A stretch of 64,000 nucleotides of DNA from Azospirillum thiophilum (GTDB lineage: Bacteria > Pseudomonadota > Alphaproteobacteria > Azospirillales > Azospirillaceae): contig NZ_CP012401.1 in assembly GCF_001305595.1 (NCBI RefSeq), positions 310,001 through 374,000 on the forward strand. The letters run 5' to 3'. The position numbers were made by a program, and so were the translations under genes. Each line of letters begins with the position of its first letter. Positions within the stretch are counted from its first letter, which is position 1. The notes beneath the pieces were generated by a model. That model made no database searches. It was not told the origin of the DNA and saw nothing but the letters and a program-made list of their open reading frames with translations. Positions 1-64,000 of this stretch are shown piece after piece.

Positions 1-499
1 CGGTATCGTACTTGATACCCTTGCCCTTGTACGGCTCCGGCTTCTTCCAACCGCGGATCTCGGCGGCGACCTGGCCGACCTTGTGCTTGTCGTAGCCGCT
101 GACCGAGATGGCCGTCGGCTTGTCGCACTTGATCGTGATGCCGTCCGGAATCGGGTACTTCACGTCGTGCGAGAAGCCGAGCTGCATGACCAGCTCCTTC
201 CCCTGCACGGCCGCGCGGTAACCGACGCCGTTGATCTCGAGGTTGATCGTGTAGCCCTGGCTGACACCGGTGACCATGTTGTTGATCAGGGTGCGCGAGG
301 TTGCCCACATGGTGCGGGCGCGCTTGCTGTCATTTGCCGGCTTCACCACCACCTTGCCGTCTTCCAGCGAGGCGTTGATGTCGTCGACCAGGGTCAGGCT
401 GAGTTGCCCCAGCTTGCCCTTCGCCGTCACCTGCTGGCCGTCGACGTTAACGTCGACGCCAGCCGGGACCGGCACGGGATGCTTGCCAATGCGCGACAT
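1..499 (-). CDS. rplF: 50S ribosomal protein L6, 3' end missing
   Basis: This is large-subunit protein L6, which sits near the factor-binding base of the L7/L12 stalk. The reading frame begins MSRIGKHPVPVPAGVDV and contains the L6 signatures LINNMVTGVSQGY and GWKKPEPYKGKGIKY. About 166 codons are visible against a usual length near 177, so only the last dozen or so residues lie outside the window. An AAGGGGG ribosome-binding site is 8 nt before the ATG. It lies 13 nt downstream of rpsH in the spc part of the ribosomal cluster. Confidence 0.97.
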   Translation of the reverse strand, partial: MSRIGKHPVPVPAGVDVNVDGQQVTAKGKLGQLSLTLVDDINASLEDGKVVVKPANDSKRARTMWATSRTLINNMVTGVSQGYTINLEINGVGYRAAVQGKELVMQLGFSHDVKYPIPDGITIKCDKPTAISVSGYDKHKVGQVAAEIRGWKKPEPYKGKGIKYDT

Positions 500-512
500 C
501 TGCCAATCCCCC

Positions 513-911
513 TTAGAACACGCGGCAGAGGACTTCACCGCCGACATTGGCGGCGCGGGCCTCGTTGTCCGACATCACGCCGCGCGGGGTCGACAGGATC
601 GACAGACCGAGCCCGTTGTAGACACGGGGCAGGTCGGCGATCTTCGAATAGACGCGACGGCCGGGCTTCGACACACGGGCGATCTGCTTAATGACAGGCT
701 CGCCTTCGTGGTACTTCAGCTCGATCTTCAGGTTCTTGACGCCGGGACGCAGCTCTTCCTCGGACCAGCCGCGGATGAAGCCTTCGCGCTTCAGCACGTC
801 CAGGACGTTGACGCGCAACTTTGACGCCGGGGAAACCACAACGGACATGCGGGCGTGCTGACCGTTACGGATGCGGGTCAGCATATCGCCGAGCGGATCG
901 CTCAAAGACAT
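513..911 (-). CDS. rpsH: 30S ribosomal protein S8
   Basis: S8 is a primary 16S rRNA-binding protein of the small-subunit platform. In E. coli it is also the translational repressor of the spc operon. The 132-residue product starts [20 protein letters not shown] and ends with the diagnostic C-terminal region around [22 protein letters not shown]. Length is normal for the family. AAGGAGG lies 8 nt before the start codon. Autoregulation is known for E. coli; nothing here proves it for this genome. Confidence 0.98.
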
Positions 912-924
912 TCTCGGACCCTCC

Positions 925-1230
925 TTACCAGCTCGACTTCGTCATCCCCGGGATCTGGCCGGTCGAGGCCAGTTCGCGGAGGGTGACGCGGGACAGCTTG
1001 AACTTGCGATAGAACGCGCGCGGACGCCCGGTCAACTCGCAGCGGTTCCGGACGCGCACCTTCGAGGAGTTGCGCGGCAGTTCGGCCAGCTTGAGGCGGG
1101 CAGCGAATTGCTCTTCCGGCGGGAGGGTCTTGTCGTTCGCGATAGCCTTCAGCTTCGCACGCTTGTTCGCGTACTGCTTGGCCAGCTTGGCGCGACGCTT
1201 GTTCTTTTCGATGGCACTGGTCTTAGCCAT
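925..1230 (-). CDS. rpsN: 30S ribosomal protein S14, zinc-free type
   Basis: S14 helps form the small-subunit head. The 101-residue product carries the conserved [20 protein letters not shown] and [13 protein letters not shown] stretches. It lacks the paired CxxC motifs of the short, zinc-binding S14 form, so it is the long C-minus type usual in proteobacteria. The RBS GGAG is 7 nt upstream. It is flanked by rplE and rpsH with 13-15 nt gaps, as expected inside one transcript. Confidence 0.98.
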
Positions 1231-1245
1231 GGTCGTGCTCCAGCC

Positions 1246-1788
1246 TCAGCTCACGAACGGCATGTCGAAGCCCTTCAGGAGAGCCTTGGCTTCCTGATCG
1301 GTCTTCGCCGAGGTGACGATGATGATGTCCATGCCGCGGATCTGATCGATCTTGTCGTAATCGATCTCCGGGAAAATGATCTGCTCCTTGACACCCATGG
1401 CATAGTTGCCACGGCCGTCGAAGCTGTTCCCCGGGATACCGCGGAAGTCACGGACGCGCGGCAACGCGATCGTCACCAGACGGTCCAGGAACTCGTACAT
1501 GCGGTCGCTGCGCAGCGTGACCTTGCAGCCGATCGCCATGCCTTCGCGCAGCTTGAACTGGGCGATCGACTTGCGCGACTTGGTCACCACCGGCTTCTGA
1601 CCGGTGATGGCGGCCATCTCGGCCACGGCGAGCTGGATCTTCTTGGAGTCGGCGACAGCCTCGCCGACACCCATGTTGACCACGATCTTCTCGAGCCGCG
1701 GGACTTCCATGTCGTTCTTGTAGCCGAATTCCGACTTCAGAGCGGCGCGGATCTTGGAGGCGTAAACTTCTTTCAGACGTGCGGTCAT
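1246..1788 (-). CDS. rplE: 50S ribosomal protein L5
   Basis: L5 binds 5S rRNA and contacts S13 across the subunit bridge. The product reads [20 protein letters not shown] and ends [14 protein letters not shown], 180 residues, normal for L5. The frame stays open about 60 codons further upstream into rplX, but that extension ([12 protein letters not shown]...) is unlike any L5. The chosen ATG at 1788 has GAGGG at the right distance and leaves a 10-nt gap from rplX. Confidence 0.97.
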
Positions 1789-1798
1789 GCCCGGGCCC

Positions 1799-2116
1799 TC
1801 ACAGGTCAATGACTTCGCCGGACCGCTTGGCGACACGCACCTTGCGGCCATCCTCAAGGATCTTGAAACCGACGCGGGTCGGCTTGCCATCCTTGGGGTC
1901 GACGTGAGCGAGATTCGAGACGTTGATCGGCGCCTCCATCTCGATGATGCCACCCTGCGAGCGGGCGCTGGCACGCTGGTGCTTCTTCACCACGTTCACG
2001 CCCTGGACAACCGCACGGTTCTCCTTGGGAATGACGCGAAGCACCTCGCCGGTCTTGCCCTTGTCCTTGCCGGTCAGGACGACGACCTTGTCCTTGGTCT
2101 TGATCTTGGCGGCCAT
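1799..2116 (-). CDS. rplX: 50S ribosomal protein L24
   Basis: L24 is an assembly-initiating protein at the exit-tunnel rim. The 105-residue product has the N-terminal KOW motif ([20 protein letters not shown]) and the L24 signature [11 protein letters not shown]. The ATG at 2116 overlaps the rplN stop codon by one base (TGATG) and has GGAGG 7 nt upstream, so it is preferred to the GTG one codon earlier. The overlap suggests translational coupling to rplN. Confidence 0.97.
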
Positions 2117-2484
2117 CACAGCACCTCCGGCGCCAGCGAGATGATCTTCATGAACTTCTTGCCGCGAAGCTCACGAGTGACCGGCCCGAAGATACGGGTG
2201 CCGATCGGCTCACCCTGCTTGTTGATGAGCACGGCGGCGTTCCGGTCGAAACGGATCGCAGACCCGTCCTCCCGACGCAGTTCCTTCGCGGTGCGGACGA
2301 TGACGGCACGATGCACGTCGCCCTTCTTGACGCGGCCCTTCGGAATGGCCTCCTTGACCGAGACGACGATGACATCGCCCACGGTCGCGACCTTCCGCTT
2401 GGACCCGCCAAGCACCTTGATGCACTGCACCCGGCGCGCCCCGCTGTTATCGGCGACTTCCAGGTTGGTTTGCATCTGGATCAT
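2116..2484 (-). CDS. rplN: 50S ribosomal protein L14
   Basis: L14 binds 23S rRNA near the sarcin-ricin loop and helps form a bridge to 16S rRNA. The 122-residue sequence starts [20 protein letters not shown] and includes [19 protein letters not shown] and [13 protein letters not shown], all invariant family features. AAAGGTC is the probable RBS. The stop codon overlaps the rplX start. Confidence 0.98.
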
Positions 2485-2503
2485 GGTTTATGACCTTTCG
2501 TTA

Positions 2504-2758
2504 TCACGCGGCGCCGCTGTCGGCGGCGGACTCCGTCACGACCGTCCAACGCTTGGACTTGGAGATCGGACGGCACTCGATGATCGAAACGCTGTCGCCG
2601 ATCTTGAAGAGGTTGCCCTCATCATGGGCGGCGTACTTCTTCGACTGACGAATGAACTTCTTGTACACGGGGTGCATGACACGGCGCTCGACAAGAACCG
2701 TAACGGTCTTGTCGCACTTGTCGCTGACCACCGTGCCCTGCAGAACGCGGCGAGGCAT
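2504..2758 (-). CDS. rpsQ: 30S ribosomal protein S17
   Basis: S17 is an OB-fold primary binder of the 16S rRNA 5' domain. The 84-residue product starts [20 protein letters not shown] and contains [20 protein letters not shown] and the [18 protein letters not shown] signature. Length is normal. AAGGGGG lies before the ATG. The gene lies between rpmC and rplN with short gaps. Confidence 0.98.
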
Positions 2759-2770
2759 GGATGATCCCCC

Positions 2771-2977
2771 TTACTTGCCGGCGTCGGCGGAGCGGGCGCG
2801 CTCGCCGATGATGGTCTTGATGCGGGCGATGTCGCGGCGCACCACGTTCACCCGCGCAGTGTTCTCCAGCTGGCCGGAGGCCTTCTGGAAACGCAGGTTG
2901 AACTGTTCCTTCTTGAGTTGGAGGAGCTGATCGTTCAGCTCGTCCGCACTCTTCGTACGAATGTCTACGGCCTTCAT
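2771..2977 (-). CDS. rpmC: 50S ribosomal protein L29
   Basis: L29 is a two-helix protein next to L23 at the tunnel exit, where nascent-chain factors dock. The 68-residue product has the family core [20 protein letters not shown] followed by a short basic tail. Its ATG overlaps the rplP stop codon (ATGA), so the two are probably translationally coupled. A GAGGAG site precedes the start. Confidence 0.97.
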
Positions 2978-3405
2978 GCCGCGGTCTCCTCGACCCCGCC
3001 CAGGCGGGTCACCAGCTTCACCTTGATCGGCAGCTTCGCGGCCGCCAGAGCGAAGGCGGTTTTTGCCACATCGGCGGGTACGCCGTCCAGCTCAAACAGG
3101 ATGCGACCCGGCTTGACGCGGGCCGCCCAGTACTCCGGCGAACCCTTACCGGAGCCCATGCGGACTTCGGCGGGCTTGGTGGAGACGGGGAGATCCGGGA
3201 AAACGCGGATCCAGACGCGACCCTGACGCTTCATCGCGCGGGTGATCGCGCGGCGGGCCGCCTCGATCTGCCGGGCGGTGATGCGCTCCGGCTCCAGGGC
3301 CTTGAGGCCGAAGGAGCCGAAGTTCAGATCGGTACCGCCCTTGGCGTTGCCGTGGATGCGGCCCTTGTGGGCCTTGCGGTATTTCGTGCGCTTGGGAGAA
3401 AGCAT
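2974..3405 (-). CDS. rplP: 50S ribosomal protein L16
   Basis: L16 organises the A-site side of the peptidyl-transferase region. The 143-residue product starts [20 protein letters not shown] and carries [20 protein letters not shown] plus [18 protein letters not shown], the L16 signature. It is a few residues longer than most (about 137) because of its C-terminal tail, which ends [20 protein letters not shown] is present. Confidence 0.98.
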
Positions 3406-3417
3406 CGCTCGGCCCCT

Positions 3418-4167
3418 TTACTCGCGTTCGGAGCGCTCGGAGCGCTCGCGACGGTCGCGGCGATCGTGACGATCGCGGCGCGGCTCGCCGTCGGTCGACA
3501 CCGGCTCGGAACCCATGCGCTTGTCCTGCGCCATCGGGTCGTGAGCCATGACCTCGCCCTTGAACACCCACACCTTGACACCGCAGGTGCCGTAGGTGGT
3601 CTTGGCGGTGCCCACACCGTAATCGATGTCGGCACGCAGGGTGTGCAACGGAACGCGGCCCTCGCGGTACCACTCCATGCGGGCGATCTCAGCCCCGCCC
3701 AGACGGCCGGAGCAGTTGATCCGGATGCCCTGGGCGCCCAGGCGCATGGCGGACTGCACGGCGCGCTTCATGGCACGGCGGAACGCCACGCGGCGCTCCA
3801 GCTGGCTGGCGATGTTCTCGGCGATGAGCCGGGCGTCGATTTCCGGCTTGCGGATCTCGACGATGTTCAGGCTCACCTCGCTGCCGGTCATCTTCGACAG
3901 CTCTTGACGCAGCTTCTCGATGTCCGCGCCCTTCTTGCCGATCACCACGCCCGGACGGGCCGAGTGGATGGTGATGCGGGCCTTCTTGGCCGGACGCTCG
4001 ATGACGACGCGAGACACGCCGGCCTGCTGCAGGCGACCCTGCAGATAGCCGCGCAGCTTCAGGTCCTGGTGCAGCAGGTTGGCGTAGTCGCGCTTGGCGA
4101 ACCAACGGCTGTCCCAGGTCCGGTTGATGCCGAGGCGCAGCCCAATCGGATTGATTTTCTGACCCAT
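3418..4167 (-). CDS. rpsC: 30S ribosomal protein S3
   Basis: S3 lines the mRNA entry channel and contributes to helicase activity there. The 249-residue product has the N-terminal [20 protein letters not shown], the KH-domain motif [20 protein letters not shown] and the C-terminal [11 protein letters not shown]. The last 40 residues are a low-complexity Arg/Glu/Ser tail ([20 protein letters not shown]), longer than in E. coli but common in alphaproteobacteria. Its start overlaps the rplV stop by one base. Confidence 0.98.
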
Positions 4168-4562
4168 TACTCGGCCCCTTCGGCAACGGCGGCGTCACGC
4201 TCGCGAACGATGATCGTCAGGTTGCTGAACAGCTTCTCAACCCGGGCGCCGCGACCGCGGGCACGGGCATGGAAGCGCTTCATCACCAGAGCGCGGCCAA
4301 CGGTCGCCGACGACACGTAGAGACGGTCGACGTCGAGCTGATGGTTGTTCTCGGCGTTCGCGATCGCGGCCTGCAGAACCTTCTTCACCTCGCCGGCGAT
4401 GCGGCGCTTGGAGAAGGTCAACTCGGCCACGGCGCGGCTGGCATCCATGTTCCGGATCAGCTGGGCGACGAGGTTGAGCTTCCGCGGGCTGGTGCGGATC
4501 ATCGGATTGCGGGCCAGAGCCTCGTTCTCCGCGACCCGGCTGGGGTTGGCAGACTTGCCCAT
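4167..4562 (-). CDS. rplV: 50S ribosomal protein L22
   Basis: L22 spans the large subunit and its loop lines the exit tunnel near the macrolide site. The 131-residue product has the conserved [35 protein letters not shown] and [20 protein letters not shown]. No deletion is visible in the tunnel loop region. RBS GAGGAAG precedes the start. A short N-terminal extension ([14 protein letters not shown]) is typical of this clade. Confidence 0.98.
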
Positions 4563-4565
4563 GGC

Positions 4566-4844
4566 TTACTTCCTCTTCGCCTTCTTGTCCGCCGCGTGGC
4601 CATAGAAGGTCCGCGTCGGAGCGAACTCGCCGAACTTGTGACCGATCATGTGTTCGGTGACGAGAACCGGCAGGAACTTGTGGCCGTTGTAGACGCCGAA
4701 CGTCAGACCGACGAACTGCGGCAGGATGGTCGAACGACGCGACCAGATCTTGATGATCTCGTTGCGGCCCGAAGCCCGGCTCTTGTCCGCCTTCTTCAGC
4801 AGATAGCCGTCGACGAACGGGCCCTTCCAAACGGAGCGTGCCAT
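4566..4844 (-). CDS. rpsS: 30S ribosomal protein S19
   Basis: S19 is a small-subunit head protein near the A site and binds with S13. The 92-residue product starts [20 protein letters not shown] and contains [20 protein letters not shown] and [12 protein letters not shown], diagnostic for S19. Length is exactly typical. AAGGAGG lies 8 nt upstream of the ATG, one of the better ribosome-binding sites in this operon. Confidence 0.98.
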
Positions 4845-4856
4845 CGTTCGACCTCC

Positions 4857-5684
4857 TTACTTCGAATGACGGCGGCGCAGGATCAGGCCGTCCGTCTTCT
4901 TGTTGTGACGCGTCTTCTTGCCCTTGGTCGGCTTGCCCCACGGGGTGACCGGATGACGGCCGCCCGAGGTGCGACCTTCACCACCGCCGTGCGGGTGGTC
5001 GATCGGGTTCATGGCGACGCCACGGACCGAAGGACGCTTGCCCAGCCAGCGGTTGCGACCGGCCTTGCCAAGGTTGGTGTTCATCTGGTCGGGGTTCGAC
5101 ACCGCGCCCAGGGTCGCCATGCACTCGCCGCGCACCACGCGAAGCTCGCCTGACGGCAGCTTCAGCTGGGCGTAGCCGCCATCGCGGCCGACGAGCTGGA
5201 GGTAGGTGCCCGCGGAGCGCGCGACCTGACCACCCTTGCCCGCCTTCAGCTCGACGTTGTGCACGATCGAGCCGACCGGAATGTTCCGCAGCGGCATGGC
5301 GTTGCCGGGCTTCACATCGACCTTCTCGCCCGACACGACGGTGTCGCCGACCTTCAGGCGCTGCGGCGCCAGGATGTAGGACAGCGTCCCGTCCTGGTAC
5401 TTGATCAGCGCGATGAAAGCGGTGCGGTTCGGATCGTATTCCAGCCGCTCGACGACGGCCGGGATGTCGAACTTGCGACGCTTGAAGTCCACCAGACGGT
5501 AGACGCGCTTGTGACCGCCACCCATCCGGCGCGCGGTGATGCGGCCGGTGTTGTTGCGGCCGCCGGACTTGGTCAGGCCCTCGGTGAGGGTCTTGACCGG
5601 CTTGCCCTTCCACAGCTCCGAGCGGTCGACGATGACCAACTGGCGGAGCGACGGAGTAATCGGGCGGTATTGCTTCAGAGCCAT
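4857..5684 (-). CDS. rplB: 50S ribosomal protein L2
   Basis: L2 is a core large-subunit protein needed for subunit association and peptidyl-transferase structure. The 275-residue product starts [20 protein letters not shown]. It carries [20 protein letters not shown] and the near-universal block [20 protein letters not shown], which includes the histidine proposed to matter for peptidyl transfer. Length and both ends match the family. Confidence 0.99.
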
Positions 5685-5700
5685 CGGATCACACTCCCGC

Positions 5701-6018
5701 TCAGATGCCCGTGGTCACGTCGATCTTGTTACCCTCGGCGAGGGTGACGACGGCCTTCTTGAAGTCCGAGCGACGGCCGATGGTGCCGCGGAACCGCTTG
5801 GTCTTGCCCTTGGAAACCAGGGTGTTGACCGCGGTCACCTTGACGTTGAAGAGACCTTCAACGGCGGCCTTGATCTCCGGCTTGGAGGCCGTGAGCGGCA
5901 CGCGGAACGTGACCTGGTTGTGCTCCGACACCAACGTCGACTTCTCGGTGATGACGGGAGCGAGGATCAGGTCGTACATCCGCTCCTGGCTCACCGCAGG
6001 TTTCGACTGCTTGCTCAT
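5701..6018 (-). CDS. rplW: 50S ribosomal protein L23
   Basis: L23 lies at the tunnel exit and is the docking point for trigger factor and SRP. The 105-residue product contains the family core [20 protein letters not shown] and [20 protein letters not shown], then [20 protein letters not shown]. Its start overlaps the rplD stop (ATGA), indicating coupling. GGAGG is found 10 nt before the ATG, inside the 3' end of rplD. Confidence 0.98.
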
Positions 6019-6635
6019 TTCAGGCGAGCCTCCAGTTGCTCGACCGCGTTGCGGGTCAGGACCAGCGTATCGCGGCGGAGAATGTCGTAGACGTTCGCGC
6101 CCTGCTCCGGCAGCACGTCGATCAGCGGGATGTTGCGCGAAGCCTTGGCGAAGTTGTCGTCCAGGTTCGAGCCGTCGATGATCAGTGCCGAAGTCAGGCC
6201 GAGGGTGGCGAGACGGGCCACCAGATCCTTGGTCTTGTGGGTCTCGGCGGCCGCGGCCTCCAGGACGATCAGCTTGCCCTCGGCGACCTTGGCCGACAGG
6301 GCGGTCTTGAGCGCCAGCTTGCGGACCTTCTTGGTCAGATCATGGGCGTGCGAGCGCACGACCGGACCGAAGATGGTCGCACCGCCGCGGAACTGCGGCG
6401 AACGGATGGAGCCCTGGCGAGCGCGACCGGTGCCCTTCTGCGAATAGGGCTTCTTGGTCGTGCCCCTGATCTCGCTGATGCCCTTGGTCTTATGGTTGCC
6501 GGAGCGGCGCTTGGCCAGCTGCCAGTTCACCATGCGGGCCAGCAGGTCGGTGCGGGTCGGAAGACCGAACACGGCTTCCGACAGCTCGATCTCGCCGACG
6601 GCCTCGTTGTTCAGATTCTTGATCGTGGCCTTCAT
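6015..6635 (-). CDS. rplD: 50S ribosomal protein L4
   Basis: L4 has a long loop reaching the exit tunnel. In E. coli it also represses its own S10 operon by transcription attenuation. The product (206 residues from [20 protein letters not shown]) has the loop sequence [20 protein letters not shown]. The ATG at 6635 is chosen because GGAG lies 8 nt before it. An in-frame GTG three codons upstream overlaps the rplC stop but has no better site. Tunnel-loop residues look intact. Confidence 0.96.
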
Positions 6636-6640
6636 GGCGC

Positions 6641-7351
6641 TCACTCCTGCGTCTCGGCCGGGGCTTCCGCCGCCGGAGCAGACTTGATGCCGGCCGGGAA
6701 GGGCAGTCCTTCCGGAGCCTTCTTCTTGACCGCATCACGGATGCGCAGCCAGCCGCCCTCGGCGCCCGGGACGGCGCCCTTGAGCAGGATCAGGCCGCGC
6801 TCTTCATCGACCGACACGACCTGGAGGTTCAGGACCGTGACCTTCTCGTCACCGAGATGGCCGGCCATCTTCTTGTTCTTGAAGACCTTGCCGGGATCCT
6901 GACGGTTGCCCGTCGAACCGTGCGAGCGGTGCGACACCGACACGCCGTGCGTGGCGCGCAGACCACCGAAGTTCCACCGCTTCATCGCACCGGCAAAGCC
7001 CTTGCCGATGGAAGTGCCGGTGACGTCGACGAACTGGCCGGCGACGAAGTGGGCAGCCGACAGCTCGGCGCCAACCTCGATCAGGGCATCGGCATCGACG
7101 CGGAACTCGACCAGCTTGCGCTTGGGCTCCACGCGCGCCTTGGCGAAATGCCCGCGCTCAGGCTTGTTGACGTTCTTGACCTTGATGGCGCCCGCGCCGA
7201 GCTGGACGGCGGTGTAGCCATCCTTGTCCTCGGTACGAACGGCGACGACCTGGCAGCTGTCGACTTTCAGCACAGTGACCGGAACATGCTGGCCGTCGTC
7301 CGTGAAGACGCGGGTCATGCCGAGCTTCTGCGCGATCAAACCGGATCGCAT
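6641..7351 (-). CDS. rplC: 50S ribosomal protein L3
   Basis: L3 initiates large-subunit assembly and its loop reaches the peptidyl-transferase centre. The 236-residue product starts [20 protein letters not shown] and has the conserved [20 protein letters not shown] and [20 protein letters not shown] regions. The C-terminal tail is Ala/Pro/Glu rich and about 20 residues longer than in E. coli. RBS AGGAG lies upstream; the gene follows rpsJ after a 60-nt gap. Confidence 0.98.
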
Positions 7352-7411
7352 TGTTCTTTATCTCCTGACCAGGGACGTCCGCGAATGGAGAGGTCCCTTA
7401 CCAACCAAAAA

Positions 7412-7720
<309 letters not shown>

Positions 7721-7878
7721 GTCCAAACGTCCCTTGCACCTTTTAGCGATGACGCGGACGCGTCACCGGAACTCCACGAGCTTGCTTGCGGCACATCGTC
7801 GACAGCGCAAAGCCGCGCGCCGATCCACCGAAGCGGGGCCGACGGGCGACACTGTGACCGATGCGACGATCCGATACG
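7721..7878 (-). promoter_or_regulatory. S10 operon leader and promoter region
   Basis: After the tuf terminator the S10 genes need their own promoter, so it should lie in this stretch; I could not pick one -35/-10 pair with confidence. A perfect 7-bp inverted repeat (TGACGCG, 2-nt spacer, CGCGTCA; 7750-7765) lies about 30 nt before the rpsJ start. In E. coli L4 acts on the S10 leader; whether this hairpin does the same is inference. Confidence 0.4.
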
Positions 7879-7920
7879 AAAAAGAACATCCCCTGCGCGG
7901 GCGGCGCAAAGGGGATGTTC
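7879..7920 (-). terminator. Rho-independent terminator of tuf copy 1
   Basis: Read on the minus strand, GAACATCCCC pairs perfectly with GGGGATGTTC (arms 7884-7893 and 7911-7920) around a GC-rich loop. TTTTT follows at once (7883-7879). It lies about 340 nt after the tuf stop and 160 nt before rpsJ, so it separates the str unit from the S10 unit. Confidence 0.85.
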
Positions 7921-8035
7921 CGTTCAGCAGACGGCGCACCTCCCGAAGGGGCGCGCCTTTGCCGTTCGTCTCGGGCTGCGTCTAGGCCGAAGCTGCCTAC
8001 CACCAACCCAAAATCCAGAGGGCGTAATCTCTAGG

Positions 8036-8114
8036 CGTTCAACGCCCGCCTGTCAATCCTGAATCTCCCCCCGGACGGAGGAAGCCTGATCGACAGGCGG
8101 GCGGCCATTGAACG
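8036..8114. repeat. Long interrupted inverted repeat between tuf and rpsJ
   Basis: The arms are CGTTCAACGCCCGCCTGTC (8036-8054) and its complement at 8092-8114. They pair over 12 bp, then a 4-nt bulge, then 7 bp. The 37-nt loop contains a short CTCC/GGAG stem. It lies in the 3' untranslated region between the tuf stop and its terminator. No ORF or transposase is seen here. It could be an mRNA-end structure or a small miniature repeat; no second copy is visible in this window. Confidence 0.55.
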
Positions 8115-8224
8115 CCGACGCCCGATGGCTAGAACCGGGGCGGGCCGCCCGCCCTGCTTGCGCTGTGCGGACGACCCGTCTCATACAACCGGCGGCCGGA
8201 CCGACCGGACACCCTACCCTACCA

Positions 8225-8258
8225 GATGCTGCCGCCGTCGCGAGACGGCAGCAGCATC
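8225..8258 (-). terminator. Stem-loop directly after tuf stop codon
   Basis: A 15-bp stem (GATGCTGCCGCCGTC with GACGGCAGCAGCATC, one G-U pair) with a 4-nt GCGA loop begins 6 nt after the tuf stop. There is no U-tract, so it may act as a 3'-end stabiliser or pause site rather than a complete intrinsic terminator. A T-tailed terminator lies further downstream at 7879-7920. Confidence 0.55.
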
Positions 8259-8263
8259 GGTCA

Positions 8264-9454
<1,191 letters not shown>

Positions 9455-9492
9455 GGGTTGGTCTCTCCGTTTCTCAATCGTTCCAGCGGTCT

Positions 9493-11565
9493 TCAGGCCA
9501 CCTTGGCGCGGACCCCGTCCGCGATGGCCTGTGGCACCGGCTCGTAATGGTCGAACTGCATGCTGTACTGCGCGCGGCCCTGACTCATGGAGCGCAGGGA
9601 ATTCACATAACCGAACATGGCCGCCAAGGGAACCAGTCCCGTGACGATGCGCGCGTTGCCGCGCTGGTCCATGCCGGTGATCTGCCCGCGGCGACCGTTC
9701 AGGTCGCCGATGACGTCGCCCATATAGTCGTCCGGCGTGATGATTTCGACCCGCATCAGCGGTTCGAGCAACGTCGGAGCGGCTTTTGTCATCGCCTCCC
9801 GGAAGGCGGCCCGCGCCGCCAGCTCGAAGGCGAGCGGCGAGGAATCGACATCGTGCGTCTCGCCGCCGGTCAGCGTCACCTTGAGGTCGACGACCGGGTA
9901 GCCGGCGACCACGCCGGCATCCTTCGCCGCCTCCAGCCCGCGCTGCACGCCGGCGGCGAACTCGCGGGGCAGCGCCGAAGCGCGGTTCTCGAAGACGAAG
10001 CCCGCGCCGCGCCCAAGCGCTTCCACCGAAAGCACCACCCGGGCGAACTGGGCGCGGTCGCCGGACTGGCGGGCGTGGACATGGTCGATGTCGGCCGAGC
10101 GCTGCACGGTCTCGCGATAGGCGACCTTGGGTGCCCCGACCGCGGCATCGACGCGGAACTCGCGTTTCATCCGGTCGACGATGACGTCGAGATGCAGCTC
10201 GCCCATGCCGCGGATCAGGGTCTGGCCGCTCTCGCGGTCGACCGAGACCCGCATCGACGGATCCTCATGGCCCAACCGGTTCAGCGCCGCCGCCATCCGG
10301 TCATGGTCGGCATCCGTCCGCGGTTCGACCACGATCTCGATCACCGGCTCGGGAACGTCAAGCCGCTCCAGCACGATCGGCCGGGCCGGATCGCACAGCG
10401 TGTCGCCGGTGGCGGTGTGCTCCAGCCCGGCGAAGGCAACGATGTCGCCGGTGTGGGCGCGCTCGATGTCCTCGCGGCTGTTGGCATGCATCAGCAGCAT
10501 GCGGCCGATCTTCTCGCGCTCGCCCTTGACCGGATTGAGCAGCCAGTCGCCGACGCTGGCGGTGCCGGAATAGATGCGGCAGAAGGTGAGCGTCCCGACA
10601 TAGGGGTCGTTCATCGCCTTGAAGGCCAGACCGGCAAAGGGGGCGCTGTCGTTGGCCGCCCGCTCCTCCGCCTGGCCGCCACTCAGGGCGTGGCCCTTGA
10701 CCGAGCCGATGTCGTTCGGCGCCGGCAGGAAATCGACGACGGCGTCCAGCATCGGCTGGATGCCCTTGTTGCGGAAGGCCGAGCCGCAGAGCACCGGGAC
10801 CAGCGCGCCGGAAATCGTGCCCTTCCGTATCAGGGCGCGCAGGGCAGCAGGCGCTGGCTCCTCGCCGCGGTCCAGATAGGCGGTCATGGCGGCCTCGTCG
10901 AGGTCGAGCACGGCCTCCAGGAGAGCCTGACGGGCATCCGCGGCCGGTCCGGCCAGATCCTCGGGAATATCGGTGTGTTCGAATTCTGCGCCGAGCGTCT
11001 CGGCCTTCCAGACCGTCGTCCGCATCTCGACCAGATCGACGACGCCGGAAAAACCGGATTCGACGCCGATGGGGAGTTGCAGCACCAGCGGTGCGACACC
11101 GAGCCGGTCGGCCATCATCGCGACGCAAGCCGCGAAATCCGCCCCGACGCGGTCCATCTTGTTGACGAAGGCCATGCGCGGCACGCCGTACTTGTCGGCC
11201 TGCCGCCACACGGTTTCCGTCTGTGGCTCGACCCCCGCGACCGCATCGAAGATGGCGACTGCGCCATCCAGGACCCGCAGCGACCGTTCGACCTCGATGG
11301 TGAAGTCGACGTGGCCGGGCGTGTCGATGATGTTGATGCGGTGGTCGCGCCAGAAACAGGTCGTCGCCGCCGAGGTGATGGTGATGCCCCGTTCCTGCTC
11401 CTGCTCCATCCAGTCCATGACGGCGGTGCCGTCATGGACCTCGCCCATGCGATAGGACTTGCCGGTATAGAACAGGATGCGCTCGGTCGTCGTCGTCTTG
11501 CCGGCATCGATGTGGGCCATGATGCCGATGTTGCGGTAACGGTCGAGGGCGTGCGAACGGGGCAT
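9493..11565 (-). CDS. fusA: Elongation factor G
   Basis: EF-G is the GTPase that drives translocation and, with RRF, recycles ribosomes. The 690-residue product has the P-loop [30 protein letters not shown], and domain IV and V sequences around [20 protein letters not shown]. Length matches canonical EF-G (about 692). Some normally conserved spots vary (for example KVAYRETV), but no deletion or lost GTPase motif is seen. It follows rpsG by 27 nt. The RBS is weak. Confidence 0.97.
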
Positions 11566-11592
11566 GCAAAATCACCAGGAGAGGCGTTAACC

Positions 11593-12063
11593 TTACCAGC
11601 GGTAGTGCGAGAACGCCTTGTTGGCTTCCGCCATGCGGTGCGTGTCTTCGCGCTTCTTCACGGCAGTGCCGCGCTGGCTGGCGGCGTCGAGCAGTTCGCC
11701 CGACAGACGCTCGGTCATCGTGTTTTCCGAACGGGCGCGGGCGGCGCCGATCAGCCAACGGATGGCCAGGGCCTGGGCGCGGTCCGAACGGACCTCGACC
11801 GGGACCTGATAGGTCGCACCGCCGACGCGGCGCGAGCGCACTTCCAGATGCGGCTTCACGTTGGCGAGCGCATCGTGGAAGACCTGAACCGGGTCGTTCT
11901 TGGTCTTGACCTCGATGCGGCCGAGGGCCCCATAGACGATGCTTTCAGCCGACGACTTCTTGCCGTCAAACATCAGGCAGTTCATGAACTTCGTCAGGAC
12001 GCGGTCGCCATACTTGGCGTCCGGCAGGACTTCACGCTTCTCGGCGCGATGACGACGGGACAT
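11593..12063 (-). CDS. rpsG: 30S ribosomal protein S7
   Basis: S7 nucleates the 3' domain of 16S rRNA. In E. coli it represses the str operon. The 156-residue product starts [20 protein letters not shown] and has [20 protein letters not shown] plus [18 protein letters not shown], all standard. It is 12 nt downstream of rpsL. Length is exactly typical. Confidence 0.98.
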
Positions 12064-12075
12064 CGTGAGTTCTCC

Positions 12076-12447
12076 TTACTTCGGACGCTTCGCGCCGTAC
12101 TTCGACCGGCGCTGCTTACGATCCTTGACGCCCTGGGTATCCAGCGTGCCGCGAATGATGTGATAGCGCACGCCGGGAAGATCCTTCACACGGCCGCCGC
12201 GGATCATGACCACCGAGTGTTCCTGGAGGTTGTGACCCTCGCCAGGGATGTAGCTCGTCACCTCGAAGCCGTTGGTCAGGCGAACGCGGGCGACCTTACG
12301 GAGCGCCGAGTTCGGCTTCTTCGGGGTGGTGGTGTAGACGCGAGTGCAGACGCCACGCTTCTGCGGGCAGGCCTCCATCGCGGGAACCTTGTTGCGCGCG
12401 GCCAACGGCTCGCGCGGCTTACGGATCAACTGGTTGATCGTCGGCAT
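12076..12447 (-). CDS. rpsL: 30S ribosomal protein S12, streptomycin-sensitive type
   Basis: S12 takes part in decoding at the A site. The 123-residue product starts [20 protein letters not shown] and has [17 protein letters not shown] and [13 protein letters not shown]. The two lysines at which streptomycin-resistance changes usually occur (PKKPNS and RVKDLP) are both wild type. It is the first gene of the str unit, preceded by two hairpins and the rpoC terminator. Confidence 0.98.
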
Positions 12448-12498
12448 ATCTGCCCTTCATCCCTTCAAGATCACTCGGCCGGCGGAGCCGGACGAAGC

Positions 12499-12537
12499 AA
12501 AAGCCCGCCTGCGAAACGTTGCCGTTCCGAGCGGGCT
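12499..12537 (-). terminator. Stem-loop with short U-tract upstream of rpsL
   Basis: AGCCCGC (12502-12508) pairs with GCGGGCT (12531-12537). An AACG/CGTT mini-stem lies inside, and on the minus strand TTTT follows the structure. It lies within the rpsL leader, about 55 nt before the start codon, so it may attenuate the str transcript or simply be a second terminator after rpoC. Confidence 0.5.
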
Positions 12538-12549
12538 GAATGAGCGAAA

Positions 12550-12573
12550 GCCGATCGGGCAACTCCGATCGGC
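12550..12573. repeat. Perfect 9-bp inverted repeat in the rpsL upstream region
   Basis: GCCGATCGG (12550-12558) and CCGATCGGC (12565-12573) are separated by 6 nt. With the hairpin at 12499-12537 and the terminator at 12711-12743 it makes this 323-nt gap between rpoC and rpsL unusually structured. No gene is seen in the gap; the str promoter must lie here unless rpsL relies on readthrough. Confidence 0.5.
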
Positions 12574-12710
12574 GGGATCGGTGGATTCAAGCGGACACAC
12601 GGAGAGCCCGAGGGTCCTTTTGAAGTTCGCGGACTTTAGGGAATGGGTTCGGGAGAGTCAAGGATGGTCTTCGCTTCGTTTCCACGATCCGGCGGATCCC
12701 TGATCCCCAA

Positions 12711-12743
12711 AGAAAAAGGGCGCGTTCCTCACGGAACGCGCCC
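12711..12743 (-). terminator. Rho-independent terminator of rpoBC
   Basis: An 11-bp perfect stem (GGGCGCGTTCC with GGAACGCGCCC, 4-nt loop) is followed on the minus strand by TTTTTCT. It begins 28 nt after the rpoC stop codon and separates the RNA-polymerase unit from the rpsL unit. Confidence 0.9.
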
Positions 12744-12770
12744 CCTCGCCTACTCAAACGACCCGATGGA

Positions 12771-16976
<4,206 letters not shown>

Positions 16977-16992
16977 TTAAAGGCAGTGCAAT

Positions 16993-17026
16993 GCCCCGGA
17001 ACGGCGCGCGCGCGCCGATCCGGGGC
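16993..17026 (-). other. Stem-loop in the rpoB-rpoC spacer
   Basis: GCCCCGGA and TCCGGGGC enclose a GGCGCGCGCGCGCC self-complementary core, giving a very stable hairpin between the rpoB stop and the rpoC start. There is no U-tract. It could be an RNA-processing or stabilising element; its function is not shown. Confidence 0.5.
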
Positions 17027-17046
17027 CTGGGTCACGTCAGACCGGC

Positions 17047-21240
<4,194 letters not shown>

Positions 21241-21371
21241 GGATGTCCCCAAACGTCTGTACGTGATGCGCGTTATACCGACCGTTCAACCGACCAGAGG
21301 AGCCGACCAAGATGATCGGCCGGTCCCGTGGGCGCCCGCGCGGGCCGCCCCCCAGATGGGGACGGAAAGAG

Positions 21372-21447
21372 CCGGGCCGGGCAAGCCCGGTCCGGCGGAA
21401 GGCAGAAAACGCCGTGCGGCGGCAGGCCCCCTTGGGGACCGGCCGCC
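21372..21447 (-). promoter_or_regulatory. Two hairpins in the rplL-rpoB spacer, attenuator candidate
   Basis: The first minus-strand hairpin (21447-21418) pairs GGCGGC with GCCGCC and GG-CCCC with GGGG-CC, then reaches TTTT seven nt later. The second (21395-21372) pairs CCGGACCGGGC with GCCCGGCCCGG. In E. coli a partial terminator at this junction lowers rpoBC relative to the stalk proteins. Here the position and structure fit, but function is inferred. Confidence 0.5.
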
Positions 21448-21487
21448 GTCCGGCGTGGAACTGTATGATCCGCAACGCAACAAGGTC

Positions 21488-21862
21488 TTACTTAATATCG
21501 ACCTTGGCGCCGGCCTCTTCAAGCTGCTTCTTGATCTTGGCGGCCTCGTCCTTCGTGGCGCCTTCCTTGACCGGCTTCGGAGCACCCTCGACCAGGTCCT
21601 TGGCTTCCTTCAGGCCCAGGCCGGTGATGGCGCGGACTTCCTTAATCACGTTGATCTTCTTCTCGCCGGCATCGGCGAGGATCACCGTGAACTCGGTCTG
21701 CTCTTCCACCGGGGCGGCGGCGGCAACCGGGCCGGCGGCGGCGACGGCGACCGGAGCGGCGGCGGAGACGCCCCACTTCTCTTCCAGGAGCTTCGACAGC
21801 TCGGCGGCTTCCAGGACGGTCAGGGCCGACAGATCGTCGACGAGCTTCTGCAGATCAGCCAT
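21488..21862 (-). CDS. rplL: 50S ribosomal protein L7/L12
   Basis: L7/L12 forms the mobile stalk, present in several copies, that recruits translation GTPases. The 124-residue product has the N-terminal dimerisation helices ([20 protein letters not shown]), an Ala/Val/Pro hinge around residues 33-52, and the C-terminal [20 protein letters not shown]. It lies 58 nt after rplJ. Acidic, Ala-rich composition and length are typical. Confidence 0.98.
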
Positions 21863-21920
21863 GTTACTACTCCAAACGACTTGAGTTCTGGGGATGGAAA
21901 AAACGAGTGACTAGGCCTGG

Positions 21921-22445
21921 TTAGGCCGCCGCCTCGTCGTCCTTCTTCGCGTAGGCAGCAAGCACGCGGGCGACCTGGCCGCCCGGAGCCTGGAGGACAC
22001 CGGCGATACGGGTCGCCGGGGTCTGGATCATGCCCACGAGACGGCCACGCAGTTCGTCCAGCGACGGGAGCGCGGCGAGGGCCTTGACCCCCTCCGCGTC
22101 CAGAATCTGGGTGCCGAGGCTGGCGCCGACGATCTTGAGCTTCTCGTTGGTCTTCGCGTAATCGGCCACCACCTTGGCGGCCGCAACGGGATCCTTCGAG
22201 AAGGCGATCGCCGTCGGTCCCTTGAAGAGACCGTCCAGACCTTCGAACTGCGTCCCCTGAAGGGAACGACGGGCGAGCCGGTTCTTCGTCACTTTGAAGC
22301 TGGCGCCAGCAGCCCGAACCTTCGCACGCAGGTCGGTGACTTCCTTCACCGTCAGGCCCAGATGGTGGGTGACCACCACCAGGCCCGTGTCCTGGAGCTT
22401 CGATTGCAGAGCCGCGATCGTCGCTTCTTTTTGTGTACGATCCAC
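21921..22445 (-). CDS. rplJ: 50S ribosomal protein L10
   Basis: L10 anchors L7/L12 dimers to the ribosome. In E. coli the L10-L12 complex represses its own mRNA. The start is GTG at 22445 ([20 protein letters not shown]), with AAGGAGG 6 nt upstream. The frame is open further upstream but that part is not L10-like. The 174-residue length is normal, and [20 protein letters not shown] is the usual family segment. Confidence 0.96.
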
Positions 22446-22765
22446 GGATCGCCTCCTTGCACAGAGGTGTACATGAACCCCCGTCCCCGAAGGGCCGGAG
22501 GTCCGGCGAACCTGTCCCAGAAGTACAAGCCGTTCCTGGACCACACCGGCCGCGTGAGCGGCAGGGGCGGAGGGTCAACGGTTCGACTCCCGTCTGCGCC
22601 GGCGGGTTTTAAGCCCTTGCCGTCCCGGGGGAAGGCTCGGACACCAGCGGTCTCGGACAGGGGTGGGCGGGCGCCCTTGGGGGAAGCCCCCCTCCGGCAA
22701 TCCGTCCGATCGCCGCCGCATCACCCGGGACAGGCCCAAGGGAAGCAGCGGCGAAAAGGCATTCG
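22446..22765 (-). promoter_or_regulatory. rplJ leader, L10-leader candidate
   Basis: This 320-nt stretch between rplA and rplJ has no gene. In the proximal part (about 22460-22530) TTGTAC near 22525 can pair with GTACA near 22470, closing a region with GGACC and CCGG stems, which resembles an L10 autoregulatory leader. Further up, GGGGG/CCCCC and GGGCGCCC stems near 22665-22690 could terminate or attenuate rplKA. The assignment rests on position and hand folding only. Confidence 0.45.
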
Positions 22766-23473
22766 TCAGGCGGAGGCCGGAGCCGACACGCTGGCGAGGT
22801 CGAGCTTGACGCCCGGGCCCATCGTCGAGGAAAGCGAGACCTTCAGCAGGTACTGGCCCTTGGCGCCCGACGGCTTGGCACGGGTGATGGCATCGACGAA
22901 GGCGCGGATGTTCTGGACCAGTGCCTCTTCCGAGAAGCTGGCCTTGCCCACGCCGGCATGCACGATGCCGGTCTTCTCCGCACGGAACTCCACCGCGCCG
23001 GCCTTGGCGGCCTTGACGGCGCCGGCGACGTCGGGGGTGACCGTGCCCAGCTTCGGGTTCGGCATCAGGCCGCGCGGGCCCAGCACCTTACCCAGCTTGC
23101 CGACCACGCCCATCATGTCGGGCGAGGCGATGCAGCGGTCGAAATCGATGTTGCCGGCCAGGATCTTCTCGGCCAGGTCGTCGCCACCGACGATGTCGGC
23201 ACCGGCGGCCAGCGCCTCGTCGACCTTCGCGCCACGGGCGAACACCGCCACGCGGACGGTCTTGCCGGTGCCGTTCGGCAGGTTGACGACGCCGCGGACC
23301 ATCTGGTCGGCGTGGCGCGGGTCGATGCCGAGATTCATCGCGATTTCGATGGTCTCGTCGAACTTGGCCTTCGCGCCGCCCTTCAGCATGGAGACGGCGG
23401 TCTCCAGCTGGTAGAACGAGTCGCGGTTGACGGTCTTGTAGGCGTCGGTCAGACGCTTGCCCAGCTTCGCCAT
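22766..23473 (-). CDS. rplA: 50S ribosomal protein L1
   Basis: L1 forms the mobile L1 stalk that moves deacylated tRNA from the E site. In E. coli it represses the L11 operon. The 235-residue product starts [20 protein letters not shown] and has the signature [20 protein letters not shown]. It starts 4 nt after the rplK stop, so the two are surely co-transcribed. Length is typical. Confidence 0.98.
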
Positions 23474-23477
23474 AGGA

Positions 23478-23912
23478 TCAGCCCTCCACCACTTCGAGGC
23501 CCATCGAGCGGGCGGAACCGGCGATCATGGTCGCGGCGGCTTCGACGTCGTGCGCGTTCAGGTCGACCATCTTCTTCTGGGCGATCTCGCGGATCTGCGA
23601 GGTCGTGACCTGGCCGACGAAACCGCCCTTGCCGGGGGTCGTCGAACCCTTGTCCTTGCCCGACGCCTTCTTGAGGAAGTAGCTGACCGGCGGGGTCTTG
23701 GTCACGAAGGTGAAGGTGCGGTCGCCGAAGGCGGTGATGACCACCGGAATCGGCATGCCGACTTCCAGGTCCGCCGTCTTGGCGTTGAACGCCTTGCAGA
23801 ACTCCATGATGTTCAGGCCGCGCTGACCGAGCGCCGGACCGATGGGCGGCGACGGGTTGGCCTTGCCGGCCGGAACCTGCAGCTTGATGTAACCGACGAT
23901 TTTCTTCGCCAT
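23478..23912 (-). CDS. rplK: 50S ribosomal protein L11
   Basis: L11 binds the GTPase-associated rRNA and is needed for RelA activation. The 144-residue product starts [20 protein letters not shown] and contains [20 protein letters not shown] and [10 protein letters not shown]. Length matches the family. It is the first gene of the L11 unit and is preceded by a 160-nt spacer holding a strong hairpin. Confidence 0.98.
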
Positions 23913-24016
23913 CTCACAACCTCCTGTGACGACGCGCTACGCTTGCGGCCGGATCGGCCGGGCATCGCGTCGCGGGGCTTCGCGGTTCGGCCATGGCGAG
24001 CCTCCCGCAACAGAAT

Positions 24017-24047
24017 GGAGCCACCGGTGCAAAGCACCGGCAGCTCC
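24017..24047 (-). other. Stem-loop between nusG and rplK
   Basis: GGAGC/GCTCC and CCGGTGC/GCACCGG stack around a 3-nt loop with a 2x2 internal loop, 28 nt after the nusG stop and about 100 nt before rplK. There is no U-tract. In E. coli the leader before rplK is the L1 target, so this is a candidate for that control or for RNA processing. Confidence 0.45.
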
Positions 24048-24074
24048 GACTCGAAAAACACTGGAACCCAGCTT

Positions 24075-24605
24075 TCAGATCTTCTCGACCTGCGTGTATT
24101 CCAACTCGACCGGCGTGGAACGGCCGAAGATCGACACCGCCACCTTCAGGCGGGACTTCTCTTCGTCGACTTCCTCGACGACACCATTGAACGAAGTGAA
24201 GGGGCCGTCGCTCACTCGAACCTGCTCGCCCACCTCGAAGGTGATCGACGGCTTGGGGCGCTCGAAACCTTCCTGCACCTGATGGATGATCCGCTCGGCC
24301 TCGCGCTGGGAAATCGGCTGCGGCTTGCCGCCACCGCCCAGGAAATCCGTAACCTTCGGCGTGTTCTTCACCAGCGACCAGGATTCGTCGGTCAGGTCCA
24401 TCTTGACGAGGACATAGCCGGGGAAGAACTTGCGCTCGGTGTTGATCTTGGCACCCCGGCGAACCTCGACCACTTCCTCGGTCGGGACCAGGATTTCCTC
24501 GAACTTGTCTTCCAGACCCTTCTGAGCCGCCTTCTCGCGGATGGCCTGGGCAACCTTCTTCTCGAAACCCGAATAAACATGCACCACGTACCAGCGCGCT
24601 GCCAT
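24075..24605 (-). CDS. nusG: Transcription termination/antitermination factor NusG
   Basis: NusG binds RNA polymerase through its NGN domain and links it to Rho or to ribosomal S10 through its KOW domain. The 176-residue product starts [20 protein letters not shown], has [19 protein letters not shown], and ends with a KOW domain ([20 protein letters not shown]). Length is typical. It is 3 nt after secE. Confidence 0.98.
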
Positions 24606-24608
24606 GAC

Positions 24609-24806
24609 TTAGCCTCCCAGCCCAAGGATCAAGCGGACGGCAACCGCCAGCACCTGATCGACGACGAGGAAGAACAGGGCGGCCAGCACGACCATGACGA
24701 ACACCATGGCGGTGGTGACGCCGGTTTCCTTGCGGGTCGGCCAGGTGACCCTGGCAACCTCGCGGCGGACCTCGCGCGCGAATTCTGCGGGATTGACTTT
24801 AGCCAT
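24609..24806 (-). CDS. secE: Preprotein translocase subunit SecE
   Basis: SecE clamps the SecY channel in the inner membrane. The 65-residue product is the short single-span form common outside Enterobacteria. It has an amphipathic N-terminal helix with the conserved EFAREVRREVARVTWPTRKE, then one membrane segment TAMVFVMVVLAALFFLVVDQ. It lies between tRNA-Trp and nusG, its usual neighbours. Confidence 0.97.
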   Translation of the reverse strand: MAKVNPAEFAREVRREVARVTWPTRKETGVTTAMVFVMVVLAALFFLVVDQVLAVAVRLILGLGG

Positions 24807-24877
24807 CGTGCGAACCGTGCGAGCTCCGGAGCGACTGTGGGGGCGCCGCTTCTACCCTAATCATTCTTGGGACGGGA

Positions 24878-24953
24878 TGGCAGGAGTGGAGGGGATCGAA
24901 CCCCCAACCCCCGGTTTTGGAGACCGGTGCTCTACCAATTGAGCTACACTCCT
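24878..24953 (-). tRNA. trpT: tRNA-Trp (anticodon CCA)
   Basis: The 76-nt minus-strand cloverleaf has a perfect 7-bp acceptor stem (AGGAGTG with CACTCCT), D-arm TAGCTCAATTGGTAGAGCA, anticodon loop CTCCAAA, T-loop GGTTCGATCC, discriminator G and an encoded CCA. It lies between tuf copy 2 and secE, a common bacterial arrangement, and is probably processed from the same transcript. Confidence 0.97.
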
Positions 24954-25079
24954 ATCTCCGTCCGACCACACCGTTCGATGTGGGAGGCCGCTTAAACCAT
25001 TGTTCAAGCAACCATGTCAAGAGCTATTTGACGGGCTTTTTCCGGAAGCCTTACCGTAACGACCCGCCTTGGAAGACAC

Positions 25080-25106
25080 CCCCCGCCGGACCGGGTCCGG
25101 CGGGGG
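25080..25106 (-). terminator. Strong hairpin after tuf copy 2
   Basis: A perfect 12-bp stem (CCCCCGCCGGAC with GTCCGGCGGGGG, 3-nt loop) lies 16 nt after the tuf stop codon. There is no U-run. It probably terminates or protects the tuf message, as tRNA-Trp and secE follow. Confidence 0.6.
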
Positions 25107-25122
25107 AGGCAGGCTTATAGCA

Positions 25123-26313
<1,191 letters not shown>

Positions 26314-26393
26314 CGCTTTGGTCTTTCGTTCCCGACGTTCCGGACGCACACAATGGCCCGGCCGGGATCCGTTTTCCTGAGGCGCGCGCGGGT

Positions 26394-26467
26394 TGGAGCG
26401 GGTGAGGGGAATCGAACCCCCGTCGTAAGCTTGGAAGGCTTCTGCTCTACCATTGAGCTACACCCGC
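26394..26467 (-). tRNA. glyT: tRNA-Gly (anticodon TCC)
   Basis: The 74-nt minus-strand tRNA has acceptor GCGGGTG/CACCCGC, D-arm TAGCTCAATGGTAGAGCA, anticodon loop CTTCCAA (anticodon TCC), T-loop GGTTCGATTCC, discriminator T and encoded CCA. It lies upstream of tuf copy 2, after tRNA-Tyr, matching the tyrU-glyT-tufB order of other proteobacteria. Confidence 0.97.
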
Positions 26468-26533
26468 CTTGACCATCCCGCCGGCGCGACCGTCCGAGGC
26501 AAACGCGATCACGGACAAGCCGTGGAAAGTAGA

Positions 26534-26619
26534 TGGTGGAAGGGGCTGGATTCGAACCAGCGTACGCTATCGCGGGCAGATTTACAGTCTGCTGCCTTTA
26601 ACCACTCGGCCACCCTTCC
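26534..26619 (-). tRNA. tyrU: tRNA-Tyr (anticodon GTA)
   Basis: The 86-nt class II tRNA on the minus strand has acceptor GGAAGGG/CCCTTCC, D-arm GGCCGAGTGGTTAAAGGC, anticodon loop CTGTAAA, a long variable arm, T-loop GGTTCGAATCC, discriminator A and encoded CCA. It is probably the first gene of the tyr-gly-tuf transcript. Confidence 0.97.
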
Positions 26620-26760
26620 AATCCGCGGCATGGCAGTGCCCGCCGCGGAGTTCGGCAATATGCGAATTTTTCAGGCCTTGTCAACACGGGTTAAGCGGTT
26701 CACACCAGAAAAAATTCGGCAGAGTCCCCTGCGGCCTCCCTCCCCTTCTTCGTGGGTATC

Positions 26761-27663
26761 ATGACGCGTTCCAGACATCCCGGCCCCGGCCCCCGTTCCG
26801 ACCGCCCCAACGCCAAGCCGCAACACGCCGACCCGCGGCAGGAGCACACCGACGACAACGGGAAAGGCGGGCCTCGTGGCAGCGGCCGCGGCCCGGCCAA
26901 GGGCAACCGCCCGCCCCCGGCGCGCGGCGTCCTGCTCTACGGCCTGCATCCGGTGGCGGCGGCCTGGGTCAATCCGGAACGGCGCATCCACCGGCTGCTG
27001 GTCACCGAGTCGGGCCGGGCAGCGCTTGAGCCGGCGATCGCCGCGGCACGCGCCCAGGGGCTGCAACGGCCCGAGGCGTCCCCGGTCGACCGGACGGATC
27101 TGGACCGCATGCTGCCGGCCGGGGCGGTGCACCAGGGCCTCGTCATCGACGCCTCGCCGCTGCCGGAGCTGGGCATCGACGATCTCTGCAACGAACTGGC
27201 CGGCGAATCGGCGGCGGTGGTCGTGGCGCTGGACCAGGTGACCGACCCGCACAATGTCGGCGCCATCCTGCGCTCCGCCGCCGCCTTCGGGGCCCGTGCG
27301 GTGGTGGTGACCGAGCGCCACGCGCCGGAAACCACCGGGGTGTTGGCCAAGAGCGCGTCGGGCGGGCTGGAGGCGGTGCCGCTGGTCCGCGTGACCAATC
27401 TGGCGCGTGCGCTCACCGAATTGCAGCAGAACGGCTTCTGGGCGGTCGGACTGGCCGAATCGGGCGCCTCGACGCTGGCGAAGCTCGACCTGACCGGCAA
27501 GACGGTGCTGGTGATGGGAGCGGAAGGCAGCGGCCTGCGCCGCCTGACCATGGAGCGCTGCGACGCCATCGCCCGGCTGCCCACCGGCGGTCCGGTCGGC
27601 AGCCTGAACGTCTCCAACGCCGCCGCCGTGGCGCTCTACGAGGTCGCCCGCCTGCGCGGGTGA
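26761..27663 (+). CDS. rlmB: 23S rRNA 2'-O-methyltransferase, RlmB/TrmH (SPOUT) family
   Basis: This family transfers a methyl group from S-adenosylmethionine to a ribose; RlmB acts on G2251 of 23S rRNA. The 300-residue product has a disordered basic N-terminus of about 55 residues, an RNA-binding substrate domain (LYGLHPVAAAW...), and the SPOUT catalytic domain with LDQVTDPHNVGAILRSAAAF, VMGAEGSGLRRLT and IARLPTGGPVGSLNVSNAAA, the knot motifs. ATG 26761 is chosen over a GTG three codons earlier; neither has a strong RBS. Exact rRNA target is inferred from the family. Confidence 0.9.
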   Translation: MTRSRHPGPGPRSDRPNAKPQHADPRQEHTDDNGKGGPRGSGRGPAKGNRPPPARGVLLYGLHPVAAAWVNPERRIHRLLVTESGRAALEPAIAAARAQGLQRPEASPVDRTDLDRMLPAGAVHQGLVIDASPLPELGIDDLCNELAGESAAVVVALDQVTDPHNVGAILRSAAAFGARAVVVTERHAPETTGVLAKSASGGLEAVPLVRVTNLARALTELQQNGFWAVGLAESGASTLAKLDLTGKTVLVMGAEGSGLRRLTMERCDAIARLPTGGPVGSLNVSNAAAVALYEVARLRG

Positions 27664-27748
27664 CGGGCCGTTGCGATTTCTTGATGGGCGAATGCTTGTT
27701 TGCGCGGAAAAGGGACGCTAAGGTGTGCGTCCCGCAAACCGCGGGTGC

Positions 27749-27824
27749 GCCGGATTAGCTCAGCTGGTAGAGCAGCTGATTTGTAATCAGAAGGTCACGG
27801 GTTCGATTCCTGTATCCGGCACCA
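27749..27824 (+). tRNA. thrU: tRNA-Thr (anticodon TGT)
   Basis: The 76-nt plus-strand tRNA has acceptor GCCGGAT/ATCCGGC, D-arm TAGCTCAGCTGGTAGAGCA, anticodon stem CTGAT/ATCAG around TTTGTAA (anticodon TGT), T-loop GGTTCGATTCC, discriminator A and encoded CCA. It lies 85 nt after rlmB. Confidence 0.97.
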
Positions 27825-27872
27825 TACCGCAGGCTGTCGCTTCCAGTCAGCCTCCACTTTCGGCGTTCCCTG

Positions 27873-28202
27873 TCAGCGGCGGCGGCCAATCGCCGTGCTG
27901 AAGGTGCGGCGCAGCAGCCCCAAAAGCACGCCGCCGCACCCCAGCGCGATCCCCATCAGCGACAGCGCGAAGGCTGGCGGCATTTCGCCGATCACCGCAC
28001 CGTCCTGATCGACCATCGCTGGCATGCAACACAGGACGCCGCCCGTTGCCAGCATGCCACCGGCGATCAGAACCGCACAGAACCCCCATCCGAAACGCCG
28101 CACGCCGCGGGTGCGCACCGCAAGGACCGCTGCCATCAGCAGCAGGATCACCGCCAGAACGGGCATGGCCAGGGCGAAGAGGGTGAGGCCGGTTTCGGGC
28201 AT
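27873..28202 (-). CDS. Small three-span membrane protein, unknown function
   Basis: I do not recognise a named family. The 109-residue product from MPETGLTLFALAMPVLAVIL has three hydrophobic segments (about residues 5-28, 41-63 and 80-102) and an internal Cys-Cys pair, and ends in a short Arg-rich tail. The ATG at 28202 is chosen because AGGAG lies 6 nt upstream; the frame stays open 30 codons further but without a signal. It is transcribed towards tRNA-Thr, alone. Confidence 0.65.
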   Translation of the reverse strand: MPETGLTLFALAMPVLAVILLLMAAVLAVRTRGVRRFGWGFCAVLIAGGMLATGGVLCCMPAMVDQDGAVIGEMPPAFALSLMGIALGCGGVLLGLLRRTFSTAIGRRR

Positions 28203-28417
28203 CGGTTGCTCCTGAAATCCTGGTCCACCCGCCGTCGGATCATGCCAGCGGAGCCTTCTCCGCGGAAGTGCCGCGAAAGCCTCCATGGACATTCCAAAGG
28301 AACCTCGGCAAGCGGAGGCGGTTGGAGGGTGTGGGCATGGCCTGACGCACCCTGCCTCGTCGCCGGCACCGCAGCGAGTCGCGGCGCCTTTCCTTCAGCT
28401 TCCACGAAAGACAGGCC

Positions 28418-28681
28418 ATGACCAAGCCCCAGCGACCCGAGTCGGACCGCGACATGCCCTTCTCGCCCAGTGCCGACGCCCATCGGATGCGCCGCGACAT
28501 CGAACAGGGGCGGACCGGCGACAAGGTTCCGGCGACCGATCCGGCAGCCGCGCCGCTCGGCACCGACGACGAGGCCGCCGGCACCACCCCGCCGCACGGG
28601 CCCTCGCGCGATCCCATCGTCGCTCCGGACCAGCGGATGCCGTCCGGCCAGAAGAAGGGCAGCGACACACTGGACACCTGA
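28418..28681 (+). CDS. Small hydrophilic, probably disordered protein
   Basis: The 87-residue product (MTKPQRPESDRDMPFSPSAD and onwards) is rich in Asp, Pro, Ala and charged residues, with no hydrophobic segment and no recognised domain. It has a plausible start context (AGACAGG before ATG) and ends 50 nt before a strong terminator, which supports it as a real gene. I cannot give it a function. It may be a stress-related or merely clade-conserved small protein. Confidence 0.55.
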   Translation: MTKPQRPESDRDMPFSPSADAHRMRRDIEQGRTGDKVPATDPAAAPLGTDDEAAGTTPPHGPSRDPIVAPDQRMPSGQKKGSDTLDT

Positions 28682-28731
28682 GCGGGGTTTCTTGCGGCAA
28701 ATGCCCCGGCGGCTTCGGCCGGCGGACAGCG

Positions 28732-28765
28732 AAAGCCCGGCCGGGTCAACCCCGGCCGGGCTTTT
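28732..28765. terminator. Bidirectional rho-independent terminator
   Basis: AAAGCCCGGCCGGG (28732-28745) pairs with CCCGGCCGGGCTTT (28751-28764) over 14 bp around TCAAC, with a T-tract on the plus strand and an A-tract mirrored for the minus strand. It ends the plus-strand gene at 28418 and the convergent polysaccharide-export gene at 28805. Confidence 0.9.
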
Positions 28766-28804
28766 CGCTGTCACCGATCCAGTTCCCGATCCCGTCCTCC
28801 GGGC

Positions 28805-29386
28805 TCAGAAATAGCGCTCCGGCACACGCAGCACGTCGTCGGGCATCACCGTCGTGGTGATCGGCGCCTTGCGCAGCTCCTTCTTGGGATCGCTGCCGCG
28901 GGTGATCAGGACATAGTCCTCCTTGGCGCGGTAGGTGTAGCCGCCGGCCATCGCCACCGCCGACAGGGCGGTCATGCCGTTGACATACTGGTACTGGCCG
29001 GGGTTGCGCACCTCGCCCAGGATGAAGAAGGGCCGGTGGTTCAGCACCTCGACGCTGACCTTAGGATCCTTGACGTAACCCGCAGCAAGCCGGGTCGAGA
29101 TTTCCTTTTCCAGGTCGCGGGTGCTGCGATCCTTGGCCGACACCTCGCCGATCAGCGGCATGGCGACCTTGCCGGCGCCGTCCACCCGGAACTCGCCGGA
29201 CAACTGCTCTTCACCGAAGACGATGACGCGCAATGCGTCGCCCGATCCCAGACGATACTCGCTGAGCTGGTTGACGCTGGCGGTCTCCATCGGTGCGTCG
29301 TTGCCGGCACAGCCGACCATGGCAACGGCGAGCGCGGCCAATCCGATCCCCTGGCCCAGCGCACGGATCACATGCCGTCGATTCAT
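28805..29386 (-). CDS. Polysaccharide export lipoprotein, Wza/KpsD-type
   Basis: Members of this family form the outer-membrane exit channel for exopolysaccharide. The 193-residue product starts MNRRHVIRALGQGIGLAALA and has a lipoprotein signal with Cys26 after AVAMVG. A Poly_export domain follows (about 45-115, with YRLGSGDALRVIVFGEEQLS and VKDPKVSVEVL), then one SLBB-like segment (FFILGEVRNPGQYQYVNGMT). It is the short form with a single SLBB repeat. AAGGGG lies before the ATG. No polymerase or Wzc homolog is next to it. The beta-barrel gene at 29685 is on the same strand upstream. Confidence 0.88.
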   Translation of the reverse strand: MNRRHVIRALGQGIGLAALAVAMVGCAGNDAPMETASVNQLSEYRLGSGDALRVIVFGEEQLSGEFRVDGAGKVAMPLIGEVSAKDRSTRDLEKEISTRLAAGYVKDPKVSVEVLNHRPFFILGEVRNPGQYQYVNGMTALSAVAMAGGYTYRAKEDYVLITRGSDPKKELRKAPITTTVMPDDVLRVPERYF

Positions 29387-29582
29387 CCCTAAACCCCTTC
29401 CCTGGCTGGCGGAGGCCTGCCGCAACGCCCGATCGAGCCGGATTGCGGCGGCGCTCCCTGGTCACGCACCTGAATTCGGGTGGAGACTAGCAACTCGCAA
29501 GCGCTTGGGAAAAAGTGGAGAGGAATTACCGCCTTCGGATCCCTCCAGCACATGCCACTTGGCAGTGAAATACAGCCATAAG

Positions 29583-29613
29583 AAAAGAGCGCCCGTCATA
29601 GGACGGACGCTCT
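29583..29613 (-). terminator. Rho-independent terminator of the beta-barrel gene
   Basis: On the minus strand AGAGCGTCCGTC pairs with GACGGGCGCTCT (one G-U pair, 4-nt loop) and is followed by TTTCTT. It lies 72 nt after the stop of the gene at 29685-30953, so that gene and the export lipoprotein are separate transcripts. Confidence 0.85.
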
Positions 29614-29684
29614 GTATTGTTCAGCAGGAATTTTTAGGCCGTTCGGCCGAGTGCTTGCCGGATGACCGAAGCGGCACCGCCGGA

Positions 29685-30953
29685 CTACATCTGGGCGCCG
29701 AGACGCAGATAGATCAGGTTGTCGGAATAGTCGGCGGCATTCAGATTGGAATTGCGCTTTTCATAGGTGTAACCGCCGGTCAGATACAGGTAACGGCTCA
29801 TCGAATAGGTGCCACCGACGCCGGCCGTGTAGACCTTGTCGTTGCGGCTGTCGCCGTTGAAATCGTCCTGGCGATATTGCAGACGCCCGTTCAGCACCAG
29901 CGTGCGCAGCAGTTCATGGTCGATGCCAAGCGCGACCAAGGTGCGGGTGTAGCTCGAGGCCGAGCCCAGGCCCGGGCTGGCGCTGTTCTCGCGCACCTGC
30001 CGGCTGGCGGTGCCGGTGACGGACGTCAACTGCGTCACCGCCCAGTTCAGGCGACCGCCGAAGGACAGGCCGTTGAAATCCTCCAGCCGCGAATCCTTGT
30101 AGTCGCGGGTGAGGTAGCCGGCGAAGATCTCGCCGGTGATCAGCCCGGTGAGGTCGGTGGCGAGACCGCCCACCACTTCGTAGCCGTCCGAATTGCGGTC
30201 GACGCCGAAGGCGTCACGGTCGTTCTTGTGGCGGGTCCAGGAATAGGTGCCCTGGACGAAGGCCTCGTACCCTTCGATGAACTCATAGCCGACCCGGCCG
30301 ACCGTCGCATATTCCCAGCGGTCGCGGTCGCCCTGACGGGCGACGCCGCCGCCGATCAGTCCGACATCGTCATATTCGGAATATTGGGCCGATCCGGACA
30401 CGCGGGCGCGCAGACGGTTGAAGCGCTGGGTGTAGCCGGCCTCGCCGCCACTGGTGCGGTAGATCACCGGCTCGGTGTAGCCGGAGAAGCTGTTGATATC
30501 GCCACGCCCCTCGTGGTTGCGGCGGTGGAACAGCTGGCCGTCCAGCGCACCGCCCTTGTTCACGTCGAAGCGTCCGTCCGCCTGCACGGCGTAATCGGTG
30601 TAGTTCTCGCCGGAATGGTCGCTGTAGCGGCCGGCATCGGCCGAGGCCGAGAAGTTCAGCGCATGGGCCGAGAAGTCGGACTTGATGTCCACCCGCGGCC
30701 TGACGGTCCAGATGAAATCGTCCTCGTGGTTGTCGCGGGTGGCATAGACGTTGGTGTCATAGGTGGTGCCGGCCTCGACCCGCGGCAGGAACAGGAAGGA
30801 GCCGGCGCGGACGCCGAGCTGTTCCAGTTCCGGCCGGCGACGCTCCAGCACGGTTTCGCCCCGCTGCAGGTCGTCCTGGGCGGCGGCTGGAAGCGACGTC
30901 AGCCCGGTCGAGGCGAGAGCGAGGGCGAGAAGGGAAAGGGTGCTGGTTTTCAT
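29685..30953 (-). CDS. Outer-membrane beta-barrel protein, BBP2-type, exopolysaccharide-linked
   Basis: The 422-residue product has a signal peptide (MKTSTLSLLALALASTGLTS, cleavage near PAAAQ). It is then almost entirely alternating beta-strand sequence ending in LIYLRLGAQM. FLFLPRVEAGTTYDTNVYAT near the N-terminus is typical of putative beta-barrel porin 2 proteins, which are often found next to exopolysaccharide genes. The ATG at 30953 begins the signal peptide; the open frame upstream has no such feature. Function as an export porin or assembly factor is inferred from family and neighbour. Confidence 0.8.
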   Translation of the reverse strand: MKTSTLSLLALALASTGLTSLPAAAQDDLQRGETVLERRRPELEQLGVRAGSFLFLPRVEAGTTYDTNVYATRDNHEDDFIWTVRPRVDIKSDFSAHALNFSASADAGRYSDHSGENYTDYAVQADGRFDVNKGGALDGQLFHRRNHEGRGDINSFSGYTEPVIYRTSGGEAGYTQRFNRLRARVSGSAQYSEYDDVGLIGGGVARQGDRDRWEYATVGRVGYEFIEGYEAFVQGTYSWTRHKNDRDAFGVDRNSDGYEVVGGLATDLTGLITGEIFAGYLTRDYKDSRLEDFNGLSFGGRLNWAVTQLTSVTGTASRQVRENSASPGLGSASSYTRTLVALGIDHELLRTLVLNGRLQYRQDDFNGDSRNDKVYTAGVGGTYSMSRYLYLTGGYTYEKRNSNLNAADYSDNLIYLRLGAQM

Positions 30954-31343
30954 GGAGTCACCGCGCTTGGCTGGATTCGGTCGGCTCACTGGGCCGGGGA
31001 GCCGGCTCCTTGGTGGGACGCCCTCGCCCGCCCGATCCTTGAGCGGACCCGGCGGGGATGCATCCTCGGCAAAGACACAACAAGGCGTGGTTCCCGCGCA
31101 ACAGTGAAGCCCACCCTGCCCCAATTTTGCGGCGTCCTGTGGTGTGGCCGCAACAAAAGCTCGCAGTGCGGGAAGACCGCCTGCGGCAATGATGCGCTTG
31201 ATTCGCGCGCCTTTTTAGACGGTCCTAAGATGAAGGTCATAGATCCGTCCGGAAAGAACTGAAGGCGGCGCGGGCTCCTGTTTGGAACAGGCCCGGCACC
31301 GCCGCGTTGTTCATGACGTTTCCTGTAAAAGGCGAGATGCCGC
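30954..31343. other. Non-coding stretch with an imperfect long hairpin
   Basis: No convincing gene is seen. It must hold the promoter of the beta-barrel gene (minus strand). At 31264-31303 an imperfect hairpin pairs GGCGG-CGC-GGGC-CTGTT with AACAG-GCCC-GGC-ACCGCC around a short loop. It precedes the small proline-rich ORF, so it might be a leader structure, but no U-tract follows. Confidence 0.35.
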
Positions 31344-31517
31344 ATGACCCGCCGACTCGACACGCCGCCCCCGCCGCGCTCGCCCATGCGCCCGCCAGAC
31401 GACGCCATGCCACCCTACACGCCGGGCGGCGTGCCACCACCCACCGGCGACGGTCCGGCCAGCCCGGCGGAGAAGACGGCACCGCCCGACAGCTATCCGC
31501 CGAAGAAGAAGCCCTGA
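31344..31517 (+). CDS. Putative 57-residue proline-rich peptide
   Basis: The reading frame MTRRLDTPPPPRSPMRPPDD continues to PPKKKP and encodes 57 residues, about a third of them proline, with no signal peptide or known domain. The RBS is weak (AAAGGCGAGA). The composition and GC-rich third positions fit a real protein of this genome, but short GC-rich frames open by chance. I regard it as possible only. Confidence 0.3.
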   Translation: MTRRLDTPPPPRSPMRPPDDAMPPYTPGGVPPPTGDGPASPAEKTAPPDSYPPKKKP

Positions 31518-31756
31518 CCAAGAAGAAGTGCCGACAATCGTGTGCCATGGCCCGGTCCGGCTGTGGTCGTCCACATGGTTCGAAAGGGTGAAAGCGCGAA
31601 ATTTTCGTACTGCCGTCAGGCCGCTTGCTTTCCAGCCGGGACCACTTTCTTTTCCGCGCCTGTCCCCGAAGCAAGCATCACTGTGGCTCTATGCCGCATC
31701 GGTTAAGGTTGCCCCATGGTCGTTGTCTTCCCTAGGCTTTCCATCAGGAACGCATA

Positions 31757-32332
31757 ATGGATGCACAGGGTGGCGATCGGGCGGCCATTGCCCCGCCACC
31801 CTTGCCCACGCAGCCGGGAGCGGCGGTCCATGCCCGCCCCAGCCTTCGTCCCGGACCGAAGGCGGGCGCGAACCACGGGCCCGTAGCCATCATGGACGAC
31901 TTCGGACGACCGCCTCCCGACGACTATCAGTTGGCCGGCCAGGTTCATCACCGCCTGCGGCGGGCTCATCAGCGCGCCTCGGCGATCTTCATCGACCTGA
32001 TCGGCGATTCGATGCTGACCCCGACCCAATGGTCGGCGCTGGCCACCCTGCACAGCGAGGGGGCGTTATCGCAGAACCAGCTCGGCCGGCTGACCTACAT
32101 GGACCCGGCGACGACGCAGGGCGTCATCCTGCGGCTGGTCGAGCGCAATCTGGTCGAGCGCCACCCCGACCCGCAGGATCGCCGCCGCACCAGCGTCAGC
32201 CTGACCCGGATCGGCTACGCCCTGGTGACCGACCTGACCGCCAACGCCGCCGCCGTGCATGAGCGGACGCTGGAACCGCTGACGGAGGAGGAGCGCGTAC
32301 AGTTCATGGCCCTGCTGGCCCGGCTGATGTGA
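31757..32332 (+). CDS. MarR-family transcriptional regulator
   Basis: MarR proteins are dimeric winged-helix repressors, often ligand-responsive. The 191-residue product has a Pro-rich N-terminal extension of about 45 residues. The MarR core follows: MLTPTQWSALATLHSEGALS, LGRLTYMDPATTQGVILRLV (recognition helix), and the wing VERHPDPQDRRRTSVSLTR. The ATG at 31757 has AGGAA 6 nt upstream; a later ATG at 31892 would remove the extension. It is 142 nt before a binding-protein gene on the same strand and may regulate that transport cluster. Confidence 0.88.
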   Translation: MDAQGGDRAAIAPPPLPTQPGAAVHARPSLRPGPKAGANHGPVAIMDDFGRPPPDDYQLAGQVHHRLRRAHQRASAIFIDLIGDSMLTPTQWSALATLHSEGALSQNQLGRLTYMDPATTQGVILRLVERNLVERHPDPQDRRRTSVSLTRIGYALVTDLTANAAAVHERTLEPLTEEERVQFMALLARLM

Positions 32333-32474
32333 GGAGGCCGTCCTTGGTCTCGGCAGGGGAAGCGGTGACGTAATGCGGTGACTTTTGCGTGGGGTTTGCT
32401 ATGAACGCCGGGTGCTGTGCCGCGTCGCGGCGCGGACACGCCGCTGGTCACTCTCGAACCGGGGTCCCCGCAGG

Positions 32475-33734
32475 ATGAAGCACCGCCGTCCGACCGCCGC
32501 ACCGCTGGCGAAATCCCTTCTTTCGGCCGCCCTGTTCGCCGTCTCCGCGGCAGTCGCGGCGGCTGCCGGGCCTGCCGCCGCCCAAACGGCGCAGTTCAGC
32601 GGCGCACCGGTGCGGGTGGGCGAGATCAACAGCTACACCGGCCTGCCTGCCTTCACCATTCCCTACCGCCAGGGCTGGCAGCTGGCGCTGGAGGAGATCA
32701 ACGCCCAGGGCGGCGTGATCGGCTGCTGCGAGCTGCAGGTCGTCTCGCGCGACGATGCCGGCAAGCCCGATGATGCGGTGCGCGTCGCGCAGGAGCTGGT
32801 GACGAACGAGGCGGTGGACGTGCTGGCCGGCACCTATTTCTCCCATATCGGGCTGGCGGTCGCCGATTTCGCCGCGCGCAACAAGATGCCCTTCGTCGCG
32901 GCCGAGCCGCTGACCGACGCCATCACCTGGTCCAAGGGCAACCGCTACACCTTCCGCCTGCGCCCCAGCACCTACATGCAGGCGGCCATGCTGGTCGAGG
33001 AGGCGGCGAAGCTGCCGGCCAAGCGCTGGGCCACCGTCGCCCCCAACTACGAATACGGCCAGTCGGCGGTCGCGTGGTTCAAGCAGCTGCTGAAGGAAAA
33101 GCGCCCGGACGTCGAGTTCGTCGCCGAGCAGTGGCCGGCGCAGGGCAAGCTGGAGGCAGGCCCCACCGTGCAGGCGCTGGCCGCCGCCAGGCCCGACGCG
33201 ATCTTCAACGTCACCTTCGGCGCCGACCTCGCCAAATTCGTGCGCGAGGGCGAGGGCCGCGGCCTGTTCCGCAACCGCAAGGTCGTCAGCCTGCTGACCG
33301 GCGAGCCGGAATATCTGGAGCCGATGAAGGACGAGGCGCCGGAAGGCTGGATCGTCACCGGCTATCCCTGGGAGCAGATCGACACGCCGGCCCACAAGGC
33401 CTTCGTCGCCGCCTACACCGCCCGTTTCAAGGACACGCCCAAGCAGGGCTCGCTGGTCGGCTACATCACCATGAAGGCTGTGGCCGCCGCCGTCACCAAG
33501 GCCAAATCCGCCAATGCCGAGCCGATCGTCGACGCGCTGGCCGGCCTGACCATCGACACCCCGGTCGGCCCGGTCACCTTCCGCGCATCGGACCATCAGG
33601 CGACCATGGGCGCCTATGTCGGCACAACCACCGTCAAGGACGGCCGCGGCACCATGAAGGACTGGCGCTATGCCGACGGCGCCAACTATCTGCCGTCGGA
33701 CGAGGCGGTCCGCAAGCTGCGGCCGGCGGAGTAG
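32475..33734 (+). CDS. Periplasmic binding protein of a LivJ-type ABC transporter
   Basis: The protein captures the substrate for the permease and ATPases that follow. It has 419 residues from MKHRRPTAAPLAKSLLSAAL, a signal peptide (cleavage near PAAAQ), then a type I periplasmic-binding fold: VRVGEINSYTGLPAFTIPYR, LVTNEAVDVLAGTYFSH and NKMPFVAAEPLTDAITW. The family (Peripla_BP_6) binds branched-chain amino acids, amides or aromatic compounds; the actual ligand cannot be read from sequence. The start begins the signal peptide, though its RBS is poor. It is first in a four-gene transport operon. Confidence 0.88.
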   Translation: MKHRRPTAAPLAKSLLSAALFAVSAAVAAAAGPAAAQTAQFSGAPVRVGEINSYTGLPAFTIPYRQGWQLALEEINAQGGVIGCCELQVVSRDDAGKPDDAVRVAQELVTNEAVDVLAGTYFSHIGLAVADFAARNKMPFVAAEPLTDAITWSKGNRYTFRLRPSTYMQAAMLVEEAAKLPAKRWATVAPNYEYGQSAVAWFKQLLKEKRPDVEFVAEQWPAQGKLEAGPTVQALAAARPDAIFNVTFGADLAKFVREGEGRGLFRNRKVVSLLTGEPEYLEPMKDEAPEGWIVTGYPWEQIDTPAHKAFVAAYTARFKDTPKQGSLVGYITMKAVAAAVTKAKSANAEPIVDALAGLTIDTPVGPVTFRASDHQATMGAYVGTTTVKDGRGTMKDWRYADGANYLPSDEAVRKLRPAE

Positions 33735-33789
33735 GCGCCGGGCTTCGATTGCCCCCTCCCCATGATCCCCCGCGGAACACCCCCGCCCC

Positions 33790-35625
33790 ATGTCCTTCCT
33801 CCTCGTCCAGGCCCTCAGCGGGCTCGCGACCGCGGCGACGCTGTTCCTGGTGTCGTCGGGGTTGACCATCGTGTTCGGCGTGACGCGGATCGTGAATTTC
33901 GCGCACGGCTCTTTCTACATGGTCGGCGCCTATGTCGGCTGGTCGCTGATCGAGCGGTTCGGCTCCACGCCGGCCGGCTTCTGGGGCTCGGTCGCCGCCG
34001 CCGCGCTGGCGATGGGCGTGCTGGGGGCGGCGATGGAGGCCGGGCTGCTGCGCCGGCTCTACCGCTCGCCGGAACTGTTCCAGCTGCTGGGCACCTTCGG
34101 CGTCGTGCTGGTGGTGCAGGATCTGGCCGCCTGGGTCTGGGGGCCGGAGGATCTGCTGGGCCGGCGGGCGCCGGGGCTGAAGGGATCGGTCGACATCCTG
34201 GACCAGCCCTTCCCGCTCTACGATCTGGTGCTGATCGGGCTCGGGCCGCTGGTGCTCGGGCTGTTGTGGCTGCTGTTCAACCGCACCCGTTGGGGCACGC
34301 TGGTCCGTGCCGCGACGCAGGACCGCGAGATGGCGAGCGCGCTCGGCGTCGATCCGGCACGGCTGTTCACCGGCGTCTTGTTCCTGGGCTGCGCGCTGGC
34401 CGGACTCGGCGGGGCGCTGCAGGTTCCGCGCGAGGCGGTGACCCTGCAGATGGACATGGCCATCGTGGTCGAGGCCTTCGTCGTCGTCGTGGTCGGCGGC
34501 ATGGGCAGCCTGACCGGCGCCTTCCTCGCCTCGCTGCTGATCGGGCAGCTGCAGGCCTTCGGCATCCTGGTCTTCCCGCAGATCACGCTGGTGCTGGTCT
34601 TCCTGTTCATGGCGGTGGTGCTGGTGCTGCGCCCGCACGGCCTGCTCGGCCGGGCCGAGGAAATCCCGCCGACCGCACCGGCGGCGGTGACGGTGCCGCT
34701 GTCCGGCGGGCGCCATGCCGGCCTGTGGGCGCTGGCCCTGCTGGCGGTGCTGGCCGCGGCGCCGCTTGTTGCCGGCGACTATGCGCTGATCCTGCTGACC
34801 GAGGTGGTCATCCTCGCTTTGTTCGCCGCCAGCCTGCATCTGCTGATCGGGCTGGGCGGGCTGGTGTCCTTCGGCCATGCCGCGTGGTTCGGGCTCGGCG
34901 CCTACGGCTCGGCACTGCTGGTCAAGCACATGGACGCGCCGATGCCGCTGGCACTGGCCGGGGCGCCGCTGCTGGCCGGGCTGGGGGCGCTGGTCGCCGG
35001 CTGGTTCTGCGTCCGGCGCGCGGGACTCTATTTCGCCATGCTGACGCTGGCCTTCGCCCAGATCGCCTGGTCGATCACCTTCCAATGGTATGCGGTGACC
35101 GGCGGCGACAACGGCATCCTCGGCGTCTGGCCGCCGGGCTGGGCGTCCGGTAAGGCCGCCTATTACTGGCTGACGCTGGGCCTGTGCGGCGGGACGCTGT
35201 GGCTGCTGCGCCGGGCGGCCTTCGCCCCCTTCGGCTACGCCCTGCGCGCCGGCCGCGATTCGGCGCTGCGCGCCGAGTCGGTGGGCATCGACGTGCGGCG
35301 CTTCCAGTGGATGGCCTTCGTGCTGGCGGGGTCGGCGGCCGGACTGGCGGGCGGGCTCTACGCCTTCGCCAAGGGCAGCGTCTTCCCCACCCTGCTGGCG
35401 GTGCCGCAATCGGTCGACGCGCTGGTGATGGTGCTGATGGGCGGCATCCAGACCGTCGCCGGACCGCTGGCCGGCGCGGCGGTCTTCCACCTGCTGGAAT
35501 CGGAGGTGATGAGCCTGACCGACTGGTGGCGGCTGGCGCTGGGTCTCGTCATCGTCGCCCTGGTGCTGGTGTTCCCCAAGGGGATCGTCGGTTTCCTCTC
35601 CACCCTGAGGAGACCGCAGTCATGA
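33790..35625 (+). CDS. Fused LivH-LivM branched-chain-type ABC permease
   Basis: This 611-residue protein joins both membrane subunits that are usually separate. Residues 1-290 are LivH-like (LFLVSSGLTIVFGVTRIVNF, VVGGMGSLTGAFLASLLIGQ). Residues about 315-605 are LivM-like (LLIGLGGLVSFGHAAWFGLG, AGRDSALRAESVGID, VFPKGIVG). A short Pro/Ala linker with no stop codon joins them. The hydrophobic profile suggests at least 15 spans. It starts 55 nt after the binding-protein gene and overlaps the ATPase gene (ATGA). Confidence 0.92.
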   Translation: MSFLLVQALSGLATAATLFLVSSGLTIVFGVTRIVNFAHGSFYMVGAYVGWSLIERFGSTPAGFWGSVAAAALAMGVLGAAMEAGLLRRLYRSPELFQLLGTFGVVLVVQDLAAWVWGPEDLLGRRAPGLKGSVDILDQPFPLYDLVLIGLGPLVLGLLWLLFNRTRWGTLVRAATQDREMASALGVDPARLFTGVLFLGCALAGLGGALQVPREAVTLQMDMAIVVEAFVVVVVGGMGSLTGAFLASLLIGQLQAFGILVFPQITLVLVFLFMAVVLVLRPHGLLGRAEEIPPTAPAAVTVPLSGGRHAGLWALALLAVLAAAPLVAGDYALILLTEVVILALFAASLHLLIGLGGLVSFGHAAWFGLGAYGSALLVKHMDAPMPLALAGAPLLAGLGALVAGWFCVRRAGLYFAMLTLAFAQIAWSITFQWYAVTGGDNGILGVWPPGWASGKAAYYWLTLGLCGGTLWLLRRAAFAPFGYALRAGRDSALRAESVGIDVRRFQWMAFVLAGSAAGLAGGLYAFAKGSVFPTLLAVPQSVDALVMVLMGGIQTVAGPLAGAAVFHLLESEVMSLTDWWRLALGLVIVALVLVFPKGIVGFLSTLRRPQS

Positions 35626-36365
35626 GCGAGCTGGCGGTGCGCGACCTGCAGCGGTCCTTCGGCGGCGTCCAGGCGGTGGCCGGCGTGTCCTTCACCCTGC
35701 GCTCGGGCGACCTGCTGGCGCTGATCGGGCCGAACGGCGCCGGCAAGAGCACCTGCTTCAACCTGCTGAACGGCCAGCTCCGCCCCGACCGGGGGTCGGT
35801 GAAACTGGATGGGACCGAGCTGATCGGGTTGCCGCCACGGCGCATCTGGGCGCTGGGGGTCGGGCGGACCTTCCAGATCACCGCGACCTTCGCCTCGATG
35901 ACGGTGGCGGAGAATGTGCAGATGGTGCTGCTGTCGCGCGCCCGCCGGCTGTTCGGCCTGTGGCGGCCGGCAGCGGAGCAGTTCCGCGAGCCGGCGCTCG
36001 CCCTGCTGGAGCGGGTCGGCATGGCTGCCCAGGCCGGCCGCCCCTGCGGCGTGCTCGCCTATGGCGACCTGAAGCGGGTCGAGCTGGCGATGGCGCTGGC
36101 CAGCGAGCCGGCGGTGCTGCTGATGGACGAGCCGACCGCCGGCATGGCCCCGGCCGAACGGCTGGCCCTGATGGCGCTGACGGCGGAGCTGGTGCGCGAG
36201 CGTGGCCTCGCCGTGCTGTTCACAGAGCATGACATGGACGTCGTCTTCGGCCACGCGACCCGCGTGCTGGTGCTCGACCGCGGCCGGCTGATCGCGGAAG
36301 GCCCGCCGGACGAGGTCCGCGCCGACGCCCGCGTCCAGTCGGTCTATCTGGGAGGCGAGGCATGA
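35622..36365 (+). CDS. LivG-type ABC transporter ATPase
   Basis: The 247-residue protein has Walker A GPNGAGKST, a LivG-type signature region LAYGDLKRVELAMAL, Walker B VLLMDEPTAGM and the switch His in TEHDMDVVFGHATRV. It hydrolyses ATP to drive import through the fused permease. The ATG overlaps the permease stop (ATGA) and has AGGAG upstream inside that gene. The C-terminus ends VQSVYLGGEA, typical of LivG. Confidence 0.93.
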   Translation: MSELAVRDLQRSFGGVQAVAGVSFTLRSGDLLALIGPNGAGKSTCFNLLNGQLRPDRGSVKLDGTELIGLPPRRIWALGVGRTFQITATFASMTVAENVQMVLLSRARRLFGLWRPAAEQFREPALALLERVGMAAQAGRPCGVLAYGDLKRVELAMALASEPAVLLMDEPTAGMAPAERLALMALTAELVRERGLAVLFTEHDMDVVFGHATRVLVLDRGRLIAEGPPDEVRADARVQSVYLGGEA

Positions 36366-37075
36366 GCGACCCTCTTCTGGCGGTCGAGGATCTGCATGGC
36401 TGGTACGGCCGCGCCCACATCCTCGACGGCGTGGCGCTGACGGTCGGCCGGGGCGAGGTGGTGGCGCTGATGGGCCGCAACGGCGCCGGCAAGACCACCA
36501 CGCTGAAGGCGATCATGGGTCTGGTGGAGCGGCGCGCCGCGCTGCTGCGCTTCGAGGGGCGCGACCTTGCGGCCTTGCCGGCCCACCGCATCGCCCGGCT
36601 CGGCGTCGGCTATGTGCCGGAGGACCGCCGCATCTTCGCCGACCTGACGGTGGAGGAGAATCTGGAGGTCGGCCGCCAGCCGCCCCGCCCCGGCGCCCCG
36701 GCCTGGACGCCGGAGACGCTGTTCGCCCTGTTCCCCAACCTCGCCGAGATGCGCGGCCGCCGCGGCACCCGGATGAGCGGCGGCGAGCAGCAGATGCTGA
36801 CCTTGGCCCGCACCCTGATGGGCAACCCGTCGCTGCTGCTGCTGGACGAGCCGTCGGAAGGGCTGGCGCCGCTGATCGTGAAACAGATGGCCGACGCGGT
36901 GCGGCGCCTGAAGGCGGAGGGGCTGTCGGTCCTGCTGTCCGAACAGAGCCTGTCCTTCGCCGCCGCCGTCGCCGACCGCGCCTGCGTCATCGAGACCGGG
37001 CGCCTGCGCTGGACCGGCACGATGGCGGAGCTGATGGCGGATGACGGGGTGAGGACGGCCTATCTGGCGGTGTAA
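36362..37075 (+). CDS. LivF-type ABC transporter ATPase
   Basis: The 237-residue protein is the partner ATPase. It has Walker A GRNGAGKTTT, Q-loop region VGYVPEDRRIFADLTVEENL, signature MSGGEQQMLTLARTL and Walker B LLLLDEPSEGLAP. Its ATG overlaps the stop of the LivG gene, so all membrane and ATPase subunits appear translationally coupled. A hairpin 10 nt after the stop ends the operon. Confidence 0.93.
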   Translation: MSDPLLAVEDLHGWYGRAHILDGVALTVGRGEVVALMGRNGAGKTTTLKAIMGLVERRAALLRFEGRDLAALPAHRIARLGVGYVPEDRRIFADLTVEENLEVGRQPPRPGAPAWTPETLFALFPNLAEMRGRRGTRMSGGEQQMLTLARTLMGNPSLLLLDEPSEGLAPLIVKQMADAVRRLKAEGLSVLLSEQSLSFAAAVADRACVIETGRLRWTGTMAELMADDGVRTAYLAV

Positions 37076-37084
37076 CCGAATCCT

Positions 37085-37106
37085 CCCTCTCCCCCTGGGG
37101 AGAGGG
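37085..37106. terminator. Palindromic terminator between convergent transport operons
   Basis: CCCTCTCCCC and GGGGAGAGGG form a perfect 10-bp inverted repeat with a 2-nt loop. It lies between the stop codons of the LivF gene (plus) and a binding-protein gene (minus). There is no long T-tract. Pyrimidine/purine palindromes of this form are frequent in high-GC genomes and may also be a REP-like repeat. Confidence 0.55.
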
Positions 37107-37136
37107 CTTGTTCCAGTCCGGAGTAAGGAAGGCTCG

Positions 37137-38174
37137 TCACTGCCCCGCGAGGCTGAGATCCATCACCGACTTCGGGTCCAGCGCCTTGTCGACCTGGCCT
37201 TCCGACTGCCAGAACTTCACCTGATTGACCACATCGTCCACCAGCAGGCGGGCCTGCGGGTCGACATAGGGCAGGCCGGCGGCGACGATGTCCGGCTTCT
37301 GCTTGGTGGCGTCGGCGATGATCGCCAGCAGCTCGTCATAGCCGGGGCCCTTCACCAGCGCGCCCGTGGCGTCCTTGCCGTTGAAGGCGGCGTGGTATTC
37401 GGCCAGCGCCGTCTTGTAGGCGCGGACGAACTTCTCCACCAGCGGCCGGCGGTCCTTCATCGTCTTCGGCGCGGTGAACAGGGCGCCGAGCTGCCACGGC
37501 GTCTCGTCGCCGACCCAGCCGAGCATCTTGCCGGCGCCGTCGGCCACCAGCTGGCGCGACACGGTAGATGGGGCGATGATGGCGTCGACCTGCCCGCCCT
37601 TGAAGGCGGCGACCATCTTCGGCACGTCCTGCAGCGGCACCATGGTCACGTCCTTGACCGTGAAGCCGTGCTTCTGCGCCAGGAGCCCGATCATGTAATG
37701 GAAGGTCGAGCCGACGGTGGTGATGGCGATCCGCTTGCCCTTCAGGTCGGCCGGCGCCTTCAGCCCGGCCTCGAAGGCGGCATTGGTCGCGAGATAGGCG
37801 CTCAAGGGGAAGCCCGGCTCGTCGCGGCTCTGCGCGGCGATGATGGTGACGGCCCCCTTGGAGGCGAGGTTGTAGAAGCCGGCGGTCAGCCCGGTGACGC
37901 CGAAATCGGCATCGCCCGACGTCACCGCCACCGGCACCTGCTGGGCCGAGGTGAACATCTTCAGCTCGACGTCCAGCCCTTCCTTCGCGAAATAGCCCTT
38001 GGCCTTGGCGATGAAGATCGGGCCGGAGGAGGACAGCGCCAGAACGCCGACCGTCGCCTTGTCCAGCGGCTGCGCCAGCGCGGCGGACGTACCGGCGGAC
38101 ATGAAACCGCCGGCGGCCAGCACGGCTCCGGCGGTGGCGATCAGGACGCGCCGGGTGAGGCGGGCGAGGGTCAT
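37137..38174 (-). CDS. NitT/TauT-type ABC substrate-binding protein
   Basis: The 345-residue secreted protein has a twin-Arg-like start (MTLARLTRRVLIATAGAVLA) and cleavage near SAALAQ. A type II binding fold of the SsuA/THI5/NMT1 family follows (VGVLALSSSGPIFIAKAKGY, GLDVELKMFTSAQQVPVAVT, DLKGKRIAITTVGSTFHYMI). Known relatives bind sulfonates, nitrate or pyrimidine precursors; ligand unknown here. It is the last gene of an ATPase-permease-binding protein operon, 54 nt after the permease. Confidence 0.9.
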   Translation of the reverse strand: MTLARLTRRVLIATAGAVLAAGGFMSAGTSAALAQPLDKATVGVLALSSSGPIFIAKAKGYFAKEGLDVELKMFTSAQQVPVAVTSGDADFGVTGLTAGFYNLASKGAVTIIAAQSRDEPGFPLSAYLATNAAFEAGLKAPADLKGKRIAITTVGSTFHYMIGLLAQKHGFTVKDVTMVPLQDVPKMVAAFKGGQVDAIIAPSTVSRQLVADGAGKMLGWVGDETPWQLGALFTAPKTMKDRRPLVEKFVRAYKTALAEYHAAFNGKDATGALVKGPGYDELLAIIADATKQKPDIVAAGLPYVDPQARLLVDDVVNQVKFWQSEGQVDKALDPKSVMDLSLAGQ

Positions 38175-38228
38175 GGACGGAGTCCTCCCAGTGCAGCTTG
38201 GTTCAGGTTTCTTGGGAAAAAGAGGCGG

Positions 38229-46682: not shown

Positions 46683-49157
46683 TCAGCGCGGCTTCAGCGC
46701 CTCCACCACCTGGACATGCCCCTGCAGCGCGCCCAGCGTCAGGGCGGAGTTGCCGTTGGCGTCCATGCGGTAGGGGTTGGCGCCATGGTCGAGCAGCAGG
46801 CGGGCCACCGCCTCGTGCCCGTTGTTGGCGGCATACATCAGCGCCGACCAGCCATAGGCGGTGGTGCGGTCGACCATGATCCCGCGCTGGAGCAGCGTAC
46901 GCGCCACCTCCTCGTGCCCGCGGGCGGCGGCGGCCATCAGCGCGGTCTTGCCGTCGCTGTTGGTGGCGTCCAGCTCAGCTCCGCCGTCGGCCAGCGCCCG
47001 GACCGCGGCGTCATGCCCGCCCCAGGCGGCATACATCACCGCGGTCGCGCCGTCGGACGTCCGCAGGTCGGTGCGGGCGCGGCGCTCCAGCAGGACGCGC
47101 ACCGCGTCGGTCAGCCCCTGTTCGGCGGCGATCATCAGCAGGGTCTTGCCGCTGTCCAGACGGGTGTCCGGGCTGGTGCCGCCCTGGAGCGTCCGCGACA
47201 GCTCCGCCGGGTTGCGCAGCAGGGCCAGCACCGATTCGCGGTCCTGCAAGCCGGGAATGGCCCTGGCCGGCGCGGTGGGGCCGGCACCGGCGGTCCCCGT
47301 GCCGGTTCCCGCCGCAGGTCCGGTGTAGGCACGCTGTTCCGACGCCGCGCGGATGCGGTCGGCCAGATCGGGGCTGTCGGGGGAGACCATCTGCGCCCGC
47401 TCGTAGAAGCGCCTGGCTTCCGACCAGTCGCCGTCGCGTTCCGCCATCATCGCCCAGCGCCGATAGGTGTCCTCCATGGTGGTCAGCAGTTCCGCCGCTT
47501 CGGGCGCAGCCGGCGCGACCTGACGCAGGCGCTGGATCGTCTCATACGCATTGTCGCCGGGCGGGGTGGTCAGGCGCTTGCCGGCGATCTGGCGGCGGGC
47601 CTGGTCGACCATCGCGCGCACCCGCTGCGCAGCCTCGGCGTCCGGCACGGCCGGTTGCGGCACCGCCGGGATCGCCGGGGTTGCCGACGGCTCCTCCAGC
47701 GGCGGCAGCGAGGCGCTGCCCGGCGCCGCCTCCGCAGTCCCGCCGGATGCGGTCCCGCCCGAAAGGGAAGCGGCAGACCTGGAGCCCGGCGTCGGGGCCG
47801 CGACGGTCGGCTGGGCCGGCTGGACCATCGCTGTCTGGGTCTGGGTCTGGGTCTGGGTCGGGACGGTCGCCGACGGGGCCACGGAGGCCGGGACCGCCGG
47901 CTTCGTCACCGTCAGGGTGCCGGCCGCAGGTCCCTCGGCCGTCGTGGCTGGCGGAACGGCGGATGCCCTTGCGAGGGGCACGGTTTGAACGGTCGGCGCC
48001 GGGGTGGCGATGGGCGTGGAGCGGGCCGCCGGCATGCCGGCGGCGGCCTGCGGGCCAGCCGGTGCGCCGCCGCCGCCCAGCCCCTGCACGGTCCGCTCGA
48101 CGGCGGCACGCGCGCGGGTCCAACCCTCTTCGATCATCGCCAGCGCCCGGCCGGGCGAGGCGCCGGGCACCGCCGTGGCGATGGCCGCACCGGCGGCCCC
48201 CAGCAGGACGAGCGTGGTCAGCGCCGCACCGGCATACAGGGCGGTCCGGCGCGGCGCCTGCCCGGCCATCCGACCGGCGGGCATCACACCGGGAGGCACC
48301 GCAGCGCCGGAACCTGCCGCCGCTTCGGCGCCACGGTCGCTCCAATCGTAATCGCCCGCTCCCTGCCCGGCCAACCGTTGCTCGGCCAACCCTTGCTCGG
48401 CGGACCAGTCGTTGGCCGGCGGAACGGCGGCGGAGGGCTGAACTGCCGGAGACGGAGCCGCCAGGATCGGCGCCGGACGCTGTACCGGTGCGGGGATGGG
48501 TGTGGCGGAAGGCGGAGAGGCCGGCGCATCGTCGGCAACCCCACCGCCTGCACTGCCGCTGCCGGGCATCAGGCGGTAGACCACTCCCAGTTCACGGAGC
48601 TCGCCGGCCAGCCCGGCACGCGCCAGCGTCGCTTCCAGCTCGGGCGTGCCGCAGAGCAGCACCTGGAGGAAGCGGCCGGCCGGCGTCTCCGCCCGTGTCA
48701 GCTCGACCAGATCGGCCAGCACCGGCGGGGCGAGCACGGCGGCATTGTCGACCGCCAGCAGTCCGGCGCCGGCCAGGTCGAGCCGCTCCTCCAGCGCGCC
48801 GATGAGCGCATCGAAGTCGCCGTCGCCCTCCTCGCCCGCTGCCGCCAGATCGGGCAGCGCCCCATTGCCGGCCGCGGCGACCAGATCCTCCAGCTGGGCA
48901 CCGACCGACGCCATCACCGGAAGCGCCATGGCGCCATCGGCCTCGACATGCTCCACCAGTTGCCGGAACAGCGCGGGCCGCCCGGAGCCCGCATCGCCCA
49001 GCAGCACCAGCAGCCGCTTGCGCGCCAGGAAGGCAAGGACGAGTCCATCGCGGATTTCGGCGGGCGTGGCCGCAGGGGTGCCGACGGGATCGTGGTGGCC
49101 CGGAGCGGCGCGCCGGGCGCGCGGGGAATGTTTCGGGGCAGAACGGTCCATGGACAT
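46683..49157 (-). CDS. Membrane protein with degenerate ExeA-like ATPase domain and ankyrin repeats
   Basis: The 824-residue product has, in order: an ExeA/GspA-type AAA-like domain (about 30-200, ending with TPELEATLARAGLAGELREL); a Pro/Ala linker; one membrane span (306-330); a long Pro/Thr/Ala linker; a TPR-like helix pair (563-600); and five ankyrin repeats (668-822). The P-loop is GDAGSGRPA, lacking the Lys of GxGKT, and the Walker B region is LLAVDNAA instead of IDEAQ, so ATP hydrolysis is doubtful. Membrane topology would place the ankyrin part in the periplasm. Its stop is one nt from that of the MORN gene. Confidence 0.8.
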   Translation of the reverse strand: MSMDRSAPKHSPRARRAAPGHHDPVGTPAATPAEIRDGLVLAFLARKRLLVLLGDAGSGRPALFRQLVEHVEADGAMALPVMASVGAQLEDLVAAAGNGALPDLAAAGEEGDGDFDALIGALEERLDLAGAGLLAVDNAAVLAPPVLADLVELTRAETPAGRFLQVLLCGTPELEATLARAGLAGELRELGVVYRLMPGSGSAGGGVADDAPASPPSATPIPAPVQRPAPILAAPSPAVQPSAAVPPANDWSAEQGLAEQRLAGQGAGDYDWSDRGAEAAAGSGAAVPPGVMPAGRMAGQAPRRTALYAGAALTTLVLLGAAGAAIATAVPGASPGRALAMIEEGWTRARAAVERTVQGLGGGGAPAGPQAAAGMPAARSTPIATPAPTVQTVPLARASAVPPATTAEGPAAGTLTVTKPAVPASVAPSATVPTQTQTQTQTAMVQPAQPTVAAPTPGSRSAASLSGGTASGGTAEAAPGSASLPPLEEPSATPAIPAVPQPAVPDAEAAQRVRAMVDQARRQIAGKRLTTPPGDNAYETIQRLRQVAPAAPEAAELLTTMEDTYRRWAMMAERDGDWSEARRFYERAQMVSPDSPDLADRIRAASEQRAYTGPAAGTGTGTAGAGPTAPARAIPGLQDRESVLALLRNPAELSRTLQGGTSPDTRLDSGKTLLMIAAEQGLTDAVRVLLERRARTDLRTSDGATAVMYAAWGGHDAAVRALADGGAELDATNSDGKTALMAAAARGHEEVARTLLQRGIMVDRTTAYGWSALMYAANNGHEAVARLLLDHGANPYRMDANGNSALTLGALQGHVQVVEALKPR
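47835..47858. repeat. Four tandem copies of CTGGGT inside the ankyrin gene
   Basis: Four perfect 6-bp units encode the Thr-Gln repeat (residues about 434-442) in the proline-rich linker. The unit is a multiple of three, so copy-number change would alter linker length without shifting the frame. Confidence 0.8.
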
Positions 49158-49367
49158 CTCAAGACGCCGATCAGTGAAGGAAGCGCTGCTGAGACTCTAG
49201 TGATGCGTCCCCCAAGCCCCGACGGGGCAAAGGGCGGTCGCCCCCTCTCTTCCGGGGTGGGTGGATTGACCCTTCCGGCGTGAACGCGGCGCTGGCCCGC
49301 CACAAAGGGCGGCGGTATAGGGTTGGCCCCGAAGCACCCCTCCCCCTTCCATCCGGACGGCGACAGC

Positions 49368-50294
49368 ATGCGACTCGGAATCGATTTGGGCGGCACCAAG
49401 ATCGCGGCCGTGGCGCTCGACGCGGATGGGACGGAATGCGCCCGCCACCGCCGCCCCACCCCCCGCGGCTACGACGCCACGCTGGACGCGCTGGCGGAGA
49501 CGGTGGCCGCGCTGGACGGCCGATGCGGCGGCGAAACCGGGCCCTGCGATGCCGCCCCCCGTGAAACCGGAAGCGTCGGCATCAGCCTGCCCGGCGTGGT
49601 CGATGCCGCCGCCGGCCGGGTGCGGGCGGTCAACCTGCCCTGGCTGGACGGCCGCCCCTTCGCCGAAGACGCGGCGCGGCGGATCGGCCGGCCGGTGCGG
49701 ATCGCCAACGACGCCAACTGCTTCACCCTGTCGGAGGCAGCGGACGGCGCCGCGGCCGGCGGCGGCGTCGTGCTCGGCATCATCCTCGGCACCGGCGTCG
49801 GCGGCGGGATCGTGGTCGATGGGCGCATCCTGCCCGGCGCCAACGGGCTGGCCGGCGAATGGGGCCATGCGCCGCTGCCCTGGCGCGACGACGCCGACGG
49901 TCCCGCGGTCGCCTGCGGCTGCGGCAAGAGCGGCTGCCTGGAGACTGTCCTGTGCGGAGCCGGCCTGTCCCGGCTGCACCGCCACCGCACCGGCCTGTCC
50001 CTCGACCCGCCGGAGATCGCCGCGCACGCCCTGGCCGGCGATGCGGTGGCGGCGGGAACGCTCGCCCGCCACGCCGATGCGCTGGCCCGCGCCCTCGCCC
50101 CGGTGCTTAATCTGCTGGACCCGGACATCGTCGTGGTCGGCGGCGGCCTGTCCGCCCTGCCCGGCCTGTGCGAGACCGTGATGGAACGCTGGGGCGCCTG
50201 GACCCTGGCGGCCACGCCGCGCACCCGGATGGCCGTTGCCCGCCATGGCGGCGAGAGCGGCATGCGCGGCGCCGCGCGCCTGTGGCCGGCATGA
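49368..50294 (+). CDS. ROK-family sugar kinase (fructokinase/GlcNAc-kinase like)
   Basis: ROK kinases phosphorylate hexoses with ATP. The 308-residue product has the phosphate loop GIDLGGTKIA, catalytic Asp115 in RIANDANC, GTGVGGGIVVDGRILPGANG, and the complete zinc motif with GEWGH (His167) and CGCGKSGC (Cys183, 185, 190). The zinc motif and no DNA-binding N-terminus make it a kinase, not a repressor. The sugar cannot be decided. The ATG at 49368 starts the P-loop strand. It is upstream of, and probably separate from, the sigma-54 gene. Confidence 0.9.
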   Translation: MRLGIDLGGTKIAAVALDADGTECARHRRPTPRGYDATLDALAETVAALDGRCGGETGPCDAAPRETGSVGISLPGVVDAAAGRVRAVNLPWLDGRPFAEDAARRIGRPVRIANDANCFTLSEAADGAAAGGGVVLGIILGTGVGGGIVVDGRILPGANGLAGEWGHAPLPWRDDADGPAVACGCGKSGCLETVLCGAGLSRLHRHRTGLSLDPPEIAAHALAGDAVAAGTLARHADALARALAPVLNLLDPDIVVVGGGLSALPGLCETVMERWGAWTLAATPRTRMAVARHGGESGMRGAARLWPA

Positions 50295-50346
50295 CGCGGC
50301 CCTCCGGCCGGCATCCTCGACCCGATCGCAACCAACGATCACGCGC

Positions 50347-50361
50347 TGGCACGGGACTTGC
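50347..50361 (+). promoter_or_regulatory. Sigma-54 (RpoN) promoter, -24/-12
   Basis: CTGGCACGGGACTTGCG has the -24 element TGGCAC (50347-50352) and the -12 element TTGC (50358-50361), with GG and GC exactly 10 nt apart, as RpoN requires. The only departure from the consensus is the final base. The predicted start is near 50372, just before the RBS of the gene at 50396. Upstream, TGT-N10-ACG at 50281 is close to, but not, a NifA site. Confidence 0.8.
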
Positions 50362-50395
50362 GCATTCCCGGGTCGGACCGAACGGGGGTATGCCC

Positions 50396-50707
50396 ATGAT
50401 GCGGAAGAAGTTGGGGACGCGGGCCACGGGCAACGGCGTTCATTTGCATTTTGCAAACCGGAACGCGACACGGCCGGGAAAATCGTCGGCCCATTTGCAT
50501 TTTGCAAATGACCTGGGCACCGGCCGCCATCTGGAACATGCCTGCGCCCGTTTGCAGGATGCGGCGGTGGAGCTGGAAACGGTGCTGGCACAACTGCCCG
50601 GCGACAAACAGGCCGACCTCCATGAGGCCATCGGCTCGATCATGGAGACGCTGCAGCTGATCGCGTCGGCCCATGCCCGGCTGGAGCCGCCCATCGCCGC
50701 GGATTGA
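50396..50707 (+). CDS. Small protein under sigma-54 control, unknown function
   Basis: The 103-residue product starts MMRKKLGTRATGNGVHLHFA. It has an N-terminal half with the sequence HLHFAN twice, 17 residues apart, and a helical C-terminal half (LEHACARLQDAAVELETVLA, LHEAIGSIMETLQLIASAHA). GGGGG lies 6 nt before the ATG at 50396; ATG 50390 is also possible. The HLHFAN codons are AT-rich and rare for this genome. I know no family for it. Nitrogen-related control is a guess from the promoter. Confidence 0.6.
   Translation: MMRKKLGTRATGNGVHLHFANRNATRPGKSSAHLHFANDLGTGRHLEHACARLQDAAVELETVLAQLPGDKQADLHEAIGSIMETLQLIASAHARLEPPIAAD
50441..50510. repeat. Two copies of an AT-rich palindrome, CATTTGCATTTTGCAAA
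   Basis: The 17-bp sequence occurs at 50441-50457 and 50492-50508, 51 nt apart. The second copy extends to a perfect 8-bp inverted repeat, CATTTGCA-TTT-TGCAAATG (50492-50510). Both lie in the same reading frame of the small ORF. They could be paired protein-binding sites or RNA hairpins. Confidence 0.75.
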
Positions 50708-50767
50708 CCATTCACGCCGGCCCGCTCGCCCCCATTTCCCAAACGCGGCGGCGCGAACAATGGCATG

Positions 50768-50800
50768 AAAAAAAGGCGGTCCGCCGGGACCGCCCTTTTT
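50768..50800. terminator. Bidirectional rho-independent terminator
   Basis: GGCGGTC (50775-50781) pairs with GACCGCC (50788-50794), with A7 before it and a T5 run after it. It can end the plus-strand sigma-54 gene and the minus-strand 20-codon ORF at 50841-50903. Confidence 0.88.
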
Positions 50801-50840
50801 GCGCGCACCGGTCGGCAGGAGCCGGCCCGATTGCATCCGA

Positions 50841-50903
50841 TCAATCGGTGATGGTCTGCCAGAAGAAGAACGCGACGGCGAGAACCATGATTGCGATGTC
50901 CAT
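50841..50903 (-). CDS. 20-residue single-span membrane peptide
   Basis: The reading frame MDIAIMVLAVAFFFWQTITD is preceded by AGGAG 8 nt before the ATG and followed 41 nt later by a terminator with a minus-strand T7 tract. The peptide is one hydrophobic helix with a short polar end, like known bacterial small membrane subunits and regulators. It is too short for normal gene finders. I know no homolog; the RBS-ORF-terminator layout is what supports it. Confidence 0.6.
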   Translation of the reverse strand: MDIAIMVLAVAFFFWQTITD

Positions 50904-51347
50904 GGGAACGGCTCCTGTGGATGGCGGCTGGCATGCGTGTTAGACAGGTTCTATACGACAGTTCGCCTGCCGGGGGCAGCCCCTCCGTTCGCCTGCGGCG
51001 GTTTTTCGCCCCCAGTCCCGAAAAGCCTGCACCCGTAAAAAAAATATATGAGCTGCCGCATCGGCTGCGGTCCCAACGGCATCCCGGTCGCCGGGCAGGC
51101 GCGCTGCCAACCGGACTGCCCCGCGCCGCGACGAGGAACGGCTTGGCCGTTCCGCACGAACCCATTGTCTTAGAATGGTTTTTCGGCAAAGCCGAAGCCC
51201 CATGCATGGTCCCTGCACGACCGCCCACGGGACCGCCGATGGGCCGTAAGTGCCTCATCCGGCGGGTCAACCGCTGCGTTCGATGCCTTCGGATCGCAGC
51301 GCTATGACTTTTGTCAGGGGTTGCCTTCCCTAGGGGCTTTCTGGCAG
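50904..51347. other. Stretch without a recognisable gene
   Basis: No protein-like frame stands out in 440 nt. It should contain the promoter of the 20-codon ORF on the minus strand (a TATAGA near 50952 is a possible -10, weak). An unusually AT-rich run lies near 51036-51053, which could be a binding or start site. Confidence 0.4.
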
Positions 51348-51489
51348 AAAAAAGGCCGCTGAATACAGCGGCCTTGAGTTTAGGGAGGAAACGCCCAAGA
51401 AGGGCGACGCAGCAATCGCTTGCTGCACTGCAACAGTACCAGAAGCGGGAGGTGCTGCAACCTCCAAAGCCGGCCCCTGCGTGGGGCCG
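51348..51489 (-). ncRNA. Candidate structured small RNA
   Basis: On the minus strand five perfect stem-loops follow one another. They are CGGCCCC/GGGGCCG (51489-51471), GGAGGT/ACCTCC (51465-51448), GCAGCAA/TTGCTGC (51426-51409), CGCCC/GGGCG (51406-51392) and a terminator GGCCGCTG/CAGCGGCC (51373-51354) with a T6 tail. Between the last two is an unpaired TTTCCTCCCTAAA, an anti-Shine-Dalgarno motif. No good ORF covers it. It lies upstream of, and divergent from, the trehalose-phosphatase gene. No known family was recognised with confidence. Confidence 0.6.
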
Positions 51490-51647
51490 AAGCTTTTAGG
51501 GGAAAATGTTGCCGATCGGCCACAGCATGGCCATTCCACGCGTCCGATCCGGGCGGTTCCACGGGCGGTTCCAGGGTTCCGGCCGTTTCCATCCTGCGGC
51601 GTGCCGGCCGGTCGCCGCCAGTTCAGGCAACGGCGCGAGGATTCTCC

Positions 51648-52448
51648 GTGACCTTCTCCACCCCATCCGCCTTTGCGGACTTCGATGCTTTCACCGCGGC
51701 TCTCGCCGGCCGCAACCCTGCCCTGTTCCTCGATTACGACGGCACGCTGGCCGCCATCGCCCCGCGGCCGGAACTCGCCGTGATGCCGGAGCAGGCCCGT
51801 GCGGTGGTGCGGCGGCTGTCGGCACTGTGCCCGGTGGCGTTCGTCAGCGGCCGCGATCTCGACGACCTCGCCGGGATGGTTGCGGTCGACGGGCTGGTCT
51901 ATGCCGGCAGCCATGGCTTCGACCTGCGCGGGCCGGACCTGCGCCGTCAGGTCGGGGTCGAGTATCTGCCCGACCTGGACGATGCCGAACGGCATCTGCG
52001 CGGTCATCTGGACGGCATCGCCGGCACGCTGGTCGAGCGCAAGCGCTTCGCCATCGCCATCCACACCCGTCAGGTCGCCCCGCCCGACAAGCCGGCGGTC
52101 GCCGACGCGGTCCGCGAGGCGGTGGAGACCCGGCCGCGCCTGCGCATGACGGGCGGCAAGGAGTTGTTCGAGCTGCGCCCGAACCTGCCCTGGGACAAGG
52201 GCCGTGCCGTTCTCGCCCTGCTGGAGGCGCTGGGACTGGACGGGACCGGAACCGTGCCGATCTATCTCGGCGACGACGAGACCGACGAGGATGCCTTCCG
52301 CGCACTGGCCGGACTAGGACCGGCGGCGGGCATCGGCATCCGGGTGATGGAAACCCCCGCGCCGACCGCGGCCGGCTGGAGCCTGCACGACCCCGACCAG
52401 GCCGCGGCCTTTCTCGGCCGGCTGGCGGACTGGCTTGCCGCGGGTTAA
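51648..52448 (+). CDS. otsB: Trehalose-6-phosphate phosphatase
   Basis: OtsB removes phosphate from trehalose 6-phosphate in osmoprotectant synthesis. The 266-residue product has HAD motif I FLDYDGTLAAI (nucleophile Asp29), motif II FVSGRDLDDL (Ser67), and motif IV YLGDDETDEDAF, with the OtsB-type ELRPNLPWDKGRAV. The start is a GTG at 51648 with GAGGA 6 nt upstream. No otsA is adjacent. The leader region carries the ncRNA candidate on the other strand. Confidence 0.92.
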   Translation: MTFSTPSAFADFDAFTAALAGRNPALFLDYDGTLAAIAPRPELAVMPEQARAVVRRLSALCPVAFVSGRDLDDLAGMVAVDGLVYAGSHGFDLRGPDLRRQVGVEYLPDLDDAERHLRGHLDGIAGTLVERKRFAIAIHTRQVAPPDKPAVADAVREAVETRPRLRMTGGKELFELRPNLPWDKGRAVLALLEALGLDGTGTVPIYLGDDETDEDAFRALAGLGPAAGIGIRVMETPAPTAAGWSLHDPDQAAAFLGRLADWLAAG

Positions 52449-52522
52449 ACCCGGCTCATTCACAAACCCTAAACCCGCCCGCCGCTATCCTGGCCGCTCA
52501 ACCAGCCGGACAGAACCCGCCC

Positions 52523-52759
52523 ATGGACATCGGATCGGCCACCGCCGCCGCACCCTACCCGCCGCAAAGCAGTGCGGCCGACGGGATGCAGGACGCCCAG
52601 GCGCGGGTCGCGGCGGCGTCGGAACAGATCGCTTCTGGCAACCTGGATCCGGCGGTGGTACTCGACCTGAGCTCGGCCCAGGTCGATTTCGCGGCGAACG
52701 CCAAGGTGTTGCAGGCCACGCAGGAGAACAGCCGCCGGCTGCTCGACATGCTGGCCTGA
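52523..52759 (+). CDS. Small protein resembling the flagellar rod/hook C-terminal helix
   Basis: The 78-residue product starts MDIGSATAAAPYPPQSSAAD. Its second half, NLDPAVVLDLSSAQVDFAAN followed by AKVLQATQENSRRLLDML, matches the pattern of the C-terminal coiled-coil region of FlgC/FlgG/FlgE rod and hook proteins (Flg_bbr_C). The N-terminal rod domain is missing. No flagellar gene is nearby. It may be a stand-alone helper or a remnant. There is no clear RBS. Confidence 0.55.
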   Translation: MDIGSATAAAPYPPQSSAADGMQDAQARVAAASEQIASGNLDPAVVLDLSSAQVDFAANAKVLQATQENSRRLLDMLA

Positions 52760-52782
52760 CCCACCACCAAACCGCGTGCCCG

Positions 52783-53094
52783 TCAGCGTTTGCCGGGCGC
52801 GTAGATCTTCGGCTGGCTGAAGTTCAGATGGTCGAGCAGACCCTGGCTGACGCAGCCGTCGACCGGCAGCTTGGCCGCACGCTGGTAGGAGCGGATCGCC
52901 GTACGGGTGCGCGAGCCCATCTTGCCGTCCACCGAACCGGCGTTGAAACCATGCTCGTTCAGCGCCTCCTGGGTGCCCGAGACGAAGGCCTGGTACATCT
53001 CCTGCGGCAAGTTATCCGAAGACTCACAGGCTGCAAAGGCCGGCGACGCCATGAGGAGGACTCCGAACAGGGCCGGAAGCAGGTAACGGTTCAT
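52783..53094 (-). CDS. Secreted peptidoglycan-binding domain protein
   Basis: The 103-residue product has a signal peptide (MNRYLLPALFGVLLMASPAF, cut after FAA or FA) and one PG_binding_1 domain: YQAFVSGTQEALNEHGFNAG, VDGKMGSRTRTAIRSYQRAA, KLPVDGCVSQGLLDHL. Two Cys (in AACESS and DGCVS) could form a disulfide. It lies after the prfB terminator, on its own transcript, with GGAG about 10 nt before the ATG. A structural or inhibitory wall role is possible. Confidence 0.85.
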   Translation of the reverse strand: MNRYLLPALFGVLLMASPAFAACESSDNLPQEMYQAFVSGTQEALNEHGFNAGSVDGKMGSRTRTAIRSYQRAAKLPVDGCVSQGLLDHLNFSQPKIYAPGKR

Positions 53095-53193
53095 AGGACG
53101 AATACTCCGGTTGATTGGTCGCACAGGTTCCTGAAACAGCCACGCCGGCTTTTTCATTCCAATAGGCCCAATCGAAAAGGGCGACCTGAATCG

Positions 53194-53221
53194 AAAAGGG
53201 CGGCCACTTGCGGCCGCCCTT
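53194..53221 (-). terminator. Terminator of prfB
   Basis: On the minus strand AAGGGCGGCC pairs with GGCCGCCCTT around a 6-nt loop, then TTCG follows. It lies 16 nt after the prfB stop. Just downstream, AATCGAAAAGGGCG occurs twice in tandem (53170-53183 and 53189-53202), suggesting a small local duplication. Confidence 0.75.
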
Positions 53222-53237
53222 CCCATTCCCGGTGCCG

Positions 53238-54369
53238 TCAGCCGCCCGCGGCGTGGGCATCGTCGCTCTGGCCCTTGATCCTGGAGGCCAGCGCCGCCTC
53301 CAGGAAGGGATCGAGCGCCCCGTCCAGCACCGCCTGGCTCTGCGAGGTCTCCACCTCCGTCCGCAGGTCCTTCACCATCTGGTAGGGGTGCAGGACATAG
53401 GACCGGATCTGGTGGCCCCAGCCGATGTCGGTCTTGGTCGCTTCCAGCGCGGCGGCGGCATCCTCGCGGATCTTCAGCTCCCGCTCGTACAGGCGGGCGC
53501 GCAGCATGTCCCACGCCTTGGCGCGGTTCTTGTGCTGCGACCGCTCCTGCTGGCAACTCACCACGATGTTCGTCGGGATGTGCGTGATGCGCACCGCCGA
53601 GTCGGTCTTGTTGATGTGCTGGCCGCCGGCGCCTGACGCCCGGTAGGTGTCGATGCGGCAGTCCTTCTCGTTGATCTCGATGTCGATCTTGTCGTCGATC
53701 ACCGGAGACACCGAGACGGCGGCGAAGCTGGTCTGGCGCCGCGCCTGGCTGTCGAACGGGCTGATGCGCACCAGACGGTGCACCCCGGCCTCGGTCTTCA
53801 GCCAGCCATAGGCGTTGTGGCCCTTGATCTGCACGGTGGCCGACTTGATGCCGGCCTCTTCGCCCGGGGTCTCGTCCAGCCAGTCGGCCTTGTAGCCATG
53901 CTGCTCGGCCCAGCGGGTGTACATGCGCATCAGCATCAGCGCCCAATCCTGGGCCTCCGTGCCGCCGGCGCCGGCATTCACCTCGACGAAGCAGTCGTTG
54001 GCATCGGCCTCGCCCGACAGCAGGCTTTCGATCTGGAGCTGGTTGGCCCGCTTGCGAAGGCCGTAGAGCTGGGCTTCGGCATCGGCGACGACGGTCGCGT
54101 CCCCCTCCAGCTCGCCCATCTCGATCAGTTCCAGGCTGTCGGACAGGTCACGCTCCAGCGCACGGTAGCCGGCGACGGAGGTGTCGAGCTGGGTGCGCTC
54201 GCGCATGATGGTCTGGGCGCGCGAGGGATCGTCCCAAAGCTTGGGATCCTCGGCGAGGTTGTTCAGTTCGTCGAGACGCCGCAGTGCATTGTCCCAGTCA
54301 AAGATGCCTCCTCAGCAGCGCCAGCGATTCTCTGATCTCGCCGGCGGCCGCTTCGATCTCGGCCCGCAT
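53238..54369 (-). CDS. prfB: Peptide chain release factor 2, programmed +1 frameshift
   Basis: RF2 releases peptides at UAA and UGA. The first 23 codons ([20 protein letters not shown] and so on) end at an in-frame TGA (54300-54298). A +1 shift at CTT-TGA-C continues into DWDN and the rest, 376 residues in total. The RF2 body has the SPF anticodon tripeptide ([16 protein letters not shown]) and the GGQ motif ([18 protein letters not shown]). GAGGAGG lies 7 nt before the ATG. The shift makes synthesis depend on RF2 level. Confidence 0.97.
54297..54312 (-). promoter_or_regulatory. prfB +1 frameshift site
   Basis: Read on the minus strand: AGGAGG-CAT-CTT-TGA-C. The internal Shine-Dalgarno-like AGGAGG, a 3-nt spacer, the slippery CTT and the TGA followed by C match the classical autoregulatory RF2 site. 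In this position AGGAGG is a better match to anti-SD than the AGGGGG of E. coli. Confidence 0.95.
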
Positions 54370-54701
54370 GGCGGTGCCTCCTCGTCAGCCAGAGTTGAAA
54401 GATATGTCGGGTGCATATGTAGCGGCTCGGTCTCCGGCTTGCACCCTCTTAATGACCGGCCGGAGGGCGGCAATGCGCGCGTAATGGGATGGCTTGCCAC
54501 TTTCGTGTATGGCCCAGCCCCGGCTTGGTGGTCCTAACCGTTTGGAATCATCCGCCAAGTTGATTTCAGAGTACGCCCCATAGCCGGCGGCACAACCCTA
54601 CCGCGGCTGCGGGAAATCGCCGAAATCGTGGTTATCTTCGCCTCCGAACTTCGCCTTTCTTGCGCGGTCGCGCAGAGGCGCCGAGCATCTCTGCCGGGGG
54701 C
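54370..54701. other. Intergenic region between divergent prfB and MBOAT genes
   Basis: 332 nt hold the prfB RBS on the minus strand and presumably two divergent promoters. I see no convincing ORF, tRNA or strong hairpin in it. The start of the MBOAT gene is preceded by a GGGGG run that can serve as RBS. Confidence 0.5.
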
Positions 54702-56141
54702 ATGATGAGCTTCACCAGCCTGAATTTCCTGCTGTTCATCACGGTATTCAGCGCCGGCTTCATGGCGCTGGCGCGCACGCGCGCCTTCACGCCCTTCCTG
54801 CTGGCGGCCAGCTACATCTTCTATGGTTACTGGGATTACCGGTTCTGCGGGCTGCTGGCGCTCAGCACCTTCATCGACTTCTATTGCGGGCTGAAGATCG
54901 CCGATTCGACGGACCGCCAGACCAGGAAGCTGTACCTGTTCATCAGCCTGGGCGCCAACCTGGGCATGCTGTTCTACTTCAAATACTACAACTTCTTCGC
55001 CGACAGCGCCGAGATCGCGCTGGCCTCGCTGGGGATCGAGATCGGGCGGCGGACGCTGGACATCCTGCTGCCGGTCGGCATCTCCTTCTACACCTTCCAG
55101 AATCTCAGCTACGGCATCGATCTCTACACCGGCGAGGTGAAGCAGCCGGAACGGTCGCTGATGCGCTACGCCACCTTCGTCGCCTTCTTCCCGCAGCTGG
55201 TGGCCGGCCCGATCGTGCGGGCCCGAGACCTGCTGCCGCAAATCCAGCAGCGCCCGCGCGACATTCCATTCCAGGAACGCTTCGCCGGGCTGGAAAAGGT
55301 GATCTGGGGCTATTTCCTGAAGATCGGGCTGGCCGACAACGCCGCGGTGGTGGTCGATGCCCGCTTCCACCAACCGGAATTCTTCAACGCCCTCCAGCAT
55401 CTCATCGGGCTGGCCTGCTTCTCGCTCCAGATCTACGGCGACTTCGCCGGCTATTCGCTGATCGCCATTGGGCTGGCACAGATCTTCGGCTACACCATGT
55501 GCGACAACTTCGCCCGCCCCTATTTCGCCACCGGCATGCGCGACTTCTGGCGGCGTTGGCACATCTCGCTGTCCACCTGGTTCCGCGACTATGTCTATGT
55601 GCCGATGGGCGGCAGCCGGACACGCTGGCTGCGCATCCGCAACGTCGTCATCACCATGTTGATCTCCGGCCTGTGGCACGGCGCCAACTGGACCTTCGTG
55701 CTGTGGGGCGCCCTGCATGGCGGCCTGATGCTGGTGGAGGACGGCCTGCGCCGGCTGGCCGCCGTCAGCCCGCTGCGGCTGGGCGGCCCGGCGCTGGCCG
55801 CCGGCCGGCTGGTGATGGTCGGGCTGGTGTTCGCCGTGGTGACGCTGACCTGGCTGCCCTTCCGCGCCGACAATCTCCAAACCGTGTGGACCATCCTGGG
55901 CATCATCGCCGACGGCGATTTCGGCCTCCAGCAGGGCAACCAGCAGGCCAGCTCGCTGCTGCGCGTCGCCGTCACCGGCCTGATCGTGCTGCTGGTCGAC
56001 GCATTGGTCGAGCGCGGCGCCGGCCGCCGCTATGCCGGAACCAACGTGGTGGCGCGGTCGATGGCCTGCTCCGCCCTGATCCTGGTGATGCTGCTGTTCG
56101 GCAGCTTCGCCAACCACGCCTTCATCTATTTCCAGTTCTGA
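54702..56141 (+). CDS. MBOAT O-acyltransferase, AlgI/DltB-type
   Basis: The integral membrane enzyme moves acyl groups, often acetyl, across the membrane to a polysaccharide. The 479-residue product starts MMSFTSLNFLLFITVFSAGF and has about ten spans. It carries the family motifs YFKYYNFF, ILLPVGISFYTFQNLSYGID, DFWRRWHISLSTWFRDYVY and the active-site His326 in SGLWHGANWTFVLWG. The start is ATG 54702 or 54705. It is 24 nt before an SGNH-type gene, the usual pairing for O-acetylation systems. Alginate genes are not seen. Confidence 0.92.
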   Translation: MMSFTSLNFLLFITVFSAGFMALARTRAFTPFLLAASYIFYGYWDYRFCGLLALSTFIDFYCGLKIADSTDRQTRKLYLFISLGANLGMLFYFKYYNFFADSAEIALASLGIEIGRRTLDILLPVGISFYTFQNLSYGIDLYTGEVKQPERSLMRYATFVAFFPQLVAGPIVRARDLLPQIQQRPRDIPFQERFAGLEKVIWGYFLKIGLADNAAVVVDARFHQPEFFNALQHLIGLACFSLQIYGDFAGYSLIAIGLAQIFGYTMCDNFARPYFATGMRDFWRRWHISLSTWFRDYVYVPMGGSRTRWLRIRNVVITMLISGLWHGANWTFVLWGALHGGLMLVEDGLRRLAAVSPLRLGGPALAAGRLVMVGLVFAVVTLTWLPFRADNLQTVWTILGIIADGDFGLQQGNQQASSLLRVAVTGLIVLLVDALVERGAGRRYAGTNVVARSMACSALILVMLLFGSFANHAFIYFQF

Positions 56142-56165
56142 CCCGACCGGACGGAGACCACCCCC

Positions 56166-57116
56166 ATGTACCGCCTTCTGGCTTGCATCGTGCTGATCCT
56201 CGCCACCGTCACGGCGATGGACCGGGTTCTCGCCTCGGCGCTTGGCGACCTGCTGCTGCGCTCCAGCGACCGCTTCATGGCGATCTACCGCCAGCCGGAC
56301 CCGGATGCCCGGCCGGTCGATGTGGTCGTGCTCGGCAACTCGCGGGCGGACAACCATTTCCCGGTCTCCGCACTGCGGGAGACGGCCTGCGGCGAGGCGC
56401 TGAACCTGGGCATGGGCGGCGCCCCGACCGTGCTGTCGGCGCTGCTGTGGGAGGATTATGTCGAGCGGCATGGCGCCCCGCGCCTGCTTGTGCTGGAGCC
56501 GACCGGGCTGGTCGACAACCCGCACGACCTCGCCGACCTGCCGATGCTGGCCCATTACTCGCCGCGCATCGACGCCTTCGTCCGGCAGGAGAACGAGACG
56601 CTGTGGCTGGCCAACCATGCCTTCCACCTGATGACCTTCAACAACAACCAGACCATGCGGCTGGCCGCCGGGCTACTGAAGCCGGCCGCCGACCGCACGC
56701 TGGTCGGCGCCATCCCCGCCCCGCTGAAGGCCCAGCTCGCCGCCGCCCCCGACGAGCTGATGACCGCCGACGAGGCCAACTGGCGGGCACTCGACCGCAT
56801 CGTCCGCAGCGCCCGGGAGCATGGCACGCAGGTCGCGGTGGTCGTCACCCCCTATTTCCCGACCTATGCCGGCAAGCTGAGGAATTTCGACGCCTTCTTT
56901 GCCGAGTTGAAGACCCGGCTGCCCGCCGGCGTCACCATGATCGACGCCCGCCGCGCCGTGCAGAGGGACGAGCTGTTCATGGACGCCCTGCACGTCAACG
57001 AGGACGGGGTGCGCGCCATGTTCGCAGCGCTGGCCCCCGACCTGCGCCCGCTCGGCACCTGCCCGGTCGCACCGGCGGACGCCATCGCCTCGCTGTCGGC
57101 ACCGGTAGCGCATTGA
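56166..57116 (+). CDS. SGNH-hydrolase-like protein, partner of MBOAT acyltransferase
   Basis: The 316-residue product has an N-terminal signal anchor (MYRLLACIVLILATVTAMDR), then an SGNH-type fold: VVVLGNSRADNHF (nucleophile Ser59), GEALNLGMGGAP, and DALHVNEDG (Asp273 and His276). These are the catalytic triad positions of AlgJ/AlgX-like and related enzymes that pass the acyl group to the polymer on the periplasmic side. It directly follows the MBOAT gene. The polymer acceptor is unknown. Confidence 0.82.
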   Translation: MYRLLACIVLILATVTAMDRVLASALGDLLLRSSDRFMAIYRQPDPDARPVDVVVLGNSRADNHFPVSALRETACGEALNLGMGGAPTVLSALLWEDYVERHGAPRLLVLEPTGLVDNPHDLADLPMLAHYSPRIDAFVRQENETLWLANHAFHLMTFNNNQTMRLAAGLLKPAADRTLVGAIPAPLKAQLAAAPDELMTADEANWRALDRIVRSAREHGTQVAVVVTPYFPTYAGKLRNFDAFFAELKTRLPAGVTMIDARRAVQRDELFMDALHVNEDGVRAMFAALAPDLRPLGTCPVAPADAIASLSAPVAH

Positions 57117-57118
57117 CG

Positions 57119-57147
57119 AAAGGGGCGCCCGCGAGGACGCCCCTTCG
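57119..57147. terminator. Hairpin between convergent SGNH and mrcA genes
   Basis: AAGGGGCG and CGCCCCTT form an 8-bp stem with a 10-nt loop; flanking CGA/TCG can extend it with a bulge. It lies 3 nt after the SGNH-gene stop and 10 nt after the pbp1A stop on the other strand. T-tracts are minimal. Confidence 0.6.
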
Positions 57148-57156
57148 ATCTTCCGC

Positions 57157-59700
57157 TCAGTACAGCCCGCCGGTCCCCAGCGTCGCCGCGGCAGGCGGGG
57201 CCGGGACGCCCGGCTGGGTGGCGCCGAAGCCCATGGCGGAATTGGGGCCGGCGTTGGGATCGCCGAAACTCCCCTGGGAGGAGCCGTCCAGCACGATCTG
57301 CGGCTGGTCGGGGTTGGGTTCGGTGCCGGGCAGGAAGGCCTCCCAGATCGCGCGGCTGTCGCCGGGCTGGGCCAGCTGGCCATTCGCCGGATTGACGCGG
57401 ACCAGACGCAGCCCCGGCGGAACGCGGAACGGGGTGGCCGGCTTGTCCTTCAGCGCCACCTGCATGACCTCCTTGAACACCGGCACCGCGGCCGAGCCGC
57501 CGGTTTCGTGCCCGCCCAGCGAGCGCGGCTGGTCGAAGCCGATGTAGGTGCCGACCACCAGATCGGGCGAGAAACCCATGAACCACGCGTCATGGCTGTC
57601 GTTGGTGGTGCCGGTCTTGCCGGCCAGCGGCTTGCCCAGCGACCTCAGGGCCGCCGCAGTGCCGCGCTGAACCACGCCTTCGAGGATCGAGACGATCTGG
57701 TAGGTGGTGCGCGGGTCGTTGACCTGCTCGCGGGTGTCGGGCACCGCCGGCACCGCCATCCCGTCCTTCCAGGCCACGGCGGAGCAGTTTTCGCAGGCGC
57801 GGTTGTCGTGGCGGAAGATGGTCTTGCCGTTGCGGTCCTGGACGCGGTCGATGAAGGTCGGCACCACCCGCTTGCCGCCATTGTCGAGCATGGCATAAGC
57901 GGTGGACAGCCGCAGCACCGTCGTCTCGCCGGCTCCCAGCGACATCGGCAGGTAGGGCTGGAGGTTGTCGACGATGCCGAACTTCTCGGCCAGCGCCTTG
58001 ACCTTGTCCATGCCGATCTGCTGGGCGAGGCGGACGGTCATGACGTTGCGCGACTTCTCGATGCCGACGCGCAGCGGGGTCGGGCCGTAGAACTCGTGGC
58101 TGTAGTTCTCCGGCCGCCAGACCGGCTGCCCGCCGCCCGGATCGAAGGAGAAGGGCGCGTCCATCACCAGCGACGACGGGGTGAAGCCCTGGTTCAGCGC
58201 GGTCAGATAGACGAAGGGCTTGAAGGAGGATCCGGGCTGGCGCAGCGCCTGGGTGGCGCGGTTGAACACGCTCATGGCCGGCGAGAAGCCGCCGACCATC
58301 GCCAGCACGCGGCCGGTGTGCGGATCGAGCGCGACCAGCCCGCCCTGCACCGTCGGGATCTGGCGCAGGCCGTAGCTGCCGGGCGGCAGTTCCTTCGCCG
58401 CAGCCTTGTCGCCCTTTTTGGCCGGCTTCTCGTCCTCGTCCTTGCCGGCCGGGCCGCTCACCGGCTCGACCAGCAGCAGGTCGCCCAGCTTGGCGACGTC
58501 GGACGGCTTGCGGACCGCCGGCCCCAGGGTCTCGCCCTCCTTCCAGGGGCGGGCCCAGCGCAGTTCCGACAGGGGGATGCGGCCGCGGCTGCCGTCGGTC
58601 AGCCCGATGTCGAGACCGTCGGCCTGATCGTCCTTCAGCACGACGGCCAGCTTCCAGCCCTCCGACCCGGCGGGCGGCGGCATGGCGGCCAGCTTCTTCG
58701 GCCAGTTGTCGAAATTATCCATCCGGCCGACCGGCCCACGCCAGCCATGGCGGCGGTCATAGGCGATCAGCCCGTCGCGCAGAGCCTTGGTCGCCGCCGT
58801 CTGCAACTGCGGGTCCATCGAGGCGCGGACCGACAGCCCGCCCTCGTACAGCGCCTGCTCGCCATAGAGCTTCACCAGCTCGCGCCGGATCTCCTCGGCG
58901 AAATATTCGGCCGTCACCACCTCCTGGTCGTCGCGCTTGCGGGTCTGCAGCGGCCGGCCCTGCGCGGACTTGGCCTCGTCGGGGGTGATGTAGCCATCCT
59001 CCGACATGCGGCCGATCACCCAGTTGCGGCGGGCGATGGCGGCGTCATGCTGGCGTTCCGGGTTGTAGTTGGACGGCGCCTTGGGAAGCGCGGCCAGGAA
59101 GGCGACCTCCTCGATGCTCAGCTCGTCCAGCGCCTTGTTGAAATAGTTCATCGCCGCCGCGGCCACGCCGTAGGACCGGTTCCCCAGGAAGATCTCGTTG
59201 AGATACAGCTCCATGATGCGGTCCTTGGTGAAGGCCCGCTCGATGCGGACCGCCAGGATCGCCTCCTTGATCTTGCGGGCGAAGGACACCTCGTTGGTCA
59301 GCAGCATGTTCTTGGCGACCTGCTGCGTGATCGTGCTGGCGCCCACCGGCCGGCGGTCGCGGCCGAAATTCTCGATGTTGGTCAGGATCGCGCGCAGGAT
59401 GCCGAGCGGGTCGACGCCCTGGTGTGCGTAGAAATTCTTGTCCTCGGCCGCCATGAAGGCGTTGATGACCCGGCGCGGCATGGCGTCGATCGGCACGAAG
59501 ACGCGGCGTTCCGAGGCGAATTCGGCCATCAGCCGACCGTCGCCGGCATAGATGCGCGTCGTCACCGGCGGTTCGTAGTTCGCCAGCTTGGTATAGTCGG
59601 GCAGGTCGTTGTCGTAATGCTCGAACAGGAAGACCAGCCCCCCGGCGCCGGCAAGCGCCAGCATCACGAAGGCCATCAGCAAGGACAGAAGAAGGCGCAT
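57157..59700 (-). CDS. mrcA: Penicillin-binding protein 1A (bifunctional)
   Basis: Class A PBP that polymerises and cross-links peptidoglycan at the inner membrane. The 847-residue product has an N-terminal span (MRLLLSLLMAFVMLALAGAG). The glycosyltransferase domain carries Glu86 in AAEDKNFYAHQGVD and GASTITQQVAKN. The transpeptidase domain carries SSFK (491-494), SRN (550-552) and KTG (695-697). An OB-like insertion is around residues 315-445. Length is typical. It is preceded by a 210-nt gap after amiC, so it has its own promoter. Confidence 0.95.
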   Translation of the reverse strand: MRLLLSLLMAFVMLALAGAGGLVFLFEHYDNDLPDYTKLANYEPPVTTRIYAGDGRLMAEFASERRVFVPIDAMPRRVINAFMAAEDKNFYAHQGVDPLGILRAILTNIENFGRDRRPVGASTITQQVAKNMLLTNEVSFARKIKEAILAVRIERAFTKDRIMELYLNEIFLGNRSYGVAAAAMNYFNKALDELSIEEVAFLAALPKAPSNYNPERQHDAAIARRNWVIGRMSEDGYITPDEAKSAQGRPLQTRKRDDQEVVTAEYFAEEIRRELVKLYGEQALYEGGLSVRASMDPQLQTAATKALRDGLIAYDRRHGWRGPVGRMDNFDNWPKKLAAMPPPAGSEGWKLAVVLKDDQADGLDIGLTDGSRGRIPLSELRWARPWKEGETLGPAVRKPSDVAKLGDLLLVEPVSGPAGKDEDEKPAKKGDKAAAKELPPGSYGLRQIPTVQGGLVALDPHTGRVLAMVGGFSPAMSVFNRATQALRQPGSSFKPFVYLTALNQGFTPSSLVMDAPFSFDPGGGQPVWRPENYSHEFYGPTPLRVGIEKSRNVMTVRLAQQIGMDKVKALAEKFGIVDNLQPYLPMSLGAGETTVLRLSTAYAMLDNGGKRVVPTFIDRVQDRNGKTIFRHDNRACENCSAVAWKDGMAVPAVPDTREQVNDPRTTYQIVSILEGVVQRGTAAALRSLGKPLAGKTGTTNDSHDAWFMGFSPDLVVGTYIGFDQPRSLGGHETGGSAAVPVFKEVMQVALKDKPATPFRVPPGLRLVRVNPANGQLAQPGDSRAIWEAFLPGTEPNPDQPQIVLDGSSQGSFGDPNAGPNSAMGFGATQPGVPAPPAAATLGTGGLY

Positions 59701-59913
59701 GACCGATCCCGCAAGAAACGACGAAGGACGCGCCGCGGCCCCGGACCCATCGGTCCCGGACGGCCGGCACGCCTGACAAGGCGGCGCATCCTACACCGCC
59801 GCGGCGTGAAGCGCCGCCCCCGTTCCCGTCATGTCAGGAAAATGTGACGCGCAGAGGGCGTCGGCGGGAAAGCGCCGGCGCAAAGGGAGTAGAAGGGCGT
59901 CCCCGGCGGCGTT

Positions 59914-61395
59914 TCAGCTGCGCTGCGACCCGTGCAGCCAGCGGAAATAGGCGTCGATGGTGCGCGCCAGCCCCCTGCCCAGCCGTTCGCGATGGGTGGA
60001 GGAGGACAGCAACCCGACATCCTGCCGGTTGGACAGATAGCCCATCTCGATCAGCGCCGACGGCACGTCGGGGGCGGTCAGCACGGCGAAGCCGGCCTGC
60101 CGGTGCGGCTTGTTCGGGATCAGCGGGACGTCCCGCGCCAGCGTCTGCAAGGCCAGCGTCGCGAAGCGCTTGGAATGGTTCATGGTGTCGCGCTGGGCCA
60201 GATCGATCAGGATGTTGGCGACCAGCCGGTTCTCCCCCGACAGGTCGAGCCCGACCAGCGCGTCGGAGCGGTTCTCCTTGGCGGCCAGCATCTCCGCCTC
60301 GCGGTCCGACGCCTTGTCCGACAGGGTGTAGATCGACAGGCCGCGCATGTCGCCGCTGCTGATGCTGTCGGCGTGCAGCGAGATGAACAGGTCCGCCCCG
60401 GCGTCGCGTCCGATGGTGACGCGGTCGCGCAGGCGGATGAACACGTCGCTGTCGCGGGTCAGCTTCACCCGGTAGCGGCCGGTCGCCTCCAGTTGGCGCT
60501 TCACCTCGCGGGCGGCGGCAAGCGTGATGTCCTTCTCATAGACGCCGCCGACGCCGATGGCACCGGGATCCTGCCCGCCATGGCCGGGGTCCAGCACGAT
60601 CAGCGGCCGTTCCGCCACGGCCGGCGGCTTGTTCTCCGGCGGCGGCGGGGCGATGGGCAGCGCGGCCGGCATCAGCTGCGCCGGCGGGATCGGCGGCAGC
60701 GGCGCGAAAGGCGGCGGGGCGGCGACGGCGCTCGACGCGGTGGCGCTGGACTCGGTCGACAGCGTCTGACTGGGAAGCGGCACCGCCATCGCCGACGCCA
60801 CCACCGACGCCATCGTCAGAGGCCCCCGGCCTTCGGCGGTCCTGCCGCCATCCTTGCCCCCGGATACCGCAGCGAGCTGGCGGAACTCCGCCGGCGTGGT
60901 CCGCTCCAGATCGAGGACGAGGCGGGGCTGGCGGCCGTCGCGCGCCGGGATCATGAAGCCGTCGCGCAGGCGGGCCGGGCCGACGGTCTCGAAGGTGAGG
61001 CGCGTGCCGCGCTGGCCGCCCGCACCCTGCCCGGCCGCATGGTGGTAGCGCGCCACCACCCCCTTGCCTTCCACCGGCAGCGACCCGCCGGGCCAGACCA
61101 GATCGGGCAGGTCGACGATGACCCGGTAGGGATCGGCGGCGAGCGACACCGAGAAGGGCACGGCATCGCTCAGCTCCAGCACGAAGCGCGTCATGTCCGG
61201 ATGCAGGCCAAGCCGGGCGTCGACCACCGCGGTCCGCTGGGGCGGGACCGGCAAGGCGGCCGTGGTCTGCGCCGTCGAGGGGCCGGAGACACCGAGCAGC
61301 AACGCCAGCAGAACCAGCACCGCCGCGGCGAACAGGCGGAATGCGGACGGGCGGGCCGGCGTGGCGGCGGTCGGCAGGCTGGGCGGCCGTGGCAT
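59914..61395 (-). CDS. amiC: N-acetylmuramoyl-L-alanine amidase with AMIN domain
   Basis: AmiA/B/C-type amidases cleave the peptide from MurNAc to split daughter cells. The 493-residue product has a signal (FRLFAAAVLVLLALLLGVSG), an AMIN domain (about 55-170, septal targeting), a Pro-rich linker, and an Amidase_3 domain with zinc ligands in DPGHGGQDPG, EKD, LHADS and catalytic Glu in PSALIEMGYLSNRQD. A regulatory helix segment appears around the SGENRL region. It is divergent from rne and upstream of mrcA on the same strand. Confidence 0.93.
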   Translation of the reverse strand: MPRPPSLPTAATPARPSAFRLFAAAVLVLLALLLGVSGPSTAQTTAALPVPPQRTAVVDARLGLHPDMTRFVLELSDAVPFSVSLAADPYRVIVDLPDLVWPGGSLPVEGKGVVARYHHAAGQGAGGQRGTRLTFETVGPARLRDGFMIPARDGRQPRLVLDLERTTPAEFRQLAAVSGGKDGGRTAEGRGPLTMASVVASAMAVPLPSQTLSTESSATASSAVAAPPPFAPLPPIPPAQLMPAALPIAPPPPENKPPAVAERPLIVLDPGHGGQDPGAIGVGGVYEKDITLAAAREVKRQLEATGRYRVKLTRDSDVFIRLRDRVTIGRDAGADLFISLHADSISSGDMRGLSIYTLSDKASDREAEMLAAKENRSDALVGLDLSGENRLVANILIDLAQRDTMNHSKRFATLALQTLARDVPLIPNKPHRQAGFAVLTAPDVPSALIEMGYLSNRQDVGLLSSSTHRERLGRGLARTIDAYFRWLHGSQRS

Positions 61396-62055
61396 CGACT
61401 CTCCTCGGCGGCAGACGGGAACGGCAAAAGGTACGCGGTGCGGACACTGCGCGATCCGTCCAGCTATAGCCCAGCCAATTCAACGCTCTCAACGCGGATC
61501 GTCAGATCCCGTGTCAATTGCCGGCGGGGGTGCCGTTCCTGCAACACTGGTCCGGCCGGCGGAAGGCCGCGCCCCGACCACCCCCACGTTTCCGTGCGGC
61601 GAAACAGTTCGCCGAATCGGCGCATTTCCGCGTTGTGCAAGAGGGATCGCTTGTCTATGGTATCTTTGCGACAGACCGCAATTCGCCAGATTCGGGCCGG
61701 AATCCCAAGGTGGGCGCCGATCTCGCTGATCCCCGGATCAGCCGATCGCCGGTCACGGGGCCGTCCATCGGGGCTGCGGCGTCGCCCCCGACCCCGCCCG
61801 TCCGGCCGTCCGCGCCGGAGGGTCGTCGCGGGGTGGCGCGTTCGGATTGGCGGTGAGAGGACGAAACCTCGAAGCTGGCTGTGGCCGCAAGGCGGCAGCC
61901 CGGCGCGTGTCCACCGGTCCGTCCTGGCTGCTCTCGTCAGCGCCGTTCGGCGGCTCCGGTCCGTCGCGCCGTATGCTTCGCCCACAACAGACGCTGCGTC
62001 CAGGCGGCCCGACCGGTCGCGCGGGTTCCCTGGGTCGCGCCGTTGAGGAACGTAT
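61396..62055 (+). promoter_or_regulatory. Long rne leader and divergent promoter region
   Basis: 660 nt without a gene separate amiC (minus) from rne (plus). TTGTGC (61633-61638), 17 nt, TATGGT (61656-61661) is a plausible plus-strand promoter, giving a leader of about 390 nt. Enterobacterial rne has a long 5' leader that senses RNase E activity; such a role here is inference. Short frames in this stretch look like chance. Confidence 0.4.
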
Positions 62056-64000
62056 ATGGCCAAGCGCATGCTGGTGGACGCCACGCACCCGGAAGAAACC
62101 CGGGTCGCCGTGGTCAACGGGAACCGGCTGGAGGAACTCGACTTCGAGATCGCCAGCCGCAAGCAGCTGAAGGGCAACATCTACCTGGCGAAGGTGACGC
62201 GGGTCGAGCCCTCGCTCCAGGCGGCCTTCGTGGAATATGGCGGCAACCGCCACGGCTTCCTCGCCTTCTCCGAAATCCATCCCGACTATTACCGCATCCC
62301 GATGGCCGACCGCGAGGCCCTGCTGGCCGAGGAGCGCCGGCTGGAGGAGCAGGCGGAAGCCCGGGCCGAGGCCGCCGCCGACGGCGCCGTGATGGCCGAG
62401 CCGATTCGCCCCGAGCAGATCGTCGAGGAATGGTCGCCGATGCCCTCGCCCATCGCGCCGGAGGCCTCCGACGACGAGGGTGACGACGAGGAGTCCGAAG
62501 GCGGCTCCGACGAAGATGACAGCGGTGCAGCGCTCGGCTCCGAGAACGCCGCCGAGGACCGCGGCGCTCCGTCCGAAGGTTCCGTCCCGACCCCCGACAT
62601 GCTCGGCGGCGACGAGGACGAGGAGGTCGAGACCCAGCGCCGCCGCTCGCGTCCGCTGCGCTCCTACAAGATCCAGGAAGTGGTGAAGCGCCGGCAGGTC
62701 ATGCTGGTGCAGGTGACGAAGGAGGAGCGCGGCAACAAGGGTGCGGCGCTGACCACCTACCTGTCGCTGCCTGGCCGCTATTGCGTGCTGATGCCCAACA
62801 CCGGGCGCGGCGGCGGGATTTCCCGCAAGATCACCAATCCGGCCGACCGCAAGCGCCTGAAGGAAATCCTGTCGGATCTCGACATTCCGGACGGCATGGC
62901 GGTCATCCTGCGCACCGCCGGCCTGGAGCGCTCCAAGCCCGAGATCAAGCGCGACCTGGAATATCTGCTGCGCCTGTGGGACGACATCCGCGAACAGACG
63001 CTGAAGTCGTCGGCGCCCTGCCTCATTTATGAAGAAGCGAACCTGATCAAGCGGTCGATCCGCGACCTCTACGCCAACGACATCGACGAGATCTGGGTCG
63101 AGGGCGATACCGGATTCCGCACGGCGCGCGAATTCATGGACATGCTGATGCCGGGCCATTCCCAGCGAGTCCAGCTGTACCGCGACAGCCAGATCCCGCT
63201 GTTCCACCGCTATCAGGTGGAAACCCAGATCGACGCCATCCACAGCCCGGTGGTGCAACTGCGGTCCGGCGGCTACATCGTCATCAACCCGACCGAGGCG
63301 CTGGTCTCCATCGACGTCAACTCCGGCAAGTCGACCCGCGAGCGCAACATCGAGGAAACCGCCTACAAGACCAACCTGGAGGCCGCCGACGAGGTGGCGC
63401 GCCAGCTGCGTCTGCGCGATCTGGCCGGCCTGATCGTCATCGACTTCATCGACATGGAGGAGCCGCGGAACAACGCCGCCGTCGAGCGCCGCATGAAGGA
63501 GGCGATGAAGAACGACCGGGCACGCATCCAGCTCGGCCGCATCTCCGCCTTCGGCCTGCTGGAGCTGTCGCGCCAGCGTCTGCGCCCCTCGCTGCTGGAG
63601 ACCAACTTCGAGCGCTGCCCGCACTGCTCGGGCACCGGCGTCGTCCGCTCGGTCGAATCGGCCTCGCTGCACGTCCTGCGCGCCATTGAGGAGGAGGGCA
63701 TCCGCAAGCGGTCGGCCGAGATCACCATCTACGTCCCGACCTCCATCGCGCTCTACATCCTCAACCAGAAGCGCGGCGAACTGGCCAAGATCGAGGAGCG
63801 TCACGCGTTCAGCGTCATGGTCCAGGCCGACGACACCCTGATCGCCCCGGACCACCGTCTGGAGCGCAACAAGGCCCGTCTGGCCGACGAGGACGCGCCG
63901 CTGGTCAGCGCCGACCGCGTGATGGCTGAGACCGATCGCGCGCTCGCCGCCGAGCCGGTCGAGATCGTCGAGGAGCCGGAGGTCGAAACCGAGACCGTCC
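62056..64000 (+). CDS. rne: Ribonuclease E, 3' end beyond window
   Basis: RNase E is the main endoribonuclease for mRNA decay and rRNA/tRNA processing. The frame starts MAKRMLVDATHPEETRVAVV with GAGGAA 5 nt upstream. It has an S1 domain split by a long acidic insertion (about residues 95-190, rich in Asp/Glu, typical of alphaproteobacteria), the 5'-sensor and RNase H-like region, the DNase I-like site (ALVSIDVNSGK with catalytic Asp, LIVIDFIDME), and the zinc link CPHCSGTG. About 648 codons are visible; the C-terminal degradosome scaffold is cut off. Confidence 0.97.
   Translation, partial: MAKRMLVDATHPEETRVAVVNGNRLEELDFEIASRKQLKGNIYLAKVTRVEPSLQAAFVEYGGNRHGFLAFSEIHPDYYRIPMADREALLAEERRLEEQAEARAEAAADGAVMAEPIRPEQIVEEWSPMPSPIAPEASDDEGDDEESEGGSDEDDSGAALGSENAAEDRGAPSEGSVPTPDMLGGDEDEEVETQRRRSRPLRSYKIQEVVKRRQVMLVQVTKEERGNKGAALTTYLSLPGRYCVLMPNTGRGGGISRKITNPADRKRLKEILSDLDIPDGMAVILRTAGLERSKPEIKRDLEYLLRLWDDIREQTLKSSAPCLIYEEANLIKRSIRDLYANDIDEIWVEGDTGFRTAREFMDMLMPGHSQRVQLYRDSQIPLFHRYQVETQIDAIHSPVVQLRSGGYIVINPTEALVSIDVNSGKSTRERNIEETAYKTNLEAADEVARQLRLRDLAGLIVIDFIDMEEPRNNAAVERRMKEAMKNDRARIQLGRISAFGLLELSRQRLRPSLLETNFERCPHCSGTGVVRSVESASLHVLRAIEEEGIRKRSAEITIYVPTSIALYILNQKRGELAKIEERHAFSVMVQADDTLIAPDHRLERNKARLADEDAPLVSADRVMAETDRALAAEPVEIVEEPEVETETV

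Follow-up and report, generated by a model that had tools for sequence, protein, structure and literature searches.

The gene for 103 residues at 50396..50707 (+) of the window, the whole 64,000-nucleotide stretch of Azospirillum thiophilum DNA that was analysed, is preceded by a conserved sigma-54 promoter and carries two in-frame palindromic boxes of LuxO type that are written in frozen rare codons. Proteins of the LuxO family are present in the genome, and the same box is found upstream of other sigma-54 promoters. A LuxO-like activator probably drives this orphan gene from enhancers located inside its own open reading frame (ORF), as part of a chemotaxis regulon; LuxO-like binding, activation, looping and the function of the protein are what we infer from these observations. 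If this is true, the gene is a natural and conserved example of protein-coding sequence that holds sigma-54 enhancers, with codon choice serving an activator, and a LuxO-type regulator, a class known from Vibrio quorum sensing, governs chemotaxis genes in a plant-growth-promoting alphaproteobacterium. The LuxO-like regulator and the box together constitute a concrete, testable candidate.

The sigma-54 promoter

The promoter consists of a -24 element (TGGC) and a -12 element (TTGC) at 50347..50361 (+), where the string TGGCACGGGACTTGC fits TGGCAC-N5-TTGC with a spacing of 10 nt between GG and GC, exactly as an earlier note on this DNA had claimed. The string by itself is weak evidence and not beyond chance: at one mismatch or fewer the sigma-54 pattern has 3 matches in the window versus 4.6 expected from shuffled sequences, and exact TGGCACN5TTGC occurs at 34 sites genome-wide versus 10 for a reversed-pattern control. 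At the level of comparative sequence the promoter is confirmed as real because its position relative to the gene is conserved across loci. TGGC-N7-TTGC stands before the start codon of the orthologues in 30/30 Azospirillum loci, at a nearly fixed distance, and the alignment of these loci shows no variation at its eight bases, against variation at most of the surrounding intergenic positions. It precedes the gene in 36/36 loci of a second set as well; this set is made up of 8 further loci from a profile search and 28 others (27 recorded as Azospirillum and 1 as Roseomonas), and many of its genomes overlap the first, so that these counts, taken from related genomes, do not represent independent trials. 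The element is also present in five divergent relatives, namely G009, G022 and three genomes of genus g37. Loss of the -24/-12 bases from relatives that keep the gene, which the earlier note had proposed as grounds for abandoning the promoter, is seen in neither set. No sigma-54 element is found near the start in the partial homologue of G028 (L103) or in five weak matches from other genera (five genomes of g27, g31 and g32), which may not be orthologues.

The upstream neighbour (49323..50294, +), presumably a ROK-family, sugar-kinase-like gene, is not part of the system. A ROK-type gene occupies this place in most loci and a different gene replaces it in L014-L016; the promoter is retained there and therefore belongs to the 103-residue gene. 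Counted from the -12 element at 50361, transcription is predicted to start (+1) at about 50373. Directly 5' of the -24 element, the block CGCAACCAACGGTCAC at 50327-50345 is kept among close relatives only and is possibly the site of another protein.

The earlier note had read the promoter as a sign of nitrogen status or of another enhancer-dependent signal. RpoN does serve Azospirillum in fixing nitrogen and using nitrate, as described in an excerpt of PMC8561660, and a promoter responding to NtrC or NifA would be in keeping with that use. Such control is very improbable here: in the upstream regions of the 30 loci the NifA motif TGT-N10-ACA is found in 0/30 and NtrC-like sites (GCAC-N5-7-GTGC) in 1/30 versus 2.0 expected, and two genomes with no nifH match above the cut-off (G029 and G031) keep the gene, the promoter and the boxes. 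The absence of a clear NifA or NtrC site upstream had already been remarked upon in the earlier note, and the near miss recorded there (TGT-N10-ACG, at 50281) runs into the 3' end of the ROK gene. The same 30 regions show no excess of IHF sites, and the FlbD-like sequence CCGGCA is found in 9/30 versus 7.6 expected. The second half of the earlier reading, another enhancer-dependent signal, is the better one, with the evidence pointing to a LuxO-type activator and chemotaxis.

LuxO-type boxes inside the coding sequence

The N-terminal part of the 103-residue protein contains two LHFAN motifs, both encoded by the identical 15 bases TTTGCATTTTGCAAA. These two palindromes, the proposed in-ORF enhancers, are located at 50443..50457 (+; box 1, centre at about +78) and 50494..50508 (+; box 2, centre at about +129), which places them 51 bp apart and, counted from the -24 element, at +96 and +147. 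No other exact copy of TTTGCAN3TGCAAA occurs in the 7.6-Mb genome, and each of the two contains the LuxO-binding consensus, TTGCAW3TGCAA, given in an excerpt of PMC11443567. The gene thus shows one hallmark of a LuxO target, two perfect boxes near a sigma-54 promoter, but departs from another, namely a box placed roughly 100 bp 5' of the promoter, since both boxes lie downstream.

Box 1 is kept at 10/12 positions or better in 30/30 loci, always at cds+47, and box 2 at 9/12 or better in 27/30, always at cds+98, 51 nt beyond box 1. For comparison, the background rate in 148 kb of loci is 0.18 per kb for a score of at least 9 and 0.04 per kb for at least 10. Measured from the -24 element, box 1 lies at +94 to +97 in 30/30 loci, holds its place in 36/36 loci of the second set and is found at +94 to +96, with 9-11/12 positions, in the five divergent relatives; this constancy of position follows in part from the homology of the gene start. 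Box 2 has often decayed to 7-10/12 among members of the A. brasilense clade. The 350-450 bp or so that lie 5' of the promoter contain no box of 9/12 or better in the 30 loci, the 36 loci or the five divergent relatives.

Synonymous change in the gene helps to tell constraint on the DNA from constraint on the protein. Among 17 genomes, the ten box codons show 0.1% synonymous difference versus 39% over its remaining codons. A value this low is reached by 0/100,000 random ten-codon sets; when five-codon blocks are taken in pairs, only the box pair out of 4,465 reaches it. When all 30 genomes are included the values are 15% for the boxes versus 41%, still unmatched by random sets. GC3 is 0.21 in the boxes versus 0.79 elsewhere in the gene, and the codons used are rare in five genes of the window, where TTG accounts for 7/219 Leu, TTT for 1/56 Phe and GCA for 17/354 Ala codons. 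Rare codons frozen in this way, though commoner synonyms exist, argue against an explanation in which the repeats are kept for the protein or the mRNA (as LHFAN motifs, RNA hairpins or slow codons) and not as DNA, with a different activator serving the promoter. That explanation has some footing, as the palindrome would give a 6-bp RNA hairpin and A20, N21, A24 and A37 are invariant among 30 protein sequences, which means that the protein is constrained too; because the LHFAN peptide motifs are also partly conserved, part of the constraint on the boxes may act on the protein. As a full account it appears quite unlikely, since the palindrome stays near 10/12 even where the peptide differs (LQTAN, SQIAN) and recurs upstream of other sigma-54 promoters.

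The box at other promoters in the genus

Exact boxes are present in 25/45 genomes of the genus versus 1/45 for the reversed pattern. In A. thiophilum itself, with up to two mismatches allowed, a box is found upstream of the sigma-54 promoter of a gene for 72 residues (C1:1413258), and a box pair (C1:2126607 and 2126646) upstream of the sigma-54 promoter of a PAS-MCP chemoreceptor. A further pair, at 205 kb of C2, lies in front of the gene for a GGDEF protein, where the -12 element reads TTGA, not TTGC; it is the only one that stands out among 20 stretches of this genome with box-like single sites. Twelve stretches around exact boxes outside the 103-residue gene, a part of all such boxes, were examined across the genus. 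Eight of these boxes have an A/T-only (W3) spacer, and seven of the eight are followed about 130-170 bp downstream by TGGCA[CT]N5TTGC, each time before an orthologue of the 72-residue gene (in G002 and G027 orthology was judged by shared opening residues alone). The remaining W3-spacer box, on C3 of G009, has no good promoter near, the nearest being 661 bp away. The other four stretches include one in G008, before an MCP gene, that has a promoter downstream, and three that do not.

A genus-wide search for a half-strict box followed at 90-120 bp by TGGC-N7-TTGC gave 14 matches in 12/45 genomes and 0 for the reversed control. Seven of the 14 precede chemoreceptors; the MCP-signal domain is found in five of them, and the other two loci end before this domain and have PAS and 4HB_MCP as in the A. 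thiophilum MCP. One match precedes the 72-residue gene (C1 of G009, with three boxes), one lies before an orthologue of the window's other sigma-54 small-protein gene, and the remaining five appear fortuitous. Outside the 103-residue gene, the box is found in the genus about 100-170 bp upstream of the sigma-54 promoters of chemoreceptors and of the 72-residue gene. A reading of the TTTGCA repeats as sites of the PHB regulator PhaR, suggested by an mmgR RNA in the neighbourhood, was dropped once the box turned up at these other sigma-54 promoters.

The recurrence of the box at the usual activating distance also bears on its sign of action at the 103-residue gene. The sites at about +70 to +137 stand in the path of the polymerase, and a protein bound at these LuxO-type sites inside the ORF might block elongation and so repress or tune a gene that is activated by some other protein from upstream. 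An upstream activator is plausible in a genome with 23 strong sigma-54 activator matches, and the close relatives keep the block just 5' of the -24 element. We regard this arrangement as unlikely, as no conserved box of the tested types (NifA, NtrC, FlbD and IHF) is found upstream, the upstream gene differs between loci while the promoter persists, and the same box occupies an activating position at other sigma-54 promoters.

The second sigma-54 promoter of the window, TGGCACGCCGGTTGC at 40426..40440 (-), was found by window scan and synteny. It precedes a gene for a small, helical-looking protein of 111 residues (40053..40388, -; beginning MADIVVLKHVRL) that has no Pfam family. In 9/10 syntenic stretches the orthologue has TGGCA[CT]N5TTGC at -51 to -53, and in the tenth the gene was not found. 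Two LuxO-type boxes lie 5' of the promoter of the G036 orthologue; within 500 bp of the gene in the window there is no box of 9/12 or better. Its promoter probably belongs to the same regulon.

Several further observations were made on these sequences. The 72-residue protein (MNAISM...; L106:2870-3085, -, on C1 of A. thiophilum) has no Pfam family, and nowhere in the genus are an upstream LuxO-type box and a sigma-54 promoter clearer than at its orthologues. On C3 of G009, a close box pair that includes exact TTTGCATTTTGCAAA (L187:1394-1427) has no good sigma-54 promoter near, and a flagellin-looking gene begins over 600 bp from the pair, behind TGGTACN5TTGC. Sites of the form TTTGCACSGTGCAAA (4 genomes) were left out; the pair examined, in G021, has no TGGC-N7-TTGC near it.

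Candidate activators

Ten of the 23 sigma-54 activator matches in the A. thiophilum genome were named with NCBIfam, and two of the ten best match LuxO. The protein encoded at C1:910136-911593 scores 658 bits against the LuxO model over its full length (next model 418), and the one at C6:98715-100073 scores 610 bits (next model 388). Both fall below the curated cut-off of NCBIfam NF041946, 800 bits, and the C1 protein is best described by sequence as LuxO-like, not as a LuxO equivalog. It consists of a receiver domain (PF00072), a sigma-54 AAA+ domain (PF00158) and a Fis-type HTH (PF02954), and its orthologue is found at 78% identity or more in 45/45 genus genomes and at 75-76% in g37. The C6 paralogue, which may instead be the protein that binds the boxes, is missing at the same threshold (at least 78%) in many genus genomes, among them a large part of the A. 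brasilense clade. The DNA within 6 kb of C1:910136-911593 encodes a REC-HPt protein and a HisKA-HATPase-REC-HPt hybrid kinase, which would fit a LuxO-type phosphorelay feeding the C1 protein. Autoregulation of the activators through the box was rejected, as no TTNGCAN3TGCNAA site is present in the 23 activator loci, those of the LuxO-family genes included.

The 103-residue gene and its product

The earlier note had placed a start codon suitably behind the promoter. Such a start exists, but the in-frame ATG at 50390 is poorly kept; it is replaced in many relatives in the 30-locus comparison, and for this reason the ATG at 50396 is most likely the start codon, giving 103 residues with a stop codon that ends at 50707. 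A putative ribosome-binding site, GGGGG, is located at 50384..50388 (+), and a G-rich block precedes the start in the alignment. The short 5' leader (50361-50395) reads CCCG...CGGG here and CCCTCCG...CGGAAGGG in the A. brasilense clade, and its fold may put the ribosome site in the arm of a hairpin. Downstream, a stem-loop at 50775..50794 (+) with a T run behind it is predicted to act as an intrinsic terminator, and the gene therefore looks monocistronic. Beyond it, a 20-codon ORF at 50903-50841 (-), MDIAIMVLAVAFFFWQTITD, has a ribosome site of its own; the same peptide adjoins the gene in many relatives and looks like a conserved membrane micropeptide. At 51412-51339 (-), next to an otsB-like gene, lies a match to the Rfam family suhB/mmgR (Makes More Granules Regulator RNA), at 63 bits versus a gathering score of 41.

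That the small protein has no recognised family was borne out: Pfam and NCBIfam gave no match near cut-off for 30 homologues, and a PDB sequence search and Foldseek gave no significant or convincing fold or structure match for the protein. AlphaFold2 predicts a structure with a mean pLDDT of 71, in which residues 1-36 are mostly below 50 and helices at 40-64 and 69-96 reach 84-96; the N-terminus is probably disordered, and the C-terminal part is confidently predicted as a helical hairpin. A first search found the protein in 34/61 genomes, and a profile search extended the family to 43/45 genomes of the genus and 8/37 genomes of other genera. In genus g37, 3/5 genomes have the gene, the promoter and box 1. 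A class-wide draw found the gene in 2/385 genomes, both of Azospirillum's genus. By these searches the gene appears confined to Azospirillum and near relatives. Because the other members of the proposed regulon are mostly chemoreceptors, the protein most likely serves chemotaxis or motility. In A. brasilense, rpoN mutants have no flagella and are non-motile, according to an excerpt of PMC8100600.

Proposed mechanism

In the mechanism we propose, RpoN polymerase would bind the promoter of the 103-residue gene, and a LuxO-family enhancer-binding protein, most likely the phosphorylated LuxO-like protein encoded at C1:910136-911593, would open it. The activator would bind both boxes, which lie among the first 40 codons and some 78 and 129 bp past the transcription start, and would contact the polymerase by DNA looping back from downstream. 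The gene would join a LuxO-like/sigma-54 regulon made up otherwise mostly of chemoreceptor genes. The decay of box 2 in the A. brasilense clade, the scores below the 800-bit cut-off, the partial conservation of the LHFAN peptide and the possible RNA hairpins speak against the LuxO-like view, as do the lack of a box at the second sigma-54 gene of the window and near the LuxO-family genes, the G009 C3 box that has no good promoter, and the five fortuitous matches. In a more speculative and rather doubtful extension, a LuxO-like phosphorelay sets the chemoreceptor repertoire, and the 103-residue gene is its dedicated, self-limiting small-protein output that fires in pulses; pulsed firing is proposed because a polymerase traversing the in-ORF enhancers may displace the bound activator. 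In this extension the N-terminal peptide would be shaped by the enhancer that it encodes, or would even exist for it.

Comparison with known systems

The open-licence papers listed in literature searches yielded no description of in-ORF or downstream sigma-54 enhancers of this kind, of LuxO in connection with Azospirillum or alphaproteobacteria, or of such an arrangement in Azospirillum RpoN regulons. The closest parallel in sequence is the LuxO/qrr system of Vibrio, in which a sigma-54 promoter is combined with the palindrome TTGCAW3TGCAA, often with two copies per qrr promoter (PMC11443567, in excerpt), and in which the activator is a response regulator of the same NCBIfam neighbourhood as the Azospirillum LuxO-like proteins. 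Unlike the Azospirillum boxes inside protein-coding sequence, the Vibrio boxes are located upstream and drive small RNAs, and the other Azospirillum genes with the box are chemoreceptors. SypG of Vibrio fischeri, an enhancer-binding protein, resembles LuxO and can have targets in common with it (PMC10162802, in excerpt). The LuxO/SypG pair resembles the two LuxO-family paralogues of the Azospirillum genome, but SypG controls a polysaccharide locus, and the excerpt of PMC10162802 does not describe in-ORF sites for it.

Activation from downstream is known in Bacillus subtilis, where RocR activates the sigma-54 promoter of rocG from 1.5 kb downstream (PMC4941409, in excerpt). A sigma-54 activator downstream of its promoter is the common feature, proposed in Azospirillum from the position of the boxes; the RocR site lies in the rocG-rocABC intergenic region in that excerpt, whereas the Azospirillum boxes lie in the first 40 codons and constrain them. 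FleQ of Pseudomonas aeruginosa likewise has sites downstream of the RpoN site (work cited in PMC6120874, in excerpt), and at flagellar genes it acts near the promoter, with no looping there, according to the same excerpt; it is a different activator and has no box in common with the Azospirillum case. Compared with the RocR and FleQ precedents, the arrangement in Azospirillum would be unusual in that its candidate sites fall inside the first 40 codons and appear to dictate which codons are used.

Follow-up and report, generated by a model that had tools for sequence, protein, structure and literature searches.

MmgR of S. meliloti, a small RNA of the αr8 family (RF00519), is a single-copy RNA of ~77 nt with three hairpins. 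The PhaR protein of this species binds two operators, ATATTGTGCAGTGCAGCAACA at SMa1961 and CAATTGTGCACCGCAGCATTA at mmgR, the latter at -13; mutating the operator abolishes the EMSA shift (PMC12542648). In Caulobacter crescentus the αR8 RNAs SisA–SisD carry the 10-mer UUUCCUCCCU and a terminator, and several siblings occur in one genome; no common upstream motif was reported for sisA–D (PMC12559287). Anti-Shine-Dalgarno (anti-SD) silencing has been demonstrated for SisA of Caulobacter: its 10-mer pairs with the 5' UTR of CCNA_03574, ahead of the start codon, a point mutation abolishes repression, a compensatory mutation restores it, and pairing with the sponge CrfA is Hfq-dependent (PMC12559287). 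AbcR1 and AbcR2 (αr15) are partly homologous to RF00519 and form a separate family of longer RNAs (114–120 nt) with two CU-rich anti-SD segments and transporter mRNAs among their targets (PMC7143759).

The locus analysed here lies in a window of 64,000 nt from Azospirillum thiophilum (contig NZ_CP012401.1, positions 310,001 to 374,000) and encodes, on the minus strand, a predicted RNA that closely resembles the first two of these systems. It shares with MmgR the length, the three hairpins, the RF00519 match and a PhaR-type operator next to the start (-13 in mmgR), but it is one of about seven copies and lies beside otsB instead of the gene for N-formylglutamate amidohydrolase (FGase). With SisA–D it has in common the 10-mer, the terminator and the presence of several siblings in the genome; unlike the sisA–D genes, several Azospirillum sibling groups have a PhaR-type operator in common. 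The anti-SD mode of action would also be that of AbcR1/AbcR2. The parts of the RNA and its surroundings are as follows.

51348–51426, minus strand: αr8 small RNA (RF00519), predicted transcript of ~79 nt, start placed by conservation (Rfam; fold z -6.9; 45/45 orthologs)
51409–51426, minus strand: 5' hairpin GCAGCAA-GNRA-TTGCTGC, 7-bp stem invariant in nearly all 45 orthologs (fold)
51392–51406, minus strand: second hairpin CGCCC-TTCTT-GGGCG (ortholog and family alignments, fold)
51382–51391, minus strand: seed, or anti-SD 10-mer, UUUCCUCCCU, single-stranded in the 79-nt fold
51348–51375, minus strand: intrinsic terminator, 10-bp stem and U run (compensatory changes)
51421–51435, minus strand: predicted PhaR (AniA)-type operator TGTTGCAGTGCAGCA, overlapping the -10 and the start, core TGCAGTGCA at 51432–51424
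51433–51438, minus strand: putative -10 TACTGT (TAATTT in many orthologs), from the consensus
51455–51460, minus strand: putative -35 TTGCAG, TTGC kept in most orthologs and changed in ~10
51448–51465, minus strand: hairpin 2 of the preliminary description, an inverted repeat across the -35, judged to be a DNA feature (upstream of the predicted start; z -0.9)
51466–51497, plus strand: hairpin 1 of the preliminary description, a terminator-like stem with T4–T8, otsB-linked
51506–51525, no strand assigned: conserved dyad CTGTGGC-N6-GCAACA, ~-89 from the predicted start (43/45 orthologs)
51648–52448, plus strand: otsB-like gene (trehalose-phosphate phosphatase), a divergent ORF named from the preliminary description and sequence features

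Family identity, conservation and siblings

The preliminary description of this DNA had proposed a small RNA of the trans-acting alphaproteobacterial type, ending in an intrinsic terminator and bearing an anti-SD segment, to be compared with the Rfam families and searched for compensatory changes. The comparison bears this out: RF00519 (suhB/mmgR, αr8) matches positions 51412–51339 with 63 bits (cut-off 41, E 1e-10), spanning model positions 1–77 of 77. Judged by its sequence, the minus-strand segment at about 51426–51348, ~79 nt long with three hairpins, is a member of the αr8 family, a new member of a kind already known. Its 10-mer (51391–51382) is identical to the αR8 10-mer of PMC12559287; it is internal and single-stranded, lies 3' of a weak hairpin and is directly followed by a Rho-independent terminator. 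Among 31 aligned family members from many families, UUUCCUCCC is invariant, and in the terminator stem 7 of the 10 pairs show double compensatory changes, so that the stem is preserved across the family. Rfam matches to BjrC1505 and anti-hemB, both weak and below the cut-off, cover the same terminator and were set aside.

The FGase gene is the usual neighbour of αr8 RNAs, chiefly in single-copy species (PMC12559287). No such gene adjoins the window copy, but this neighbourhood is a tendency and not a definition, and its lack is not disqualifying because species with several copies normally have some of them at other places (PMC12559287). The genome (7.6 Mb, 8 contigs) contains five RF00519 members above the cut-off and two sub-threshold matches with seed and terminator, L006 (with UUUCCUCCCU) and L007 (with AUUCCUCCCU), that is, about seven αr8 siblings, the window copy included; a further candidate, L008, is without the 10-mer and was left out of the count. 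The sibling at C1:596196–596270 adjoins an FGase gene (C1:595237–595950) and is a different copy from that of the window.

The window copy was found in all 45 Azospirillum genomes searched. The RNA is near-invariant in the alignment of these 45 orthologs, and the loop of the 5' hairpin is either GCGA or GAGA, both of the GNRA type. An exact-pattern scan for this copy yielded 31 records, nearly all named Azospirillum. In the main text of the small-RNA paper on A. brasilense a suhB/mmgR homologue is not named.

Predicted promoter region and PhaR-type operator

Upstream of the RNA, a conserved TTGC (51460 onward) and TACTGT/TAATTT (51438–51433) are separated by 16–17 nt. As a putative -35 and -10 they point to a start at ~51426, which would give a 79-nt RNA; the start site is a prediction from conservation. 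The -35 is imperfect, with TTGC altered in ~10 of the 45 orthologs, and no consensus promoter came out of a simple sigma-70 scan. A sigma-54 promoter at CTGGTAC-TGTTGC was also considered and rejected, the GG-GC spacing being too short as judged by eye.

Two further elements of the region vary in sequence. The inverted repeat at 51448–51465 reads GGAGG/CCTCC, GGGGG/CCCCC or GCGCGG/CCGCGC depending on the lineage and is often still complementary, as if structure rather than sequence were kept around the -35. The dyad at 51506–51525 is found at -89 to -94 in 43 of the 45 Azospirillum orthologs, among them the ones that lack otsB nearby; its arms are variable but complementary (TGTTGC-N6-GCAACA or TGTGAC-N6-GTCACA), and it is likely to be a regulator site.

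The pattern TGC-R-N-Y-GCAGCAA lies over the -10 and the start in 45/45 orthologs, only its centre being variable, and TGCRNYGCAGCAA was found in the same 45/45. It corresponds to the PhaR (AniA) motif YGCRNYGCR, which the core TGCAGTGCA (51432–51424) fits. A PhaR gene is present in the genome (C1:1594050–1594361, 159 bits), and the locus therefore has both features of a PhaR regulon member, a palindrome near the -35, -10 or start and a PhaR gene in the same genome. An extended PhaR motif (TTATGYTGCRNYGCARCAT-like) precedes five of the six phasin genes, and PhaR-type motifs are also found at two other sibling groups of Azospirillum; siblings L004 and L006 have no evident operator. These motif statistics for the Azospirillum genome come from pattern searches and individual loci.

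The class-wide sample consisted of 142 genomes, 66 of which had RF00519 at E <= 1e-6, and the motif was sought at 61 seed-bearing loci outside Azospirillum. YGCRNYGCR was present at -95..-35 in 38 of the 61 loci, compared with 3.8 in shuffles (maximum 10 in 300) and 3–8 in flanking windows. PhaR was found in 53 of the 57 genomes searched; the motif was missing from all four PhaR-less ones (one-sided p 0.017, genomes treated as independent), and it was absent from 19 of the 57 loci counted as from PhaR genomes. At seven distant αr8 loci, PhaR-type sites occur in pairs ~21 bp (two helical turns) apart, which suggests paired binding at these putative sites.

The sequence TGC-N3-GCA might instead belong to the promoter or the 5' hairpin of a genuine αr8 RNA, or be the site of another regulator. 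Since the right half-site overlaps the arm of the 5' hairpin, its conservation may partly come from the RNA; of the 38 loci, about half likewise have a right half that doubles as the 5' arm of a 7-bp or longer stem (mean 7.4 vs 5.3 in shuffled sequences). The left half-site, however, lies upstream of the predicted start and is nevertheless kept in 45/45 orthologs around a varying centre. The same motif at the phasin genes, its absence from 4/4 PhaR-less genomes and the EMSA result for mmgR in S. meliloti also speak against this explanation, which we regard as rather unlikely.

PhaR control of the αr8 RNA is the preferred reading of the motif. Its class-wide association with αr8 loci extends the single published case known to us and may be new. 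A broader proposal has in our opinion an even chance of being correct: control of αr8 RNAs by PhaR, which senses the stored carbon polymer PHB, would be ancestral in Alphaproteobacteria, with the operator residing inside the DNA of the first hairpin, and in Azospirillum, where the RNA has multiplied to about seven siblings and at least three of them have sites, the status of the carbon store would gate anti-SD silencing of many uptake genes.

Candidate targets and predicted mechanism

The sequence GGGAGGAAA followed by ATG within 1–9 nt occurs at 29 sites in the genome, and the reversed pattern at none. Twelve of the 25 GGGAGGAAA-ATG genes searched encode substrate-binding proteins, as opposed to one of 20 for the control AAGGAGAC-ATG (p 0.0015, with one control SD and small numbers); the twelve fall in five Pfam groups (DctP, Peripla_BP_6, NMT1, SBP_bac_1 and Peripla_BP_4). 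Another control, AAGGAGGT-ATG, had most of its matches inside coding sequence, and AAGGAGAC-ATG was used in its place. From their start regions we infer that these twelve genes are the best target candidates, and other anti-SD RNAs of the AbcR type could act on the same GGGAGGAAA sites. The strong bias of GGGAGGAAA-ATG starts to periplasmic substrate-binding proteins may reflect a regulon of an anti-SD RNA. Two of the 29 sites, one on replicon C1 and the other on C5, lie in stretches that contain GGGAGGAAAGCATGGCTG and are almost the same, so that a repeated element is probable.

The start regions of the phasin genes in this genome have no clear match to the seed. For this reason, unlike for MmgR, for which an effect on phasin has been reported, such an effect is not predicted here.

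We consider it likely that the locus encodes an αr8 RNA of ~79 nt which silences the mRNAs of transporter binding proteins by Hfq-aided anti-SD pairing and is itself repressed by free PhaR. The RNA would run along the minus strand from 51426 to 51348 and would consist of the 5' hairpin, the short second hairpin, the free UUUCCUCCCU and the terminator. Its 10-mer would pair, most likely with Hfq, with Shine-Dalgarno sites of the GGGAGGAAA type and block translation of mRNAs rich in those for periplasmic substrate-binding proteins of ABC and TRAP transporters. Free PhaR would repress the promoter through the operator across the -10 and the start, and uptake of PhaR by PHB granules would release it.

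Extent and classification of the RNA

In the preliminary description, the whole 142-nt segment 51348–51489 was taken for one RNA with five perfect stem-loops, the last being a terminator with U6. A script search located all five on the minus strand (51489–51471, 51465–51448, 51426–51409, 51406–51392 and 51375–51352), with U6 directly 3' of the last one. Such a combination is rare: counting hairpins that do not overlap and have a stem of 5 bp or longer and a loop of 3–8, five are found in 0.15% of the 142-nt segments of the 64-kb window, with a mean of 1.17 per segment. The arms of hairpins 1 and 2 vary between lineages, often remaining complementary, as would be expected of a longer RNA starting near 51490. 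The fold of the 142 nt is indeed more stable than that of shuffled sequences (z -5.6), but this excess comes from the left 79 nt (51426–51348, z -6.9), whereas the right 63 nt (51489–51427) have no such advantage over shuffled sequences (z -0.9). In addition, the RF00519 model is only 77 positions long.

The state of the anti-SD segment depends on the form considered. It was described as free, which holds for the 79-nt fold, where UUUCCUCCCU is unpaired, but not for the minimum free energy fold of the 142 nt, where its CCUCC(C) part pairs with the GGAGG that belongs to hairpin 2.

Hairpin 1 is followed by T4–T8 on the plus strand vs T2–T3 on the minus strand. With its plus-strand T run it is present in nearly all otsB-linked orthologs and is absent from the three that retain the RNA without a nearby otsB, indicating that it belongs to otsB and not to the RNA. 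The 142-nt RNA is hence very unlikely, and the number of hairpins in the transcript is most likely three, hairpin 1 being a plus-strand terminator and hairpin 2 lying across the -35. The 142-nt segment is two things, the αr8 RNA on the left and promoter-side DNA on the right.

Membership in the AbcR (αr15) family could be argued from its partial homology to RF00519, its CU-rich anti-SD segments and its transporter mRNA targets (PMC7143759), all the more as the list of candidate targets obtained here is also rich in transporters. AbcR RNAs, however, are of 114–120 nt and have two anti-SD segments (PMC7143759); the window RNA has one, an exact αR8 10-mer, at a predicted length of ~79 nt, and aligns end-to-end with the 77-position model, making this assignment most improbable.

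Relation to otsB

The 5' end of the αr8 RNA is ~220 bp before otsB, and the RNA is transcribed away from this gene. Homologues of otsB were found at 42 of the 45 ortholog loci, and the RNA persists in the three genomes where no otsB was found beside it; in at least one of these, the place close to the RNA is taken by the small gene located next after otsB in the window. An effect on trehalose synthesis, suggested in the preliminary description, is unsupported. A local regulator of otsB, acting as antisense to its leader or by transcriptional interference across the divergent region, would fit the divergent arrangement in 42/45 orthologs and start sites probably at most 220 bp apart with a conserved dyad between them, but is scarcely plausible, given that the RNA does not overlap otsB, that the plus-strand terminator at 51466–51497 would terminate any otsB message whose start lay so far to the left as to overlap it, that it is kept without otsB and that its six siblings are located elsewhere.

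Significance

The analysis addresses which signals αr8 RNAs respond to, and which genes they control, beyond the rhizobia. If the reading preferred here is true, a small operator would tie the carbon store of the cell to broad silencing of uptake genes. Azospirillum is a plant-growth-promoting genus that stores PHB, and the logic linking PhaR and αr8 RNAs would bear on root colonisation.
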